Assembly: GCF_002214385.1 (NCBI RefSeq)
Contig: NZ_CP014855.1
Span: forward strand, 682,001 to 746,000
DNA: 64,000 nucleotides
Direction: 5' to 3'
From: Thermococcus gorgonarius
GTDB taxonomy: Archaea > Methanobacteriota_B > Thermococci > Thermococcales > Thermococcaceae
Shown here: positions 1 through 64,000 of the stretch, piece by piece
Numbering within the stretch: position 1 is the stretch's first letter
Layout of the letters: every line of letters begins with the position of its first letter
Notes under the pieces: generated by a model
Seen by the model: the letters and a program-made list of their open reading frames with translations, nothing else
Databases searched by the model: none
Told to the model about the DNA's origin: nothing
Position numbers and translations under genes: made by a program

Positions 1-75
1 AAAAAAGGAAAGCTCTACGCTCTCAGCTACTGCAACATCCACGGCCTTTGGGAGAACGAGGTCCAGCTTGAGTGA
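1..75 (+). CDS. sor: Superoxide reductase, C-terminal end only (partial)
   Basis: Only the last 24 codons and the TGA stop are inside the window, reading in frame from base 1. The peptide ends in LSYCNIHGLWENEVQLE. The Cys and His of CNIH match the last two iron ligands of the mononuclear Fe centre in neelaredoxin/superoxide reductase. I know the Pyrococcus furiosus enzyme to end almost identically. The enzyme reduces superoxide to hydrogen peroxide without making oxygen, using rubredoxin as electron donor. The rest of the gene lies upstream of the window, so completeness cannot be judged. Confidence 0.85.
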   Translation, partial: KKGKLYALSYCNIHGLWENEVQLE

Positions 76-90
76 TCTCTGCCCTCATTT

Positions 91-1059
91 TTACCTTGAT
101 AGTTCAAACGTCACGTTTTTCCAGTTCTCGACTTTCTCAGCAATGTACCCCTCACCACTCCAGGAGTATTCGAAGCCCTCCTCGCAGAGCTTTACGGTTA
201 CGTTATTTGGTTTCTTTGGAAGTTCAAAGTGGTACCTTATTTCCCCCTCTCCAGGTAGACCAAGGAGGAGCTCTAGCGGACCCCATGTGACCATGTCTTC
301 ATATTTTGCTGGTTTCATTTCCACCCCATCGATGTAAATTCTAACCCCGCAGAATTCCTCGGGAACCTTCACAAGAATATCGGCGGTTGTTACCGACTCT
401 GAGGTCTTGAGGTAAAGGGCAACCCCGTCAGCTCGTTTGGAAATGTCGTAGTTGGTGAATGGAACATTGGCTAACACCGGTGTGAGGATGAGAGAAACCA
501 CGAGAACACCAAGGGCCTTTGTCTTTGAGAAGTTCAGAGGAACATTTCTTTTGGCGGCTAGGGGTAGCGTCCAGTAGGAGTAAGCCTCAACGAAGCGGGC
601 AAGGTCCATTAGAACAACACCTATCACTACCGGAAACAAGAGGGCACCGATGAGGTATAGATTTCCTGCGAGATTGAAGTTTAACTCTCCGGTTGATTCG
701 GCAAACAGGCCCATTCTAAATCTGTACACAATAGCACTGGCAACGATCAGCGGATAAGCCGGTGCCAGCGAGTTTATGATGTTGTAAATTCCCCACGATG
801 GTTTGAGGAGAACCCACTTTATGCTCCAGCTGAGGACGAAGAGAGCAGCTACCAGCAGGGCAGCCTCGACCAGAAACAGTTTTAGCGGCCTCGAATCCAC
901 TTCGACGCTCCAGAAGTACAGGCCGAGCAAATAGACTACTATTCCCAAACCGAAAGCGAGGAGTGAAAAAGGACCAAAGAACCTTGAGACTATTATTAGC
1001 AAGCTTCCTGCTATTAAGTATTCTTTTCCACCTATAGGGCCATACTTTTCTTTGTCCAC
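91..1059 (-). CDS. Polytopic membrane protein with C-terminal soluble domain, function unknown
   Basis: The start is GTG at 1059, four bases after a GGTGGT ribosome-binding site. The 322-residue product has about six hydrophobic segments (roughly residues 13-52, 59-85, 101-115, 133-162 and 182-199). A polar C-terminal domain of about 120 residues follows, probably on the outer face. No catalytic motif or family is recognised. The gene converges on the superoxide reductase end with a 15-bp gap. A TATA-like ATTTAAAT lies at about 1091-1100, with a 17-bp palindrome between it and the start that could be an operator. Confidence 0.7.
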   Translation of the reverse strand: MDKEKYGPIGGKEYLIAGSLLIIVSRFFGPFSLLAFGLGIVVYLLGLYFWSVEVDSRPLKLFLVEAALLVAALFVLSWSIKWVLLKPSWGIYNIINSLAPAYPLIVASAIVYRFRMGLFAESTGELNFNLAGNLYLIGALLFPVVIGVVLMDLARFVEAYSYWTLPLAAKRNVPLNFSKTKALGVLVVSLILTPVLANVPFTNYDISKRADGVALYLKTSESVTTADILVKVPEEFCGVRIYIDGVEMKPAKYEDMVTWGPLELLLGLPGEGEIRYHFELPKKPNNVTVKLCEEGFEYSWSGEGYIAEKVENWKNVTFELSR

Positions 1060-1071
1060 TTATACCACCGA

Positions 1072-1088
1072 TAAAACTCAGAGTTTTA
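1072..1088 (-). promoter_or_regulatory. 17-bp perfect palindrome in promoter of the membrane protein gene
   Basis: TAAAACTC-A-GAGTTTTA is a perfect inverted repeat with a single central base. Read on the minus strand it lies between a TATA-like ATTTAAAT (about 1091-1100) and the GTG start at 1059, where a transcription start is expected. A dimeric repressor site is the simplest reading. The half CTCAGAGTTT recurs at 2445-2454, just downstream of another TATA box. Confidence 0.4.
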
Positions 1089-1183
1089 ACATTTAAATAT
1101 TCCGATCTGATTAGCGGTTAAACCCCCAAATCTGCCCAGGAAAGCCTTATAACCGTGCATCCTTATGAAGAACGGTGAGAAAA

Positions 1184-1552
1184 ATGAAAGTTTACATGCC
1201 GGACCGCGAGTGGCCCGAGCCCTATAAAGCCGTCATTGAGGAGCTGAAAAAAATAACCGACCCCATAACGGGCGGGGATATCCTTGACTCCGGTGTTGTT
1301 GCCGGACTCGAGGTTAGCGAGGATACCCTCAAGATATGGCTCAAATTTGAGAGCCACGCGGAGTACAACATAACGGGCGAGAGCGCGATAGCATACTCCA
1401 AGATAATCGGCGACATAATGGAGCGCTTCGCCCTCGTGAAGTTCGACAACGTTTACGTTTACGACCTCGCGAACAACATTGTTGGAAAGTTCGAGAACAA
1501 GAGGGGTTATACTGCCGAGGATGTCTTATCGGGGGCCGGAAGGAAGAAGTAA
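1184..1552 (+). CDS. MIP18/DUF59-like small protein
   Basis: The start is taken as ATG 1184 because GGTGAG sits four bases before it; an in-frame GTG at 1175 overlaps that site and is less likely. The 122-residue product has the pattern of the MIP18/DUF59 Fe-S assembly family. It has an N-terminal helix with DPITGGDILDSG, then alternating strands and an amphipathic segment around LKIWLKFES. The Cys seen in many family members is absent. A TATA box GCCTTATAA lies at about 1144-1152. The assignment rests on resemblance by eye only. Confidence 0.6.
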   Translation: MKVYMPDREWPEPYKAVIEELKKITDPITGGDILDSGVVAGLEVSEDTLKIWLKFESHAEYNITGESAIAYSKIIGDIMERFALVKFDNVYVYDLANNIVGKFENKRGYTAEDVLSGAGRKK

Positions 1553-1666
1553 AGGAGTTCGGGTTTTCTCTTCTCCTGTTCTACCTGAGAGTGTCGCTCC
1601 TGCCAGATTCTACCCGCCAAAGGAAAGGTATAAGTACGTCAAAGTTCAACCGCAGTAGAAGTATGA

Positions 1667-1684
1667 CCGGCTGATATAAGCCGG
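1667..1684 (+). promoter_or_regulatory. Short hairpin in leader of the tautomerase gene
   Basis: CCGGCT-gatata-AGCCGG forms a 6-bp stem with a 6-nt loop. It lies between the TATA-like GGTATAAGTA (about 1627-1636) and the ATG at 1707, so it should be in the 5' leader. Its function is unknown. Confidence 0.3.
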
Positions 1685-1706
1685 AACTGTGTCCGGGGGT
1701 GGTCCG

Positions 1707-1904
1707 ATGCCGACCATTATAGTTGAGGGCCCAAGGGCAGATAAGGAGACGAAGAGGGAGCTTGTTAAGAGGCTCACCGAGGTTGTTAGGGAAGTTTACG
1801 GCGTCCACCACGTCAGCGTGATAATCCACGAGAACGAGACCGAGAACGTCGGCGTTGACGGGGAGCTTCTCTCCGACATTCTAGAACGGAGGCGCGGTAA
1901 GTGA
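1707..1904 (+). CDS. 4-oxalocrotonate tautomerase family protein
   Basis: The 65-residue product begins Met-Pro-Thr-Ile. In this family the methionine is removed and Pro1 is the catalytic base, so the ATG at 1707 is the right start. The body PTIIVEGPRADKETKREL followed by a strand-turn (HVSVIIHEN) fits the beta-alpha-beta fold of 4-oxalocrotonate tautomerase, which works as a homo-oligomer. The substrate is unknown; many archaeal members have only promiscuous keto-enol tautomerase activity. The stop codon overlaps the GTG start of the following flavodoxin by four bases, so the two are translationally coupled. Confidence 0.8.
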   Translation: MPTIIVEGPRADKETKRELVKRLTEVVREVYGVHHVSVIIHENETENVGVDGELLSDILERRRGK

Positions 1905-2362
1905 AGGCCCTGGTGGTCTACTACTCAAGGGACGGGCACACGAGGGAGGCCGCCCGGAGGATTGCCGAAGCTCTGGGGGCGGACATTGACGAGGTCATTG
2001 ACAGGAAGAACCGGAAAGGCATACTCGGCTTTCTCAGGGCCGGCTACGACGCGACCAGGGGTAAAACGACGGAAATAGCGTTCGAGAAAGACCCCTCAGA
2101 ATATGACCTCGTGGTCGTTGGCAGCCCGGTGTGGAACGGCAGGGTTACACCGGCCATAAGGACTTACCTCCTCAGAAATGGGGAGAAAATAAAGAAAGCA
2201 GCCTTTTTTGCCACCTGCGCTGGGAAGAAGGGCAAAATCCTCGAACAAATGAGGGAGCTCTACGGCGGTGAGGTCATCGCCGAAGCGGTAATGAAGCAGA
2301 ACGAAATTGAAGAGGGGGCAAAAGAGTTCGTTGAGACACTGAAAAGGGCCCTCCATTCCTGA
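1901..2362 (+). CDS. Flavodoxin family protein
   Basis: The start is GTG 1901, in a four-base overlap with the tautomerase stop. The 153-residue protein opens with KALVVYYSRDGHTREAARRI, which contains the phosphate-binding loop of flavodoxin. The second flavin loop appears in LVVVGSPVWNGRVTPAIRTY. It is therefore a soluble FMN-binding electron carrier or small flavin reductase. The redox partner cannot be told from sequence; superoxide reductase is only about 1.8 kb upstream. A T-rich stretch after the stop (about 2383-2397) is a plausible terminator. Confidence 0.85.
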   Translation: MKALVVYYSRDGHTREAARRIAEALGADIDEVIDRKNRKGILGFLRAGYDATRGKTTEIAFEKDPSEYDLVVVGSPVWNGRVTPAIRTYLLRNGEKIKKAAFFATCAGKKGKILEQMRELYGGEVIAEAVMKQNEIEEGAKEFVETLKRALHS

Positions 2363-2381
2363 AGCGGGACGAGTTTGGTCG

Positions 2382-2397
2382 GGTTTTCATTTTTAGC
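2382..2397 (+). terminator. Oligo-T terminator after flavodoxin gene
   Basis: GGTTTTCATTTTT follows the flavodoxin stop by about 20 bases. Archaeal transcription stops at such T-rich tracts without needing a hairpin. Confidence 0.4.
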
Positions 2398-2478
2398 TGA
2401 CTTGTTTTATTCCGCACCGGATGGCGGGAAGTTTATAAAAACCTCTCAGAGTTTCTGTCCAGATTGGAGGGATGCATT

Positions 2479-3174
2479 GTGTCAGAAGGGAGAAAGACCT
2501 ATGACCCCACAACATGGAAGCCCGAGCGCCTCGACCTAATTCTGTCGGCTGTGATTGCGCTTTCACTCCCTCCTCTGGCGGGCTGGCTTTATGATAAAAA
2601 GGGTGCGCTCATCCCAATGCTAATCTACTACGGGCTCGCCTGGGGCCTCGTAAAGCTCCGCCGGGGGGTTGTAGGCTACCGCACTCCCATGCCTGAGAAG
2701 CCCCCCGTGTGGTTCTACATCAACGTGGCCGTTATCCTTGTCGCCCTCGCCTTCGCCTACATGTCCCCGATTAAGGTGGAAGACCCCTGGCTCCCCGGGG
2801 TTGTGCTCACGGCCCTCCTCTGGGCACCCGCGAACGCATCCTCCGAGCAGATACTCTGGCTCTACCTCTTTGACTCGTGGGACCTCTACCCAAGGGAGAG
2901 GCGCATTGGCTACAGAATAGTGGGACTGCTGCTGTTTGCGGCCTTCGTGGGGATGATACACACGATGTTCTGGACGAAGTTCCTCCAGGTGGCCAGGCCC
3001 GACACGGTCTTTGGGGTTCTTTTTGTCCTCGCAACAGCTATTTCAGGGTTCCTCCACATCGTTGTGTGGCGCCGCTCGGGCCAGATGGTGTTCACGTTCA
3101 TACCCCACTTTCTGCTTAATTTGGGCCCCCTGCTCTGGACAGGGTACAGCATACTGCCCTATCTCTGGAAATGA
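2479..3174 (+). CDS. Membrane protein resembling a degenerate CPBP (CAAX-type) protease
   Basis: The start is GTG 2479, seven bases after GGAGGG; an in-frame TTG at 2464 lies before that site. The 231-residue product has about seven membrane segments. Near the end, IPHFLLNLG carries the HxxxN motif of CPBP intramembrane proteases, and a Glu lies in SSEQILWLYLF where the family has EExxxR. The second Glu and the Arg are missing, so proteolytic activity is doubtful. TATA box GTTTATAAAA lies at about 2431-2440. The gene stands alone between flavodoxin and the ferritin-like gene. Confidence 0.6.
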   Translation: MSEGRKTYDPTTWKPERLDLILSAVIALSLPPLAGWLYDKKGALIPMLIYYGLAWGLVKLRRGVVGYRTPMPEKPPVWFYINVAVILVALAFAYMSPIKVEDPWLPGVVLTALLWAPANASSEQILWLYLFDSWDLYPRERRIGYRIVGLLLFAAFVGMIHTMFWTKFLQVARPDTVFGVLFVLATAISGFLHIVVWRRSGQMVFTFIPHFLLNLGPLLWTGYSILPYLWK

Positions 3175-3337
3175 GGGCAGTAATTTTCTATTTTTCTCCG
3201 AGAGCCAATAGGGGGGGCCGACAAAAGCAAGAGCCCCCTGGCAACAAAATAACAGAAATAGCGACCCGTTTTTCATGGGTTCACTTAGGGCAAAGGTTTA
3301 ATACCTCAAAACCCAGGTAGATAAAGAGGGATAAAAA

Positions 3338-3862
3338 ATGGTTCCGCCGGAGCTTGAAGAGGGGCTTCCCCTCGAAAGGATTAAGGACTTCTCGCTTGAA
3401 GAACTGCTGGGAATGGCCGTGAAGGCCGAGATAGGTGCCAGGAAGTTTTATGAGAGCCTCGCTGAGAGGATAGACATCCAGGAACTTAAAAACAAGATAG
3501 AGTGGCTCGCCGGAGAGGAAAAGAAGCACGAGGAGCTTTTGAGAAAAATCTACGCCAACATGTTCCCGGGAAAGGAAATCGTCTTTCCCAAGGAGCACAT
3601 AGGGCCGGAGCTTCAGCCGGTCGCTAGACAGCTCCATGGCGTGGAGGACATAATAGACCTCATCCGCTGGGCCATGAAGGCCGAGGAGATAGCGGCGAAG
3701 TTCTACGCCGAGCTGGAAAACATGGTCGACACCGAGGAGAAGAAGCGCCTCATGCGCTACCTCAGCGACATGGAGTGGGGCCACTACTATAACCTGAAGG
3801 CCGAGTACGAGCTCCTCCTCGACTGGGCCATGTACAGCCAGATGATGAACGTTGGGCCTTAG
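3338..3862 (+). CDS. Ferritin-like (rubrerythrin-type) diiron protein
   Basis: The 174-residue protein carries two helical halves with repeated Glu/His spacing. The first has KAEIGARKFYE then EEKKHEELL; the second has KAEEIAAKFYAELE then MEWGHYYNL. E...ExxH pairs of this kind form the diiron site of rubrerythrin and ferritin-like proteins. No rubredoxin-like Cys4 domain is present. It probably acts in peroxide reduction or iron handling in the cytoplasm. TATA box GTTTAATAC lies at about 3296-3304. The ZIP metal transporter follows after 74 bp with its own promoter. Confidence 0.8.
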   Translation: MVPPELEEGLPLERIKDFSLEELLGMAVKAEIGARKFYESLAERIDIQELKNKIEWLAGEEKKHEELLRKIYANMFPGKEIVFPKEHIGPELQPVARQLHGVEDIIDLIRWAMKAEEIAAKFYAELENMVDTEEKKRLMRYLSDMEWGHYYNLKAEYELLLDWAMYSQMMNVGP

Positions 3863-3881
3863 TTTGTCTTTTTACCCTTTT
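3863..3881 (+). terminator. Oligo-T terminator after ferritin-like gene
   Basis: TTTGTCTTTTTACCCTTTT follows the stop codon immediately and precedes the next TATA box (GCCTTATAAG, about 3890-3900). Confidence 0.45.
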
Positions 3882-3901
3882 CTCCCGAAAGCCTTATAAG
3901 A

Positions 3902-3934
3902 TTAGGCCTATCCATTGTTATTAGGTGGGCCTAA
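3902..3934 (+). promoter_or_regulatory. DtxR-like inverted repeat in ZIP transporter promoter
   Basis: TTAGGCC (3902-3908) is mirrored by GGCCTAA (3928-3934), and a second TTAGG at 3921-3925 pairs with CCTAA at 3930-3934. The block lies directly downstream of the TATA box and covers the ribosome-binding site AGGTGG. TTAGG half-sites are typical of DtxR/IdeR metal-dependent repressors (consensus TTAGGTTAGGCTAACCTAA), a known family in Thermococcales. Metal-dependent repression of the transporter is the natural inference. Confidence 0.5.
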
Positions 3935-3936
3935 CA

Positions 3937-4746
3937 ATGCTTGAGGGTTTCATGTCGAGCTTATCCTCATGGCTGCTTTCTATCTCAGGGGGCAGTTTGA
4001 TAGTTGTTGCAGCGTATGCTGGAGTTTTCGTAGCTCTGATGACGACATTGGGTGCCCTCGTTGCTATCTTCGCCAACAGGATGCCGAAATGGGGTGTGGA
4101 CGTAAGCCTCTCGTTTGCTGCAGGGGTCATGATAGTGGCGAGCTTTACAAGCCTGATCCTCCCAGCAATTGAATCAACTGGGAGGTTCGTTCCCGCAGGC
4201 ATCGGTATACTCCTTGGCGTTATCACAATCTACGCAATCGACCGATTCATCCCCCATGAGCACCTGGTCAAAGGTTATGAGGGTCCCAAAGAGTTCAAGG
4301 AGAAGCTCAGAGTCGTGTGGCTTATTGTTCTGGCGGTTATAATTCACAACCTGCCCGAGGGCCTTGCCGTTGGGACTTCGTTAGTTTATAACCTTCAGAC
4401 TGGATTAGTAACGGCCATTGCGATAGGAATACAGGACTTCCCCGAAGGAGCCGTGGTTTCTCTTCCGCTGGCAACTCTTCAGAAAAGGCGCCTCGTGCCG
4501 ATAATTTTGGGAGCCCTAAGCGGTGTGGCGGAGATGGTAATGGTGATCCTGGGTGCAGTTTTGTTTACGATCTTCCATTCCCTCCTTCCTTACGGCCTGG
4601 GGATGGCTGGAGGGGCTATGCTCTACGTAACAGTTAAGGAGATGATCCCAGAGATCTACAAAAGAGAAGAAAATGAGACCCTGGTTACTCTGGGCTTTTT
4701 CCTCGGCTTTTACGTGATGCTCTTCCTCGACTCGATGTTGGGGTGA
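3937..4746 (+). CDS. ZIP family metal transporter
   Basis: The start is ATG 3937, with AGGTGGG seven bases upstream. The 269-residue product has about eight membrane segments. The two ZIP signature segments are present: HNLPEGLAVG in one helix and QDFPEGAVVSLP in the next, whose His/Asn/Glu/Asp residues form the metal path. A His-bearing loop (FIPHEHLVKG) lies before them. It should import zinc, or possibly iron or another divalent cation, across the cytoplasmic membrane. The neighbouring ferritin-like gene and the DtxR-like promoter repeat support metal control. Confidence 0.88.
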   Translation: MLEGFMSSLSSWLLSISGGSLIVVAAYAGVFVALMTTLGALVAIFANRMPKWGVDVSLSFAAGVMIVASFTSLILPAIESTGRFVPAGIGILLGVITIYAIDRFIPHEHLVKGYEGPKEFKEKLRVVWLIVLAVIIHNLPEGLAVGTSLVYNLQTGLVTAIAIGIQDFPEGAVVSLPLATLQKRRLVPIILGALSGVAEMVMVILGAVLFTIFHSLLPYGLGMAGGAMLYVTVKEMIPEIYKREENETLVTLGFFLGFYVMLFLDSMLG

Positions 4747-4773
4747 ACGCCACTCTAACCTTTTCAAACCTTC

Positions 4774-5769
4774 TCATTTTTCGAACACGTAGAAGTACCG
4801 TTCAAGGCTTTTATGGACGCGTTGGTAATACCTCGCGAGGAGTTTAAATCCTATTCTTTCGGCCTCGCTTCTACCGTCGAAGTCGGCCGGAAACGCTATC
4901 GCCAGCCTTCCTCCCGGTTTAAGCACGTTATACATGCTCTCCAGGGCTTTCCTGTAGAGCTCGTCTCTCTTCCTTCCCGCGAGGGTCGCCGAAGTGCCAT
5001 AGGGTGGGTCCGTCGCTATCGCCTCAAACCTCTTGTTGGGAAACAGTTCCTCCAGCTTCGTTGCATCGCCTAGCCTGAGCTCGTAGTCTTTGATGCCGTA
5101 GTGCCTGAGGTTCATCTCGGCTCCTTCAACCATCTCGGGCTTTATATCAACGCCGTAGACCTTCAGGCCGAGCAAACCGGCCTCCATCAGAACCCCGCCG
5201 GCGCCCATGAAGGGGTCGAGGATTTCTCTCTTTGCCTTGGTGAGGTTTACCAGGGCCCTGGAGACCCTCGGGTGGAGTGAGATGGGCCTGAAGAAGGGCC
5301 TGTGGTGGGCCTTTCTTTTTTCAAAGTCCTTGGGATCGAAGAACTTCAGCCTTATCCCAGCGTAGAGCCTCTCGCCGCAGTAGACTCTCACGAGCGTTTT
5401 AGGATTTGAGAGGTTCACTTTAAACCCCAGCGCGTGTATCACTGCCCCGAGCTTCCTCGGCAGGTCGAGAACATCGTGACTGCAGTTGGCCATGGTCTCG
5501 GTGTCGACCTTGAAGGTTCCTTTGATCGGCCACTCCACCTCTCCCGCCTTTTCAAGGAGTTCTTCGATTGAATCCGCCTCAACGATCAGCTTCCCGTACT
5601 CGTGTGCTAAGCCGAGTCTGTTGAGGTAGGGGAAGGCTTTTTCATCCGCGTCTATCTTCAGAAACAGGTAGTCCTGACCAGCTATCTCTCCGCCCGCAAG
5701 CTCCAGCATAGCCTTGACCTCGTCCCTGGCCATCTCTGGCAGGTTTCCAAGGATCTCGACGTAGAGCAT
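4774..5769 (-). CDS. tRNA (guanine10-N2)-dimethyltransferase, Trm-G10 type
   Basis: The protein has 331 residues with an N-terminal THUMP domain (about 1-150) and a C-terminal Rossmann methyltransferase domain. The latter has [14 protein letters not shown] as the AdoMet-binding motif and the catalytic motif [13 protein letters not shown]. This arrangement matches archaeal Trm-G10, which makes N2-methyl- and N2,N2-dimethylguanosine at tRNA position 10. The start ATG follows GAGGTGG. It is the last gene of a minus-strand operon and lies 9 bp after queE, so two tRNA-modification genes are coupled. Confidence 0.88.
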
Positions 5770-5778
5770 GCCACCACC

Positions 5779-6540
5779 TCACAGCACGTTCAGGTATTTA
5801 TGAACCTGGAAGCTAAGCCCGACGTTCTTCCTTCCCATTATTTTGGCGGCTTCTCGATAGAGTTCCATAAGCTGTCTTTGGGATATCTCAATCGGCTCCT
5901 TCGGCTGAATAACGAGCGGGGCCAGGCCTTTCAGCAATTCAGCATACCAGCGGACGTTTTCGACCTTTGTCCTGGAGGTGACGACGAGCTTGGCGTAGGT
6001 CTTCGCGCCGGCTTCCTTCAAAATCTTTATGCTCTCAACCTCTCTAAGAACGAGGCCCTTCCAGTCCTCCGTTGCTTTAGCAGTCTCGTCCTTTATGTCC
6101 ACGCTCGCGTAATCGGTGAGAGGAGCGATCTCTTTAACAAGCTCCGGAAGGCCGCCGTGGGTTTCAAGGAAGTTGTCGAAGCCGAGCTCCTTCATGCGCT
6201 CCATCAGGGCCTTAAGTGGCCTCACCTGAAGTGTCGGCTCGCCGCCGGTGTAGCTTATCGAGTGTATATCACCTGTATCGAGCCTCAAAATGGCATCGAC
6301 AACCTCATCAAGCGAAGCGGGATTTGGTCGGTACTCAAACTTCCCGGTAAAGGGTTCCACCTCGTAGCGCCAGCGCGAGACGCGGGAGGCGTCTATGTAC
6401 TCCCTTGAATCACACCAAATGCAGTGAAGGTCACAGCCGGCGAAGCGGACGAAGATCTGCCTCCTGCCGAACGCACTTCCCTCAACGCTCCCGCCTTCAC
6501 CCTGCCAGCTGTTGAAGACCTCGGCCATTATGAGCTTCAC
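5779..6540 (-). CDS. queE: 7-carboxy-7-deazaguanine synthase QueE
   Basis: This radical SAM enzyme has the cluster-binding motif CDLHCIWC (Cys36, Cys40, Cys43, spacing C-x3-C-x2-C). It is preceded by FNSWQGEGG, the typical QueE substrate loop. QueE converts 6-carboxy-tetrahydropterin to 7-carboxy-7-deazaguanine, the step that builds the deazapurine ring later used for archaeosine in tRNA. The 253-residue length is normal. The GTG start at 6540 follows AGGTGG by four bases. It is co-directional with the Trm-G10 gene downstream and two small unknown genes upstream. Confidence 0.9.
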   Translation of the reverse strand: MKLIMAEVFNSWQGEGGSVEGSAFGRRQIFVRFAGCDLHCIWCDSREYIDASRVSRWRYEVEPFTGKFEYRPNPASLDEVVDAILRLDTGDIHSISYTGGEPTLQVRPLKALMERMKELGFDNFLETHGGLPELVKEIAPLTDYASVDIKDETAKATEDWKGLVLREVESIKILKEAGAKTYAKLVVTSRTKVENVRWYAELLKGLAPLVIQPKEPIEISQRQLMELYREAAKIMGRKNVGLSFQVHKYLNVL

Positions 6541-6549
6541 TCTACCACC

Positions 6550-6810
6550 TCACAGATCCTCAACGTTAATCCCCTTTATCCTCTCGCTCACAAATCCTTC
6601 GAGTATTTCAACCCTGACGCTCCTATCCTCGCCGGTCATGTCCGCCATTAGCCTAACTGCCCTCGCGTAGTCCCAGAGCCTTCTCTTTGCCTCGCCAGTA
6701 ACTTTCTCTGCCATGACTATCAGTTCCCTCTCCCCTGGGTGAGAACCCATCCACTCCACGACTTTCCTCGCGTCTTCCTCGGTAAAGGTGCCCATCTTTT
6801 TGAATAGCAC
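6550..6810 (-). CDS. Small conserved hypothetical protein
   Basis: I chose GTG 6810 as start because GGAGGTG lies six bases before it; an ATG at 6795 is the alternative. The 86-residue product is charged and mainly helical (EEDARKVVEWMGSHPG..., then AKRRLWDYARAVRLMA). It has no cysteines or recognisable motif. It sits 9 bp before queE and 28 bp after another unknown gene, so it belongs to the same operon. A link to tRNA modification is only positional. Confidence 0.6.
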   Translation of the reverse strand: MLFKKMGTFTEEDARKVVEWMGSHPGERELIVMAEKVTGEAKRRLWDYARAVRLMADMTGEDRSVRVEILEGFVSERIKGINVEDL

Positions 6811-6838
6811 CCTTCCCACCTCCACTAATTTTAAGGGA

Positions 6839-7339
6839 CTAAATGTACTGGAGAAGCAGTTCAACGCTCCTCTCGAAGATCTCCCGATCCTCCCCGTCTA
6901 GGATACCATCAAGGTACTGGAGGTTCACGAGGTTCAGGATGATGTAGGCGGTGTTTCTGTCTAAACCAAGGTCGTAGGCATCATAAACCACGATCTCCTT
7001 TCCCAGGGCGTCGTTTATTAAATCAGCAAAGTATGCTATGTCCTCAACGCTCAGCTCGTCCCACTTACTCTCCATTTCGTCGAAATACCTCTCGAGAACG
7101 CGGATCGTTTCCAAGTCGAGTTTCAGTGTGCCTTCAACAAAGGGAAACTCCCCAACGCGGAACACCTTAAGCCCCTCGTTGTCTCTAATCCCTATCTGAT
7201 CCCAGAGCACGATCCCTTCAACGGGGTTGTGCCCGTATCTGCTGGCCAGGTATGAAAAGCCTTCAAGAGCGGAATCGATTACCTCAATGAACTCCTCCTC
7301 ATCTTGAAAGCGGATTATCTTGCTCACTGTTCCCCTCAT
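6839..7339 (-). CDS. Hypothetical acidic protein, first gene of queE operon
   Basis: The start is ATG 7339; an upstream in-frame start at 7390 would lie at or before the TATA box. Read on the minus strand, GCCTTATAAC (about 7367-7378) is the TATA element and ACGGTG the ribosome-binding site. The 166-residue acidic protein has helical stretches such as LDLETIRVLERYFDEMESKW and ends in ERSVELLLQYI. No family is recognised. It heads the operon unknown-unknown-queE-trm-G10. Confidence 0.6.
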   Translation of the reverse strand: MRGTVSKIIRFQDEEEFIEVIDSALEGFSYLASRYGHNPVEGIVLWDQIGIRDNEGLKVFRVGEFPFVEGTLKLDLETIRVLERYFDEMESKWDELSVEDIAYFADLINDALGKEIVVYDAYDLGLDRNTAYIILNLVNLQYLDGILDGEDREIFERSVELLLQYI

Positions 7340-7437
7340 GTTCTGCACCGTTAGGGGGTTGGGCCAAGGGTTATAAGGCTTTGCGGACAATTATCAACGC
7401 CCGACGAGTATTGGGTTGCGATGACGTCGGGACCCCC

Positions 7438-7465
7438 AGGGGGCCAACATTCCCAATGGCCCCCT
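7438..7465. repeat. 9-bp inverted repeat in topA upstream region
   Basis: AGGGGGCCA (7438-7446) is mirrored by TGGCCCCCT (7457-7465) around a 10-nt loop. A further ACCCCC at 7432-7437 could pair alternatively with the G run. The repeat lies in the roughly 295-bp space (7340-7634) between two divergent genes. The rest of that space holds the two promoters, a 23-bp palindrome, and no open reading frame I would support. Confidence 0.45.
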
Positions 7466-7553
7466 ATTAGCCTTTCTGACGAAAGCGCTGGCGAAAAATT
7501 TGGGATTCTTGTTTAATAGTCCGTCATGGCGAGATCTTCTCGTTAGGAATCAC

Positions 7554-7606
7554 AAACTTTGATGAAACTTTGCACTGCAAAGTTTCCCCCGCAGGATTTT
7601 TATAAC
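7554..7606 (+). promoter_or_regulatory. topA promoter with 23-bp palindrome and upstream direct repeat
   Basis: GAAACTTTGCA (7564-7574) is mirrored exactly by TGCAAAGTTTC (7576-7586) around one central C. The motif AAACTTTG also occurs at 7554-7561, 11 bp (one helical turn) upstream of its copy at 7565-7572. The TATA box (TTTTTATAAC, 7597-7606) begins 11 bp after the palindrome, and the ATG is at 7635. A site just upstream of BRE/TATA suits an activator or a repressor blocking TFB. No known regulator is matched. Confidence 0.5.
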
Positions 7607-7634
7607 CTCCTCCCTACCCGGTTAAGGTGTCACC

Positions 7635-10600
7635 ATGGTAACGCTCATCATCGCCGAGAAGCCCAACGTTGCCAGAAAGATAGCCTACGCCTTGGCTGAA
7701 GGGAAGCCTGTGAGAAAGACGATTGGAAAGGTGAGTTACTACGAGTTCACCCGGGATGGAAAGAAAATAATCGTTGCCCCCGCTGTTGGGCATCTCTTCT
7801 CTCTGGCACCAAAAACTAAAACCTACGGTTACCCGGTCTTTGACATTGAATGGGTTCCTGTCTACGTCGCCGAAAAGGGCAAGAGCTACGCCAAAGACTA
7901 CATCAAGGCTTTAGCTACGTTGGCCAAGAAGGCGGATGAATTCGTCGTTGCCTGTGACTATGATACGGAGGGAGAGGTGATAGGCTACACCGCTCTTAAA
8001 TACGCCTGCGGCGTTGACCCCTCGAAGGCCAAGAGAATGAAGTTCTCGGCTTTGACAAAGAAGGACATCCTTAAGGCCTGGTACAACCTCGAGCCGACGA
8101 TAAACTTCGGCATGGCCGATGCCGGGATAGCACGTCACGTCCTCGACTGGTACTGGGGCGTGAACCTTTCGAGGGCTCTGACCTCGGCGATAAAACGCGC
8201 GAGCGGAAAATGGATGGTTCTCTCAACCGGAAGGGTTCAGGGGCCGACGCTGAAGTTCCTCGTTGAAAGGGAGAAGGAAATCCAGAACTTCCAGCCAAAG
8301 CATTACTGGGTCATAAAGATGCTCCTTGAGAAGAATGGAGAGAAGTACACTGCAAACTACGAGAAAGACAAAATCTGGGACGAGGAAGAGGCCAAAAGAA
8401 TAGTAGAAGAAGCAAAGAAGGGGCCCGCGTTCGTTGAAAAGGTTGAGGTAAAGCAACAACAGAGAAACCCTCCGGTGCCTTTTGACCTCGGAACCCTCCA
8501 GAGGGAGGCCTATTCAGCGTTTGGCTATTCTCCAAAGAAGACTCTAGACATTGCGCAGAAGCTGTACGAGAAGGGGTACTGTCTCCACCCTGATTCTCTC
8601 ATACCTACCCCTGAGGGGATAAAGAGAATCAAAGAGCTACCGAAGGAAGGCGAGGTATTTGCCCTTGACTTCGACCTCAAACTATCGAGGGCGAGGTACA
8701 GGCTCCTTGAGAGGGATGCGGACGAGCCTATGTATAGGGTTGTCCTTGGTGATAGAACTGAGCTCTACCTCACCGGGGATCATCCGGTTCTGGTTTATCG
8801 GGATGACCGGCTGATATTCGTGCCCGCTGAGGAACTCAGGGATGATGACCAGGTTGTGTTTTTCATAAACCGTGGGAGGTTTCGGGGATCACATAAAGCT
8901 CCACGGCTCTTTGAGTTCATCCTCAGAAACGCCACGTCAATGAAAGACTACGTTCTTTACGAACCCTCTTTTGGTAGCATTTTGAGGGAAAGAATCAAGC
9001 AAGCCGGGTTAAAGGTGGAAATCCTGTGGAGGTTCAAAATCAAGGAGCCAACTTACTACAAATACCTCAGGGGCAAAATGCCAGTTCCGATAGTGAAGTT
9101 CCTCGTTGAGAGAGGCGTTATCTCCATGGAAGAGCTAAAGGATATCTTCATTGGGTTTTCCTATAGCACCTCTCTATCCCCAGTGAAATTCGAATTTAGC
9201 GAGGAGTTTTGGTACCTATATGGGTTCGTCCTCGGAGATGGCCACTTGGATAGAAAGGGTGCTATAACGATATCTGCAAAAGAACGGGTGGAAGAAACTC
9301 TAAGGGCAATCCGAGAAGTTGCCGATGCACTTGGTGTTCCCTTCTCATACGACAGGAAATATCGGGTAATAACCCTTCGCAGTAAGTCCTTGACCCGGCT
9401 CTTCGAGCTCCTTGGATGTCCCTACGGCAATAAGACTGAGGTTTTCAGGATTCATGGTTTAGTGATGTCAAAACCCGAGTGGATGGCCTCGTTCCTTGCC
9501 GGTTACTACGACGCCGATGCCCATATTGGCACGAAACTGACTGGAAGTAAAAAGTCAATGTCCCCACAGATTGTCCTGACGTCAAAGAACAGGCAGGCTA
9601 TATACACTGTCAAACTCATGTGGCAACTCCTTGGGGTCGGTACATACCTCTGGGAGAAAAAGGACAGGCAGGGCAATTTTGTGGCCTACGAACTTAAGGT
9701 CTACTCGCGCGATGCGCTCCGGTTTTATGAGATTATGCGGAAATACTTGAGAGTAAAGAGACAGGACCTTGAGAAGGTTCGGGAGGTTGCAATCAGAAAA
9801 AGGAAGTCCTACTCTCACCATTACAGCGTTCTCAGGGTTAGAAACTGGATAGGAAAGTTGAAGACCGATAGGGCTTTCTGGAAAAAGTTCGACATGTCCA
9901 ATCAGACGGCCCGTGGGAGTGGGATAAGCCTCGACAAGTTGGAGAGAATTAGGGACTATCTGACCGACGGAGACCTCCGCAGGATTGCAACTGGGGACGT
10001 ATACATCCTTCCAATAAGGGAAATCAAAAAGTTCCACTATCGCGGTAAAGTCTACGACCTTGTCGTCGATGAGTACCACAACTTCATAGCTAACGGCGTC
10101 GTTGTCCATAACTGTTCATATCCGAGAACTTCATCCCAGAAGCTCCCAAAGAACCTCAACCTCCGCTCGATAATCCAGAACCTCGCGAAGCTTCCTGAGT
10201 ACAAACCCTTCGCCCACGAGCTTTTGGGCAAAGAAGAGCTCAAACCCGTTGAGGGTAAGAAGGAAGATCCGGCCCACCCTGCCATCTACCCAACGGGTGA
10301 GTTACCTAAGCCCGGGGAGCTGACAAAGGACGAGCAAAACCTCTACGACCTCATAGTAAGGCGTTTTCTGGCCCTCTTCATGGAGCCAGCTGTCAGAGAG
10401 ACGATGAAAGTCATCCTAAACTCCAACAACCACCGCTTCATCCTGAGCGGCGCGAGAACAGTCAAGGAGGGCTGGCTGAAGGTTTACGGTAAATACGTCA
10501 AGTTCGACGAGGTAATCCTCCCGCCCTTCAAGGAGGGCGAACCTGTAAACGTTCTCCAGATAAAGCGCGAGAAGAAGAAGACCAAGCCGCCAGCACGCTA

Positions 10601-11318
10601 TTCTCCGGCGGCTGTAATAAAGAAGATGGAGGATCTGGGCATAGGGACGAAAGCAACGCGCGCCCAAATCCTTGAGACCCTCTACCAGAGGGGCTACATC
10701 GAGGGCAAGAAGAAGATAAAGGTAACCCCACTGGGAATGCGCGTTGTGGAGGCCCTTGAAAAGAACGTGCCCGACATAGTCAGCGTTGAGCTAACGAGGG
10801 CCTTTGAGGAGAAGATGGAGGAGATAATGGCCGGGAAGGCGAAAAAGGATGAAGTCATCGAGGAGAGCAAGAAAGAGCTGATAAAAATCCTAAAGGTCTT
10901 CAAAGAGAAGGAGCTCGACATAGGGAGGATGCTCCTTGAAACGACGGGAACTGGGATTACAACCTCGAAGGACTCCGCAAAGGGAGAGAAATCAAAGTCC
11001 CAGTCCGAGCCTTCGCGGGGTTCTTCAACTCAGGAGGCTGAAAAAGAGAAAAAAACACGCAAAGGAGAGCTCGTTCTCGGCAAGTGTCCGAAGTGCGGTG
11101 GCGACCTAGTGCTCAAGTACAACAGAAAAACTGGGAAGAGATTCGTCGGTTGCTCCAACTGGCCGAAGTGCGACGTGACTTACCCCATCCTCCAGCGCGG
11201 TGAAGTCATTCCCACCGGAAAGACCTGTTGCAACGGTGCCCCAGTCGTAAAAATCAGGGAGAAAGGCAGGGAGTACGAAATCTGTCTCGATATGAAGTGT
11301 AAAGATTGGAAAAAATAA
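7635..11318 (+). CDS. topA: Type IA DNA topoisomerase (topoisomerase I/III type) containing an intein
   Basis: The 1227-residue precursor begins with the Toprim domain ([19 protein letters not shown]; acidic DYDTEGE near residue 112). The core follows, up to YEKGY at 315. An intein occupies residues 316-826. The enzyme then resumes with CSYPRTSSQ, whose Tyr829 is the DNA-cleaving tyrosine. After splicing the enzyme would have about 716 residues, normal for the family. The C-terminus carries a four-Cys zinc motif (CPKCGG...CSNWPKC) and a second Cys cluster. It relaxes negatively supercoiled DNA or decatenates single strands. The start follows GGTGTC, with a TATA box at 7597-7606. Confidence 0.93.
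8580..10112 (+). other. Intein with LAGLIDADG homing endonuclease inside topA
   Basis: The 511-residue insertion starts at Cys316 ([13 protein letters not shown], block A). It has block B in [10 protein letters not shown], two LAGLIDADG-type helices ([12 protein letters not shown] near residue 529 and [11 protein letters not shown] near 619), and block F/G in [19 protein letters not shown]. It ends His-Asn before Cys+1 of the extein. All class 1 splicing residues (Cys1, block B His, penultimate His, Asn, Cys+1) are present, so splicing should be functional. Both endonuclease motifs keep an acidic residue, so homing activity may persist. Confidence 0.93.
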
Positions 11319-11319
11319 A

Positions 11320-11697
11320 CTAGAGGGCTGCCATAAGGGAGAGGCCAACAATCGCAGCCAGGATAAATACTGTGATGATTACCACCACAATGGTCATTAG
11401 CCAAGCCAGGAAGGCTCTTAGCCAGTCAGTGTTGAAGACGGCCTTTATGACCCATATATAGCCTATTATACCGAGCAACCACCCTATCAATGGAATAATT
11501 GACAATATCTCTGCCAGTATGCCACCGCCTAGGACGGCTATCATGGACTTGCCGATGGTCGCATCTTCAATGCCAACCAGCTTGGCCCCAAAGTACAGGA
11601 AGAGGCCAGCTATAAAAAGCGCTATCAGGAACACAATTATCCCAATGACTCCGAGTGCTCCCAAAGCTACGATCCCCATGCCCATCCCCGGGGGCAT
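11320..11697 (-). CDS. Small polytopic membrane protein, function unknown
   Basis: ATG 11697 is taken as start, with GGAGGT seven bases upstream; an in-frame GTG at 11706 overlaps that site. The 125-residue protein begins with a Met/Gly/Pro-rich stretch (MPPGMGMG). Three or four hydrophobic segments with small residues follow. The pattern resembles small Yip1/DUF4013-like membrane proteins, without a firm match. It ends one base after the topA stop, so the two genes converge with essentially no spacer. Confidence 0.6.
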   Translation of the reverse strand: MPPGMGMGIVALGALGVIGIIVFLIALFIAGLFLYFGAKLVGIEDATIGKSMIAVLGGGILAEILSIIPLIGWLLGIIGYIWVIKAVFNTDWLRAFLAWLMTIVVVIITVFILAAIVGLSLMAAL

Positions 11698-11829
11698 TCC
11701 CAACACCTCCAGTTCTTTGTAGTTTTATAGCTTAGAACGTTTTTAATGGCGTTTCTTGTTATTTAAATTTTGGTGGTGTTCGATAATTTTAAAGTCGGAG
11801 ACACCGGATGTGATTTTGAGGTTACTTCA

Positions 11830-12654
11830 ATGGGAGATCGCTGGAAGAATGAAGAACTGAGACACTCGGTTGAGATCCTGGAGAGAAATGCACGTGGGCT
11901 CTTAAGGGAGCTTGAGGTGAGGGTGAACAATAACGGTATTGACTTGGCTTTTTTACTGGACGTCCAATCCACATTTATCCTTGGCCTTTCCGACCTCAGC
12001 CTTTATTCCTTTGCACTTAAGCTTGATGATATCGTTGAGAAGTCCTACAGAACTTTTGTTGAGGGATACGAACTTCTCCGAAAAAACGGTCTCCTCGTCA
12101 ATATCCCGGAACTTGATCTTCAGCTCGGTTATCTCAGGGGTTTGAATGTGGAGCGGGGATTTTCTCTGGACAGAAGGCTCTCTCTCCTTGGTGAACCAAA
12201 AGAAATCCAGGTATGGGTAAACAGAATAATCAAACTAAGAAACGCTCTTCATGGAAATTTCCCAAAGGATCCCTTAAGAGAGCTCGGATACGGTATTGAA
12301 AGCAAGGACAGAAAGTTTCCCGTTCTTCTCCGTGCTCTCAGGAGAATGTACACAATGAATCCACCTGGAATCGAGGATCTCTCCAGGCTCGTCCACCTGG
12401 AGATTCGAGAAGGAATAGTCCCCAAACCTCTCCAATGCAGAGACGGAAGATGTGAGATAATAACAAACCTTGAGAGCACTGATGGTTTCACAGTGGTTGA
12501 GAATAATGATGACGTAATCCTGCTTTACAGATTTGAAGATAGAAAGAGCCTCAAATCCCCGTGGGGCAGTATTGAAATTGGTAAACCCGTTGAGATAATA
12601 GTGTTCTCTCGAAAAATGAAGAAAGGGATAAGATGCTCTAAAGGAGTTGTTTGA
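11830..12654 (+). CDS. Hypothetical protein, mostly helical
   Basis: I prefer ATG 11830, because GAGGT lies seven bases before it; starts at 11770-11776 are possible but sit at the TATA-like ATTTAAATTT (about 11761-11770). The 274-residue product is helical and charged, with [11 protein letters not shown] around residue 135. That segment recalls the RN...H motif of HEPN domains but has one residue fewer than Rx4-6H. A Cys pair appears in LQCRDGRCE. Its end overlaps the convergent geranylgeranyl reductase gene by 17 bp. No function can be assigned. Confidence 0.6.
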
Positions 12655-13828
12655 GCAGGGAGAGCCTTCTTTTGCTCATGAGAACCTTTGGGTGCTTGAG
12701 GAGGGCCTTTATGACCTCGACGTAGTCTCCACCCGCTATCTTCTCCGCGTCTGCACCGCTGAGTAGCTGTATGAAAAGGTCTAGGTCTTCGTCGGTTAGC
12801 TTCTCCGTGACGCGCCTGACCTTGAGGACTCTCTCAAGCCTCTTTCCGTCGGTCTCCCACCACTCCTTCGTGTAGTTCTGGAGGAGCGAGAAGTTCTCCT
12901 CCTCAAGGGCCTTGACTATCCACTTGCTCGCTATTGTTCCCGCTTCCATGGCCTCGGCCATTCCGCCACCGTGCATCGGGTTGACCTGTCTCGCGGCATC
13001 GCCAACCACGACGACGTTGTCCTTCGCCAGCTCCTTCACGAAGCCGCCAACAGGAACGATACCAACGTTGACCTCGAGGATTTTCCTCATCGGGATGTTG
13101 TTCTCCTTCAGCCACTTGTCGAGGTAGTACTTGGCTGTTTCAGGATGGTCTGAGGCGATGCCTATTCCCACATTGGCCCTGTCCTCGTCCTTCGGGAAGA
13201 CCCAGACGTAGCCCCTTGGGGCAACTTCATTGCCAAACCAGAGGTGTATGAGGTCTGGGTCAAGGCCCTCGATAAGCATTTCGTACTCGTAGCTTGAGTC
13301 GAACTCATGCGGAGGAGCGTAAGTGTTTATACCAGCCTTCCTCGCGATTGTGCTCTCAACTCCGTCGGCGGCAACGATTATGTCAGCGTAAATCTCAACC
13401 GGCTTATCCTCGTGCTTGGCCTTTATTCCAACGATCTTGCCGTCCTTCTTTATGACGTCGAGGGCCTCAGTTCTTGCCAGCACATCTGCACCCGCTTTAG
13501 CTGCATAGTAAGCCAGCATCTTGTCGAAGACCTTTCTCTCAAGGATTACACCGCTGACTTCTTTATAGCGGAGTTCAAGCTCATAACCGCTCGGGGAGTA
13601 GAGCTTTGCACCGTAGATCTCGCGGTTGATGAAGCGCTTATCGTAGGGGATGTCGTACTTGTCGAAGACCTTTATGCTTATTCCTTCGGCGCACTGCTTC
13701 GGCGTCCCTATAGCCCACTTCTTGTCTATGAGAAGGACTGAAAAACCAGCCTTGGCAACGTTTCTAGCGACAATCGGGCCGGCGATTCCAGCACCGACGA
13801 CAACAACGTCGTATTTCATCTCGCTCAT
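12638..13828 (-). CDS. Geranylgeranyl reductase family FAD-dependent oxidoreductase
   Basis: The protein has 396 residues with an N-terminal FAD-binding motif [12 protein letters not shown] (GxGxxG) and Glu/Asp region VLLIDKKW. It also has a second flavin motif [18 protein letters not shown] near residue 280. This is the digeranylgeranylglycerophospholipid reductase family, which saturates the isoprenoid chains of archaeal membrane lipids. The start ATG 13828 follows GGAGGTGA by four bases. Its first bases overlap the stop of an upstream ferredoxin gene, the likely electron donor. Confidence 0.9.
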
Positions 13829-14028
13829 TCTTTCACCTCCAGGGGCTCAGCGCTGAGCGCTCCAACGGGGCAGGCGTTGATGCATATCCTACAGCTTATG
13901 CACTTGTCCTGCAGGAACTCCCAGCCGGTCGAGTGCACCTCTATAGCGAGCGTCGGACAGACTCCTGCACAGCCACCGCAGAGGTAGCAGCGGTCTTCGT
14001 TTACAACGACCCTAATCTTCTCCGGCAT
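13825..14028 (-). CDS. 2[4Fe-4S] ferredoxin
   Basis: This small protein of 67 residues has two complete cluster motifs, [12 protein letters not shown] and [12 protein letters not shown], each C-x2-C-x2-C-x3-C-P. ATG 14028 is favoured because GGTGA lies five bases upstream; an in-frame GTG at 14037 is less well placed. It overlaps the geranylgeranyl reductase start by four bases (ATGA), which argues that it supplies electrons to that reductase. Its 5' end also overlaps the end of surR, so the three minus-strand genes probably share a transcript. Confidence 0.9.
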
Positions 14029-14719
14029 CGTTTTCACCGCCGATTCTTTGTTTTAGCCTTTCCTCGTCAATCTCGATGGTGTTGTCTTTTATTTTTAACG
14101 GAACGAATCTGTCCAGCTCGTTAGCCTTTGTGAGCACTTCCCTTTCTTTGAGGTTGAGTCTATCGCTGAGCTCCTCAATCGTGGCCTTTCCACTGAGGAG
14201 GATATAATGGAGAATAGCCAGCTGAGTCATGTCTCCGATTTCTCTGAGGTATGTGTCCTTTATGTCCTTCATGAGCCTGTCCCTTCTGCTTTCTATGGTT
14301 TTGAGAGCCTGGAGCACTTTCTCAAGTTCCCGCGTCATGCTTATGAAGAGCTTGATCATTTCCAGAAGATTTCGAGGTTCTTCCATTTGACCGAGGCTGA
14401 TACTTATTTCCCCAGGAGCTTCATCACTTAAATCAAGCCCACGGTACCAGAAGAGGTTTGGTGTTATCGTGGCAACGTAGGTTTTGGCTATGTTTATGTC
14501 ATAGTATTTTCTCGCGGGTCCTATGAAGGGGCCTTCCCTCTCGTAGGACTTTAGGATGCCCTCGCGCTCCATTATTTTAAGGTGCTTTGCGACGGCCGTT
14601 GAAGAGACGTTAACTTTGCTGCTTAGAAAGCTGAAGTAGCACTCGGTGCAGGTGAGGTGGCTCAGCAAGTCCCTCCTCACCTTGTTCCCCAGTATGTAAA
14701 AAATATCTGGCTCAGACAT
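14012..14719 (-). CDS. surR: SurR, redox-sensing sulfur-response transcription regulator
   Basis: The true start is ATG 14719 (MSEPDIFYILGNKVRRDLL), after GGTGGTG; the open frame continues upstream but without signals. The 235-residue protein has an ArsR-type winged helix with the redox switch CTEC (Cys24, Cys27) near the start. It also has a second helix-turn-helix region (ATIEELSDRLNLKEREV). I recognise it as the orthologue of Pyrococcus furiosus SurR. SurR activates hydrogenase genes and represses sulfur-reduction genes, and releases DNA when sulfur oxidises CxxC. It is divergent from pdo, as in Pyrococcus. Confidence 0.94.
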   Translation of the reverse strand: MSEPDIFYILGNKVRRDLLSHLTCTECYFSFLSSKVNVSSTAVAKHLKIMEREGILKSYEREGPFIGPARKYYDINIAKTYVATITPNLFWYRGLDLSDEAPGEISISLGQMEEPRNLLEMIKLFISMTRELEKVLQALKTIESRRDRLMKDIKDTYLREIGDMTQLAILHYILLSGKATIEELSDRLNLKEREVLTKANELDRFVPLKIKDNTIEIDEERLKQRIGGENDAGED

Positions 14720-14768
14720 GCCCAACACCACCCAAACCTGTGACGCAAGGTTTATATAGTGGACATTT

Positions 14769-14785
14769 AACTTTAGGTTGCAAAC
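14769..14785. promoter_or_regulatory. Extended SurR box between surR and pdo
   Basis: GTTGCAAAC (14777-14785) matches the SurR core GTTn3AAC. With AAC at 14769-14771 the minus strand reads GTTn3AACn5GTT, the extended consensus described for Pyrococcus furiosus. It lies between the TATA element of surR (TTTATATAG region, about 14750-14758) and that of pdo (GATTATAAAC, about 14821-14830). One site could thus control both genes, including autoregulation. Confidence 0.8.
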
Positions 14786-14849
14786 CTTGGGATTCCAGCC
14801 CAAAAAGAATGGTTGAATGGGATTATAAACCTTGTGAGAGGTGATGAGA

Positions 14850-15530
14850 ATGGGACTCATTAGTGATGCCGACAAGAAGGTAATTAAGGATGAATTCTTC
14901 TCCAAAATGATGAACCCCGTCAAGCTCATGGTGTTCATAGGCAAGGAGCACTGCCAGTACTGCGACCAGCTCAAGCAGCTCGTCCAGGAACTGAGCGAGC
15001 TCACCGATAAGCTGAGCTACGAGGTCATTGATTTTGACACGCCTGAGGGTAAGGAAATCGCCCAGAAGTACAGGATCGACCGCGCCCCTGCCACGAGCAT
15101 AACTCAGGACGGAAAGGACATGGGCGTCCGCTACTTCGGCCTTCCAGCCGGCCACGAGTTCGGAGCTTTCCTTGAGGACATAGTAGACGTCAGCAACGGC
15201 ACTACCGACCTGATGCCCGACAGCAAGGAGGCCCTTCACGGGATCGACAGGGACGTCAGGATACTCGTCTTCGTTACTCCAACCTGCCCGTACTGCCCGC
15301 TGGCAGTGAGAATGGCCCACAAGTTCGCCATCGAGAACACCCTTGCCGGCAAGGGCAAGATTCTCGGAGATATGGTTGAGGCCATCGAGTACCCAGAGTG
15401 GGCCGACCAGTACAGCGTTATGGCGGTTCCAAAGATCGTTATACAGGTCGACGGTGAGGACAAGGTCCAGTTTGAGGGTGCCTACCCAGAGAAGATGTTC
15501 CTTGAGAAGCTTTTGGCGGCTCTTGAGTGA
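14850..15530 (+). CDS. pdo: Protein disulfide oxidoreductase (glutaredoxin-like)
   Basis: The start ATG 14850 (MGLISDADKK) follows GAGGTGAT and gives 226 residues, the same length as the Pyrococcus furiosus enzyme. Two thioredoxin folds are fused, each with its own active site: CQYC (35-38) and CPYC (146-149). The protein reduces, forms and isomerises disulfides in the cytoplasm and is thought to be coupled to a thioredoxin-reductase-like partner. The divergent SurR gene and the SurR box place it under sulfur/redox control. A T-tract follows the stop. Confidence 0.94.
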   Translation: MGLISDADKKVIKDEFFSKMMNPVKLMVFIGKEHCQYCDQLKQLVQELSELTDKLSYEVIDFDTPEGKEIAQKYRIDRAPATSITQDGKDMGVRYFGLPAGHEFGAFLEDIVDVSNGTTDLMPDSKEALHGIDRDVRILVFVTPTCPYCPLAVRMAHKFAIENTLAGKGKILGDMVEAIEYPEWADQYSVMAVPKIVIQVDGEDKVQFEGAYPEKMFLEKLLAALE

Positions 15531-15542
15531 TTTTTCTCTTTT
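15531..15542 (+). terminator. Oligo-T terminator after pdo
   Basis: TTTTTCTCTTTT follows directly after the TGA stop of pdo and precedes the next gene's ribosome-binding site by about 45 bases. Confidence 0.45.
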
Positions 15543-15595
15543 AACTTCTCAGCAAACGTTAAAAACCAACCCCCCAAACTTCCGTGGGAGGAGTC

Positions 15596-16522
15596 ATGGT
15601 CCTGAGCGTTGCAGGGATTAACGTAAAGTTCACTGGCCTTTTAGACGACGGATTTAAGGAGGCTTTTCTCGGAACGTTTGCGAGGCGCTATCTCCCCGAT
15701 GTATTCCCCTCTGAAGGTGATACGGACATTATTCTGGAGCGCTTTAAAGGAGGAAGCTTTCGGGTTTTCAGTGCAATCTACGACCACAATGGAGTTGATT
15801 CTTACAAGATTGAATCCTCAGTTCCATCTGCCTATGGGAACGAGGCTCCGGTGTTCTTTCTTCTCCAGGCGGTTGCCAGAGCGGGCGCAAAGAAGGGCCG
15901 CTTTATCATTACCGACTCCGTTAGCGTGGTTCTCCCTTCAGGGAAGGCAGTTCTTTTCGTTGGCTATCCCCATACAGGAAAGAGTACGATCTCTGCCATA
16001 GCACTGAGCAGTGATCTGCCTGTTTTGAGCACTGAGAACACTGTACTCGAGGTGAGGCAGGAAAAACTTTTCGTCGTTGGGGGCACCGACATTTTGGTCT
16101 ACGATCCCAGAGTGGAAGAGATTTATGGGATAGAGGTCCCCTACGATGACGTAACTAGAAGCGGGTACAGAATAGCCGATATTAGAGGGGATTCAAGGCG
16201 GAGGACCCTCTTGCGCAGGGGCGTTGAAGTTGAAATGATCGTGGTTCTTCACGCTGCTTTTAACTGCGGTCAGGCCAGCTATGCAGCCATTAGAGGAAGA
16301 AAGGTCAGGAAAACACTCTGGTATTTTGCAACCGCCCTTTTGAAGGGCCTCGACTACTATGAACCTCTGCCGCTTCACATGCCTATGAGTGAAGAAATAT
16401 CGGACAATCTCTGGGGGTTCCTCAAGGCGACATCCGAATCCTATTCCGGAAGGATGTACGAAGCGTTCGGCAATCACCGGGCAATCTTTGAGAGTGTTGT
16501 CGAGATGTCTTTTCGGAAATAG
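15596..16522 (+). CDS. HPr-kinase-like P-loop protein
   Basis: ATG 15596 follows GGGAGGA; a GTG at 15584 lies before that site. The 308-residue protein has a Walker A loop GYPHTGKSTISA near residue 125, preceded by SVVLPSGKAVLFV and followed by LSTENTVLEV. This is the layout of HPr kinase/phosphorylase C-terminal domains and their many standalone relatives. Thermococcales lack a classical PTS, so the substrate is unlikely to be HPr; a small molecule or another protein is possible. It is flanked by pdo and a convergent M42 peptidase and shows no operon partner. Confidence 0.65.
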   Translation: MVLSVAGINVKFTGLLDDGFKEAFLGTFARRYLPDVFPSEGDTDIILERFKGGSFRVFSAIYDHNGVDSYKIESSVPSAYGNEAPVFFLLQAVARAGAKKGRFIITDSVSVVLPSGKAVLFVGYPHTGKSTISAIALSSDLPVLSTENTVLEVRQEKLFVVGGTDILVYDPRVEEIYGIEVPYDDVTRSGYRIADIRGDSRRRTLLRRGVEVEMIVVLHAAFNCGQASYAAIRGRKVRKTLWYFATALLKGLDYYEPLPLHMPMSEEISDNLWGFLKATSESYSGRMYEAFGNHRAIFESVVEMSFRK

Positions 16523-16547
16523 TAGCAGATGAGGAAAACACAAAAAA

Positions 16548-17567
16548 TCAAAGCCCAAACTTTTCCTCAATGTAAGCCCTTATCAGCTCCTTCGTAGCCA
16601 GAAGGCCTTTAACGTGCGTTCTCTCCATACCGTGGCTGGCATGCACTCCTGGCCCTATGAGGGCAACGCGGAAGTCCCAGCCGGCCCTTAGAGCGGCACT
16701 TCCATCGGAGCCATAGTAAGGGAAGACGTCAACAACGTGCGGTATGTCCCTCTTCTCGGCCAGCTCGATTAGTTTGGTCGTCATCTCGTAGTCGTAGGGA
16801 CCGGTTGAGTCCTTAGCCGCTATGGAAACGGCCGTCTCCTTTCCTGAGACGCCTTCCCCAACGACGCCCATGTCAACGACGAGAAGCTCCTTCGTGCTCG
16901 GGGGATAGCCGGCAGAACCACCGTGGCCGACCTCCTCGTAGGGCGAGAAGAAGAACGCCACCGGGAGCTTCTCCAGCTTCTCGGCTCCAAGCTCCAAAAG
17001 CAGGTCTATCATAACCGCGACACTCGCCTTGTCGTCGAGGAAGTGGGCCTTGACGAAGCCGTTCACGTATTCGAACTTAGGGTCAAAGGCCACGAAGTCA
17101 CCCGGCCTTATCCCGAGCTTCTCCGTATCTTCTTTCTTCTCGACTTCCGCATCAAGCCGGATGTACATGTTCTCCTCAGTTCTCTCCTTCTTTCCCGCAT
17201 CTTTGTTCACGTGGACGCTCGGGTTTTTGAGAAGGAGCGTTCCTCTAAACCTCTTCCCGGAGCGGGTGATTATCGTGCAGTACTCACCCTCAAACGTTGG
17301 GAGGAGAAGGCCGCCAATTCTCGTGAAGCTTAAATGCCCGTCCGGGAGAATTCCTTTCACCATCGCTCCCAGCGTGTCAACGTGGCCCGCTATCACGAGC
17401 TCAGGCTTTGGATGGTTGCCCGCTATTAAAGCCCCTTTGTTGGTGTAGTATGTCTTAATGCCAGCTTCGTTGAGTTTCTTCTCGATGTGGGCGAGAACCT
17501 CCTTCGTGTAGCCCGTTGGTGAGGGTATCTCGAGTATCTCCTTCAGAATCTCGACGACGCGCTCCAT
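16548..17567 (-). CDS. M42 family (TET-type) metallo-aminopeptidase
   Basis: The start is ATG 17567 with AGGTGAT upstream. The 339-residue enzyme shows all metal-site motifs of family M42: AGHVDTLG, HFLDDKASVAV (bridging Asp), SPYEEVGHGG (catalytic and metal Glu), LVVDMG and HASHGMERTH. These cobalt/zinc enzymes form dodecameric tetrahedra and trim peptides released by the proteasome. The exact residue preference (glutamyl, lysyl or deblocking) cannot be read by eye. It is convergent with the HPr-kinase-like gene. Confidence 0.9.
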   Translation of the reverse strand: MERVVEILKEILEIPSPTGYTKEVLAHIEKKLNEAGIKTYYTNKGALIAGNHPKPELVIAGHVDTLGAMVKGILPDGHLSFTRIGGLLLPTFEGEYCTIITRSGKRFRGTLLLKNPSVHVNKDAGKKERTEENMYIRLDAEVEKKEDTEKLGIRPGDFVAFDPKFEYVNGFVKAHFLDDKASVAVMIDLLLELGAEKLEKLPVAFFFSPYEEVGHGGSAGYPPSTKELLVVDMGVVGEGVSGKETAVSIAAKDSTGPYDYEMTTKLIELAEKRDIPHVVDVFPYYGSDGSAALRAGWDFRVALIGPGVHASHGMERTHVKGLLATKELIRAYIEEKFGL

Positions 17568-17612
17568 GTTATCACCTTTCAAAAATTCTTCGAAGGGCTA
17601 AAAAGGCATCGG

Positions 17613-18491
17613 TCAGAGGAGGGCCTTCAGCGCTATGAAAAGCCCGATGACGAGGAGAGTGAGCACGAACGTGACGCTTATAGCTTCCTCGGCCTTCAGT
17701 TTGTATTGGGCTAAAATTGCGTTAGCCGCTATGGCCGGCGGCATGCTGGCCTCCACCAGGACGGAGTAGAAAACATCCCTGCTCGCCCAGCGAAGGGTCA
17801 AGAAGACGAAAGCGAAAGGAATCACAATCCTGAAGGTTCCAACTTCGAGGAGCTTTCTCCACTCGAATCTGTTGAGGCTTATCCGCGAGCCGAAGTATAT
17901 TAAGAGGAGCGGGATGCTCCACCATCCTATTGTTTTAATCGGCCCAATGAACCAGCCCGGTAGTTTGATTCCCGCGATAACGAGGCCAAGCGCGAGGAGG
18001 TTCGCCAGCGTCGGCGGGAACTTTAAAGCCTTGAGAAAGCTTTCCTTAACACTCGCGCCGCCGCTCGAGTAGTGGGCCGCTATAAAGGTCACGATTGGGA
18101 TTACAATCATTGAATTGGTCGTCGAGTAGAGAATCGCAGGAGTTATGTCATTCAAGAAGAGGCTCGCTATGGGAAAGCCCAGCGCCGCAGTGTTCGGGTA
18201 AACCGAGAGGACCATCAAAGCCCCGGCCCAGGGGTCGTTTTTGAGAACGAACCTCCCGTAGAGATAGGAGAAGCCCAGGCTTATGGCGATTATGATGAAG
18301 ACGTAGAGGAAAACGGTCTTTATGCTGAGCAGGTAGGCTAAATCCTTGCTCGCCACGTTGCCGAAGACGAAGAAAGCCAAGAGTACGTCGTTAGTGATAC
18401 GGCGTAGCCAGTCAAAGGGCCTTTCGTCCTTTAGGGCGAGTTTTAGAATGTAGCCGAGTGCTATAAGCGCGAGCATCTCGACGATGTTCAT
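17613..18491 (-). CDS. AEC family transporter (auxin efflux carrier type)
   Basis: The 292-residue protein has about ten membrane segments in two inverted halves. It has the conserved Asn/Pro-rich crossing region VYPNTAALGFPIASLF in the first half and PPAIAANAILAQY in the second. These are typical of the AEC/bile-arsenite-riboflavin superfamily. Bacterial relatives move malate or other organic anions; the substrate here is unknown. On the minus strand a TATA-like CTTTTAAAC lies about 30 bases before the ATG. Confidence 0.82.
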   Translation of the reverse strand: MNIVEMLALIALGYILKLALKDERPFDWLRRITNDVLLAFFVFGNVASKDLAYLLSIKTVFLYVFIIIAISLGFSYLYGRFVLKNDPWAGALMVLSVYPNTAALGFPIASLFLNDITPAILYSTTNSMIVIPIVTFIAAHYSSGGASVKESFLKALKFPPTLANLLALGLVIAGIKLPGWFIGPIKTIGWWSIPLLLIYFGSRISLNRFEWRKLLEVGTFRIVIPFAFVFLTLRWASRDVFYSVLVEASMPPAIAANAILAQYKLKAEEAISVTFVLTLLVIGLFIALKALL

Positions 18492-18640
18492 GGTTTAACC
18501 AACGGTCTCAGCGTTTAAAAGGGTGTCGAGTGTCCTCCCGTGGAATGATTCCCTAGTGCGATTTCTACGCTCTTGAAGGTTTTTACTGCGAGTCCCTGAT
18601 CCCAAACCGATAAACTTATATATACCTACAGGCCGAGTTT

Positions 18641-18671
18641 AGTACAGAAAAGTGTACTACAAAAATCTGTA
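18641..18671 (+). promoter_or_regulatory. Tandem TACA-n6-TGTA operators at regulator promoter
   Basis: AGTACA-gaaaag-TGTACT (18641-18658) is a perfect inverted repeat with a 6-bp spacer. A second TACA-n6-TGTA occupies 18658-18671, offset by 15 bp. Both lie just after the TATA box (CTTATATATACC, about 18615-18626) and before the ribosome-binding site of an ArsR-like regulator. Position and symmetry fit an autorepression operator. Confidence 0.6.
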
Positions 18672-18683
18672 CCCGGTGGTAGC

Positions 18684-19094
18684 ATGGAGGATCTCAAAGT
18701 TCAGCTTGAAGAGCTGAAAAAGAGGCTGGAGGTGCTTGAGGAGAACATAGACCCCGTGGACGAGGTCATGCTCTCCATAAAGGCCCGCCTGCGGAGGAAG
18801 CTCGAGGGCGGAAAGCTACCAGAACTCAACGAGGAGAAGGCGGCGAAGACCCTCAAAGCCCTTGCAAACCCGGACAGGATAAGGATACTCAAGATGCTCT
18901 CCAAGGGGCCGATGGGCTTCAAGGAGATAAAGGAAGCACTCGGCGTTGAGAGTCCAACGATTTCCCACCACCTAAAGCTCCTCACGAAAACGAGGATGGT
19001 GAAAAAGGGGGAAAAATACGAGATCTCGCCCAACGGACGTTTGTTTTTGCGTTTGCTCGAGATAATCACTGCCCTTGAGGAGGTGGAAGAATGA
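18684..19094 (+). CDS. ArsR-type winged-helix regulator with N-terminal coiled coil
   Basis: The ATG at 18684 follows GGTGGT. The 136-residue product starts with a charged coiled coil (residues about 1-30). A winged helix-turn-helix follows: ALANPDRIRILKMLSKGPM, then KEALGVESPTISHHLKLL as the recognition helix. No Cys metal site is visible, so it is not a classical metal sensor. Its start lies behind two tandem inverted repeats, the probable operator. It overlaps the next gene by four bases (ATGA), so it likely controls the three-gene operon 18684-21081. Confidence 0.85.
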   Translation: MEDLKVQLEELKKRLEVLEENIDPVDEVMLSIKARLRRKLEGGKLPELNEEKAAKTLKALANPDRIRILKMLSKGPMGFKEIKEALGVESPTISHHLKLLTKTRMVKKGEKYEISPNGRLFLRLLEIITALEEVEE

Positions 19095-20422
19095 GTAACT
19101 GGTGGATTTATGGTTATCACGAAGAGGGTCTGAGGTTCAGGGTGGCGGATTTCCTAAAAAAGGTAACAGCCCTCTTGATACTCGTCTGGATATTCAGGGG
19201 GCCGCTCAGGCTTGATGCCTATCTGGAGTACATAGTCTGGGCCATAATAGTCCTCATCTTCGCTTATGAACTTCTGAGCGTCGGAAAGTGGCTCGGAGTT
19301 ACCGTGTCAGGGGTCATCTTCGCCTTAGCCAGGGCATTCTTCTGGGTCTCGGTCCTGCTCTTTGTCGGGAGCAGGTGGATAGGTTTGCCAGAGAGCCTGA
19401 GCGGTGAAAGAGCTTTCCTCACGGCCGGAACCGCCTTCGCCTACTTCGTCGTACTCTCAATAGCGGGCTTTCTCGTGGGAAGCACTCCATTCAGGAGGTT
19501 CAGCTCGAAGAGGTGGTTCACCGTCGAGAGGAAGGCCTACTCCTTCAGCGGAGCGGACTTTGGAGATGTCAGGCTGAGCGGGAGCGGGAAGGCCTACCCG
19601 GTCAAGGTTGGAAGGAAGACCGTCGGCTGGGTGATTGACGGCGAGGTTGAGGTCGAGGCAGAGACACCGCTCGGCAGGGTGAGAAAGCTCCTCGCTCCAC
19701 CGGTTGTGGTCTGGACCTCAAGAAAGCTCGGCGGTGCGAAGGAGAAGGCTGATCCCGCCTTCGTCGAGAGAGTTCAGGCCATGATCAACCCTGACAGGCT
19801 CTACAGGAACAAGGAGCGCGCAAAGGTCGTGGACCTGGGCGTCGTCAAAGTCTACGAGGGAGACGGCTTCCAGTACGTCAAGCTGCCCTTCGTCGAGGTC
19901 GTTGAGACGCCCCACGGCGAGAGGGTGAAGGTCGGTCCGATCCACGTCCACGATGGCAAACCTGTGAACCCTCCCGAGGACATGGTAACGATCAGAGAGC
20001 TTGGAAACGGCTTCCAGCTCACAAAGGCCGGCGACAGGCTGGCCATAGAGACCGAAGAATACAGCATCGAGGTGGCGGGTGATTCTGTAACATACAGAAG
20101 CGGGGAAGAAGTGCTGAGGCTTTCAAGGGACTACGTCTCCCTAAAATCCGGTGGGCTCTCGATAACCGTCGGCAAAAGGCGCGCAAAGCTCAGGATAGAC
20201 GACACCGTAATCACGGCCTCCGATGGAAAGGTCAGGATAAGGGTTGGCGGCAAGAGCTACACGATAGAGAGCCAGGAGGCCTGCCAGCTGGTCATAAGGA
20301 AAGCCAAGGAGATAGTTGAGGAGCAGAGCGCCGAGCTGATCGAGGGCTTCGGCGTGAACAGGGCTGCTCTCAACTCGCGCGTCAAGGAGCTGATAGACGA
20401 GCTGATGGCATATCTCGGGTGA
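19091..20422 (+). CDS. Membrane-anchored protein of unknown function, regulator-linked
   Basis: The 443-residue product has four hydrophobic segments in its first 140 residues (for example ALLILVWIF, YIVWAIIVLIFAYELL, AFFWVSVLLFVG, FAYFVVLSIAGFLVG). A long charged region rich in short beta strands follows to residue about 395, and then a helical tail. It carries no recognised catalytic motif. It overlaps both the ArsR-like gene (four bases) and the start region of the DUF4097-like gene, so it is the middle member of a tight operon. Confidence 0.65.
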   Translation: MSNWWIYGYHEEGLRFRVADFLKKVTALLILVWIFRGPLRLDAYLEYIVWAIIVLIFAYELLSVGKWLGVTVSGVIFALARAFFWVSVLLFVGSRWIGLPESLSGERAFLTAGTAFAYFVVLSIAGFLVGSTPFRRFSSKRWFTVERKAYSFSGADFGDVRLSGSGKAYPVKVGRKTVGWVIDGEVEVEAETPLGRVRKLLAPPVVVWTSRKLGGAKEKADPAFVERVQAMINPDRLYRNKERAKVVDLGVVKVYEGDGFQYVKLPFVEVVETPHGERVKVGPIHVHDGKPVNPPEDMVTIRELGNGFQLTKAGDRLAIETEEYSIEVAGDSVTYRSGEEVLRLSRDYVSLKSGGLSITVGKRRAKLRIDDTVITASDGKVRIRVGGKSYTIESQEACQLVIRKAKEIVEEQSAELIEGFGVNRAALNSRVKELIDELMAYLG

Positions 20423-20427
20423 TGAAG

Positions 20428-21081
20428 ATGATCTTTGAAAACGTGAAGGAAGTCGAGATAAAGGCCGTGAACGGAAGGCTGAACATCGAGGGCTGGGAGC
20501 AAAGCCACGTGGAAGTTGACTACATCAAGCATGGCGAGGTGGACGTCGAGATCAAGAAGAGGGGGGATAAGCTCATAATAAAGGAGGAGCCGAAGAAGAG
20601 GTTCCTCAACCTGTTCGGAGAGAGCGGATGGGCCGAGATAAACCTGAAGGTGCCCAAAGCTGCCGTTGTAAACGCCAAGAACGTGAACGGCGAGCTTATA
20701 GCTAAAGGCGTGCGCTTTGGGGAAGTTACAACGGTTAACGGACGGATCAGCCTTGAGGACTGCGAGGCCGAAAAGCTCTCCACAGTAAACGGCAGGATAA
20801 GGGCTCACCTGAAGGTTGCAGGCCCTCTCAAAGCCTCAACCGTCAACGGAAAGGTTGAGATAACGCTGGACGACCTTGAGGGCGACGTCGAGGTCAGCAC
20901 CGTCAACGGGGGAATAACACTCCGCCTCACCGACTTCTGCGACGCGAGGATAACGACAAAGGCTGTAAACGGTGGGGTTCACTTCGTTGGAATCGACCCA
21001 GAGAACCCCGTTATTGGAACCGGCGACTACGAAGTCAAGGTCAGTACGGTGAACGGGAGCGTGAGGGTGGAGTTGGTCTAA
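20428..21081 (+). CDS. DUF4097-type beta-repeat protein
   Basis: ATG 20428 is preferred because GGTGAT lies four bases upstream; ATG 20422 in the previous stop is the alternative. The 217-residue protein consists of repeated strands each carrying a V-N-G turn: KAVNGRLNIEG, KNVNGELIAKG, TTVNGRISLED, STVNGRIRAHL, STVNGKVEITL, STVNGGITLRL, KAVNGGVHFVG, STVNGSVRVEL. That is the DUF4097 adhesin-like beta-helix/solenoid pattern. There is no signal peptide, so it is probably cytoplasmic or associates with the membrane protein encoded just upstream. Confidence 0.8.
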   Translation: MIFENVKEVEIKAVNGRLNIEGWEQSHVEVDYIKHGEVDVEIKKRGDKLIIKEEPKKRFLNLFGESGWAEINLKVPKAAVVNAKNVNGELIAKGVRFGEVTTVNGRISLEDCEAEKLSTVNGRIRAHLKVAGPLKASTVNGKVEITLDDLEGDVEVSTVNGGITLRLTDFCDARITTKAVNGGVHFVGIDPENPVIGTGDYEVKVSTVNGSVRVELV

Positions 21082-21095
21082 GGCTCCCACTCTTG

Positions 21096-21130
21096 TTTAA
21101 TTAATCAAAAATTTAATTACCGAATTAAGT
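21096..21130 (+). promoter_or_regulatory. AT-rich promoter with repeated TTTAATTA of MFS gene
   Basis: TTTAATTAA (21096-21104) and TTTAATTAC (21112-21120) repeat at 16-bp spacing, with GAATTAAG following. One copy is probably the TATA box for the MFS gene starting at 21161 and the other part of a regulator site. It is the most AT-rich stretch in this part of the window. Confidence 0.4.
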
Positions 21131-21160
21131 GGGCCTTGAAAACATGAACGAGGGGATGAT

Positions 21161-22423
21161 ATGAGGTTCAACAGGGACTTCTGGCTCTTCGCGGTGGGCC
21201 GCTTTATCAGTCAGCTCGGCTGGGCGGTGCAGGATGTCGCTTTGCCCCTCTACGTGCTCGACCAGACCAAGAGCGGCTCCATGATGAGCCTTTTCATCAT
21301 AGCGGAGATACTTCCCAGGGCGCTGCTTTCGCCGATAGCCGGTGTGGTCGGGGACAGGTACAACAGAAAGAACCTGATGGTGTGGCTGGACATAGCCAGG
21401 GGAGTTCTCCTCTTCGCGGTCATTGGCCTTAACCTGCTCGGGATAAGGGAGCTCCTCGTCGTCCAGGTCGCTATGAGCATCATGGGAACGTTCTTTGGCG
21501 CGGCTACCGGAGCAATGTACCCGGACCTCGTGGGCGAGGAAGAGCTCGCCTCCGCGAACTCGCTCCTCCAGAGCTTTGGTGTGATAGCAAGGATAGTGGG
21601 CCCGGCCCTCGGCGGCATCATCTACGCCTTCGGCGGGATAAGGCTCGCGATCCTCATAAACGCGGCCAGCTTCTTCGGCTCGGGCCTGTTCGAGGCTTTC
21701 ATCCACTACGAGTGGACTTCTAGGAAAATAGAATCCCTCGGGGAGGTCGTCGACGACCTGAGGGAGGGCATCGCCTTCCTCCGCTCGAGCAGATACCTGA
21801 CCGTCATACTCAGCTATGCCCTCTTCATAAACTTCCTCCTCAACCCCGTCTTTGCCGTGGCTCTCCCCTACGTCTACAGGGTGGAGCTGGCCTTTTCGAG
21901 CCAGTGGTTCGGCTTCCTCCAGACGGCTTTCATGGTGGGGATGCTCCTGGGAAACGTCGCGATAATGGCGAAGCTCGGCAGTAGGGCGGAGGGCATGCTC
22001 TTCCGCGCGCTCTTTGTTCAGCTGGGCCTCGTCCTTGTGTTGGCCATCCTCATATCGCCCCTCCTCAGCATGAGTGCCCTCACACTCTTCGCCATCTTCA
22101 TGGGCCTAAACGCCGTTGACGGCTTCTTCAACGCCCTGGTGAACGTCCCGATAGTTACGAAGCTCCAGAAGGCGATACCCAGCGAGCTGAGGGGGAGGAT
22201 TTTCTCCGTCTTCGACCTCATAGTGGGCATGACAATCCCCGCAGGTATGGCGCTCGTCGGCTTTGCCCTTGACTACGTCCCGGCATGGGCCCTGTTTGCC
22301 GTTTCGGGATTCCTGGGGATTGCTGTTACCGCCTACTACTACCTTCGCTACGGCAGTCTCCTTGAGGGGCACTTGGAGGTTGGGGTAACCAAGTCGGAGT
22401 CGGAAGTTCCGGAGATCGCCTGA
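21161..22423 (+). CDS. MFS transporter (multidrug-type efflux family)
   Basis: The 420-residue protein has about twelve membrane segments. The MFS motif A loop appears as GDRYNRKNLM after helix 2. The start region FWLFAVGRFISQLGWAVQDVA is typical of the enterobactin exporter EntS/MefA-type branch of drug exporters. Export of a small lipophilic compound or siderophore-like molecule is likely; the substrate is unknown. The ATG at 21161 follows GGGGATGAT. It has its own promoter after the DUF4097-like operon. Confidence 0.85.
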   Translation: MRFNRDFWLFAVGRFISQLGWAVQDVALPLYVLDQTKSGSMMSLFIIAEILPRALLSPIAGVVGDRYNRKNLMVWLDIARGVLLFAVIGLNLLGIRELLVVQVAMSIMGTFFGAATGAMYPDLVGEEELASANSLLQSFGVIARIVGPALGGIIYAFGGIRLAILINAASFFGSGLFEAFIHYEWTSRKIESLGEVVDDLREGIAFLRSSRYLTVILSYALFINFLLNPVFAVALPYVYRVELAFSSQWFGFLQTAFMVGMLLGNVAIMAKLGSRAEGMLFRALFVQLGLVLVLAILISPLLSMSALTLFAIFMGLNAVDGFFNALVNVPIVTKLQKAIPSELRGRIFSVFDLIVGMTIPAGMALVGFALDYVPAWALFAVSGFLGIAVTAYYYLRYGSLLEGHLEVGVTKSESEVPEIA

Positions 22424-22448
22424 AGCGAAGTCTAAGGAAAAATAGGGG

Positions 22449-22964
22449 TTACCTGACCTCCCTTAGCTTCCCTTCCCTTTTCTCTATCGCCCTCGCCATT
22501 ATGAAGAGCAGGTCGCTGAGCCTGTTGAGGTAGATGAGGGCGTTGTTTCCGAAGCCGTAGTCGAGGACGAGCTTTGCAACCTTTCTTTCGGCCCTCCTCG
22601 CTACCGCCCTGCAGACGTCCAGTTTGGCGCTCGCTATCGTTGAACCCGGCAGAACGAAGGCCCTGAGCTGAACCTCCTCTTCGTACTTGTGGATAAGCTC
22701 TTCGAGCCATTTCACCTCCTCTTCTCCGACCTTCGCGTACTTCCCCTTGCTCGCCAGCTCGGCCATGAGGTCGTAGAGCTGAACCTGTATCTTTTCCAAA
22801 ATTTCCCTCATCTCCTCGGGAACGTAGTGCTTCGCCTCGCCGAGAAAGCTGTCGAGCTCGTCTATCGTCCCGTTGGCTTCCATTATCGGCGAGTACTTCG
22901 CAACGCGGTCGCCGGTGAAGAGGCCGGTCAAACCTTTGTCTCCGGTTTTCGTGGTAATGGACAT
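22449..22964 (-). CDS. Cob(I)yrinic acid a,c-diamide/cobalamin adenosyltransferase, PduO type
   Basis: The start ATG 22964 follows GGTGG. The 171-residue protein begins SITTKTGDKGLTGLFTGDR, the ATP-binding N-terminal motif of PduO-type ATP:cob(I)alamin adenosyltransferases. It continues with the helix-bundle motifs ANGTIDELDSFLG, PGSTIASAKLDVCRAVARRAER and YLNRLSDLLFIMAR. It transfers the adenosyl group of ATP to cob(I)alamin for B12 coenzymes. No other cobalamin gene is nearby. A TATA-like TTTATATG lies about 55 bases upstream on the minus strand. Confidence 0.92.
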   Translation of the reverse strand: MSITTKTGDKGLTGLFTGDRVAKYSPIMEANGTIDELDSFLGEAKHYVPEEMREILEKIQVQLYDLMAELASKGKYAKVGEEEVKWLEELIHKYEEEVQLRAFVLPGSTIASAKLDVCRAVARRAERKVAKLVLDYGFGNNALIYLNRLSDLLFIMARAIEKREGKLREVR

Positions 22965-23270
22965 TTTGACCACCTACACTCTTTGGAAAAAACTGTTTTT
23001 AGGGTTTGCGGGGTTTATATGTCCCTGTCCTTTTCTGAAGGTTTCCTTTAGATTTGGCTGTTTATTTGAGTTCTATTGATTGCCCTTTCTATAGTTGTTT
23101 ACTCCCTTTCGAAAGCCCTTTTTGTAGCAACGTAAAATCCAACCGCAAACAATTGATTCTCCTCAGCGACATTGATCTTTAAACCCACGCTGACACTGAA
23201 ATAACGAAATAAACTTCTCCCTTATCCAAAAACTTCATAATAGAGGTAACCTATTCTGGATGGTGATCTC
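22965..23270. other. Intergenic region between divergent genes
   Basis: About 300 AT-richer bases separate the adenosyltransferase (minus) from the racemase (plus). It contains a TATA-like ATATAAACC for the minus gene (about 23015-23023) and AT-rich sequence before 23271 for the plus gene. I see no supported open reading frame, strong inverted repeat or guide RNA. Confidence 0.5.
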
Positions 23271-23951
23271 ATGAAGAGGATAGGCATCATCGGCGGAACT
23301 ACTCCAGAATCAACCTGCTACTACTACCAGAACTACATTAAGATAAGCCGCGAGAAGTTCGGCCCCTTCACTTTCCCGGAGTTGATAATCTACTCGATAA
23401 ACTTCGAGGAGTTCAAGAACAACCCCCGCGGCTGGGAGGGCAGAAAGGAGATACTCATAAACGCGGCCAGGGCCCTCGAGAGGGCCGGAGCGGAGATAAT
23501 AGCCATGTCCGCAAACACGCCGCACATAGTCTTCCCAGAGGTTCAGAAGGCAGTGAACGTGCCGATGGTGAGCATAATTGACGCGCTCATCGAGGAAATG
23601 AAGCGCAGGGGCGTTAAGAAAGTCCTCCTCCTCGGGACCAAGACGACCATGACGGCTGACTTTTACAAGAACGCTCTTAGGGAGGCTGGCTTTGAAGTTG
23701 TAACGCCGAGCGAAGAGGAAATAGACGAGATCGACAGGATAATCTTCAGCGAACTCGCCTTTGAGAACCTGAAGAGCAAGCCATACCTTGTGGAACTCGT
23801 CGAGAAGTACGCGAGAGAAAAGGGCATTGAAGGAGTGATTCTCGGCTGCACGGAGCTCCCGCTGGCGATAAAGCCCGGCGATGTATCCGTTGAGGTCTTC
23901 GACACCGCCGCCATCCACATGAGGAAGCTCGTTGAGCTTGCCTCCGAGTGA
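23271..23951 (+). CDS. Aspartate/glutamate racemase family protein
   Basis: The 226-residue protein begins KRIGIIGGTTPESTCYYYQN, the N-terminal motif of cofactor-independent aspartate racemases. One active-site region reads IIAMSANTPHIVF, and the second reads EGVILGCTELPLAI with its catalytic Cys. The first half has Asn-Thr-Pro in AMSANTPH where the first Cys is normally found (usually C-N-T). A single-Cys family member or altered substrate is therefore possible. It interconverts L- and D-amino acids if active. The ATG at 23271 lies after GGTGAT. Confidence 0.8.
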   Translation: MKRIGIIGGTTPESTCYYYQNYIKISREKFGPFTFPELIIYSINFEEFKNNPRGWEGRKEILINAARALERAGAEIIAMSANTPHIVFPEVQKAVNVPMVSIIDALIEEMKRRGVKKVLLLGTKTTMTADFYKNALREAGFEVVTPSEEEIDEIDRIIFSELAFENLKSKPYLVELVEKYAREKGIEGVILGCTELPLAIKPGDVSVEVFDTAAIHMRKLVELASE

Positions 23952-23991
23952 TTTTTAAGCCCTTTTCTTTCCCTTCCAGGGGGTGATAGGA

Positions 23992-24282
23992 ATGGAGATC
24001 AGGGAGTTCCAGGAAATGATTAGGGACATTTACTTCCACAAGGACTCCAAGCGGGGCGTTGAGAGAACCTTCCTCTGGTTCGTTGAAGAAGTTGGAGAGC
24101 TGAGCGAGGCGATAAGGAAGCACGACCGTGAAGCTATGGAGGAGGAGTTCGCCGACGTTTTGGCGTGGCTTACCAGCCTGGCGAACCTGCTCGGAATAGA
24201 CCTTGAGGAGGCCGCTAAAAAGAAATACCCGGGAGTCTGTCCCTACTGCGGGAAGAACCCATGTGAATGTGAAGAAAAATAA
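23992..24282 (+). CDS. MazG-like nucleotide pyrophosphohydrolase
   Basis: The start ATG 23992 follows GGGTGATAG. The 96-residue protein has the MazG metal motif WFVEEVGELSEAI (ExxE) and EEEFADVLAWLTSL (ExxD), which bind magnesium and hydrolyse NTPs to NMPs. It ends with CPYCGKNPCECEEK, a Cys cluster that could bind zinc and is a recurrent tail in archaeal MazG proteins. Such enzymes clear aberrant or excess nucleotides. It lies 40 bp after the racemase and may be co-transcribed with it. Confidence 0.88.
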   Translation: MEIREFQEMIRDIYFHKDSKRGVERTFLWFVEEVGELSEAIRKHDREAMEEEFADVLAWLTSLANLLGIDLEEAAKKKYPGVCPYCGKNPCECEEK

Positions 24283-24289
24283 ACTGGGA

Positions 24290-25384
24290 TTATCCCCACG
24301 TCACGTTCCTGTTGAAGAGGAAGCGGACTATGAAAGAGGCCGCTATGCCAATAAGATTTGCCACGAGATAGTTCATTCCGAGGTAAACCAGCGGGGCATA
24401 GATCAGCCACTGTACGATAGCACCCATGAGGGCTGCAACGTGAAAGCTTATCAGCCTTTTCCATAGGGGGTACCTTCTCAGATCCCTGAAAGTCCAGAGG
24501 TCGTTCCAGATGAAGTTGTTGAGGATGGCAAGCTCCGTGGCAGGAATATTGGCAATGTACTTGTCCATCCCCAGCTCGGATACAAAGAACCAGAGAAAGC
24601 CCTCGTTCACGACAATGCCCGAGGTTCCCACGATGCTGAACTTTACAAGCCTGTCTATTTCGCCTTCCCACTTCATGAGCCTGTAAACGTGCTTGAGATA
24701 GTTTATCATGGTTTTTCCGCCCAGCTTGCTCTCGCCGGCCTTTCTCAGCCCGAACCTGAAGGGAACTTCGACGACCTTCTTGTATGTGCCTTTTATGAGA
24801 ATCTCCATCAGGATTTTAAAGCCTATCGGGTTCAGATCGGCCTTTTCAACGACCTCTCTCCGGAGGGCGAAAAACCCGCTTACTGGATCCTTAACGTGCC
24901 TTATCTTGGGGAGGGCAACGCGGCCTATCATTATGGCTCCCTTGGAGATGAGCTTTCTGTACCAGTACCAGTTCTCAACTCCTCCTCCCGGTACGTACCT
25001 GCTGGCTATCGCTATGTCGGCACCTTTCTCAATCTCCCTCACCAGCTCGGGAATCTTTTCCGGGGGGTGCTGGAGGTCGGCATCCATTACCACGAAAACG
25101 TCTCCTTCTGCCTCTTTAAATCCCCTGATAACCGCTGATGATAAACCCTTCTCCTTCGTCCTTCTTATGACTTTAACTGGATAACCCCTTGTTTTGCCGA
25201 GCTCTTCAGCGTATTCCCATGTTCTGTCCGGTGAGTCATCATCGACGACTATGATTTCGTAATCGTAGCCCGCTTTCTCCATGGCATTTGAAATACGCTC
25301 AAAGAGTTCTTCCAGATTGTCCCTTTCGTTATAGGTTGGAATTATTATTGAAACTTTCAGCTTGTTTGATCCTTCACTGTCCAT
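24290..25384 (-). CDS. Glycosyltransferase family 2 (dolichol-phosphate mannosyltransferase-like) fused to GtrA-like membrane domain
   Basis: ATG 25384 is preferred (GGGAGGG six bases upstream). Residues about 10-230 form a GT-A domain with VSIIIPTYNERDNLEEL, VVDDDSPDRT and the metal-binding VMDADLQHPPE. This is the pattern of polyprenyl-phosphate mannosyl/glucosyltransferases. Residues about 240-364 carry four membrane segments of the GtrA type (FSIVGTSGIVVNEGFLWFFV). The enzyme should load a sugar from a nucleotide donor onto dolichyl phosphate for N-glycosylation or other surface glycans. It faces the MazG gene convergently. Confidence 0.88.
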   Translation of the reverse strand: MDSEGSNKLKVSIIIPTYNERDNLEELFERISNAMEKAGYDYEIIVVDDDSPDRTWEYAEELGKTRGYPVKVIRRTKEKGLSSAVIRGFKEAEGDVFVVMDADLQHPPEKIPELVREIEKGADIAIASRYVPGGGVENWYWYRKLISKGAIMIGRVALPKIRHVKDPVSGFFALRREVVEKADLNPIGFKILMEILIKGTYKKVVEVPFRFGLRKAGESKLGGKTMINYLKHVYRLMKWEGEIDRLVKFSIVGTSGIVVNEGFLWFFVSELGMDKYIANIPATELAILNNFIWNDLWTFRDLRRYPLWKRLISFHVAALMGAIVQWLIYAPLVYLGMNYLVANLIGIAASFIVRFLFNRNVTWG

Positions 25385-25458
25385 TCTGAACCCTCCCGCC
25401 AACATAGCAGAATCCCCGCAAAGTTTATAAGCTTTACATAGTCCCTAAACCAGGGCGC

Positions 25459-25536
25459 GGGGCCGTGGGGTAGCTTGGTCCATCCTGCGGGCTTTGGGAG
25501 CCCGTGACCCGGGTTCAAATCCCGGCGGCCCCACCA
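25459..25536 (+). tRNA. tRNA-Pro (anticodon TGG)
   Basis: The acceptor stem GGGGCCG (25459-25465) pairs with CGGCCCC (25526-25532). A discriminator A and an encoded CCA (25534-25536) follow. The anticodon stem CGGGC/GCCCG encloses the 7-base loop TTTGGGA, giving anticodon TGG for proline codons CCA/CCN. The T arm CCGGGTTCAAATCCCGG is canonical. No intron is present. A TATA element GTTTATAAG lies at about 25422-25430. Confidence 0.95.
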
Positions 25537-25552
25537 GATTCTGGGTGAGACC

Positions 25553-26362
25553 ATGGAAAAGCTGGCCCTCAGGATAGCCTACGATGGCACCGCTTTTTAC
25601 GGGTTTCAAAGACAGCCAGGGGTCAGAACTGTCGAGGGCGAAGTTATTCGCGTTCTTCAAAAGCTCGGAATAATCCGTGATTCAATTACCTCTGAGTTCA
25701 AAGGTGCTTCAAGAACCGATCGTGGAGTCTCGGCATTTTTCAACGTCGTCTCCTTTGTTCCAGTTTCAGAAAAGGCTCACCTGGCAACTCCCAAGATTCT
25801 TAACCATCACTTAAAAGACGTCTGGGTCGTCGGGTTTTCTGAAGTTCCAACTGAATTTCACCCCCGGTTCTGGGCCAAGGAAAAAACTTACAGATACTAC
25901 CTGATCGATAGGGGCCACGACTTTAGGGAAATGGCCAGATGTGCCAAATCATTCATTGGAACCCATGACTTTTTGGCCTTTGCTCGACTTGAACCGGGAC
26001 GGGATCCGGTGAGAGAGGTGAGGTCAATTGAAGTGATCCCGAGGCAGGGCTATTACATCGTTGAAGTTTCAGGCAAGTCTTTCCTCTGGGAGATGGTCAG
26101 GAGGATCGTCAACGCCATCTCCTACTGCGGCCTTGGGCTCCTTTCAAGAGAAGACGTTGAAAGAATGCTCTCCGGTGAATTTGAGAAAAAAATCCCTCCG
26201 GCTCCCCCGGAGAATCTCGTTCTGTGGAGAATTGAGTACGATGGGATAACCTTTGAAACTGACGAAGAAGGTCTGAAAAAGGCCAGGAACGAGATTTTTT
26301 CCCGCTATTCCTATGCCCTCGCGCGGGCCGCCCTTTTCGGTGACTGGCTTATTTCTCTGTAA
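25553..26362 (+). CDS. truA: tRNA pseudouridine synthase A
   Basis: The 269-residue protein contains the family motif LRIAYDGTAFYGFQRQPG and the catalytic region KGASRTDRGVSAFFNVV, where Asp in RTDRG attacks the uridine. A C-terminal FLWEMVRRIV also fits TruA. The enzyme makes pseudouridine at positions 38-40 of the tRNA anticodon arm. Its ATG lies 16 bp downstream of tRNA-Pro with no separate TATA box visible, so both may be read from the tRNA promoter. Its 3' end overlaps the convergent helicase gene by 52 bp. Confidence 0.92.
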   Translation: MEKLALRIAYDGTAFYGFQRQPGVRTVEGEVIRVLQKLGIIRDSITSEFKGASRTDRGVSAFFNVVSFVPVSEKAHLATPKILNHHLKDVWVVGFSEVPTEFHPRFWAKEKTYRYYLIDRGHDFREMARCAKSFIGTHDFLAFARLEPGRDPVREVRSIEVIPRQGYYIVEVSGKSFLWEMVRRIVNAISYCGLGLLSREDVERMLSGEFEKKIPPAPPENLVLWRIEYDGITFETDEEGLKKARNEIFSRYSYALARAALFGDWLISL

Positions 26363-27714
26363 ACGCGTTCTAGCTCTTTGTCGTAATATTTCCCGTAGTA
26401 TTGCTTGAGGGCCTTCTGCCGCTCTATGAAGTGCGTGAAGAGAAGGGGGTCATCGTCTTCTATATCAACTATAACGGCTTTCATGCCCTTCTTTGGCCGC
26501 AGCGCCCTCCCTATTGTTTGTATGGTCATGATGTCACTTTTACCGCCGCCGGCGAGTATTATGGCGGATATCTCCGGTATATCAACGCCTTCCTTCAGGA
26601 GCGTCGAGACCAGAACCGGAATCTTGCCCTCTTTAAAGGCCTCCAGGATTTCCCACCGGTTTGGGCTCTGCGAACTCAGAAACTCTGCCTTTATGCCCTC
26701 TTTTTCCAGCAGTTCCTTGAGTATTTTCCCGTGCTCAAGTCTTTTAACGTCTATTAGAACTCTGTGGCCCTTCTTTACCAGCTCAGCCGCCTTCTTGACT
26801 ATCGCCTCGTTTCTGGCTGGGTTGTTCATTATCATATCCTCATAGAGCTCCTTGTATCCTTCGCTGAAGGATGGCATCTGGGAATCATACTTTATAACTT
26901 CGAAGCGGGGCTTTGCCAGAAACTTTTCATTTATCAAGTCCTCTGCTTTGGCCTGGTATATGATTGGGCCCACCACAGCCTCTATTTTGAGCTCTTCTCC
27001 CCGGATTCTTCTCCAGGGAGTTGCCGAAAGACCGAAGCGGTAAACCTGTGGTAGCTTAAGTCCAAGCTCGTAGAACTTTTCTGCGGCAGATGTCCTGTGG
27101 CACTCGTCGAATAGGACTACGCCATAATCGTTCTGGAGCTTTTCTGGACCCCTGGAGAGCAGGGTCTGAATCATTGCCACCGTGATCTTTCCCTCTTTCC
27201 AGTTGTTGTCTCCTACGATGCCGGCCTCAATTCCGAGGACGTCCTTCACTTTTTCGGCCCACTGGTAAAGGAGTTCTTTGGTGTGAACAACGATAAGAGA
27301 GGATAAGTTAAGACGGTGTATTATGGCCAGACCAACTATGGTCTTACCACTTCCCACTGGAAGAGCCAAAACCCCCATCTTTTCTCTAACGGCCTTTCTC
27401 ACTGCCCTTTCCTGGTATTTCCTTAGGACGTAGTTTTCATTCCAGCTGGCGTTAAGCTCCTCCCCCCTCACCTTTCGCTCGTCCCTGACGCGAACGCGGT
27501 AGCCTTTTTCCTTCAGGAAACTCCTCACCCTGGGCAGCAGGCCGACCGGAAAGCTGTTGGTGTAGGGGTCGTAGAGACTCTCGGGCTTTTCCCATTTCCC
27601 AAAGTCTCTCTTGTAGGTGAGCAGGCTGTATATCTGGAAGTATACCCTTGGCTCTGCCTTCTGAACGTACACCCTAGTTGAACCGTCTGGAATCTTGAGC
27701 GTGACCGTTGACAT
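26311..27714 (-). CDS. Superfamily 2 DNA helicase, XPB/Rad25-like
   Basis: The 467-residue protein has an N-terminal DNA-binding-like region (about 1-95). The helicase motifs follow: RKYQERAV (Q-like), LPVGSGKTIVGLAI (Walker A), VLFDECHR (DEAH-like, motif II), GLSATPWR (III) and TIGRALRPK (VI). The order and DECH motif resemble archaeal XPB-type and Hef/RAD25-like repair helicases. Role in DNA repair or transcription-linked remodelling is inference. ATG 27714 has no Shine-Dalgarno; a TATA element CTATAAATC about 30 bases upstream suggests an almost leaderless mRNA. No Bax1-type nuclease partner is adjacent. Confidence 0.85.
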   Translation of the reverse strand: MSTVTLKIPDGSTRVYVQKAEPRVYFQIYSLLTYKRDFGKWEKPESLYDPYTNSFPVGLLPRVRSFLKEKGYRVRVRDERKVRGEELNASWNENYVLRKYQERAVRKAVREKMGVLALPVGSGKTIVGLAIIHRLNLSSLIVVHTKELLYQWAEKVKDVLGIEAGIVGDNNWKEGKITVAMIQTLLSRGPEKLQNDYGVVLFDECHRTSAAEKFYELGLKLPQVYRFGLSATPWRRIRGEELKIEAVVGPIIYQAKAEDLINEKFLAKPRFEVIKYDSQMPSFSEGYKELYEDMIMNNPARNEAIVKKAAELVKKGHRVLIDVKRLEHGKILKELLEKEGIKAEFLSSQSPNRWEILEAFKEGKIPVLVSTLLKEGVDIPEISAIILAGGGKSDIMTIQTIGRALRPKKGMKAVIVDIEDDDPLLFTHFIERQKALKQYYGKYYDKELERVYREISQSPKRAARARA

Positions 27715-27781
27715 GTCTATCAAAGTGGGGATTTTGGGAAAGTGATTTATAGACTTTTTGGAAATTCAAGTGGGTGGTAGT

Positions 27782-29050
27782 ATGCTCGAAGAGATAATCA
27801 AAATGTTTGAGGACGAGGTTGTCCGGGTGTACGAACCTGTGAGCAAGGAACTCGAGATAACCAAGTACCTCCTTAAGTACAAAACCAGGCCGGTTCTGTT
27901 TGAAGACGTAGACGGCTGGAGGGCCGTTGGAAACCTCTGGAGCACCAGGGAGAGGATAGCAAGGTTCCTGAACGTTAGGAAGGAAGATCTCCTGCATTTA
28001 ATATCAAGGGGCATGGAAAATCCCCGGCCGGTTAAGGTAGTTGAAAGGGCACCTTTCTTCAGTAACTCCACGACAGATTTCTCCCTTAGAGAACTCCCCG
28101 TTCCCAAATACTACCCAAAAGATGGTGGCCAGTACTTTACCTCTGCTATGGTAATAGCCAGGGACGACAAAGGCTTCGTGAACGTCTCTTTCCACAGGAT
28201 GATGGTCCGCGACGATAAAACGGCTGCAATAAGGCTGGTTCCCAGGCACCTCTACTCGATGTGGAAGGACAAAGCCGAACACGGCGAGGATCTGGAAGTC
28301 AGGATAGTCGTTGGTAATCCAGTTCATCTCCTCCTGGCCGGGGCCGTGAGCACTGCCTACGGGGTAAACGAGCTTGAAATAGCATCAGCCATGAGTGAAG
28401 AGGCCTTTGGAAAGCCCGTTGAAGTCGTTGATCTGGGCGGTATTCCCGTGCCGGTTGAAAGCGAGTTCGTATTCGAGGCAAAGATAACGCCCGAGCTGGT
28501 TGATGAGGGGCCTTTTGTGGACATAACCGGAACTTACGACAAAGTAAGGAAACAGCCGATGGTAATGTTTGAGAGAATGTACCATGTTGACAATCCAATA
28601 TTCCACGCGCTTCTTTCGGGTTCCTACGAGCACTATATGCTCATGGGTCTCCCGAAGGAGCCCCAGATATACGCGAGCGTCAAGCGCGTCGTTCCCAAGG
28701 TTCACGGGGTCAGGCTGACAGAGGGCGGCGCCATGTGGCTCCACGCCGTCGTTTCAATAACAAAACAGCACGACGGTGATGGCAAAAACGCAATCCTTGC
28801 CGCTTTTGCAGGCCATCCAAGCCTCAAGAGGGTTGTTGTGGTTGATGAGGACGTAGACATATACGACGACCGCGATGTGGAGTGGGCGATAGCGACGAGA
28901 TTCCAGCCGGATAGAGATCTGGTTATAGTGCCGGACGCCCGCGGCAGTTCCCTTGATCCATCGGCTCAGGACGGTTTGACCGCAAAGTGGGGAATAGACG
29001 CTACAAAACCACTAAAAAGAAAGGAAGAGTTCGAGAGGGCTAAGGTTTAA
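27782..29050 (+). CDS. UbiD family decarboxylase (possible anhydromevalonate phosphate decarboxylase)
   Basis: ATG 27782 follows GGGTGGT. The 422-residue protein is a complete UbiD-type enzyme with [53 protein letters not shown] and the acidic [12 protein letters not shown] region that bind prenylated FMN. In archaea a UbiD homologue decarboxylates trans-anhydromevalonate 5-phosphate in the modified mevalonate pathway, which would feed the isoprenoid lipids made elsewhere in this window. That specific role is inferred from the family, not shown by a motif. The stop overlaps the convergent ABC gene end by four bases. Confidence 0.85.
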
Positions 29051-29976
29051 CCCTTGTTTTCTTCCACCAGCTTCAGGAAGACCTCTTCTAGGCTTGGAAC
29101 GCGAACCATCAGCTGGAGTATCTTGGCTCCCTGGCTCCACACTATTTCATTTATCTCCGGCCTTATGTCGCCGGGGGCCTTTATTTTGTACTTCGTCTCG
29201 CTGACTTTCTCGATCTCCCAGTCAACGTTGTCAAAGCTTACCGGCTTGTCGGTCTCAAGGAGAATGAGGTAGCCGGCCTTCTTAAGGAAGCTCATCTTTA
29301 TGTTGTCTATACTATCCTCGACGCGGAGTTTTCCTTTAACAATAACCCCAACGGTGTCGCAGACCTCTTCAACGTGGGCCAGTATGTGGCTGGAGAAGAA
29401 CACCGTCTTTCCTTCCTTTTTCTGCCTCCGTATTATGTCCTTGAACTCCGCTATACCAGTTGGGTCGAGGCCCGTCATTGGTTCGTCGAGGATGAGAAGG
29501 TCTGGGTCGTTTATGAGCGCCTGTGCCAGGAGGAGTCTCTGCCTCATCCCCTTGGAGAACTTTCCGACCTTCTTGTCCCTCACTTCCCAGAGGTTGACGA
29601 GCTCCAGCAGCTCTCTGGCGCGCTTCATCCTTTCTTCCTTTGAGAGCCCGAAGGACTCCCCCACTATGTCCAGCGTCTGCATTGGCGTGAGGAATTCCCA
29701 GAGGGTGGCGTGCTCGGGCATATATCCTATCCTCTTCTTGACCTCGACGAGTTGTTTCTCGTTGTATTTCCCGTCCCTGAACACCTCTTCCCCGAAGAGC
29801 TTTATCCTTCCCTTCTGCGGATAGATAAGGCCGAGGGTGCTGAGTATGGTAGTACTTTTTCCGGCCCCGTTGGGCCCCAGAAAGCCATAAATCTGCCCCT
29901 TCTTCACTGTGAGATTGAGACCATCGAGAGCTTTGATGTCACCATACTTCTTCACGAGGTTCTCAATTTCGATCAT
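29047..29976 (-). CDS. ABC transporter ATP-binding protein
   Basis: The start ATG 29976 follows AGGTGAT. In the 309-residue protein Walker A is GPNGAGKST, the signature is [15 protein letters not shown], Walker B is [13 protein letters not shown], and the switch His is in [14 protein letters not shown]-terminal extension of about 90 residues is typical of ABC-2 export ATPases. It pairs with the membrane subunit encoded 5 bp upstream. Such pairs export drugs, lipids or peptides, or act in membrane maintenance. Confidence 0.92.
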
Positions 29977-29981
29977 TTCCA

Positions 29982-31112
29982 TCACCTCAGGTCCATGCGG
30001 AGGAAGCGGTAGAAGCCTATGCCAAGGTAAAGGAGGAGGACCGCTATCATGACCCCAAGTCTGTCGAGGTTTTTCTTGATCGAGTAGCCAACTCCCTGGT
30101 AGCTCTCAATGGTATAGCAACGTTTCGTGTACTCAACTTTAACGTGCGTCCCGTTTACGAACTCCGATCTACTGCCACCTTCAAAGTCTGCCCCCTGGCA
30201 GGGCCCTTCACCGGTAACGTTGGTTACCTCACTCTTGATTGGATGATCATAGTCGGCGACAATGGCTAGCCCCTCCTTTTTCATGGGGTAATAGGTCTCG
30301 TTGATTACAATCATGTGGGTCTTTTTGGTTAAGTTGCCCAGGAGGAAGTTGAGCTGAGTTATTGGATCGAAGAGTAAGTATTTCCTCTTGTATTCCCTGA
30401 CCAGTCTGTCGTACTGCATGTTCATGTATTCATATGGTGATTCCCCGTTTCCGTAGCTGGAAAAGCTTTCTCTCTCCCAGTCAGGACCAAACTTTTCCTT
30501 GGTCAGTTCTTCGGCCTTGGAATGGGCAAAGTATTCGACCAGTATTGGACTCATGAGAGATACCAGGAAGAGCAGGGTTATTGCAACGCCTATTGCGGTC
30601 GATGTCGACCTAACGAAAAGGGACACTATGTAGCCCAACGCCAGGAACTCCATCATGGCCAGTAGGATGGCTAGATTCAGAAGAACGACGTCCGAAATAA
30701 GAGCAGAGGTTATGTCAATCCCCATCAGAGCTATTCCAGCCAAAGTAACTACTATTGCAGCCAGGATGGCTATGAAAAGCGCCACAACGTGTCCCATAAA
30801 TTTTCCCACTATGTACCCCAGCCTGCTGATCGGTTTGCTCATGGCTATTCTAAGCGTCCCCTCGGTTATCTCAGCGTTGATGGCAGTTGCGCCGAGCATT
30901 ATGGCCAGTATGGTTATGAAGAACTTCACCAGCGATAGAGTTACTGATATCAACCCCGCTATTATCTCAGACGCTTCAAGTTCCCTCCCATAAGGCTGCA
31001 CGGTCTTTATTGCATACAGAACTGGTATGTAGAGCAGGAGCATTATAAGCAGAATCGCCCAGAACTTCTTTGTCCTGAGGCTCTTTTTAAACTCCAGTTT
31101 GAAACCCCACAT
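29982..31112 (-). CDS. ABC-2 type transporter permease
   Basis: The protein is about 376 residues. The start is uncertain: ATG 31112 is nine bases after GGTG, and TTG 31115 or GTG 31124 are alternatives. It has six membrane segments, the first at KKFWAILLIMLLLYIPVL and the next four clustered between residues about 55 and 200. A large outer loop of about 150 residues contains two Cys (GPCQGADF and KRCYTIE) and glycosylation sequons. A last hydrophobic segment precedes the C-terminus. This is the architecture of NatB/ABC-2 permeases. TATA on the minus strand: TTTTTATAC at about 31160-31168. Confidence 0.88.
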   Translation of the reverse strand: MWGFKLEFKKSLRTKKFWAILLIMLLLYIPVLYAIKTVQPYGRELEASEIIAGLISVTLSLVKFFITILAIMLGATAINAEITEGTLRIAMSKPISRLGYIVGKFMGHVVALFIAILAAIVVTLAGIALMGIDITSALISDVVLLNLAILLAMMEFLALGYIVSLFVRSTSTAIGVAITLLFLVSLMSPILVEYFAHSKAEELTKEKFGPDWERESFSSYGNGESPYEYMNMQYDRLVREYKRKYLLFDPITQLNFLLGNLTKKTHMIVINETYYPMKKEGLAIVADYDHPIKSEVTNVTGEGPCQGADFEGGSRSEFVNGTHVKVEYTKRCYTIESYQGVGYSIKKNLDRLGVMIAVLLLYLGIGFYRFLRMDLR

Positions 31113-31186
31113 CAAATTTGACACCCCCCGCTATTCCATCCCGAACTATCATCTGTAGTATAAAAATCTTTGCCTTCTCAGGTGGC

Positions 31187-31464
31187 TGTTTGAAATCAGC
31201 ACCGTGAGTTAAAAGAGACGAAGCGCTTGGCTTCAGAAAACGTGAAGGTTGCAAGAATAAGGCAGAGATCTGAGGATCGTAGGATTGTGCAATGTTGATA
31301 TGGTGTTCAGGGGATTGATGTTTCCAGTAGAATTGGGTTTGAGGCCGCAGAGAAGCCAGAGAGGACACAGGTCTAATCACTGGGGTCGAGATAAACTATT
31401 TGGAATATCTTCACTCCAGAGGGGTCGAATTCCAAAAGGTGCAGAGAGAGCTTGAGGGTGTATA
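31187..31464 (+). pseudogene. Possible decayed gene fragment, unknown family
   Basis: Two stretches look like coding sequence but lie in different frames with stops between. Bases about 31192-31293 read ...KETKRLASENVKVARIRQRS then end at TGA. Bases about 31384-31464 read GVEINYLEYLHSRGVEF then KVQRELEGV before TAG. No intact frame joins them and no family is recognised. The whole space between the ABC operon and the filament locus (31113-31471) otherwise holds only the ABC promoter. This could equally be non-coding sequence. Confidence 0.25.
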
Positions 31465-31471
31465 GATGGGT

Positions 31472-32206
31472 TCAACTTGTTTGATCCGGTGCCTGGTCTG
31501 CGGTGTGCAGATTGCTTGCGTTCTCCTTTACGCTTTGAACGTACTTGAGGTAGCGGTCGAGACTTCTAATCGTGAGCAGAGCCGTGATGGCGGTTAGGAG
31601 CAGGATTATTGTGGGGACTGCTAAGACCAGGATTCCCCGGTAGAAGTAGATTCTGTGGACCCAGCTGAACGATACCTCTGTACTGTTCAGGCAGAGCCTC
31701 CCTGCCTGCGTCTCTATGCAGCTCCCCAAAGGTATTGCCGGGAGTATGTCACCGACCGTAACCCTCACCAAAGCTATTAGGAGGGTGAAGGACAACACCG
31801 CCGCTGCCGATGCCAGAACAAGGGTCTCGACGTGTCTGAGGTAGTCGTAGACTGGATTCCCGTGGAATGCACCCTTCACTTCCCTTGGCCTTGCTCTCAG
31901 AAACCCGATTGCGGCTCTAATACTGAGGATTACTGAGGCGAGGGAGAGGGCTATGAGGGGTACCGAAACCATCCGTAAGCTCTCCAACGGCCTGAGGATT
32001 GCTGGAGCACTGTAGACTTTGAGGCTGCTCCGGACAAGCGAGACGGTGCCGTCAGCTACATACCCCCTGTACACGGCAATCGGGGTGAAGACCGCCGCCA
32101 CTACGAGTAGTGAGAGTGCGGCAGACACCAGAGATGCAACTATGAAAAGGGCTTTAAGCTTCCTGCTCACCGGGCGTATAGGTTTGAGCTCAGCCGATCC
32201 TGACAT
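31472..32206 (-). CDS. Four-helix membrane protein of the filament locus
   Basis: ATG 32206 starts inside the end of the signal peptidase gene (17-bp overlap). The 244-residue product has four hydrophobic segments at about residues 18-45, 65-90, 115-138 and 180-205. The outer loop GSCIETQAGRLCLNST has two Cys that could form a disulfide. A polar C-terminal tail ends it. No family is recognised. As the last gene of the locus it may help anchor or export the secreted proteins encoded upstream; this is inferred from position only. Confidence 0.6.
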   Translation of the reverse strand: MSGSAELKPIRPVSRKLKALFIVASLVSAALSLLVVAAVFTPIAVYRGYVADGTVSLVRSSLKVYSAPAILRPLESLRMVSVPLIALSLASVILSIRAAIGFLRARPREVKGAFHGNPVYDYLRHVETLVLASAAAVLSFTLLIALVRVTVGDILPAIPLGSCIETQAGRLCLNSTEVSFSWVHRIYFYRGILVLAVPTIILLLTAITALLTIRSLDRYLKYVQSVKENASNLHTADQAPDQTS

Positions 32207-33374
32207 CCGTTCCCCACCCCCTCCTAGCACCAAGGAAGTCGTAGTACACCCTCAACCTGTAGACACCGGCCTTGGGCGCGAGCTGGGATAGGTCTACCAC
32301 CTGCACCGTCGCTGGGGGCGCCTCCACAGTTCTGGAGATGATCCCTGTGCCTGGGGAGTAAAGCTCGACCAGGAGGCTGAGGGGCAGAGGGTTACTGTTG
32401 TTCACCACGAGCTTCGACCCGTTTACTTCGAAGGAGGGGTCGGCCCACGTGAATGAAGCCACGTGGCTACCGATGAGCTGACCTCTGTCGTACTGCAGAG
32501 TGCATTTGACCACGAAGTGCTCTTCGATTCTGGCCGGGAACGACGTGAAGAGCGCGCGGCCATAGGATCTGTTCCAGAGGGTCTCGAAGAGGCCCCGGGG
32601 CAACTTAGCCTCGACAGCAATCCTGGAGCTGCTCAAGGATACAACGGACGTTTCAAGGGTGAAGCCTTCGGATACGCAGCTGGCGTTCAGGGGCCGGAAT
32701 CCAGGTGTCTCGACTACAAATGCGTACACGCCCCTCTCCAGGTCTAGACGCGATTCGGATAGGGCCGCCCGGGGCGTTGCATAAAACGGCCTTGTGTTGT
32801 CGATGTACATGGCCCCCGTGGCCAGGAAGTTCACGACGAGGAGCATGGCGAAGACGGCGTACAGGCGTTGATTAGCTTTCATCCCGTTCTTAGAGCTGTT
32901 TATATTGTTCACTCTGTTATTGTTATTATTGTTATCCCCATTTCGGTTGCGGAGAGAGAAATAAGCCAGAACACCCAGAGCAACAATAAACACCGGGATC
33001 CAGATGCGGGGGCTCACGGCGGCAACGGCTACATATGATACCTTAGAACCATCGAGAGGGGTTGTTGGGACCGGATTGGAGTCGCCTTTCAGAGTTACGA
33101 AGTTTTGCACCACGGTCTGGACTCTCCCGAGGATGCAGGCACTTCTCAGAGGATCCCAGCACCACAGAACAACGTCCCCCGCTCCAAAACTCTTGACGTA
33201 GGTTGCGACGCCGAGCACTATGCTCCCGGTCTCGGCCCAGGGCTCCATGGAGCCGCTCGAAGCCACGAAGAGCGCCACTGGGAGCCTCAATGTCTTTCCG
33301 AGAAAGAGCACCACAATAAGAACCAGCACCGCTAAAGAGATGCGACGCATCTTCGAATTTCCACTCTTACTCAT
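32190..33374 (-). CDS. SipW-like signal peptidase I with C-terminal exoplasmic domain
   Basis: ATG 33374 follows GGGGGT by seven bases. The 394-residue protein has a membrane anchor (about 10-36), then SSGSMEP with the catalytic Ser42 of signal peptidase I, and LKGDSN (Asp98), the conserved acidic motif. Where SipW/archaeal enzymes have His-Arg-Val, this protein reads ILGRV, so Gly83 seems to replace the catalytic His. After a second membrane segment and an Asn tract (about 143-160) comes a third membrane helix. A beta-rich domain of about 190 residues unusual for the family follows. It should process the two secreted proteins encoded upstream. Confidence 0.78.
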   Translation of the reverse strand: MSKSGNSKMRRISLAVLVLIVVLFLGKTLRLPVALFVASSGSMEPWAETGSIVLGVATYVKSFGAGDVVLWCWDPLRSACILGRVQTVVQNFVTLKGDSNPVPTTPLDGSKVSYVAVAAVSPRIWIPVFIVALGVLAYFSLRNRNGDNNNNNNRVNNINSSKNGMKANQRLYAVFAMLLVVNFLATGAMYIDNTRPFYATPRAALSESRLDLERGVYAFVVETPGFRPLNASCVSEGFTLETSVVSLSSSRIAVEAKLPRGLFETLWNRSYGRALFTSFPARIEEHFVVKCTLQYDRGQLIGSHVASFTWADPSFEVNGSKLVVNNSNPLPLSLLVELYSPGTGIISRTVEAPPATVQVVDLSQLAPKAGVYRLRVYYDFLGARRGWGTDVRIG

Positions 33375-33379
33375 TATTG

Positions 33380-34912
33380 TTACCCCCTGAATAAAAGCTT
33401 GGCCTTTAGGGACCCGTAGGTAGCCCAGCCGCTGAAGCTGTACCTCAGTTCCACATCTACTTCGCAGACATAGCCCGAAGGTACCAATGCGCGCCCGTAG
33501 ACGTATCCAGCAACTCCGTCGCTTCCAGGGGTCATCACCACAACACTCGTCTCACCGCTGTAGATCTGGCCTTTGGTTATATTTATCGGTGTGGAGTAGT
33601 GGTTCGACGCATTGACGAGGTAGAGGTAAAGCCACCAAGGAACCGACGAGCAGTTCGTATTAACCAGCACGAGCCTGGCCTCGAAGCTGTCTCCAGCAAG
33701 GGTTGAGTCTACGCGCAGCAGGTTGCCGCTGAAGCCTATGCGGTACACGTCGCCCCCGACAACTTCGTTGAAGGTTTTGCTCCGCACGAGGTTGCCCAGC
33801 TCGTCGTAAACCTCGATCGTCGCGTTTGGGAATATGAAGCCGTCCCTGAAGTTCGGGTTCCCTGTATTCAGGTCAACATCCACATAGGGTGGCGGGTAAG
33901 CGTCGAGAACCGCCACACCACTGGAGTCGGCCACAGCCCGGGAGACCTCTCCGCCAGTACTGTTCTTCAAAACAACTTCCCAGCCAGCCGGAAGCCCGGT
34001 CACATATATCTCCCATGGAGGCGCGTCAACGGTTACGACGAGGTTATCGAAGTAGACGTTGCCTTTCCAATCGCCCTTACTTATCCAGTAGCCTATGCCA
34101 ACTCTATCTATATAAATTCTATAGGTAGGCGGTATCGTTACCGAGGTTTGGATGCTCCCGTTGAACCAGTGGATGGCCCTCCAAGAAGAGAAATTGACCT
34201 CCGAAGCTACGTAAGTCAGGTAGTTTTCCTCGGTGACATAACTTGTCCCGAGAGAGGTGGTATTCAGCTGTGTGGATGCGGAGTACTGTATAATCGAGTT
34301 TACGGTTTCACCGTTTCTACCAGATTGTAGGGTGCCTTCCCACCCAATGTTATAATATGTTCTTCGAGTAGTGTTAAAATATACGGAGTCAAATCTGTTG
34401 GTCTGGCTTCCCGGACCATTAAGGGTGCCCCTCCACACAAGGAACGCCACATACACGGTTCTCCCTTCTTTAGCGTACTGGGATACGTCTATGTTTGCGT
34501 AGGCTATGCATTCAGCCTTAATTCCATTTACTTTGATACTGACCGCTCCAGCGTTGGTGTCATAGCCCCACTTATCACGACATTCTTTCGGCTCCCTGGG
34601 AACGATTAGCCTTGTACCTATGGGACTCGTGTCGAAGGTGTCGAAGAATATTGCACTCCTCTTCTCGAGAACCAGGTCTATGGTGGCGTTTGCGTAGACG
34701 TCTCCAGCTGTTCCGTAGTTGTAGAGGCTAACGGTTACATTAGGGCTCCCCGGATCAGCGAGTCTGACCACCGGCGGTGAGACAGTTGCTGTTGAATCCA
34801 TCCACCTGTATGTGAATACCGAGCCCAAGACTACCTGGAGTAACATAGGTAAGACGAGCAGAAGAACAAGCACGGCGTACAATAGCGTTTCCCTTGCCAT
34901 CGCTTTATTCAT
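33380..34912 (-). CDS. Large secreted beta-rich protein with SipW-type signal, filament locus
   Basis: ATG 34912 follows GGAGGT by seven bases. The 510-residue protein has one hydrophobic signal segment (about 10-33). FTYRWMDSTATVSPP follows, the same motif found after the signal of the small protein upstream. The rest is beta-rich, with many Asn-x-Ser/Thr sequons and a few Cys. No C-terminal anchor is obvious. It may be an adhesive, capping or anchoring subunit of the same filament. Its 3' end lies 5 bp before the signal peptidase start. No enzyme domain is recognised. Confidence 0.7.
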   Translation of the reverse strand: MNKAMARETLLYAVLVLLLVLPMLLQVVLGSVFTYRWMDSTATVSPPVVRLADPGSPNVTVSLYNYGTAGDVYANATIDLVLEKRSAIFFDTFDTSPIGTRLIVPREPKECRDKWGYDTNAGAVSIKVNGIKAECIAYANIDVSQYAKEGRTVYVAFLVWRGTLNGPGSQTNRFDSVYFNTTRRTYYNIGWEGTLQSGRNGETVNSIIQYSASTQLNTTSLGTSYVTEENYLTYVASEVNFSSWRAIHWFNGSIQTSVTIPPTYRIYIDRVGIGYWISKGDWKGNVYFDNLVVTVDAPPWEIYVTGLPAGWEVVLKNSTGGEVSRAVADSSGVAVLDAYPPPYVDVDLNTGNPNFRDGFIFPNATIEVYDELGNLVRSKTFNEVVGGDVYRIGFSGNLLRVDSTLAGDSFEARLVLVNTNCSSVPWWLYLYLVNASNHYSTPINITKGQIYSGETSVVVMTPGSDGVAGYVYGRALVPSGYVCEVDVELRYSFSGWATYGSLKAKLLFRG

Positions 34913-34956
34913 TCCACAGACCTCCGCTGAGCTGGCAACAATCAATGCGCTTTTTC

Positions 34957-34975
34957 ATAATAATAAAAATAAAAG
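34957..34975 (-). terminator. T-rich terminator between small subunit and downstream locus genes
   Basis: Read on the minus strand this is a T-rich run (TCTTTTATTTTTATTATTA) placed about 45 bases after the stop of the small secreted protein and before the large one. Partial termination here would make the small protein more abundant than the other products. Confidence 0.45.
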
Positions 34976-35017
34976 ATGGGTTCAAAACTCGTTCAGATCG
35001 GCTCACTCTGACTGGGG

Positions 35018-35671
35018 TCACCTCGGTGGCTCGCTGGACTGCTGGTTGGCGTAGAATCCGACCTGGAATGGGTATGTACCAGTGGTGTTAGTGTCGAAGA
35101 GCAGGTCTATCTGCAGTGCTTCGCCCGGGTTGAGGGTTACCGATGTATTTGATGAAGTCGTCAGATCCAATTTACCAACCTGGGTGCCATCCGTAGCATT
35201 GTATAGTATGAGAGTCGCGTTCTGCACTCCGCTCACGGGCGTCTCAACCTTTATCCACACGGTGACTGGACCGCCGCTAGTAGCATTGGAGTATCCAAAG
35301 CCATAGAAGTCCTTGATGTACCAGCTGCCAACCGTCAAGTTGAATTCCGCGGATATGCTCTCGTAGAGATTGTACGTGTTGACTCCGTCAGTCCACTGGC
35401 ACACCGAGTCACCGGTTGTAACGCTGATGTTATTGTTTCCATACGTATTTGCATCGAAGTTGGTGCCCGCCTCTGGCAGATATGTTGGACTTATACCGTC
35501 CTGGGCCTTTGAGCTGTAGAAGCCCACGCACGCAGCTCCAGCCGCCTGATCAGCTGGGGCTACGGTAACCGTGCCCTGCATCCACCTGTAGGCGAATGCA
35601 GCGGCGTTCACCATGGCTGCTAGAGCCACCAACACCAGTACTGAGGCTATCACTGCGTTCCTCTTCTCCAT
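35018..35671 (-). CDS. Small secreted filament-like (TasA/AbpA-type) protein
   Basis: ATG 35671 follows AGGAGGTGG. The 217-residue protein has a short basic start, a hydrophobic signal segment (7-27) and a probable signal peptidase site after Ala-Phe-Ala27. The mature protein would begin YRWMQGTVTVAPAD, a likely exposed beta strand. The body is Ser/Thr/Asn-rich, beta-strand-rich and has two Cys (48 and 91) that may pair, plus several N-glycosylation sequons. There is no class III prepilin motif. Size, signal type and adjacency to a SipW-like peptidase fit TasA and the archaeal bundling pilus subunit. Similarity is of architecture, not proven homology. Confidence 0.7.
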   Translation of the reverse strand: MEKRNAVIASVLVLVALAAMVNAAAFAYRWMQGTVTVAPADQAAGAACVGFYSSKAQDGISPTYLPEAGTNFDANTYGNNNISVTTGDSVCQWTDGVNTYNLYESISAEFNLTVGSWYIKDFYGFGYSNATSGGPVTVWIKVETPVSGVQNATLILYNATDGTQVGKLDLTTSSNTSVTLNPGEALQIDLLFDTNTTGTYPFQVGFYANQQSSEPPR

Positions 35672-36047
35672 CTCTTACCACCTCCTGTCTGCACCCGTTT
35701 GGGCATCTTATACTAACAATTTCACCTTAAAACTTTTTTGCCGAAACAGGCTACTCTTGGGGGGGGCCATTTAGGGGTTCTTAGTTCACTGATAGTCTTT
35801 CGAGGACGCCTAGTAGCTTCAATGTGGGTAGAGTGGTGACGTGAAGCCCCTTGTTTCATTGGCCTGTTCTTGAGCGACCCCCTCGAGATCTTATTATGTC
35901 TTAACAGTTTAAAGGTGTTTCGACGACTTAGGGGCTGTTGGGTGGTTTAATAACTTATATGGTTTGAATCTAGGAACACCATTAGCGAGAGAGGGATCAC
36001 CTTTCTCCTGATGCCCTTCCCGAATCGCTGTGGAACAGGACCACCTC
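35672..36047. other. Long upstream region of the filament locus
   Basis: About 375 bp without a supported gene. On the minus strand TATA-like elements occur close to the first gene (GTTTTAAGG and AGTATAAGA, about 35713-35735). A second TTTAATAACTTATATGG cluster occurs at about 35944-35960. An 8-G run at about 35759-35766 stands out. The length suggests room for regulation of the filament locus. I see no inverted repeat above 7 bp and no guide RNA. Confidence 0.4.
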
Positions 36048-36839
36048 TCAGAGCTCCCTCAGCTTTAGTACTTTCCCGGCCTTTTCTCCGCAGTGCTTTT
36101 TCAGTCTCTCAACAACTTCCCTCTTCCCGCCGAGAACGGGCCACAGGATCGAGTCTATGTGGAGGGGAGGAATTCCGGTTTTCTCCGCTATCTTCTTCCA
36201 AAAGCTTACTGGAGGCTCGTTTGTAAACCGCTCTGTATAGGCCTTTATTCGGACGTCCTCAGGGATCTCTATCTCCATTGGATAGGGAATGAACTCGCCG
36301 AACGCTATTCTTCCGGCGTAGCCAAACATCTTGATGGCAAAGACTATCGTTTTAGCGTCCCTCTTTGCGTTCATGGCCTTAGCCAGATCATCTCTGAGCC
36401 CTTTCATGTCCCTGAAGTAGTACCGGAGGTCTTCCAGGGTTAGCCGATCCAAGAAGGGCTCAAGCTTTTGGAGCCTCTTCACCTTCCCGGCGGTGAGCCT
36501 TCTGTTGGTCTGAGAGTTGGGAAGAAAGAGGGCATAAGCTTTGGCTATTTCTTCTCCCGGCGGGTTCTCTGAGAAGTACCTAGAGAACTCCCACCACCAG
36601 TCTTCGCCCTTTCCGCTCAGCTGGTAGCTCACTATGGAGTTTGCCACAACGAGCTTCAAAAAGAGCTCGTCGTCTCCAAGGTTCTCGTGGAGGTTTTTCA
36701 GGGCGTCGAACTGGAGGTCAACTTTCTCTTCCACGGTTCTTGCACACCCAACTCCGAGCTTCCTTAGGGTACCCTCAAGCTTCTTAATTTTCTCCCTGTC
36801 TTCGCGATAGCTTACCTTCAGAAACCTGTCCAAGGTCAT
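36048..36839 (-). CDS. N-glycosylase/DNA lyase AGOG (8-oxoguanine repair)
   Basis: The 263-residue protein contains ANSIVSYQLSGKGEDWWWEF, a hallmark of archaeal GO glycosylase. It also has the HhH-GPD-like catalytic part: Lys in VFAIKMFGYAGR and Asp in PPLHIDSILWPV. AGOG removes 8-oxoguanine from DNA and cuts the abasic site. The start ATG 36839 overlaps the stop of the GHMP-kinase-like gene by four bases. The DNA-repair gene thus follows a cofactor-biosynthesis gene in one transcript. Confidence 0.9.
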   Translation of the reverse strand: MTLDRFLKVSYREDREKIKKLEGTLRKLGVGCARTVEEKVDLQFDALKNLHENLGDDELFLKLVVANSIVSYQLSGKGEDWWWEFSRYFSENPPGEEIAKAYALFLPNSQTNRRLTAGKVKRLQKLEPFLDRLTLEDLRYYFRDMKGLRDDLAKAMNAKRDAKTIVFAIKMFGYAGRIAFGEFIPYPMEIEIPEDVRIKAYTERFTNEPPVSFWKKIAEKTGIPPLHIDSILWPVLGGKREVVERLKKHCGEKAGKVLKLREL

Positions 36840-37804
36840 TTCCCGGCCTCCTTTATGATCCGCTCTATGAACGAGCTCTCCTGGATGATCTCTGCTCCCC
36901 TGTTCCTCGGGACTCCGATCTCAACTGTGCCCTCAATTCCGTGCTCCTTCAGGTAGTCCCTGGCCCTGGAAGCGAGCTCCTCACCATCTTCCCTGTGGAT
37001 CAACCCGTAGACGGTCGGTCCCCAGCTGCTCTGGCCATAACCGTAGGTTTCCCTGGAGAGGAAGTCCAGTATCAGCTTTACATCCTCCCGGAATTCCCCA
37101 CCCTGGTGTTCGCTGAAGTGCCTGCCAACGAGCCTCTGTATTGCCGTCAGATGCTTTCCAAACTCCGCTATGTTCCTTTCCACCAGTGCGGGCAACAGGC
37201 CCATGATCAGCGTTCTGCTTATTTCCATTGCGGCTTTGGGATCGCCTTTCGTTGATTCCATTATCGGCTCTTCCTCCCTCTCATCAAAGCCGGGCCGGAG
37301 ATGGGGTGTTATCAGGAGAAGGGCCCACTCCTCCGGGAACTCATGCCTCACTATAAGCGGCGGAAGCCCGTTCTTCACGCCGCCGTCAACAACGAAGCCG
37401 CCCACCTTGAAGGCGTAAATGCCAACCCCGCTGTTCTTTCCCCTGCCCAATGCTTCCGCTATTTCTTCAACGCTCAGCTTTAGTCCCGTCAGCCTTGAGA
37501 TGGCCACTCCCACGGCCAGGGACAATTGAGTCGTTGAGCCAAGGCCGCGGTGTCGTGGAATTGATCTGAGAACCTCTATACGGTAAGACGTCCCCGTTTC
37601 AAATTTGGAGTTCATCTTTTTGATAGCCCATTCTATTGTCTCCCGATCCTCATTACCGGCCTCTATTCTGAGAGAACTCGACGGAGTCACCCTTATCCTG
37701 TAGCCGCCTTCAACGGCTACGCCCATTCCTCCAAACTTTCTTCCCAGTTCCCCCGTTGGGTCGATTATACCCATGTGGATTCTCTTGGGGGTCTCAATCA
37801 GCAT
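36836..37804 (-). CDS. Beta-ribofuranosylaminobenzene 5'-phosphate synthase (GHMP kinase fold)
   Basis: ATG 37804 (MLIETPKRIHMGIIDPTGEL) is chosen; the open frame upstream lies inside the preceding gene. The 322-residue protein has the GHMP motif PRHRGLGSTTQLSLAVG and a C-terminal GYGQSSWGPTVYGLI glycine motif. These are features of the synthase that condenses 4-hydroxybenzoate or 4-aminobenzoate with PRPP in tetrahydromethanopterin-type cofactor synthesis. Thermococcales use modified folates with such an arylribitol core. MptA, the first enzyme of the same pathway, is encoded at 62203-63006. Confidence 0.85.
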   Translation of the reverse strand: MLIETPKRIHMGIIDPTGELGRKFGGMGVAVEGGYRIRVTPSSSLRIEAGNEDRETIEWAIKKMNSKFETGTSYRIEVLRSIPRHRGLGSTTQLSLAVGVAISRLTGLKLSVEEIAEALGRGKNSGVGIYAFKVGGFVVDGGVKNGLPPLIVRHEFPEEWALLLITPHLRPGFDEREEEPIMESTKGDPKAAMEISRTLIMGLLPALVERNIAEFGKHLTAIQRLVGRHFSEHQGGEFREDVKLILDFLSRETYGYGQSSWGPTVYGLIHREDGEELASRARDYLKEHGIEGTVEIGVPRNRGAEIIQESSFIERIIKEAGK

Positions 37805-38816
37805 CCGATGACACACCCCTGGTGGAGTTGTCTTTTTCAACCATGCTCCTCCACTCCTCCAAAAGGGTCACTAAAAGTCCCAGGGAGACTGGCCCGAGAA
37901 TAACCCCGACTAGGCCGAACGCCCAGAGACCGCCGAAGATACCGACTAGGGAGATCAAAGCGTTGAGACCCCTCCTTCTCATGGTTATCTTTGGCGCAAG
38001 AACCATGTCCGGAACGGGGGAGATGAAGAGTGCCCCATAGATCGCGAAGATAATTCCAAGCCCCAGGGATTCTCTGCCTACGTAGATCGCCCCCGGGAGC
38101 CAGACCATCCATCCTCCCAGGAAGGGTAAGAGCTCCAGGAGAACGACGAGGATTCCCAGGGCAATGGCGCCGCTCACTGGAGCTATTCCAAACCCCCAGA
38201 AGCCCAGGGCTGTGAGGGAACCTTTGATAACGCTGAGGGTAAGCCAGCTTTTAAGGAGTGTGTCCAGGGTGCTTTTTGTCGCATCTATGAGGCGCATTAT
38301 GAACTCTTCGTTCTCAGAGGGGATAAGCGAGTATATTCCCTCCGCTATAGCGTGGGCGTTTATTAGACTGCCGTAGTAGACGAATACAAGGACGAACACC
38401 TCGAGAGAAAGCTTTGGGATTGAGTAGGTGTAGCTGGCAATGTAGGTCTCCAGTCTGGCTTCAATCCCCTTTGTTATTTCAGTCAGAGCTTCGTTCACCG
38501 TTTGGGATGATACGGTAACGGACTGAAGCCAGTTGAAAAACATCCCCAGGTAGTTTACGAGCTGCTGTTTAACGTCCGACACCCACAGAACAAAGCCAAG
38601 AATGAAGAGAAAGGACAGCACAGTTAAAAATCCCGTCAGGATCATGGCGGATTTTTTCTCTCCGATTTTTTTGGACATCTTGCTGTGGAGGGGATAGGTA
38701 ACGTAAACTAGGGCGAGGGCTATTATTATCGGCGAAACGAGGGGCTGGACTACTTTCCAAACAAGGTAGAGGATCACTATCGAAATACCTGCCCAAACAG
38801 CCGTTTCAGTCCTCAT
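37794..38816 (-). CDS. AI-2E family transporter
   Basis: The 340-residue protein has about eight membrane segments and the layout of AI-2E (TqsA/PerM-like) proteins: paired N-terminal helices, a soluble helical stretch near residues 90-200, then PVSGAIALGILVVLLELLPFLGG and GVILGPVSLGLL near the C-terminus. Members include bacterial autoinducer-2 exporters and sodium/proton antiporters. The archaeal substrate is unknown. It overlaps its neighbours on both sides (11 bp each), so it is embedded in the operon from sppA to AGOG. Confidence 0.85.
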   Translation of the reverse strand: MRTETAVWAGISIVILYLVWKVVQPLVSPIIIALALVYVTYPLHSKMSKKIGEKKSAMILTGFLTVLSFLFILGFVLWVSDVKQQLVNYLGMFFNWLQSVTVSSQTVNEALTEITKGIEARLETYIASYTYSIPKLSLEVFVLVFVYYGSLINAHAIAEGIYSLIPSENEEFIMRLIDATKSTLDTLLKSWLTLSVIKGSLTALGFWGFGIAPVSGAIALGILVVLLELLPFLGGWMVWLPGAIYVGRESLGLGIIFAIYGALFISPVPDMVLAPKITMRRRGLNALISLVGIFGGLWAFGLVGVILGPVSLGLLVTLLEEWRSMVEKDNSTRGVSSDAD

Positions 38817-39276
38817 CGAGCATCCCCAGGTATTTTAGTATCAGCCCTCTGGCCGAAGGCTTGTTAAAGACGAACAGGACTTTTCTGCCCTCGTCAAGCA
38901 CAAAATTCTTCCCAAGTGCAAGCAGGCCCCTTTTGAGCCTGTGAACTTCGGCCTCTTTAATGTTGGCCTCCACCGGCGCCCCGATGTCATTCACAGCTTT
39001 TTCCAGCCTGTCCATTATGCTCTGCGTTATGAACTTGACAGGATTCGGTTTAAACTCCTCCTCCGTGATCTCCTCGGGTTCGAGCGGGATTCCCCAGAAC
39101 TCCTTGGCGCACTCGAATGGATAGACGTATTCCGATCCGTAGTCTGGAAGGTAGAGCTCCCTGATTATTGCCAGGAGAATCTTTCTTGCGTCCCTCCCAT
39201 AAAACTCCACCCTGAGGTTGGACTTTCCGTCATCGAAACCGTTTTCGAACACCTCAAGTTTTTCCTCGCACAGCAT
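38806..39276 (-). CDS. Conserved hypothetical protein
   Basis: ATG 39276 follows GGTGAT. The 156-residue protein is soluble, of mixed alpha/beta character, with two Cys (MLCEEK near the start and FECAKEFWG). It has basic segments near the end (HRLKRGLLALGKNF, FNKPSARGLILKYLGM). No family is recognised. It lies between SppA (6 bp) and the AI-2E-type transporter (11-bp overlap), so all three are likely expressed together. Confidence 0.6.
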   Translation of the reverse strand: MLCEEKLEVFENGFDDGKSNLRVEFYGRDARKILLAIIRELYLPDYGSEYVYPFECAKEFWGIPLEPEEITEEEFKPNPVKFITQSIMDRLEKAVNDIGAPVEANIKEAEVHRLKRGLLALGKNFVLDEGRKVLFVFNKPSARGLILKYLGMLDED

Positions 39277-39281
39277 GCCCA

Positions 39282-40265
39282 TCACCCGAGCAGGGGCTTT
39301 AGGTAGCGGGGATCAAGGTAGAGGGCGGTACTCCCAATTGGGCCGATGGAATAGCTTCCTGTGGGCGAGTCGTACACTCTTATTTCTGCCTCTCTAACGC
39401 CCATAAGCTTTTCGAGTTCTTCAACTGCCGTCTGAAAGTTTCCGGTTGAATCGACGAGGCTTCCTGTGACGTTGACGGCAAACCACGTTCTTCCGCTGGC
39501 GAATTTTTTAACTTCTTCCTCTGTCATGTTCCTCCCGAAGCTTACCGCGTCCAGAAAGCTTCTAAAGTAGGACTGAATTTGGTTCCATATCATCTCCTTT
39601 TCCTCGGGTGTTAGGCCTCTCCACTCCCCGCCCATATCTTTGTGGGGGCCGGTTTTGAAAACTTCAACGTCAATTCCGTTTTGGGCATAGTTCTTCTCCA
39701 GATTGTAGTGGACGTATATGACCCCTATGCTGCCCACTTCTGCCAGGGGGTCTGCTACGATCTCATCGCTGGCCACGGCTATATAGTACCCTCCAGACGC
39801 CGCTATTCCGCCGGTGTAAGCCACAACGGGTTTTCTTGCCTTGAGGATGAGAACTTCGTTGTATATCTCCCTTACCGCCCCCACGTCTCCACCAGGGCTC
39901 TCTATCCACAGGAGAATTCCGCCTATTGAGTCGTCTTTGGCCAGCTTTTCAAGCGTTGGAACGACTTCTAGGGCAGTTTCCTCGGTAATGATGCCGAATA
40001 TAGGAACAACCGCTATGCTGACGTTCTCGCCTGTAACATTTCTCTTGAGCTCGATTGCTTTCAGCTGCGCCTCAAGTTCCGCTATCCTGGCCTTGTACCA
40101 TTCCTCGTGTGTCTGATTCATAATGGTGACCGTGCGGTTACATTGAGGTGGTGTGTAACTTCCGATGCTCTGGTTTTGGAGGTAAAGAAGGGCAGTGGAA
40201 GTTACGAAAACACCGAGGATCAAGACGAGCATTAGGCTGATGTACTTCCACACTTCACTCTTCAT
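39282..40265 (-). CDS. sppA: Signal peptide peptidase SppA (S49 family)
   Basis: The 327-residue protein has one N-terminal membrane anchor (about 8-30) and a serine protease domain on the outer side. Motifs include LWIESPGGDVGAVREIYN, the nucleophile region TGGIAASGGYYIA, and the Lys-bearing VFKTGPHKDMGGEWR, giving the Ser-Lys dyad of archaeal SppA. It degrades signal peptides left after protein export. It is the first gene of the minus-strand operon; a TATA-like GATTAAAAG lies about 30 bases upstream of the ATG at 40265. Confidence 0.92.
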   Translation of the reverse strand: MKSEVWKYISLMLVLILGVFVTSTALLYLQNQSIGSYTPPQCNRTVTIMNQTHEEWYKARIAELEAQLKAIELKRNVTGENVSIAVVPIFGIITEETALEVVPTLEKLAKDDSIGGILLWIESPGGDVGAVREIYNEVLILKARKPVVAYTGGIAASGGYYIAVASDEIVADPLAEVGSIGVIYVHYNLEKNYAQNGIDVEVFKTGPHKDMGGEWRGLTPEEKEMIWNQIQSYFRSFLDAVSFGRNMTEEEVKKFASGRTWFAVNVTGSLVDSTGNFQTAVEELEKLMGVREAEIRVYDSPTGSYSIGPIGSTALYLDPRYLKPLLG

Positions 40266-40365
40266 CTCTCAACCCCGGTTCAAGTTGACCTTTGGGCTTT
40301 TAATCCTTCGGGCAGCCAACCGGGAAGTTTAAATTGAGTTCCACCCAATATTTCTGGGGATCAAC

Positions 40366-40830
40366 ATGCAGGTCTGGTACCGCTCTCGCGCCCTTTATGA
40401 TGCCGTGATGAAGCTGATCTCTTCTGGAAAGTACGAGGACGCAATAAAAATGGCCGATGAAATACCCAACGATAAAGTGAGGACGATGGCCTATGCCAGA
40501 ATAGCCCTTAAACTTGCCGAAAACAATGGGAACTATCGGGAAGTTCTTGAAAAGGCTATTAACTCGGCAACTGATCTGCCGGGGGATGACTCCACCAAGG
40601 TTCTGATGGGGATGGCCTTTGACTTCCTCAACATCGGGAAAGTTGAAGACGCCCTCAGGATAGCCGAGTACATAACGGATCTGGCAAGCAGGTCAAAGAT
40701 ACAGGCCGAGGTGGCGCTTAAGTTGGCCAGAGAAGGGAGGATAAGCGAGGCAATGGAGATAATCAACGACATCCTGGACGAGGACGTTAAAACATGGGCA
40801 ATGTCCAGAATTGCTGGCGTGCTCCAGTGA
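40366..40830 (+). CDS. Helical-repeat (TPR/HEAT-like) protein
   Basis: The 154-residue protein consists of paired helices with repeats such as [40 protein letters not shown] and [20 protein letters not shown]. The repeating (G/A)xxxDAxxxA signature suggests a superhelical protein-binding scaffold. It resembles the two longer proteins at 50793-51920 and 52032-53120. A TATA-like GTTTAAATTG precedes the ATG. It is followed after 60 bp by PAN. Partner and role are unknown. Confidence 0.75.
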
Positions 40831-40891
40831 CTTGGGCTCGATAGGGATAGAGTTAAAAAGACCCCAGGATGAACTTAACTTAGGTGAGAAC

Positions 40892-42088
40892 ATGGGAAGT
40901 TTTGACGAAGTAAAGGGTGGGGAAGTTAATTACGATGACTACGTCACCTTCCTGAAGAGGAGGATTAGACAGCTTGAGCTCCAAGTGAGAACCCTCGAGG
41001 CAGATAAGGAGAGACTTGAAAGAGAACTCTCAAGGCTCAGGATGGAGATGTCGAGGCTCAGACAGCCACCGGCTTTTGCGGGCAACGTGATAGAGGTCCT
41101 TGACGACGAGAGGGCAATAGTCCAGAACTACAACGGACCGCGCTTTGTGGTGAGAATAGCCCCCTGGATAGAGAGGGACAAGCTCAAACCCGGCTCAAGG
41201 GTTGCCCTGGACCAGAGGACCATGGCAATAGTTGAGCTCCTACCGAGCGAGAAGGACCCGAGCGTTCTCGGCTTCGAGGTAATAGAGAGACCCAAGGTTA
41301 CCTACAATGACATAGGCGGCCTGGAAAAGCAGCTCCAAGAACTCAGAGAGGCCATTGAACTTCCCCTCAAGCACCCAGAGCTCTTTGAGAAGGTCGGAAT
41401 AGAGCCGCCGAAAGGAGTCCTCCTCTACGGCCCGCCAGGCTGTGGAAAGACCCTGATGGCAAAGGCAGTGGCAAACCACGTCAACGCCACCTTCATCCGC
41501 GTCGTCGGCAGCGAGCTCGTCAGGAAGTTCATAGGCGAGGGTGCCCGCTTGGTTCACGAGCTCTTTGAGCTGGCGAAGGAGAAGGCACCGACGATAATCT
41601 TCATAGACGAGATTGACGCGATAGGCGCGAAGAGGATGGACGAAACCACCGGCGGCGAGAGGGAAGTAAACAGGACGCTAATGCAACTCTTAGCGGAGAT
41701 GGACGGCTTTGACCCGCGCGGAAACGTCAAGGTCATAGCGGCAACCAACAGGCCGGACATACTTGACCCTGCTCTGCTGAGGCCGGGAAGGTTTGACAGA
41801 CTGATAGAGGTTCCACTCCCAGACTTCCGCGGAAGGCTTGAGATACTCAAGGTCCACACGAGGAAGATGAACCTCAAGGACGTAGACCTGCACATTATAG
41901 CGGAGCTTACTGAGGGGGCGAGCGGTGCCGACCTGAAGGCAATAGCGACGGAGGCGGGAATGTTCGCAATCAGGGACAGGAGGACGTACGTAACCCAGGA
42001 CGACTTCCTTAAGGCCGTGGAAAAGGTTCTCGGCTCTGAGAAGAGGCTCGCGCAGGCAATAGCGATGCACGAGGTCATGTACGGCTGA
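40892..42088 (+). CDS. pan: Proteasome-activating nucleotidase PAN
   Basis: ATG 40892 follows AGGTGAG and gives 398 residues, the normal PAN length. There is an N-terminal coiled coil (about 15-70) and an OB domain. The AAA ATPase follows, with Walker [12 protein letters not shown], Walker [12 protein letters not shown], sensor [19 protein letters not shown] and arginine fingers. The C-terminus Met-Tyr-Gly matches the HbYX tail that opens the 20S proteasome gate. It unfolds substrates for the archaeal proteasome. A TATA-like AGTTAAAAAG lies at about 40852-40861. Confidence 0.96.
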
Positions 42089-43211
42089 TGCCTTCCTTCT
42101 CTTTCCTCCCTTCTGCTAAGTCTTCCAGCTTTATGAGAATCCACGCGAGCAGATACATCGCTGGAACAGCTAGAAACGCCCTCTCATAGCCGAATCTGTC
42201 GATAAGCAGGCCGAGGAGGTACGGCCCCACCGTCGCTCCAAAGAAGCCCACCATATTGACGAAGCCCATCACGGAGCCAAGGTTCTCCGGGGTGGCCTTC
42301 TCCGAGGTGTAAGCGGTCACTATGGCGCCGACGGAGTAGAACGTCAGGCCCAGGGGAATAACAACCCATGGAGATGCAGTTATTGCAAGAATGAACGTGA
42401 GAACGGCGTTGAGGCCAAAGACCGCCGGGATGCTCCCTTTCCCTATCCTGTCGTAGAGGCCACCGCCGACCAGAGAGCCAGCTACGCCTATCGCTGAAAG
42501 CAGGGAGAAGAGGGCGGAAGCACTCTCGATCGAGACTCCGGAATCCACGAGGAATGACACCAGAAACGTCAGCAGGCCGAAAAAAGCGGCGAGAACAACG
42601 AAATTAGCCGCGCTGAGAAGGAAAACATTCCCGGGTATTGAGAAGGAAGCCCTCTGCGGCTTTGAGACTTCACCGCGCACGGTGAAGATGAGGGCGAGGC
42701 CGACGAGAAGACTCATAGCTGAGAGAACTGCGAAGGCGTAACGCCACTGAAGGGATAGGGCTATTGGGACGACGATGAGGGGCGCTATCCCGGTTCCGAC
42801 CGGTGGGCCAATCATAAAGACTCCGAGAGCGGGGCCCTTCCTCTCGCGGTAGACCTCGATTATTAAGGCTGTTGCAGGGGCGTAGTAGAAGCCGGAGAAG
42901 AGCCCATAGAGGGCTCTGACGGCGAGGAACTCCCAGTACTGCCTTGCAAATACGATGAGGGCCGAAGAAAGTGAGTAGCCTATGATACTCATCACGAGGA
43001 GGCGCTTCCTTCCAAGCCTGTCTCCGAGGTAGCCAGCCGGAACCTGGACAAGGGCATAGGGCAAGAGGAGTGCAGTCATCAGCAGGCCGGCTTCTGCGTT
43101 GTTTATTCCGAGCTCTGCCCTTATCATGGGTATCAGCGGTGGAATGGCCATCCTGTGAGCGTAGTTGAATATCCAGCCCAGGCTGAGCAGTGCAAGGAGC
43201 CTTTTTCGCAT
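42075..43211 (-). CDS. MFS transporter
   Basis: ATG 43211 ([15 protein letters not shown]) is the real start; the open frame continues upstream only as antisense to the RIO2 gene. The 378-residue protein has twelve predicted membrane segments, the motif A loop [13 protein letters not shown] and a second [12 protein letters not shown]. It resembles the oxalate/formate and sugar-phosphate antiporter branches, but the substrate cannot be told. It overlaps the convergent pan gene end by 14 bp. A TATA-like TTTAAAAAT lies about 25 bases upstream on the minus strand. Confidence 0.85.
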
Positions 43212-43298
43212 GGTTTCGATTGATAACTGAGCGTTTAAAAATCTGTTGCAAGTAACTACTTTTATAAATCCTGGTGAGTAGGACACTCCGGGAGAGAG

Positions 43299-44234
43299 AT
43301 GGTCAGCAAACTGTTGGCTCTTGACGCTTACCCAAACCTCCGCGACCTCGACTTCAGGATACTGAGGGGAGTAGAGCTCAACATGCGCCACCACCGCTGG
43401 GTGCCCCTGGAGGATATAGCGCGCTTCGCTAGGGTTGACGTTGAGACGGCATCTTTCCGCCTTGGAAAGCTCGACAACTGGGGCCTCGTTGTAAGGAGGA
43501 GCGACATAGGTTACATAGGCTACCAGCTGACGATACACGGCTACGACGCCCTGGCAATAAGAGCCTTGGCAAAGAAAGGGGTCATAGAGGCCATAAGCAC
43601 AACCCAAATCGGAGTCGGTAAGGATGCGGACGTCTACGTCGGTATAACCCCATCCGGGGAGAAGGTCGCGGTAAAGTTCAACAGGATTGGGGGCAGGACG
43701 GCTTCCAGAAAGGCAGCGTACCACAGGCACATCTTCTACGATAAACATCACACGAGCTGGCTCTACGTTTCAAGGCTCATAGCAAAAAAGGAGCACGAGG
43801 CATTGGTTCTGCTGAGCCCGATAGCCAAGGTCCCGAGGCCAATAGCATGGAACCGGCATGTGGTTGTTATGGAGTTCGTTGAGGGAAAGGAACTCGCCGA
43901 GCTGAGGGATACAGACTTGACAAAGGAAGAGGCGGCGGAAATACTCGATAAAGTGCTTGATGAGTACTTGAAGATAGTCCGCTTTGGGATAGTCCACTCC
44001 GACATGAGCGAGTTCAACATAGTCCTGACAAAGGAAGGAGATATACTCATAATTGACTGGGCCCAGTACATCAGCACCGCCTATCCGGAGAGCTACGAGC
44101 TGTTGAAAAGAGACGTAAGCGTTCTGCTGAATGCGTTTGGGAGAAGATGGGGTGTTAGAAGGGAATTCAGTGAGGTGTGGCCCGAGTTCGAATCAGCCTG
44201 GAGGGAAAGCAGGGGGGAGGAGAATGGTAATTAA
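43299..44234 (+). CDS. rio2: RIO2-type atypical serine/threonine kinase
   Basis: The 311-residue protein has the RIO2-specific N-terminal winged helix (about 1-90). The kinase domain follows: GVGKDADVYVGITPSGEKVAVKF (P-loop and Lys), catalytic VHSDMSEFNIVL and metal-binding IIDWAQY. RIO2 acts in late maturation of the small ribosomal subunit. TATA box CTTTTATAAA lies at about 43259-43268. Its end overlaps the next small gene by 11 bases. Confidence 0.94.
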   Translation: MVSKLLALDAYPNLRDLDFRILRGVELNMRHHRWVPLEDIARFARVDVETASFRLGKLDNWGLVVRRSDIGYIGYQLTIHGYDALAIRALAKKGVIEAISTTQIGVGKDADVYVGITPSGEKVAVKFNRIGGRTASRKAAYHRHIFYDKHHTSWLYVSRLIAKKEHEALVLLSPIAKVPRPIAWNRHVVVMEFVEGKELAELRDTDLTKEEAAEILDKVLDEYLKIVRFGIVHSDMSEFNIVLTKEGDILIIDWAQYISTAYPESYELLKRDVSVLLNAFGRRWGVRREFSEVWPEFESAWRESRGEENGN

Positions 44235-44715
44235 GTACGAACCCCTCAACAGGAGGGAGAGAATAGCAAAGCTATTCCGTGAGGCCATAGAGGCTGAGAA
44301 CAGGAACGACCTGGAAACGGCCAAGAAGAAGCTTGATGAGATCCTCCACGAGAGCATGGAGGAAGAACCAGAGCTCTACTTTGAGGCCTGCTTTAGGCTG
44401 GCTGAAATATTCCTTCAGGAAGACAACTACCGCGGAGCGGTTAAGTGTGCCTTTAGGGCCATATATTACGCTTCCAACAACGACCTCTTCCGCCTCGGCT
44501 TTAAGCGACTCGGAAACATTCTCTTCATAACAAAGGAAGCCGGGAGAAAAGAAGACCTGGCAGAGAACATGGAGAGCGTAAGGGCCCTAGTTAAGGACGA
44601 CGAACTCTTGAGCTCCTTCCTGGAGGCCATGGTTAGGGTCGCCAGGGGAGAGCCCGTTGAGACCAGTTTTCCAGTCAAAGAAATGAACGAAGCTCTGGAT
44701 CTGTTCAAAGACTGA
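44224..44715 (+). CDS. Small helical (TPR-like) protein
   Basis: ATG 44224 follows GGGGGGAGGA and lies inside the end of rio2. The 163-residue product is helical. It has two TPR-like helix pairs (RNDLETAKKKLDEILHESM and EPELYFEACFRLAEIFLQ) and then DNYRGAVKCAFRAIYYA. It is probably co-translated with RIO2 and may serve as a scaffold. The stop overlaps the convergent radical SAM gene by 11 bp. No family is firmly recognised. Confidence 0.7.
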   Translation: MVIKYEPLNRRERIAKLFREAIEAENRNDLETAKKKLDEILHESMEEEPELYFEACFRLAEIFLQEDNYRGAVKCAFRAIYYASNNDLFRLGFKRLGNILFITKEAGRKEDLAENMESVRALVKDDELLSSFLEAMVRVARGEPVETSFPVKEMNEALDLFKD

Positions 44716-45643
44716 GCTTTAGGGCTTCTTTGAATCTTTCTCCCTCTGGGGGGAAGGGGTAGTTGTAGGGTTCTTTCCCCGGTCTCTCGTTGTAGTAGGG
44801 CCTATTGCATCCGGGACAGCCACGGGTCATAAAGACCGCTGGGGGAATCTTTTTTAGGTCTTCTCTGGAAAGGTCGAAGCCTTTGATCCATTCACCGTCA
44901 AACACTATGGCGTCTTCCATACCTTTTTCGACAAGATATTGGGCCAGCTGTATTCTTCTGTACCTTGTCAGACTTGGAGGGCTGAGGTTTTCGAGTTTGG
45001 TTCCCTTTATCGGCGTAAACGCAAAAAGAGAAACGTTCCCCCCGATTTCTTTCACGCGCAAAAAAGTTTCAACTAACTCTTTATCGGTTTCGCCGAGGCC
45101 CACTATAACGTGAACAAATGCCCGTCCACGGCCGAGGACTTCCACAACTCTCTCAGCGAAGTCCCATACCTCTCTCCATGAAAGGCCGGGTTTTACCGCT
45201 TTAAAAACCCTCTCGCTTGCCGCATCAAGCCCAACACCAACGTAATCAACTCCCATCGATTTGAACTCCTCAAGGGTTTCGTGATCCACAGGGGTTATTG
45301 ATATCGAGATCGGCATGCTGAGGACAGAAAACCTCCCAAGGATTTCCTTTACATCCCCTATCATCCCTGGATAATCTACGGTTTGGAGGCAGATCCTTGC
45401 GAATTTTTCTCTTTGAAGGCCTTCGACGACATCATCAAGCTTAAAAACAGGCCAAAGGACTCGAGAAAGCTTTTCCAGGGGGGCTTTACTTGATCGGGCC
45501 TGGGCACAGAAAGAGCAGTCGTTGATGCACCTTCCAGGCCAGTACGTCATGAGGTAAGCCGTAGTCGGTCTGGCGAGCGTCTTTCCCCTTCTTAGACCCA
45601 TCGCGACTGCCGTTCCGTATGAAACCCTGATCATCTCAACCAT
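44705..45643 (-). CDS. Radical SAM protein, probably LipS-type lipoyl synthase component
   Basis: ATG 45643 follows GGGGGAT. The 312-residue protein has the radical SAM motif CINDCSFC (C-x3-C-x2-C) and a TIM-barrel region like biotin synthase. A C-terminal Cys pair MTRGCPGCNRPYYNERPG could ligate an auxiliary Fe-S cluster. In Thermococcus kodakarensis a two-protein lipoyl synthase (LipS1/LipS2) is made of such BioB-like proteins. From memory, one of its genes lies two genes from the plant-type asparaginase gene, as here. I treat LipS as probable, not proven; no other biotin or lipoate gene is nearby. Confidence 0.7.
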   Translation of the reverse strand: MVEMIRVSYGTAVAMGLRRGKTLARPTTAYLMTYWPGRCINDCSFCAQARSSKAPLEKLSRVLWPVFKLDDVVEGLQREKFARICLQTVDYPGMIGDVKEILGRFSVLSMPISISITPVDHETLEEFKSMGVDYVGVGLDAASERVFKAVKPGLSWREVWDFAERVVEVLGRGRAFVHVIVGLGETDKELVETFLRVKEIGGNVSLFAFTPIKGTKLENLSPPSLTRYRRIQLAQYLVEKGMEDAIVFDGEWIKGFDLSREDLKKIPPAVFMTRGCPGCNRPYYNERPGKEPYNYPFPPEGERFKEALKLSL

Positions 45644-46808
45644 TTTTATCCCCCTCGAAGTACGTCACGGCCAGTATTAAAAGGGCTACCCCCGTCAAAG
45701 CGGGTAGGAACCTAAGGATTCCATCATAGCCGAGACTTTCCGCGGCATAGCCGAGGGCGAACTGACCACCCATGGTTCCAAGGTCAAAGAACATCGTGTA
45801 GACGCTCGAACCCATCGTTCTTATCCTTTGGGGCAGGTTTCCGAGGGCCATGAGCTGCATCGCCGGAACTGCCAGGCCGAAGCCAGCACCTATGAGAACC
45901 GCGCTCGCGTAGGAAGCCGGGGGAGTTGTGAACCTGATGAGGAGCATGTAGCCGGTTATAACCGTGAGGAGGCCCGCCGCGGAGACGGGTATCGGCCCCA
46001 TCCTGTCGGCGCTCCTGCCCCCAATCAACCTGGTGACAAAGCTCGCTACCCCGATGACCATCATGTACGTCCCGAAGACCCTCTGGGGGTAGGAGAGCTC
46101 CTTGTAGAGGGCGGGGAGAAAGGTGGTCACGCCAGAATAGGAGGCCGCAAAGAAGAGAAGGGCCACCGACGCCGCCACAAAGTATGGCCTGAGAAGTTCG
46201 GAGTAGTTGGCTTCCTCGCTCTTCTCCACAGGTACGAGAGTTCTCCCAACGTCTTTTCTCACTGGAACCACAAAGAGCGCCCCAACCGCCGAGAAAATGA
46301 CCACAAGGAAGAACGCACCGGCGAAGCCGAGGTAGTCGGAGGCATAGCCGCCGAGGGCGGGGCCGATGATGTTGCCAAGGGAGAACATCATGCCGCGCCA
46401 CCCGAGGGTCTCACCGACCCTTCCGACCGGGGCGAGGTCAACTGCCGTCGAGAGGCTTGAAGGAAAAAATATTCCCATCGAGAAGCCGTGGAGTGCACGG
46501 CTGAATGCAAAGAGCCAGATGCTGCCCGTTAAAGCTGAAACAACGTAGAGGACACCGGAAACAAGGCTGAGGAGGTTTCCAAGGATCATGGCCTCAAGAC
46601 GATAACCTCTGTCCCCAACTAGACCTCCAACCGGCTTTGAGATCAGGGAGACCACCGAGGTTACGCCCGCAAGCGTTCCGACAAGGAAGGGGCTTGCGCC
46701 GAGAGTCATCGAGAATGGAGATACTATGGGATTGACTGAGCTTATGCCCAGGAAGAAAAAGAAGGTCGACAGGTTGAGGAGCCAGATGTTTCTAAAGCTG
46801 TTATCCAC
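45636..46808 (-). CDS. MFS transporter
   Basis: The 390-residue protein has twelve predicted membrane segments and a motif A loop GDRGYRLEAMILGN after helix 2. In the second half there is GGRSADRMGPIPVSAAG. It belongs to the drug/metabolite exporter-like MFS group; the substrate is unknown. The GTG start at 46808 overlaps the last base of the asparaginase stop, and its end overlaps the radical SAM gene start by 8 bp. The three genes form one operon, but I see no functional link between them. Confidence 0.85.
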   Translation of the reverse strand: MDNSFRNIWLLNLSTFFFFLGISSVNPIVSPFSMTLGASPFLVGTLAGVTSVVSLISKPVGGLVGDRGYRLEAMILGNLLSLVSGVLYVVSALTGSIWLFAFSRALHGFSMGIFFPSSLSTAVDLAPVGRVGETLGWRGMMFSLGNIIGPALGGYASDYLGFAGAFFLVVIFSAVGALFVVPVRKDVGRTLVPVEKSEEANYSELLRPYFVAASVALLFFAASYSGVTTFLPALYKELSYPQRVFGTYMMVIGVASFVTRLIGGRSADRMGPIPVSAAGLLTVITGYMLLIRFTTPPASYASAVLIGAGFGLAVPAMQLMALGNLPQRIRTMGSSVYTMFFDLGTMGGQFALGYAAESLGYDGILRFLPALTGVALLILAVTYFEGDKNG

Positions 46809-47728
46809 TAAACCCCAGCCTCCGGCTCGTTCATACCGTCTTTCATGAATGCGTAGCTCATGTGCTTCGTGTTCTTGGCGAAGCCGACGTTGCCCTTTGA
46901 ATCAACCATGATGATGCCCATCGTGTCCGGGCCAAAGTATCTGGTGGCGAGGCTTATCGCCGCTTCGCTCGCGGCCTGGGCGTCCATCCCGAGCCTGACA
47001 AAGTCGGTTGCGCTCTTTGCCAAGGCGAGCTTTATTGCCACTTCACCGAGACCTGTGCAGGAGGCTCCGGCCACTTCGTTGGCGTAGGTTCCGCCGCCGA
47101 TTATTGGCGTGTCTCCGACCCTGCCGAACATCTTGAGGAAGACGCCGCCCGTTGAGGTTCCGGCAACCACTTCTTCACCGTCGAAGGCCACCGCACCGAC
47201 AGTGCTCCTCAGAACCTCTGGGTACTCCTTTATCAGCTCGTTGAGCTTCTTCCAGTGCTTGGTTTCTCCCTTCTCAAGGAGCTTTTTCCTGAGCTCTTCC
47301 CACTGCTTTAGTCTCTCTTCTGTTACTGGGTCGTACTCCTCAAAGCCGAGAAGACGGGCGAACTTTACGGCACCTTCACCGATTAAGAGCACATGGTCGG
47401 TCTTCTCCATGACCTTTCTGGCGACGCTTATCGGGTTTTTAACACCCCAGATTCCGGCAACGGCGCCGGCTTCCAGCGTTTTCCCGCGCATTATGGCAGC
47501 GTCCATCTCCACCTTTCCGTCGAGGGTTAGAACGCTCCCGGTTCCGGCGTTGAAGAGGGGGTTGTCTTCGAGGGCTTTCACCGCTTCCTCGACGGCATCT
47601 AAGGCAGAACCGCGCTTCAGCTCGCGCCAGCCGGCAAGAACGGCCTCTCTAACACCCTCAATGACTTTCGGAATCCTCTCCTCTTTTCTTATTGTGCCGG
47701 CACCGCCGTGGACTATGATAGCGACCAT
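46808..47728 (-). CDS. Plant-type L-asparaginase / isoaspartyl peptidase (Ntn hydrolase)
   Basis: ATG 47728 follows GGTGGT. The 306-residue precursor begins VAIIVHGGAGTIRKEE. It has FNAGTGSVLTLDGKVEMDA and the autocleavage site LRSTVGAVAFD, whose Thr (in S-T-V-G) becomes the N-terminal nucleophile. It also has GRVGDTPIIGGGTYAN and ASCTGLGE. Such enzymes hydrolyse L-asparagine and isoaspartyl dipeptides, which arise from protein damage at high temperature. It is the first gene of an operon with an MFS transporter and a radical SAM gene. Confidence 0.93.
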   Translation of the reverse strand: MVAIIVHGGAGTIRKEERIPKVIEGVREAVLAGWRELKRGSALDAVEEAVKALEDNPLFNAGTGSVLTLDGKVEMDAAIMRGKTLEAGAVAGIWGVKNPISVARKVMEKTDHVLLIGEGAVKFARLLGFEEYDPVTEERLKQWEELRKKLLEKGETKHWKKLNELIKEYPEVLRSTVGAVAFDGEEVVAGTSTGGVFLKMFGRVGDTPIIGGGTYANEVAGASCTGLGEVAIKLALAKSATDFVRLGMDAQAASEAAISLATRYFGPDTMGIIMVDSKGNVGFAKNTKHMSYAFMKDGMNEPEAGV

Positions 47729-47782
47729 GATGACCACCGCTTGAAAGAGCGCTCGAAAGGTTAAAAGAGTTATGGAAATGGA

Positions 47783-48652
47783 TCAGCCCATCGAAACCAG
47801 GAGGATTCCAACGATTGCCAGTGCAAGCCCTTCGAATATTCTCCTGTTTGGCGTTTCCTTCAGGAAGATCACTGCCATGAGGGACGTTAGAAGGGGGTTT
47901 ATTGCCGAAACCGGGGCCGAGACCTGGGAGCCAACACTCTGAGTTGAATAGACGAAGAGAAACTGACCGAGGAAGAGGCCGCTGAAGGCTGCTCCCGCAA
48001 GTACCGCAAGTTCTCTCAGGTTTGTGTTGAGAATCTCATCTTTGTAGGCAGGGAGAAAGACCGAAACACCTATGGCCCCGGAAAACATCCTGAGGCCGGC
48101 CAGCGTCAGGGAGTTGAAGTGTCCGGTAAGCCAGTCCATCATAGTTATGGCTATGCTCCAGGAAACAGGGGCGAGTAAAGCGTAAATAAAACCTCTGGGA
48201 TCCGCATGTTCTTCTTCCTCGGCCTTCCGAACTATGATAATAGCCAGGACTATCAGTAGAGCTCCCAGATAGACCTCAAGGCCTATCCTCCTCCCCAGGA
48301 AAATCGATGCCCACAGGACTGTCCACAGGGGGTAAGTGGAGGTAATGGGAACAGTCCTTGAAACGCCCATCCTGTGAAGGGCATTGAAGTAAAAGTAATC
48401 GCCTATAACAAAGCCGAACTGAGCCGAGATAAAAGCAACGGCAAGATAGAGGAGGCTTGAATTGATTATTTCCATTACTCTTCCCGTCGGAATGAGAACG
48501 GTCAGATACATCAGGGAAACTAGGTAGAGACGGATTACGTTGACAGCTACAGGGCTTTTGGATCTCATCCCGACCTTTACCAATATTGTAGCCGTTGCCC
48601 AGCAGAACGCAGATGCAAGAGCGGCAACCACTCCAAGCACTGTCCCGTTCAT
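47783..48652 (-). CDS. EamA/DMT family transporter
   Basis: The 289-residue protein has ten membrane segments in two EamA halves (ALASAFCWATATILVKVGM at the start; LLAPVSWSIAITMMDWL in the second half). DMT proteins export amino acids or other metabolites; substrate unknown. There is no Shine-Dalgarno before ATG 48652, and a TATA-like TTTTAAAC lies about 25 bases upstream on the minus strand. The mRNA is therefore probably leaderless. Confidence 0.85.
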   Translation of the reverse strand: MNGTVLGVVAALASAFCWATATILVKVGMRSKSPVAVNVIRLYLVSLMYLTVLIPTGRVMEIINSSLLYLAVAFISAQFGFVIGDYFYFNALHRMGVSRTVPITSTYPLWTVLWASIFLGRRIGLEVYLGALLIVLAIIIVRKAEEEEHADPRGFIYALLAPVSWSIAITMMDWLTGHFNSLTLAGLRMFSGAIGVSVFLPAYKDEILNTNLRELAVLAGAAFSGLFLGQFLFVYSTQSVGSQVSAPVSAINPLLTSLMAVIFLKETPNRRIFEGLALAIVGILLVSMG

Positions 48653-48740
48653 GGACGAAAAAGGAGAGGGTTAGTTTAAAAGTTTAACGTTTCGATGAGT
48701 CTCAAAAGAGAGAATTTAAGCCTTCGCCACGAGTTGAGAT

Positions 48741-48801
48741 TGGTATGATGAGCTCGGCGATGCTGACGAAAGGATGATGACGATCTTGAGTGCTGAATCA
48801 A
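48741..48801 (+). ncRNA. C/D box guide sRNA
   Basis: All four boxes occur in order: box C ATGATGA (48745-48751), D' CTGA (48763-48766), C' ATGATGA (48774-48780) and D CTGA (48793-48796). The guides are 11 nt (48752-48762) and 12 nt (48781-48792), and the D'-C' spacer is 7 nt, all typical for archaea. Flanking TTGGT and ATCAA can form a terminal stem. A TATA-like AATTTAAG lies about 25 bases upstream (48712-48720). It should guide 2'-O-methylation of rRNA or tRNA with L7Ae, Nop5 and fibrillarin; targets not determined. Confidence 0.85.
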
Positions 48802-48815
48802 AATGAAAAAAGAAT

Positions 48816-49916
48816 CTAACTGTGGAACACGGTATGAGGTGGATAAACGAATACCGATATTTTTATGTCCTTGGGGGCCGTCACCAGGTAGGGTGGGAAG
48901 GTTACGGGCATACCGAGGAGCCAAGTGTTTATCACATAAAACTCGGCGCTTGCGTCGTAGTTAAAGATGCCGAAGTAGCAGGCGTTGTTGGTGGGGGATT
49001 TGACCTTCATTGTTACGGCGCTCTCAAAGAAGAAAGGCATACCAAACGCTGGGGGATCTGGCAGCCAGGGCACGTCCTTCTTAAAATCGTATGCATGAAA
49101 GTCCACGTAGTTGTTTGGATCCAGTGTATGTGTATCCATCCTAAAGTAGTATCCATCGTTTGTATTCACTGAGTAGCCTGCACTTGCACTTATCTGGGCG
49201 GTCTTCTCTGAATCCAGTTCCACCGTTATGGCCTCGGAATAGCTGGTCATTGGACCCATATGCCCATCAGGGAGAAAATCTTCGAGTGCCTCGTATGTTC
49301 CCCCTGTGCTCACGCGTAAACGTAGATCCTTGAGGGCAACATCTGAGGATGAAACATCCCCACGAACCCTTGTTTTGGCGTAGTACTCGATTGTATTAGA
49401 ATCTATAGGGTAGTAATAATAAAAACCCTTGAGCTCGAGGACACCTTTTTGACCGAATAAAGATGATGTTGAAGTCACCCAGTCTATTGAGCCAGCATAG
49501 TTCCAGTTTACATTGGGTTCAATAGCTGAGGCAATCTTAATATTTGAAACCTGGGTCCTAAAATGAGTCTCTGCAAATTCTTCAAACTTTCTCTGAAGAC
49601 GAGGATAGTCATTGGGCTCAGCCCCCTGGACTACATAGTAGGCAGGAGCGTACGCCCCATTGCCTATTGGCCTCAAGGCTATTCCAATAAAAGTTGCATC
49701 TTTTATGGCGCTGAAGTTTATAGCGAGAGTAACTTCTTTTCCCTTAACGAAAGAATGGGCATGGAGTGATGCATCGGGGCCTGTGAAGACTTTTGTCAAT
49801 GCCCCCTGGGGTGGGGCAGGATAAATAGGTTTTTGAACCGGGATATAAGAACTCCCAGTGGCCATCCCACCCACAAGCAGTCCTAACAGGACTGCCAACA
49901 ATAGCCTCCACTTCAC
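48816..49916 (-). CDS. Secreted or membrane-anchored protein of unknown function
   Basis: GTG 49916 is preferred (GGAGGTGA five bases upstream); GTG 49925 overlaps that site. The 366-residue product has an N-terminal hydrophobic segment (LLLAVLLGLLVGGMATGSS) serving as signal peptide or anchor. A long beta-rich domain rich in Tyr, Pro and Asn follows (for example GFYYYYPIDSNTIEYYAK). There is no C-terminal anchor and no enzyme motif. It is likely an extracellular or periplasm-like protein. The upstream region is unusually AT-rich. Confidence 0.68.
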   Translation of the reverse strand: MKWRLLLAVLLGLLVGGMATGSSYIPVQKPIYPAPPQGALTKVFTGPDASLHAHSFVKGKEVTLAINFSAIKDATFIGIALRPIGNGAYAPAYYVVQGAEPNDYPRLQRKFEEFAETHFRTQVSNIKIASAIEPNVNWNYAGSIDWVTSTSSLFGQKGVLELKGFYYYYPIDSNTIEYYAKTRVRGDVSSSDVALKDLRLRVSTGGTYEALEDFLPDGHMGPMTSYSEAITVELDSEKTAQISASAGYSVNTNDGYYFRMDTHTLDPNNYVDFHAYDFKKDVPWLPDPPAFGMPFFFESAVTMKVKSPTNNACYFGIFNYDASAEFYVINTWLLGMPVTFPPYLVTAPKDIKISVFVYPPHTVFHS

Positions 49917-50119
49917 GAGGTTCACCTCCGGAACAGTTGTGTAATACTGGTTGTGCGATTTTTCCTTATAAGTTTTTCCTTCTCTGTATTAGTAATATAC
50001 TTCCCTTTTCTTCAGGTGTTGATTTATTTTTAATCACAAGTTTTTCAAATGAGAACAAGCCAAAAGAAAGAAGAGTAATTGAATAATCCAGTAAATAAAT
50101 CTAAACAAAAAGCGAAAGA
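49917..50119. other. AT-rich intergenic region
   Basis: This stretch holds the promoter of the secreted-protein gene (TTATAAG-like and TAATATAC elements near 49965-49995, minus strand). Very AT-rich sequence follows (about 50000-50110) after the end of the tRNA-binding gene. T/A runs on the minus strand after 50120 could terminate that gene. No coding sequence is supported. Confidence 0.4.
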
Positions 50120-50845
50120 TCATCCTTTTAAAAACGCCTCAACGAGGTTCCTCGTCTCGACGAAGGCCTCAAGCGGAACCCCCTTTGGAAGTCCGCCGAT
50201 TTCTCCCTTAACGTCCTTTAAAACTCCCTCTCCGGCGCCGAGGAACATGCCCTCGCTGACTATCCCCCTGAAGTTTGCCGGCGGTAGCAGGGCCACTGCC
50301 ACACGGTTTCCTTCCTTAACCGTTAGGTCGTTGGTGACAACTGTTATGGCCCTATCGCCGATGTTTACGTTTGTGACAAGCAAGCGGTCTGCATTTGGAT
50401 GTTTGGCGACGCTCATGACCTCACCAACTTTTATGTCGACCGCTATGACGGGATCGTTTATCTTACCGAGGGCAAGGCGTTTATCCAGGTTGAGAATAGT
50501 GTTGAGGAAGAACTTTATCTTGGCCACCTGCTCCTCTACCTTCTCCCTTTCTTCCTTGGAGGCGTTGCTGAGGAACTTGTGGTGCCAGTCCTCTCCGCCT
50601 AAGGCTTCGATTATTGCCATGGCCTTCTCCTTCAGAGCCTTCATCTGAGGCGTCTCGATGAGATCTTTCGGCTCGACGTAGCTGTACCTCATGGCCTGTA
50701 TCTCGGGAATCATCTCCCTGGCAAGCTTTATAGCCTTCTTTTTGTCCCACTTGCCCTTAAACTTCGCCCCTTCAATCGTCTTTAGAAACAGTTCAACGCT
50801 TTTCTCCGCCACTAACAACCGGTAGTCCTTGCTCGTATCCCACAT
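50120..50845 (-). CDS. tRNA-binding (EMAP-II/Arc1p-like) domain protein
   Basis: ATG 50845 is chosen (GGTGA five bases upstream), giving 241 residues. The first 115 residues are helical and basic. Residues about 135-241 form an OB-fold tRNA-binding domain ([59 protein letters not shown]). This is the domain found at the end of methionyl-tRNA synthetases and in Arc1p. As a free-standing protein it may assist tRNA delivery. Its start lies 53 bp inside the preceding helical-repeat gene, an unusually long overlap. Confidence 0.85.
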
Positions 50846-51920
50846 GAGCTTCACCGCCAATCAGCTGGAGGGTCTTCCTCTTAATGCTTTCGTCGGGTAT
50901 ATTGTGGGCTATGGCCCTGGCCAGGAACTCGTCACCTGACCGATAATGGGCCACGGCTACCCTGCTGAGAACCTCCGAGAGAAAGTCTTCCCTATCTATG
51001 AGACCAGCCAATTTAGAGGCCAGCTCAGGTTTTCCTAGCTTTACGAAGTCGATTGCTATGCTGGATATCCCCAGTTCATTTATGGTGCCCTTCTCGCTCT
51101 TTATCCTGCGGAGTGTCTCGTAGGCCTCATCAAAGAGGGGTTTAGCGAGTTCTGGATGATCCGTTGAGTATAGCCAGAATGCTACCTCGAGAAGGCCAAG
51201 AGGCCGGTATTCCAGGGGGAGATACCTTGTTAGAAGTATCGCATCATCGATCCTGTCCTCGGCAAGGAGCCTTCTGAGATAAACAAGATCCCCGTCAATC
51301 GCACGCTCAATTATCCTCTCCTTTGCCCGGATCAATGTCGCGGGGAACCTTAAACCTATAAAATCGTATATCTCAGCCGCAAGTCTGAAGAAGAGAATCG
51401 CCCAATGACCATCGTCGACAAAATCAACGGCTCCCACGATAGATCTCGCTATCCTTGAGGCGAGGGGTATTGCTTCCTTGGTTCCGCTCTCTCTTGCAAT
51501 GATAAGCGCCTCAAAGGCCTTGGTAAACAGGTCGTATGCATCCTCATAAAAGCCAGCCTTCGCCAGATTAATCCCCACCCCTGTTAGGGCCTCGGCTCGC
51601 CACAGGGGGATTGGGACCCTTTGGGCTGTTTTTATTGCCTCTTTTAGAAACTTTACTCCTTCTGTTTCTTCACCTGTCGAAATTAAGGTCTCGCCTATTA
51701 TGGACAGAAGTATGGCCCTCTCTTTTCTATCGTTTGCATAGTCTACGGTTTTAATCAACTCTCTTTTTACAACGAGATAATCTTCAATTCTCTCGACAGA
51801 TTTTAGCATCTCCGATAGAAGCTCGGCCTTTATGATTGGGTCTTCTTCCTCTCGCAGGTATTTCAGGGCTACGTCAACCCTCCCTCGTCTCGCATACTCT
51901 ACTAGGCTCTCCACTATCAT
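50793..51920 (-). CDS. Helical-repeat (TPR-like) protein, paralogue 1
   Basis: The 375-residue protein is built of helical pairs throughout ([57 protein letters not shown]). It resembles the gene just upstream: [20 protein letters not shown] here matches MLNVSYWLFVHDMNDLAKVV there. Both also end with a similar GDEF/GDVERA helix. Such proteins are common in Thermococcales and probably act as protein-interaction scaffolds. ATG 51920 follows AGGAGGAACG. A TATA-like CTTATAAAT lies on the minus strand at about 51965-51973. Confidence 0.75.
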
Positions 51921-52031
51921 GCTCGTTCCTCCTAGACATCATTCTTACTCAGGCTTACCATCAATTTATAAGCTTTATCTCCAAGCTTATTAAAGGGCTC
52001 TTTAAAAGAAAACCTTTAATGAGATTGGGAT

Positions 52032-53120
52032 TCAGTCCGCGAGATTTTCTTTTGATATTACCCTCTCAATTTCACTAATGACTTTGTCCTTAATAAGTAT
52101 ATCGCCTATTCTTCTGGCCAGCTCCATCGCTCTTTCAACATCTCCCCGTCTCGCGTGATAAAGAGCTATCTCCCCTATCAGTTCTGAAAACCGCCTGCTG
52201 TCGGATATTAAGCCCGCCAGTGTAAGGGCTTCCTTTGTTTTTCCAAGCCTCAGGAACTTGTAAGCCAGGGCCTCTACCTCCTTTTCGTTGATGGGGAACT
52301 TTCCAACCAGGAGTGTTTCGACAGCATCTTCAAAAACAACCTTTGCCAGATCGTTCATATCATGGACGAAGAGCCAGTAGGAAACGTTCAGCATGGCCAA
52401 TGCCCTTTGTCCGGGAGGGAGAAAACGGGCCATCTGGAGAGCCTTATCGGCTTCACCTTTCTCGAGAAGTTCCATGACCTCTGCTGAGCCCCTTCTGAAC
52501 ACTTCCTTCGCGATTTTCATTTTTTCTTTGATCTCTTTTGATTGAAGCTTAAAGCCCAGAGAATCATATATGGTTACGGCGAATAAATAGAAGTCCAAAG
52601 CCATCTCGTTGGGTATTTCCTCGGCGCTCTCTTCTACGGCTTTAGCCAGGAAAATTAAGTTGGAGACTATCTCTGAATACAGGGCTCGTGATGACTGAAA
52701 GCGGTCGTACGCGTCCATGAATGCTCTGAGACCATCGCTGTATCTCCCAGAGAGAACTAGATTCTTTCCGATCTCTATCAAAGCTTCACCCTGGCTCACG
52801 GGAGAGGAAATCCTGCGTAGATATTCGAAGGCTTTTTCAAAGCTTTTTTCACCCTCCTTCTCAAGTTCAAGGGAGTAGAATGCTTTCCCGACGTAAGATT
52901 CTGCAATGGCCCTCTCTTTCGGTGAGGTTATTGCCGACAGGGAATCCAGAAGAGCCGGAAGAAACTCCTCTCTGTAAGAGCGTGATATGATCTCCGATAT
53001 CATCTTCACTCTCTTCAGAGGATCCTTCTCCTTTATCGCCTCGGCAAAGGCACCTCTGTAGTTCCCGAGGCGGAGATGCTCACGAAATCTGTTCACAGCT
53101 ACCCACCGTTTAATATCCAC
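52032..53120 (-). CDS. Helical-repeat (TPR-like) protein, paralogue 2
   Basis: The 362-residue all-helical protein starts at GTG 53120. Repeats include GNYRGAFAEAIKEKDPLKRV, GRYSDGLRAFMDAYDRF and GEADKALQMARFLPPGQRA. It is clearly related to the protein encoded directly downstream (50793-51920) and more distantly to the 154-residue protein at 40366-40830. This suggests a local duplication. The two genes are separated by about 110 bp that contains a separate TATA-like element, so they may be regulated independently. Function unknown. Confidence 0.75.
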   Translation of the reverse strand: MDIKRWVAVNRFREHLRLGNYRGAFAEAIKEKDPLKRVKMISEIISRSYREEFLPALLDSLSAITSPKERAIAESYVGKAFYSLELEKEGEKSFEKAFEYLRRISSPVSQGEALIEIGKNLVLSGRYSDGLRAFMDAYDRFQSSRALYSEIVSNLIFLAKAVEESAEEIPNEMALDFYLFAVTIYDSLGFKLQSKEIKEKMKIAKEVFRRGSAEVMELLEKGEADKALQMARFLPPGQRALAMLNVSYWLFVHDMNDLAKVVFEDAVETLLVGKFPINEKEVEALAYKFLRLGKTKEALTLAGLISDSRRFSELIGEIALYHARRGDVERAMELARRIGDILIKDKVISEIERVISKENLAD

Positions 53121-53169
53121 CCTCCACCCTAAAAAGGCTTTCGAAACCCGGAAAAATTATAAAAACGGC

Positions 53170-54901
<1,732 letters not shown>

Positions 54902-54906
54902 GGAAA

Positions 54907-55563
54907 TCACCTCAGGAACTCCTCCAACCTTTCGTCTATCTCAAGCAACTCCCTGAGGTTCTTGATCTTGACGAAATTGTCCCTTTCGAAGAGTATGGCT
55001 ACATCGTGCTTGTAGGGGGACGCTTTCTGAACGAGGAGGGTATTTTCGTCGGTTATGTACGTGAACCTGCTTGGGCTGTCGTCAACCCAAACTATTGGTT
55101 CATCTGGATACAGTTCCCTTATTCCCTCAAACTTCTGGAGCATATCCCTGGTGCTCTTAAAAGTGATTATTGAGTCGAATTCATCGTACCAGTTCGTCTT
55201 TTTGAGAAAGATCACCTTTCCACCGGGATATGTGTGCTCTCCCGAAAAGCTTATGACCGTTCTTCCCCTCCTCTTCAGCGTTCTAACGGTTCTCCTCGCG
55301 TTGGGTAGATCCTGTATAAACTTCGGCATAAGCCTGTAGTATTCGTGAATTGTGCCCTGGGCCACCAGTTCATGGATAACGCCAAGGTGGCGGTAGGTAA
55401 GCTTTCCCTTTATGAAAAGAAAGAGCGCCTGGTAGTACTCATCATAGAGATCGCTCTCGATGACTGCAGGTATAGTTCTCTCGATGGCGAGCTGAAGGGC
55501 CTTCTCGACTGCCTGATGGCTGTTCACAAGGGTTCCATCAAAATCAAAGAGATACACGGTCAT
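54907..55563 (-). CDS. HAD family hydrolase
   Basis: ATG 55563 (MTVYLFDFDGTLVNS) places the nucleophile motif DFDGT at residues 7-11. The other HAD motifs follow: Ser in VISFSGEHT (motif II), a Lys in KVIFLKKTN and the acidic pair VWVDDSPSRF (motif IV). The 218-residue length fits a small phosphatase with a helical cap. Substrate unknown. It is the first gene of a minus-strand operon leading to the dehydrogenase and nep1. Confidence 0.85.
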   Translation of the reverse strand: MTVYLFDFDGTLVNSHQAVEKALQLAIERTIPAVIESDLYDEYYQALFLFIKGKLTYRHLGVIHELVAQGTIHEYYRLMPKFIQDLPNARRTVRTLKRRGRTVISFSGEHTYPGGKVIFLKKTNWYDEFDSIITFKSTRDMLQKFEGIRELYPDEPIVWVDDSPSRFTYITDENTLLVQKASPYKHDVAILFERDNFVKIKNLRELLEIDERLEEFLR

Positions 55564-55710
55564 AGTGAACACTCTCCCCTATCTATTCCGGAAGGTATTT
55601 AACCGTTTCCCGTGCAAAAAATTTAAAAGTACGAATGTGTACAGCAAGTGAAGAATTTTTGCATGCGCAGGTTTATAAAGGATGAAATGGATGGGAGGGA
55701 GGTGGTTATC

Positions 55711-56064
55711 ATGGCACCACACAACAAGAATAAGAACCAGACAGAAGGAGAGGAGATAATTCGTGTTCCGCTCCCTGACAGGAGTAAAGGACAGCTCTTC
55801 GGCGTGATCGAGCAGGCCCTCGGAGCCGGCTGGATGGACGTCCGCTGCGAGGACGGAAAGGTGAGGAGATGCAGGATTCCGGGTAAGCTCAAGAGAAGGA
55901 TGTGGATGCGCGTTGGGGATGTTGTCATAGTCCAGCCCTGGCCAGTTCAGAGTGACCAGAGAGGGGATATAGTTTACCGGTACACAAAAACCCAGGTTGA
56001 CTGGCTCCTCAGGAAGGGCAAGATAAGTCAGGACTTTATCACCGGTGGCGAGCTCCTGTTCTGA
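55711..56064 (+). CDS. eif1A: Translation initiation factor aIF1A
   Basis: ATG 55711 follows GGTGGT, giving 117 residues; the open frame upstream lacks signals. The protein has a basic N-terminal tail and an OB (S1-like) fold with [39 protein letters not shown] and [13 protein letters not shown] helical C-terminus follows. This is the aIF1A/IF1 family, which binds the small-subunit A site during initiation. TATA box GTTTATAAAG lies at about 55670-55679. It heads a core informational cluster with RIO1, a KH protein and topoisomerase VI. Confidence 0.95.
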
Positions 56065-56093
56065 GCCAGTATCAAACTCCCTAGTGATGCAAG

Positions 56094-56870
56094 ATGCGCG
56101 GGGATGCATTGGAGCGGGAGATCGAGGAAATACTGGGCCTGAGGGAGAGAAGAGAAAAGGACAGTGAGCTCTACAAAATAGCCAACGAAGTCTTTGACAG
56201 AACTACCAAAGAAACCCTGGCCTATCTCCACAGGCGGGGGAAGATAGAGGAGCTCTACGGTGTCATAAGCACAGGAAAAGAGGCCAACGTGTTTGCTGGC
56301 GTTGACTCAGAGGGGAACAGAATAGCCGTGAAAATTTACCGCACGTACACCACCGAGTTCAGAAGGATATGGGAATACCTTGCGGCTGACCCCAGGATAG
56401 GCTACCTGCCAAAAGACATGAGGAAGCTCGTCTTTGTCTGGACGAGGAGAGAGTTTAAAAACCTCCAGAGGGCGATAAAGTACGCCGTTAGGGTACCTGA
56501 ACCACTGGCTTTTCGCAACAACGTACTAGTCATGGAGTTCATTGGCGATGAGCTGCCCGCTCCAAGGCTCAAAGACGTTGAAAAAGACCTCACGAAGACC
56601 GACTTCGAGGAGCTCTACGATTTCACAATGGGAGTAATCGAGAGGCTCTGGAAGAGGGGAGACATGGTTCACGGTGATTTAAGCGAATACAACATCCTGA
56701 TCCACGAGGGGCCCGTGGTGATAGACTGGTCACAGGCTACAGTCAAAAGAAACCGCATGAGCCTTGAACTGCTGAGAAGGGATCTAACCAACGTCTCCAA
56801 CTACTTCAGAAAGAGAGGTGTCGATGTCGTAGATCCCGAAGAAAAGTTTCGCGAGCTCGTTGAGAGGTGA
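56094..56870 (+). CDS. rio1: RIO1-type atypical serine/threonine kinase
   Basis: The 258-residue protein has the RIO1 pattern STGKEANVFAGVDSEGNRIAVKIYRT (ATP loop and Lys). The catalytic loop is VHGDLSEYNILI and the metal motif is VVIDWSQATV. RIO1 works in small ribosomal subunit maturation. It lies 29 bp after aIF1A and 4 bp before the KH protein, and this order is conserved in many archaea. Its ribosome-binding site is weak (GTGATG). Confidence 0.94.
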   Translation: MRGDALEREIEEILGLRERREKDSELYKIANEVFDRTTKETLAYLHRRGKIEELYGVISTGKEANVFAGVDSEGNRIAVKIYRTYTTEFRRIWEYLAADPRIGYLPKDMRKLVFVWTRREFKNLQRAIKYAVRVPEPLAFRNNVLVMEFIGDELPAPRLKDVEKDLTKTDFEELYDFTMGVIERLWKRGDMVHGDLSEYNILIHEGPVVIDWSQATVKRNRMSLELLRRDLTNVSNYFRKRGVDVVDPEEKFRELVER

Positions 56871-56874
56871 GAGA

Positions 56875-57591
56875 ATGGACGAGTTTGAGAGGCTCCTGAA
56901 GAAGTATGAGAGAGTTGACAAGGATGGAAGGGTTGAGAGAGAAAAAGAGGAAGAAGAAATTACGTTTACCTCCCTGGGTGAGCAGGAGGAGTTCGTTAAA
57001 ATCCCAAAGGAAAGAATAGCAGTCCTCATTGGGAAGAAGGGGCAGACCAAAAGAGAGATCGAGAGAAGAACGAAAACCAAGATAGACGTCGACAGCGAGA
57101 CTGGGGAAGTTTTCATAACCGCAACAGAAAAAACTGACGATCCCCTTGCAGTTTGGAAGGCCAGGGACGTTGTTCTGGCCATAGGGAGGGGCTTTTCACC
57201 CGAGAGGGCCTTCAGGCTCTTCAACGAGGGCGAAACCCTGGAGGTCATCAACCTCACTGACATCGTCGTCGGTAACGAGAAAAACGCACTTCCGAGGGTT
57301 AGGGGCAGGATAATAGGCAGAAAGGGCAGGACAAGGGAGATAATAGAGGAGATGAGCGGTGCAGACATAAGCGTCTACGGCAAAACCGTTGCAATAATTG
57401 GAAACCCGATCCAAGTTGAAGTTGCCAAAACCGCCGTGGAAAAGCTTGCCCGTGGTTCACCCCACGGCGTGGTTTACCGCTATCTGGAGCGGAGGAAGAA
57501 GGATCTTGAGCTTGAGGTTGCCAACTACTACGAGGCCCTCGAAGGCAACGCTCCTGATTACTTTGAGGACTTTGAAGAAGAGGAGGAGTGA
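56875..57591 (+). CDS. KH domain RNA-binding protein, archaeal Dim2/Pno1 homologue
   Basis: ATG 56875 follows GAGGTGAG. The 238-residue protein has an acidic start and then two KH domains. The first has RIAVLIGKKGQTKREIERRT; the second has RGRIIGRKGRTREIIEEMSG, both with the GxxG loop that binds RNA. The acidic tail ends EDFEEEEE. This is the archaeal counterpart of Pno1/Dim2, an rRNA-processing factor that partners aIF2 and RIO kinase. It directly follows rio1 and precedes top6B by 2 bp. Confidence 0.92.
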   Translation: MDEFERLLKKYERVDKDGRVEREKEEEEITFTSLGEQEEFVKIPKERIAVLIGKKGQTKREIERRTKTKIDVDSETGEVFITATEKTDDPLAVWKARDVVLAIGRGFSPERAFRLFNEGETLEVINLTDIVVGNEKNALPRVRGRIIGRKGRTREIIEEMSGADISVYGKTVAIIGNPIQVEVAKTAVEKLARGSPHGVVYRYLERRKKDLELEVANYYEALEGNAPDYFEDFEEEEE

Positions 57592-57593
57592 AA

Positions 57594-59297
57594 ATGGCCG
57601 AGGCGAATCAGCTGTTTAGGGAGTTTAAGATTCAAAGCGTCAGCGAGTTCTTCAGACGAAACGCCGCAATGCTTGGATACACCGGTAAGGTTCGCTCCCT
57701 CACAACGCTTGTTCATGAGGCGGTGACCAACTCCCTCGATGCCTGCGAAGAGGCCGGAATACCACCTTACGTCAGGGTTGAAATCGAGGAACTCGGGGAC
57801 GAGCACTACAAGGTCGTCGTTGAGGACAACGGCCCGGGAATCCCGGAGAAGTACATAACGCACGTCTTCGGTAAGATGCTCGCCGGAACCAAGGCCCACA
57901 GGAACATACAGAGCAGGGGCCAGCAGGGTATCGGTATAAGCGGTGCCGTCATGTTCGCCCAGATAACGAGCGGAAAGGCCACACGCGTGATCACCTCAAC
58001 GGGCGGCGATGAAATCATCGAGGCGTGGGTTAAGATAGACGTGGACAAGAATGAGGGTAAGATAGTCAAAAAGGAGAAGCATCCAAACCTCAAGGGCTGG
58101 CGCGGGACGAGGATAGAGCTGGAAGTGAAGAACGTCAAGTACATGCGCTCCAAGCAGGGCGTTTACTGGTACCTCAAGCTAACGGCAATAGCCAATCCTC
58201 ACGCTCACATCGAACTCATCGAGCCGGATGGAAAGCTCATAGTCTTCCCCAGGTCGAGCGACTACATCCCGGAACCGCCGGTTGAGATGAAGCCCCATCC
58301 GAAGGGTGTAATGACGGACGACGTTTACAGGCTGGCAAAGAAAACCAGGAAAAACACAGTGAGAAGGTTCCTCATCGGGGAGTTCTCAAGGATAAGCGAC
58401 AAGAAAGTAGATGAGTTAATCGAATACATAGCCGCTCTCAGGCTCATAAAGACAGTTAAAGACAAGAAACTCCAGGAGCAGTACTACCAGAGGCTCATGG
58501 AAGGCGACGTTAAATCCGTTTTGAGGGCTTTCAAGGGCTACACAAAGGTCGTCAAGCAGGTGGCAAAGCTCATGGAGAAACCGCCCGAAAAGCTCACATG
58601 GCACGAAGCGGAGGAAATCGTTGAGGCGTTCAAGTACATGAAGTTCCTCGCTCCCCCGACGCACGGTCTGAGGCCAATAGGCGAGGAGAACATCGAAAAG
58701 GGTCTGAAAGGAATCCTCAAGCCCGAGTTCGTCACCGCTGTAACGAGGCCACCCAAGGTCTATTCCGGGGGTATTCCCTTCCAGGTGGAGGTCGGAATAG
58801 CATACGGCGGTGAGATTCCTGCTGGGTTTGACCTCTACCGCTACGCCAACCGCGTCCCGCTCCTCTTCGATGCTGGTTCGTGTGTAACAACCCAAGCGGC
58901 GCGCTCGATAGACTGGAAGCGCTACAAGATAGATGACCTCGACAGGGCACCGTTGGTTCTAATGATAAACGTCGTCAGCGTTCACGTACCCTACACGGGA
59001 ACCGGAAAGCAGAGCATAGCAAGCGTTGATGAGATCTACAACGAGATCCGCCTCGCCATAATGGATGCCGCCAGAAGGCTCCAAACTTATCTCAGCGGCA
59101 AGCACAGAAGATTAGCCCAGGTCAAGAGAAGGAAGACCTTCGAGAAGTACGTGCCCGAGATAGCGAGAGCCTTGAGCATACTCACCGGCGAGCCCGAGGA
59201 AAAGATTAGGGAGTACTTCATCAGGTTCATCGAGAGCCGCTTTACCGCTGTCGAGGCTGAAGACGTTCCAGTTGAGGAGGTGGCTGAGAATGCCTAA
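57594..59297 (+). CDS. top6B: DNA topoisomerase VI subunit B
   Basis: ATG 57594 follows GGAGGAGTG. The 567-residue protein has GHKL ATPase motifs: [17 protein letters not shown] (N box), [13 protein letters not shown] (G1) and [17 protein letters not shown] (G2). The transducer domain Lys lies in [13 protein letters not shown]. With subunit A it forms the type IIB topoisomerase that passes one duplex through another using ATP. The end overlaps the start of top6A by 8 bp, so the two subunits are translationally coupled. Confidence 0.96.
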
Positions 59298-60447
59298 AGT
59301 TAAAATCCACCGCGAGAAGCCCAAGGAGAAGTTCTCATACGATCCGAAGAAAGTCCTTAAAATGCTCGACGAGCACGCCAGGAGGATACTCGAGGATATA
59401 AAGCAGGGGAAGAACCCGCACTTTGACATCCCGACCCGCGGTCTGAGCAACGTTTACTTCGACGAGAAATCGCGGCTTATCAGAATGGGGGACAAGCTCT
59501 CAAGGCGTTACTTCCTCAACGTTGCCCACGCGAGAAAGTTCATGCAGACGCTCCTGATAATGGCCTACGTGAAGAGGCTCGTCAGCGAGGGCAAACACGC
59601 GAGCCTTCGTGAAGCCTACTACGCCAACAAGCACACCATTCCCGGAACGAGGGAGAACACCTTTGAGGACCAGAGTGAGAGCGATCCAATTATTGAGGAC
59701 CTTGAGAGAATGTTTGGAGTGCTGAGAGAAGAGATGCACATAACCGCGGACAGGCGCGGTTACATCTACGGCGACATAGTCATCCGCGATGGCGAGGACG
59801 AGTTCAACGCGAGCAAGCTCGGAAGCGGTGGATGGGCTGTCCCAGGAACGGTGGAGCACATTCAGTTTCCTGAGATAAACGTTGACTACGCTCTGGTAGT
59901 TGAGACGGCAGCTATGGCCGACCGTCTGATTGAGGAAAAGTATCCCAAGAAGGAGAACGCCCTGATCATAGCAACGCAGGGACAGGCTTCCCGTGGCGTC
60001 AGGCGTTTAATCCACAGGCTCCACTACGAAGAGGGATTGCCTATCATAGTCTTCACTGACGGTGACCCCTACGGTTGGTACATCTACTCGACAATAAAGC
60101 AGGGTTCGATTAACCTCGCTTACCTCAGCGATAAACTGGCAACGCCCGAGGCCAAGTTCGTGGGAATGACCATGGACGACATAAAGCGCTATGGCCTGGA
60201 GAACGTCACTGAAAAGCTCAAGGGCATTCCGCCCAACAAGAAGGGCGGTCCGACAGGAGACTACAAGAGAATCCTTGAGGAGATGAACTACCCCTGGTTC
60301 CAGAACAAGGAGTGGCAGAGACAGCTCCAGCTTGCCCTAAAATGGGGGGTCAGGATAGAACAGCAGGCTTTGGCCAATAAGTCCCTTGAGTTCGTTGCTA
60401 AGGAATACCTTCCGGAAAAGATCAATAACGGTGATCTGCTGCCATGA
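59290..60447 (+). CDS. top6A: DNA topoisomerase VI subunit A (Spo11-like)
   Basis: ATG 59290 is chosen, with GAGGAGGTGG upstream, inside the end of top6B. The 385-residue protein has a winged-helix CAP domain with the active-site Tyr in [16 protein letters not shown] or the later [10 protein letters not shown] (family pattern places it in the EAYY segment). A Toprim domain follows with acidic motifs [11 protein letters not shown] and [12 protein letters not shown]. It cuts DNA through a 5'-phosphotyrosyl link. It overlaps the following unknown gene by four bases. Confidence 0.96.
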
Positions 60448-61691
60448 CGACAACGGAGGAGCTAGTATCTCAGGTCAACAAGATACTCGACGACATAGGC
60501 ATAGACATGGCAGGGTTATTTGAGGATTTCGACGTTGTTGAGCTGGCCTATACTCTGAAGAAAAACCTCTCTCTCCTGAGCGAGCTGGAAGAGGAACTGG
60601 AAAGGAGGGTCGGTGAGTCAATTCCGACCCTCCACAGCATGGATAAGAAAAGTCGTGATCCGCACATACAGTGGCTCTATCGGAAAAAAAGAAACAGGGT
60701 TCTGGCCCTTGAGAGGCTTCGCGCTGCTATAACTGCACACAAGATGGCCTTAGCCCACATCTCAGCCAACTACGAGTTCTACCTTGGAAAATCTCCAATA
60801 AAGGTCGATTCCATCAAGAAAGATGAGCTTGGTAAGATAAAGGCCAAAGAAAAGCCGGTCAAGTTGGGCAGGATTGAAGTTCTCCCCTATTTGCCCTATT
60901 CCGGCGATGTCTTAAGGCTGCTTTCTAGGGAGGGCATCGAGGTCAGGGAGACCTTCAAGTTCATAAAGGGAAAGTTGAGGGAAAAGGGAACGGTCAGAAC
61001 CAGAGGATTGAGGATAGAGGTTGAGTACTGGAGCGACAAGAGGCTGAAGAGGGACAGGATCGACCTTCCGGCGGACGCTGATATAGAGGCGGAACTCAGG
61101 AAGAGGTACGGGCGCAGGTTTAGATGGCGGGTCCTGAGCTTTGTTAAGACTAAGGGAGTTCTGATCAACAACCACTACACTGTGGACAATCTTTCCCTTG
61201 CATACGCTCTCTTGGATCCCAAGGATGGTCCAGAAAAGCTTGCCCTCGACATATTCAGGTACTACTTCCTCACGTCCCCCACTGAGAGGGAAACCCTCGG
61301 CCTTTATCCGGGCATTAAACAGTGCGTTGACTGCCACTACTCCCTGCTGGATTTGCCGTTTAAACGTGAACCTGACTTTAAGGTTGGTTACGGAAGCATG
61401 CTCCTGATAAGGAAGTGCGAGATCGAGAATATGCTCTCGGGAAAGAGAACGGACATAAGTTCGATTCCAAACTACCTCCTGGGGGGAATTGTACTCTATG
61501 GCATCACCTCATGGAACGAAGGGAAGGTAAGCGAACTGCTTGGAATAAACTTGGAAGACCTGACCGAGGCCATAAGGAAGTTCGTGCTTTCTGGCCTCCA
61601 CACGACGCTCTTCTCCAGCGTTGACAAATTCGAAAAATTCATGCCGAAGAGCGACAAGGCGAAGAAGTTCCTCTCCCTTCTCCAGGGGTGA
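60444..61691 (+). CDS. Conserved archaeal protein linked to topoisomerase VI (possibly DUF530)
   Basis: The ATG overlaps the top6A stop by four bases. The 415-residue protein has an N-terminal helical, coiled-coil-like part (about 1-120, [15 protein letters not shown]). A central basic beta-rich part follows. The C-terminal part has [20 protein letters not shown] and [18 protein letters not shown], whose Cys could bind a metal. I suspect the DUF530 archaeal family but cannot confirm it. Tight coupling to top6A makes a DNA-related role worth testing. Confidence 0.7.
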
Positions 61692-61695
61692 GAGG

Positions 61696-62130
61696 ATGAG
61701 GGTGGAGGTTAAGGCCAGAAACAACGGTGAACTCCTGAGGAAGCTCGATAAAAGCCTTAACGAGAACGTTACCGAGGTCTACATAAACCTCCGCCCGACG
61801 AAGGAGATAGTGGTTCACATCCTTGAGAGGGCTCCCAACGTTAGAAGGATCAGCTGTCCGCCGAGTCTCTACCCAAAGGTCTCTAAAAGGATAATAAACG
61901 CCCTTTCCCAGCTCGGCGTGGAGCTCGTACCCGAAAGTTTTCCCAGAGGAAGACCCAAGAAGTACGACGAGGAGACTCTGAGAAAGGTTGTTGAGATGAT
62001 AGAATCCGGCAAAGGGGCCAAAGAAGTAAGCGAGAGCCTTAACATTCCGCTCAGAACGGTCTACTATATCGTCAAGAACTTTAAAGGGCATTCCTTCGAA
62101 AGGAGAATCCTGTCCAGAATGAAGGAATAG
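61696..62130 (+). CDS. DUF1699-like protein with C-terminal helix-turn-helix
   Basis: ATG 61696 follows GGGGTGAG. The 144-residue protein has an N-terminal alpha/beta part (about 1-85, NVTEVYINLRPTKEIVVHIL, VRRISCPPSLYPKV) resembling DUF1699. An AT-hook-like RGRPKKYD follows. A resolvase-type helix-turn-helix comes last (GKGAKEVSESLNIPLRTVYYI). It is therefore probably DNA-binding. It is the last gene of the topoisomerase VI operon, 4 bp after the Cys-containing unknown protein. Confidence 0.75.
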   Translation: MRVEVKARNNGELLRKLDKSLNENVTEVYINLRPTKEIVVHILERAPNVRRISCPPSLYPKVSKRIINALSQLGVELVPESFPRGRPKKYDEETLRKVVEMIESGKGAKEVSESLNIPLRTVYYIVKNFKGHSFERRILSRMKE

Positions 62131-62202
62131 CTGGTTGTTCTCAGCGGGGTAGGTTTAAAAACCAATTGGATTAGATTTCCCTAATTAGAAGGGGGGAGCG
62201 GC

Positions 62203-63006
62203 ATGATTTTTGAGACACAGGAAGAGACTCCTGAGATCAGAGAACCCCTGAGAAGGGTCGGTATAACCAACCTGAGAACCGTGGCCAAGATAAACTGGAA
62301 GGGGAGAGAGTACACATTCCTCCCGCTGATAGAGGCCACCATTGACCTACCTGCTGAAAAAAAGGGTATACACATGAGTAGGCTCATTGAAAGCGTTACC
62401 GATGCAATGAGCGAGGCTGTGGAAGAGGAAGTCAAAACCGCTCATGAGTCCCTTGAAGAACTTGGAAAGAGCGTAATCGAACGAATCGAAAGAAAGCATC
62501 CGCATAAACGAGCTGAGATCTGGATCAAAACTCATCTAATCATTCCAAAGAAAACTCCTGCAAGCGGAAAAACCAGCTACGAGCCCTACGACGTTGAGGT
62601 AGGTGTTATAAAGAACGAAAACGGTACCTTTGAGAAAGTACTCCGGGTCAGGGTTATCGGAAACACCGTCTGTCCACATGCCATGGCCAACAACAACGGA
62701 AAGACCCACATCCAGAGGGCCGTTGGGGAGCTGGAGGTAAAGGCCGACTTCAATGAGGAAATAGCACTTGAGGACATGATAGAAGTCGTTGAGAGTTCTT
62801 TCAGCAGTCCAACGTATACGTTGCTCAAAACTCCGGACGAGAACGCAGTCGTTCAGAGGATGTTTGAAAACCCGAAGTTCGTTGAGGATGTTGCTAGAGA
62901 AATATTCGCCAAGGCCAAGGAGCGCTTTAAAGGGAAAATCCACGTCCGCGTCATCAGCAACGAGAGTATACACAAGCACGACGTCATAGCGGAGACGTGG
63001 AGCTAG
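62203..63006 (+). CDS. mptA: GTP cyclohydrolase MptA (type IV, FolE2-like)
   Basis: The 267-residue protein has the COG1469/FolE2 layout: [19 protein letters not shown] at the start, [17 protein letters not shown], and the metal-binding [16 protein letters not shown], followed by THIQRA. MptA is an iron(II)-dependent enzyme that makes 7,8-dihydroneopterin 2',3'-cyclic phosphate from GTP. It is the first step of tetrahydropterin synthesis, and pterin also feeds deazapurine synthesis (queE). TATA-like GTTTAAAAAC lies at about 62154-62163, and GGGGGGAG before the ATG. It is followed by an HD phosphohydrolase. Confidence 0.92.
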
Positions 63007-63007
63007 T

Positions 63008-63027
63008 CATGGAGGTCACCCTCCATG
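63008..63027 (+). promoter_or_regulatory. Hairpin enclosing the ribosome-binding site and start codon of the HD gene
   Basis: CATGGAGG (63008-63015) pairs perfectly with CCTCCATG (63020-63027) around the loop TCAC. The 5' arm contains the Shine-Dalgarno GGAGG and the 3' arm contains the ATG start (63025-63027). The mptA stop (63004-63006) ends one base before the stem. Translation of mptA would open the hairpin, suggesting translational coupling or temperature-dependent control. Confidence 0.6.
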
Positions 63028-64000
63028 AAGCTCGTCCATGATCCGATTCACGGCTACATAGAGCTTGATGAATTCGCAATCAAAATCGTGGACACCCCAG
63101 AGTTTCAGAGGCTCAGGAGGATAACCCAGCTCGGCTTTGCCTTCCTTGCTTATCCATCCGCCAGACACACCCGCTTTGAGCACTCGCTTGGGACTTTCCA
63201 CCTCGCCAAGGAGATAAGGCACTATAACCCAGAGATCGAGGAGGAAGCCGTCTACGCGGCCCTGCTTCACGACATCGGCCACTACCCCTTTTCACACACC
63301 CTTGAGGGCCTGTTCCCGAGACACGAAGAGAACACCGTCTGGCTGATAAAGCACGGAGAGATCAGGGACGCTATCGAGGAGAACTACTCGGTCTCAAAAC
63401 TCATCAAGTTCCTCAAGCATCCGGTCGTCAGCGGCGACATCGACTCGGACAGAATGGACTACCTCGTCAGGGACGCCTACTATACGGGAGCCGCATACGG
63501 CGTCGTTGACCTTGAGAGGCTCGTTAGGAACCTGATTTTCACCAAGGGTATGCTCGTCGTTGGAGCGAAGGGAATCATGGCGGCTCAGAACCTTCTACTG
63601 GCGAGGGCAATGATGTACCCGACGGTTTACTTCCACCACACCGCAAAGATAGCCGAGGTCATGCTTCGAAAGGCCGTTGAGCTTGAGGGGATAAGCACTG
63701 AGGAGATACGCCTCATGGACGAGGTAGACCTCGTTTCGAGGCTGAGAAACAGTGAAAAGCCTGAAGTAAGGGAACTCATGAAGGCCATAGACAACAGGAA
63801 GCTTTACAAGAGGGTTCTCTGTTCAAACAGTGAGCTTTCCCCTGAAACGGTGGAATACATCAAGCGGGCTCTGGAAGAGGAGTTCGCCCACCTTGCCCTC
63901 ATTGATTACCCACCCAAGCCAAAATACGAGGAGAGGAACGCCTTTGTGCTGGTAGACGGTGAGCTGAAGAGGCTCAGCGAGGTTTCACCTCTTGTTAAGT
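63025..64000 (+). CDS. HD superfamily phosphohydrolase (partial, cut by window end)
   Basis: The start ATG 63025 lies nine bases after GGAGG within a perfect hairpin. The visible 325 residues begin KLVHDPIHGYIELDE and continue RRITQLGFAFLAYPSARHTRFEHSLG. The HD motif ALLHDIGHYPFSH and the Asp in VVSGDIDSDRMDYLVRDAYY give the metal site of SAMHD1-like/dNTPase-related hydrolases. It may hydrolyse dNTPs or other nucleotides; substrate unknown. It is translationally linked to mptA. The C-terminus lies beyond the window. Confidence 0.9.
   Translation, partial: MKLVHDPIHGYIELDEFAIKIVDTPEFQRLRRITQLGFAFLAYPSARHTRFEHSLGTFHLAKEIRHYNPEIEEEAVYAALLHDIGHYPFSHTLEGLFPRHEENTVWLIKHGEIRDAIEENYSVSKLIKFLKHPVVSGDIDSDRMDYLVRDAYYTGAAYGVVDLERLVRNLIFTKGMLVVGAKGIMAAQNLLLARAMMYPTVYFHHTAKIAEVMLRKAVELEGISTEEIRLMDEVDLVSRLRNSEKPEVRELMKAIDNRKLYKRVLCSNSELSPETVEYIKRALEEEFAHLALIDYPPKPKYEERNAFVLVDGELKRLSEVSPLVK

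Follow-up and report, generated by a model that had tools for sequence, protein, structure and literature searches.

The window analysed here, a stretch of 64,000 nucleotides of the Thermococcus gorgonarius genome, carries four consecutive open reading frames on the minus strand between positions 31472 and 35671, and the coordinates and lengths given in the initial annotation for these same-strand genes were confirmed. They encode P0001 (35018..35671, 217 aa), the candidate thread-like major filament subunit; P0002 (33380..34912, 510 aa from the ATG, or 521 aa from an alternative upstream TTG), a large secreted protein; P0003 (32190..33374, 394 aa), a signal-peptidase-like membrane protein; and P0004 (31472..32206, 244 aa), a four-helix membrane protein. 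The P0001 and P0002 genes are 105 bp apart, only 5 bp separate P0002 from P0003, P0003 and P0004 overlap by 17 bp, and the gene starts are preceded by GGAGGT-type Shine-Dalgarno sequences, which together indicate an operon. Moreover, all four families stand side by side in other genomes too, and the genes are therefore not chance ORFs. Upstream of the pilin gene (minus strand, 35680..35743), the Shine-Dalgarno GGAGGT at 35680-35685 and a possible BRE/TATA at about 35727-35743 were recognized by eye. Between the P0001 and P0002 genes the coding strand has a T-rich run (34956..34975, minus strand), which, judging from its sequence, is a possible partial terminator that could make the pilin the most abundant product. 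Hydropathy analysis revealed one N-terminal hydrophobic segment each in P0001 and P0002, three in P0003, and four separate hydrophobic zones in P0004, in keeping with its earlier description as a four-helix membrane protein.

The signal peptide of P0001 is predicted to cover residues 1-23, with the cleavage site VNA-A at 23/24 and an invariant Ala23. The protein carries seven N-glycosylation sequons, and its cysteines C48 and C91 are invariant among the seven closest homologues. The AF2 model of mature P0001, built on a 32-sequence alignment, has a pLDDT of 94.1 and a pTM of 0.88 and consists of an extended tail and a head made entirely of beta structure, in line with the proposal of a secreted, beta-rich protein with a signal-peptidase-I signal. 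By inspection, the single hydrophobic stretch ends at the SPase-I-type site and is followed by the tail strand, unlike a type IV pilin, in which a class III signal peptide precedes a hydrophobic helix that stays in the mature protein; this agrees with the earlier statement that no type IV pilin signal is present. When the model was compared with the PDB by Foldseek, the single match under 1e-3 was 7PNB, the S. acidocaldarius thread (E 1.9e-6, probability 1.00, TM 0.58/0.61, identity 18%), and matches to carbohydrate-binding modules were weak. The protein in this structure is Saci_0406, the thread subunit of S. acidocaldarius (PDB 7PNB/8RZL, arCOG10215).

The sequence relationship runs through an intermediate family. 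The P0001 family (A1) aligned with a second pilin subfamily (A8) at a probability of 99.1% in hhalign, and the A8 profile matched 7PNB with an E of 2.1e-9. The A8 pilins, of about 200 aa, come from Desulfurococcales-type genomes and adjoin members of the P0003 and P0004 families; the large-protein, P0003 and P0004 families accompany both pilin types. Direct sequence searches of P0001, P0002 and A5 against the PDB returned no significant match, and the thread link of P0001 is visible solely via the fold and family A8; the 7PNB fold match and the bridge from A1 over A8 to 7PNB together place P0001 in the thread superfamily. A Pfam match of P0001 to the MOV-10 Ig-like domain (20 bits, cut-off 27.4) was treated as chance. 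It has been reported that a mature N-terminal Asp and a YYY motif are conserved in the described thread homologues (PMC9715654). Both are absent from P0001, which has Ala and AYRW at these places (AAFAYRWM), and we therefore regard it as a thread relative and not as a strict member of arCOG10215.

Threads have been described as having an N-terminal tail, SPase-I cleavage after Ala23, donor-strand complementation and heavy N-glycosylation (PMC9715654; PMC11607397). In P0001 the candidate donor strand comprises residues 24-37, AAFAYRWMQGTVTV (35561..35602, minus strand), and is positionally equivalent to DVIYYYQGQITV of Saci_0406. The corresponding candidate in P0002 comprises residues 31-44, SVFTYRWMDSTATV (34781..34822, minus strand), and is in register with the P0001 strand when both are counted from the predicted cleavage sites. 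The initial annotation had pointed to a common post-signal motif in the 510-residue protein, and this is corroborated by the comparison of AAFAYRWMQGTVTV with SVFTYRWMDSTATV, by a 19-nt repeat of 89% in the underlying DNA and by the profile-profile alignment of P0001 and P0002, which covers the N-terminal stretch only (34 columns, 92.6%). Beyond the tail motif, the P0002 body comprises several beta domains, for which no significant Pfam or PDB match was found. Threads use their N-terminal tail as donor strand (PMC9715654). Most simply, then, the two tails would fit one acceptor groove and P0002 would cap or tip the fibre, which makes it a candidate tip or cap adhesin. The 442-aa large neighbour of Saci_0406 (Saci_0404, L153 4825-6153) also starts with a pilin-like tail, SVYYFFQAQL.

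P0003 had been described as a SipW-like signal peptidase with an extra outer domain, of which the signal-peptidase likeness and the outer module stand. It has a predicted signal-peptidase beta fold and three hydrophobic helices. It scored 38.2 bits against TIGR02228, below the cut-off of 51.85, and 19 bits against the SipW model, and S26 profile matches were obtained in 10/19 of its relatives. The catalytic positions are occupied by Ser42, Gly83 (the His position) and Asp98; the Gly83 codon lies at 33126..33128 on the minus strand, where P0003 reads CILGRV and its active relatives CIVHRL. Because the catalytic His is replaced, "signal peptidase" is probably wrong as a description of activity, and P0003 is very likely a pseudo-peptidase without catalysis. 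Among the unique full-length relatives the S/H/D positions are intact in 26/34 and lost in 8/34; in some of the degraded members Ser and Asp are gone as well and even the active-site loop is deleted, and the outer domain is retained throughout. All eight fall inside one well-supported 14-row group, and their placement in a single clade was not rejected (p-AU 0.378), which gives no support for several separate losses of catalysis within the family. That the signal-peptidase domain is degraded yet retained suggests an enzyme turned assembly factor.

It might be argued that P0003 has remained active as an atypical signal peptidase dedicated to P0001 and P0002, with Ser42 working with another base, considering that Ser42 and Asp98 are kept, that the peptidase fold is predicted, and that relatives such as the one at L005 (8607-9728) keep the full triad. 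However, the His-to-Gly replacement, the loss of Ser and Asp in related loci that retain the outer domain, and the other signal peptidases encoded in the T. gorgonarius genome make this unlikely, as does the degraded locus L008, in which a separate intact signal peptidase gene lies two genes downstream. The outer domain of P0003 (residues ~200-394; 32193..32777, minus strand) is predicted to be all-beta, with pLDDT mostly above 90, and the folds nearest to it are those of tandem Ig/FnIII proteins, among which the chaperones FimC, YadV, Caf1M and PapD and FnIII cytokine receptors match alike at low TM. As cytokine receptors rank with chaperones and the TM values are low, a chaperone role of P0003 is offered here only as a working hypothesis. 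The P0004 family always adjoins the P0003 family. Comparison with the Sulfolobales neighbours of Saci_0406 did not support homology, either between their single-helix proteins and the P0003 outer domain (1% probability) or between their multi-helix protein and P0004 (14.7%). The S. acidocaldarius thread cluster (L153 4825-9494) contains this multi-helix membrane protein on the opposite strand, with its weak likeness (14.7%) to the P0004 family.

The products could instead be a secreted set of monomeric or S-layer-associated adhesins or sugar-binding proteins with their own membrane anchor, forming no polymer. Carbohydrate-binding modules often have beta-sandwich folds, P0001 gave weak matches to such modules, and P0002 resembles a multi-domain adhesin. 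Nevertheless, the specific fold match of P0001 to a filament subunit, the sequence bridge to Saci_0406 and the tail motif common to the pilin and the large protein are together hard to explain without strand exchange, which makes a non-polymeric set quite unlikely.

The initial annotation had assigned the locus to the TasA/AbpA bundling pili, in which a TasA-family P0001 would be processed by a SipW-like P0003. The logic is the same, with a secreted beta protein next to a gene that scores 19 bits against the SipW model, and donor-strand complementation is used by both kinds of fibre; the more general proposal of a non-type-IV, beta-rich fibre assembled in this way is in fact supported by fold and synteny. 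The assignment to TasA/AbpA itself, in contrast, is largely refuted and now improbable. When the predicted structure of P0001 was searched against the PDB by Foldseek, a check of the kind that had been suggested, no TasA or AbpA filament protomer stood among the best 50 matches, and the S. acidocaldarius thread was the only significant fold match. Besides, PF12389 (camelysin/TasA) matched 0/32 members of the pilin family, a whole-genome search with this model found three other loci and missed P0001, P0003 is without the catalytic His, and a PF12389/S26/DUF5305 cluster is already present at C1:1400353-1402934. On these PF12389 and fold results, membership of P0001 in TasA/AbpA was rejected.

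That TasA-type cluster (G000:C1:1400353-1402934; L012 2859-6956) lies in the same genome, about 0.7 Mb from the P0001 operon. Its products are two proteins with PF12389 and one further secreted protein, together with a DUF5305 protein and an S26 signal peptidase whose motifs are intact. Additionally, another SipW-like peptidase (367 aa, SESM/VHRI/KGD) is encoded at L168 (G000:C1:about 1235400-1238700), next to two similar secreted proteins of ~190 aa and a larger secreted protein, and forms a third candidate fibre locus.

The nearest relative of P0001 is a Desulfurococcales MAG protein (58%), and sequence searches turned up proteins 45-55% identical to it in MAGs of Desulfurococcales, Acidilobaceae and Thermosphaera; the family profile matched 33/229 genomes of the class that holds these Desulfurococcales-type relatives. 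Within its own genus P0001 was found in 1/61 genomes, that of T. gorgonarius, and the cassette is absent from the other 60. The initial annotation had suggested a check for synteny in other Thermococcales, where the cassette proved nearly absent: in this order, one other genome of 94 (G094) has a strong P0003-family match and the whole cassette (L057), and the arrangement is commonplace instead in Desulfurococcales-type genomes. All four families stand side by side at 11 loci in two gene orders, namely pilin, large protein, signal-peptidase-like protein and four-helix protein at the T. gorgonarius locus, L059, L072 and L077, and pilin, signal-peptidase-like protein, four-helix protein and large protein at L005, L007, L057 and L060-L063. 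The four-gene cassette of G094 (L057 3863-8156) has a differently degraded signal-peptidase domain and a pilin 40% identical to P0001. In several Desulfurococcales loci the main pilin gene is immediately preceded by a small, divergent pilin-like gene (L004 589-1158, L006 434-1003, L007 7317-7886, L060 5457-6023 and L008 5849-6382), which possibly encodes a cap or minor subunit; the T. gorgonarius operon has no such gene.

The sister species G003 is the closest of the same-genus genomes searched (its AGOG protein is 81% identical), and in it only 129 bp separate the flanking ABC permease gene from the AGOG gene, compared with 4.9 kb in T. gorgonarius; alignment junctions against this genome delimit an inserted segment at approximately 31229..36046. 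AGOG adjoins an ABC permease in many other same-genus genomes too. The absence of the cassette from the other 60 genomes and the clean empty site in the sister indicate that it was acquired horizontally, a conclusion that is well supported, and the donor would have been another, Desulfurococcales-like group of heat-loving archaea. Neither mobile-element end repeats nor a tRNA target was found at the insertion. An integrated virus or mobile element, with these four as its structural or cargo genes, would fit the clean insertion relative to the sister, but is highly improbable given that no tRNA lies nearby, no integrase or replication gene occurs within the inserted 4.8 kb, no significant viral fold match was obtained and the cassette occupies many chromosomal contexts.

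Taken together, these results make it likely that the operon, acquired horizontally, encodes an extracellular filament of the thread type, with P0002 as candidate tip or cap and P0003 and P0004 as candidate assembly factors. P0001 would be exported by Sec and cut after Ala23, probably by the general signal peptidase of the cell, steps that rest on the signal sequences and on family knowledge. P0003, with P0004, would then hold the subunit at the membrane; P0003, a signal-peptidase derivative that has lost its His, may, anchored in the membrane, assist assembly or act as a chaperone through its outer Ig-like module, roles for which conserved linkage and fold are the basis. The N-terminal tail FAYRWMQGTVTV of each P0001 would complete the beta sheet of its neighbour and so yield a polymer, as homology to threads suggests. 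P0002, whose tail is the same and whose body is larger and has several domains, could take one fibre end as an adhesive tip or cap, and the fibre may serve adhesion. Thread filaments combine donor-strand complementation with an isopeptide link. Counting against the thread model are the moderate TM of ~0.6, the identity of 18%, the lack of Asp1 and YYY, the generic fold matches of P0003, and the unsupported homology of P0003 and P0004 to the Sulfolobales neighbours of Saci_0406. A broader and more tentative possibility is that thread-type filaments are made by a hitherto unrecognized archaeal assembly module, consisting of a four-helix membrane protein and a signal peptidase that bears a tandem Ig-like chaperone domain on its outer side, and that in one branch, including T. 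gorgonarius, the peptidase has become a catalytically dead, anchored chaperone or platform.

Compared with known systems, the locus resembles the Saci_0406 thread in subunit fold, in the SPase-I signal cut after Ala23, in a tail followed by a beta head and in its many sequons, and differs in that P0001 has a conserved Cys pair instead of mature Asp1 and YYY. Likewise, the Saci_0406 cluster has a large secreted neighbour (Saci_0404) and a multi-helix membrane neighbour, whereas T. gorgonarius has a signal-peptidase-derived neighbour with an Ig-like outer domain and no Saci_0405-type cap gene. Pyrobaculum AbpA and Bacillus TasA/TapA/SipW share a non-type-IV, SPase-I-processed, beta-rich subunit, a SipW-like gene in the cluster and expected donor-strand assembly, although P0001 has no PF12389 similarity and, among its best 50 PDB matches, no significant fold match to them, and P0003 lacks the catalytic His. 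From the archaeal type I signal peptidase and SipW families (TIGR02228, NF046067), P0003 has kept the N-terminal beta domain and the SxSM and KGD motifs, and it departs from them in the His-to-Gly change, two extra helices and the outer domain. That outer module is predicted to be similar to tandem Ig-like proteins including the FimC/PapD chaperones of chaperone-usher pili; however, in P0003 it is part of a membrane-anchored protein with a signal-peptidase fold, there is no usher and no sequence similarity, and the likeness is likely one of analogy.

Threads have been described in crenarchaea only, and their assembly machinery has been stated as unknown (PMC9715654; PMC11607397). Full-text searches of the open-licence literature gave no account of Thermococcus making threads or donor-strand filaments. 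Through horizontal transfer of this compact set of four genes, a relative of the threads has entered a euryarchaeal lineage, and, being self-contained, the cassette could be moved into a tractable Thermococcus to ask which genes suffice for a filament. The locus matters because P0003, an apparently dead peptidase with an Ig-like domain, and P0004 are candidates for the machinery of thread assembly.
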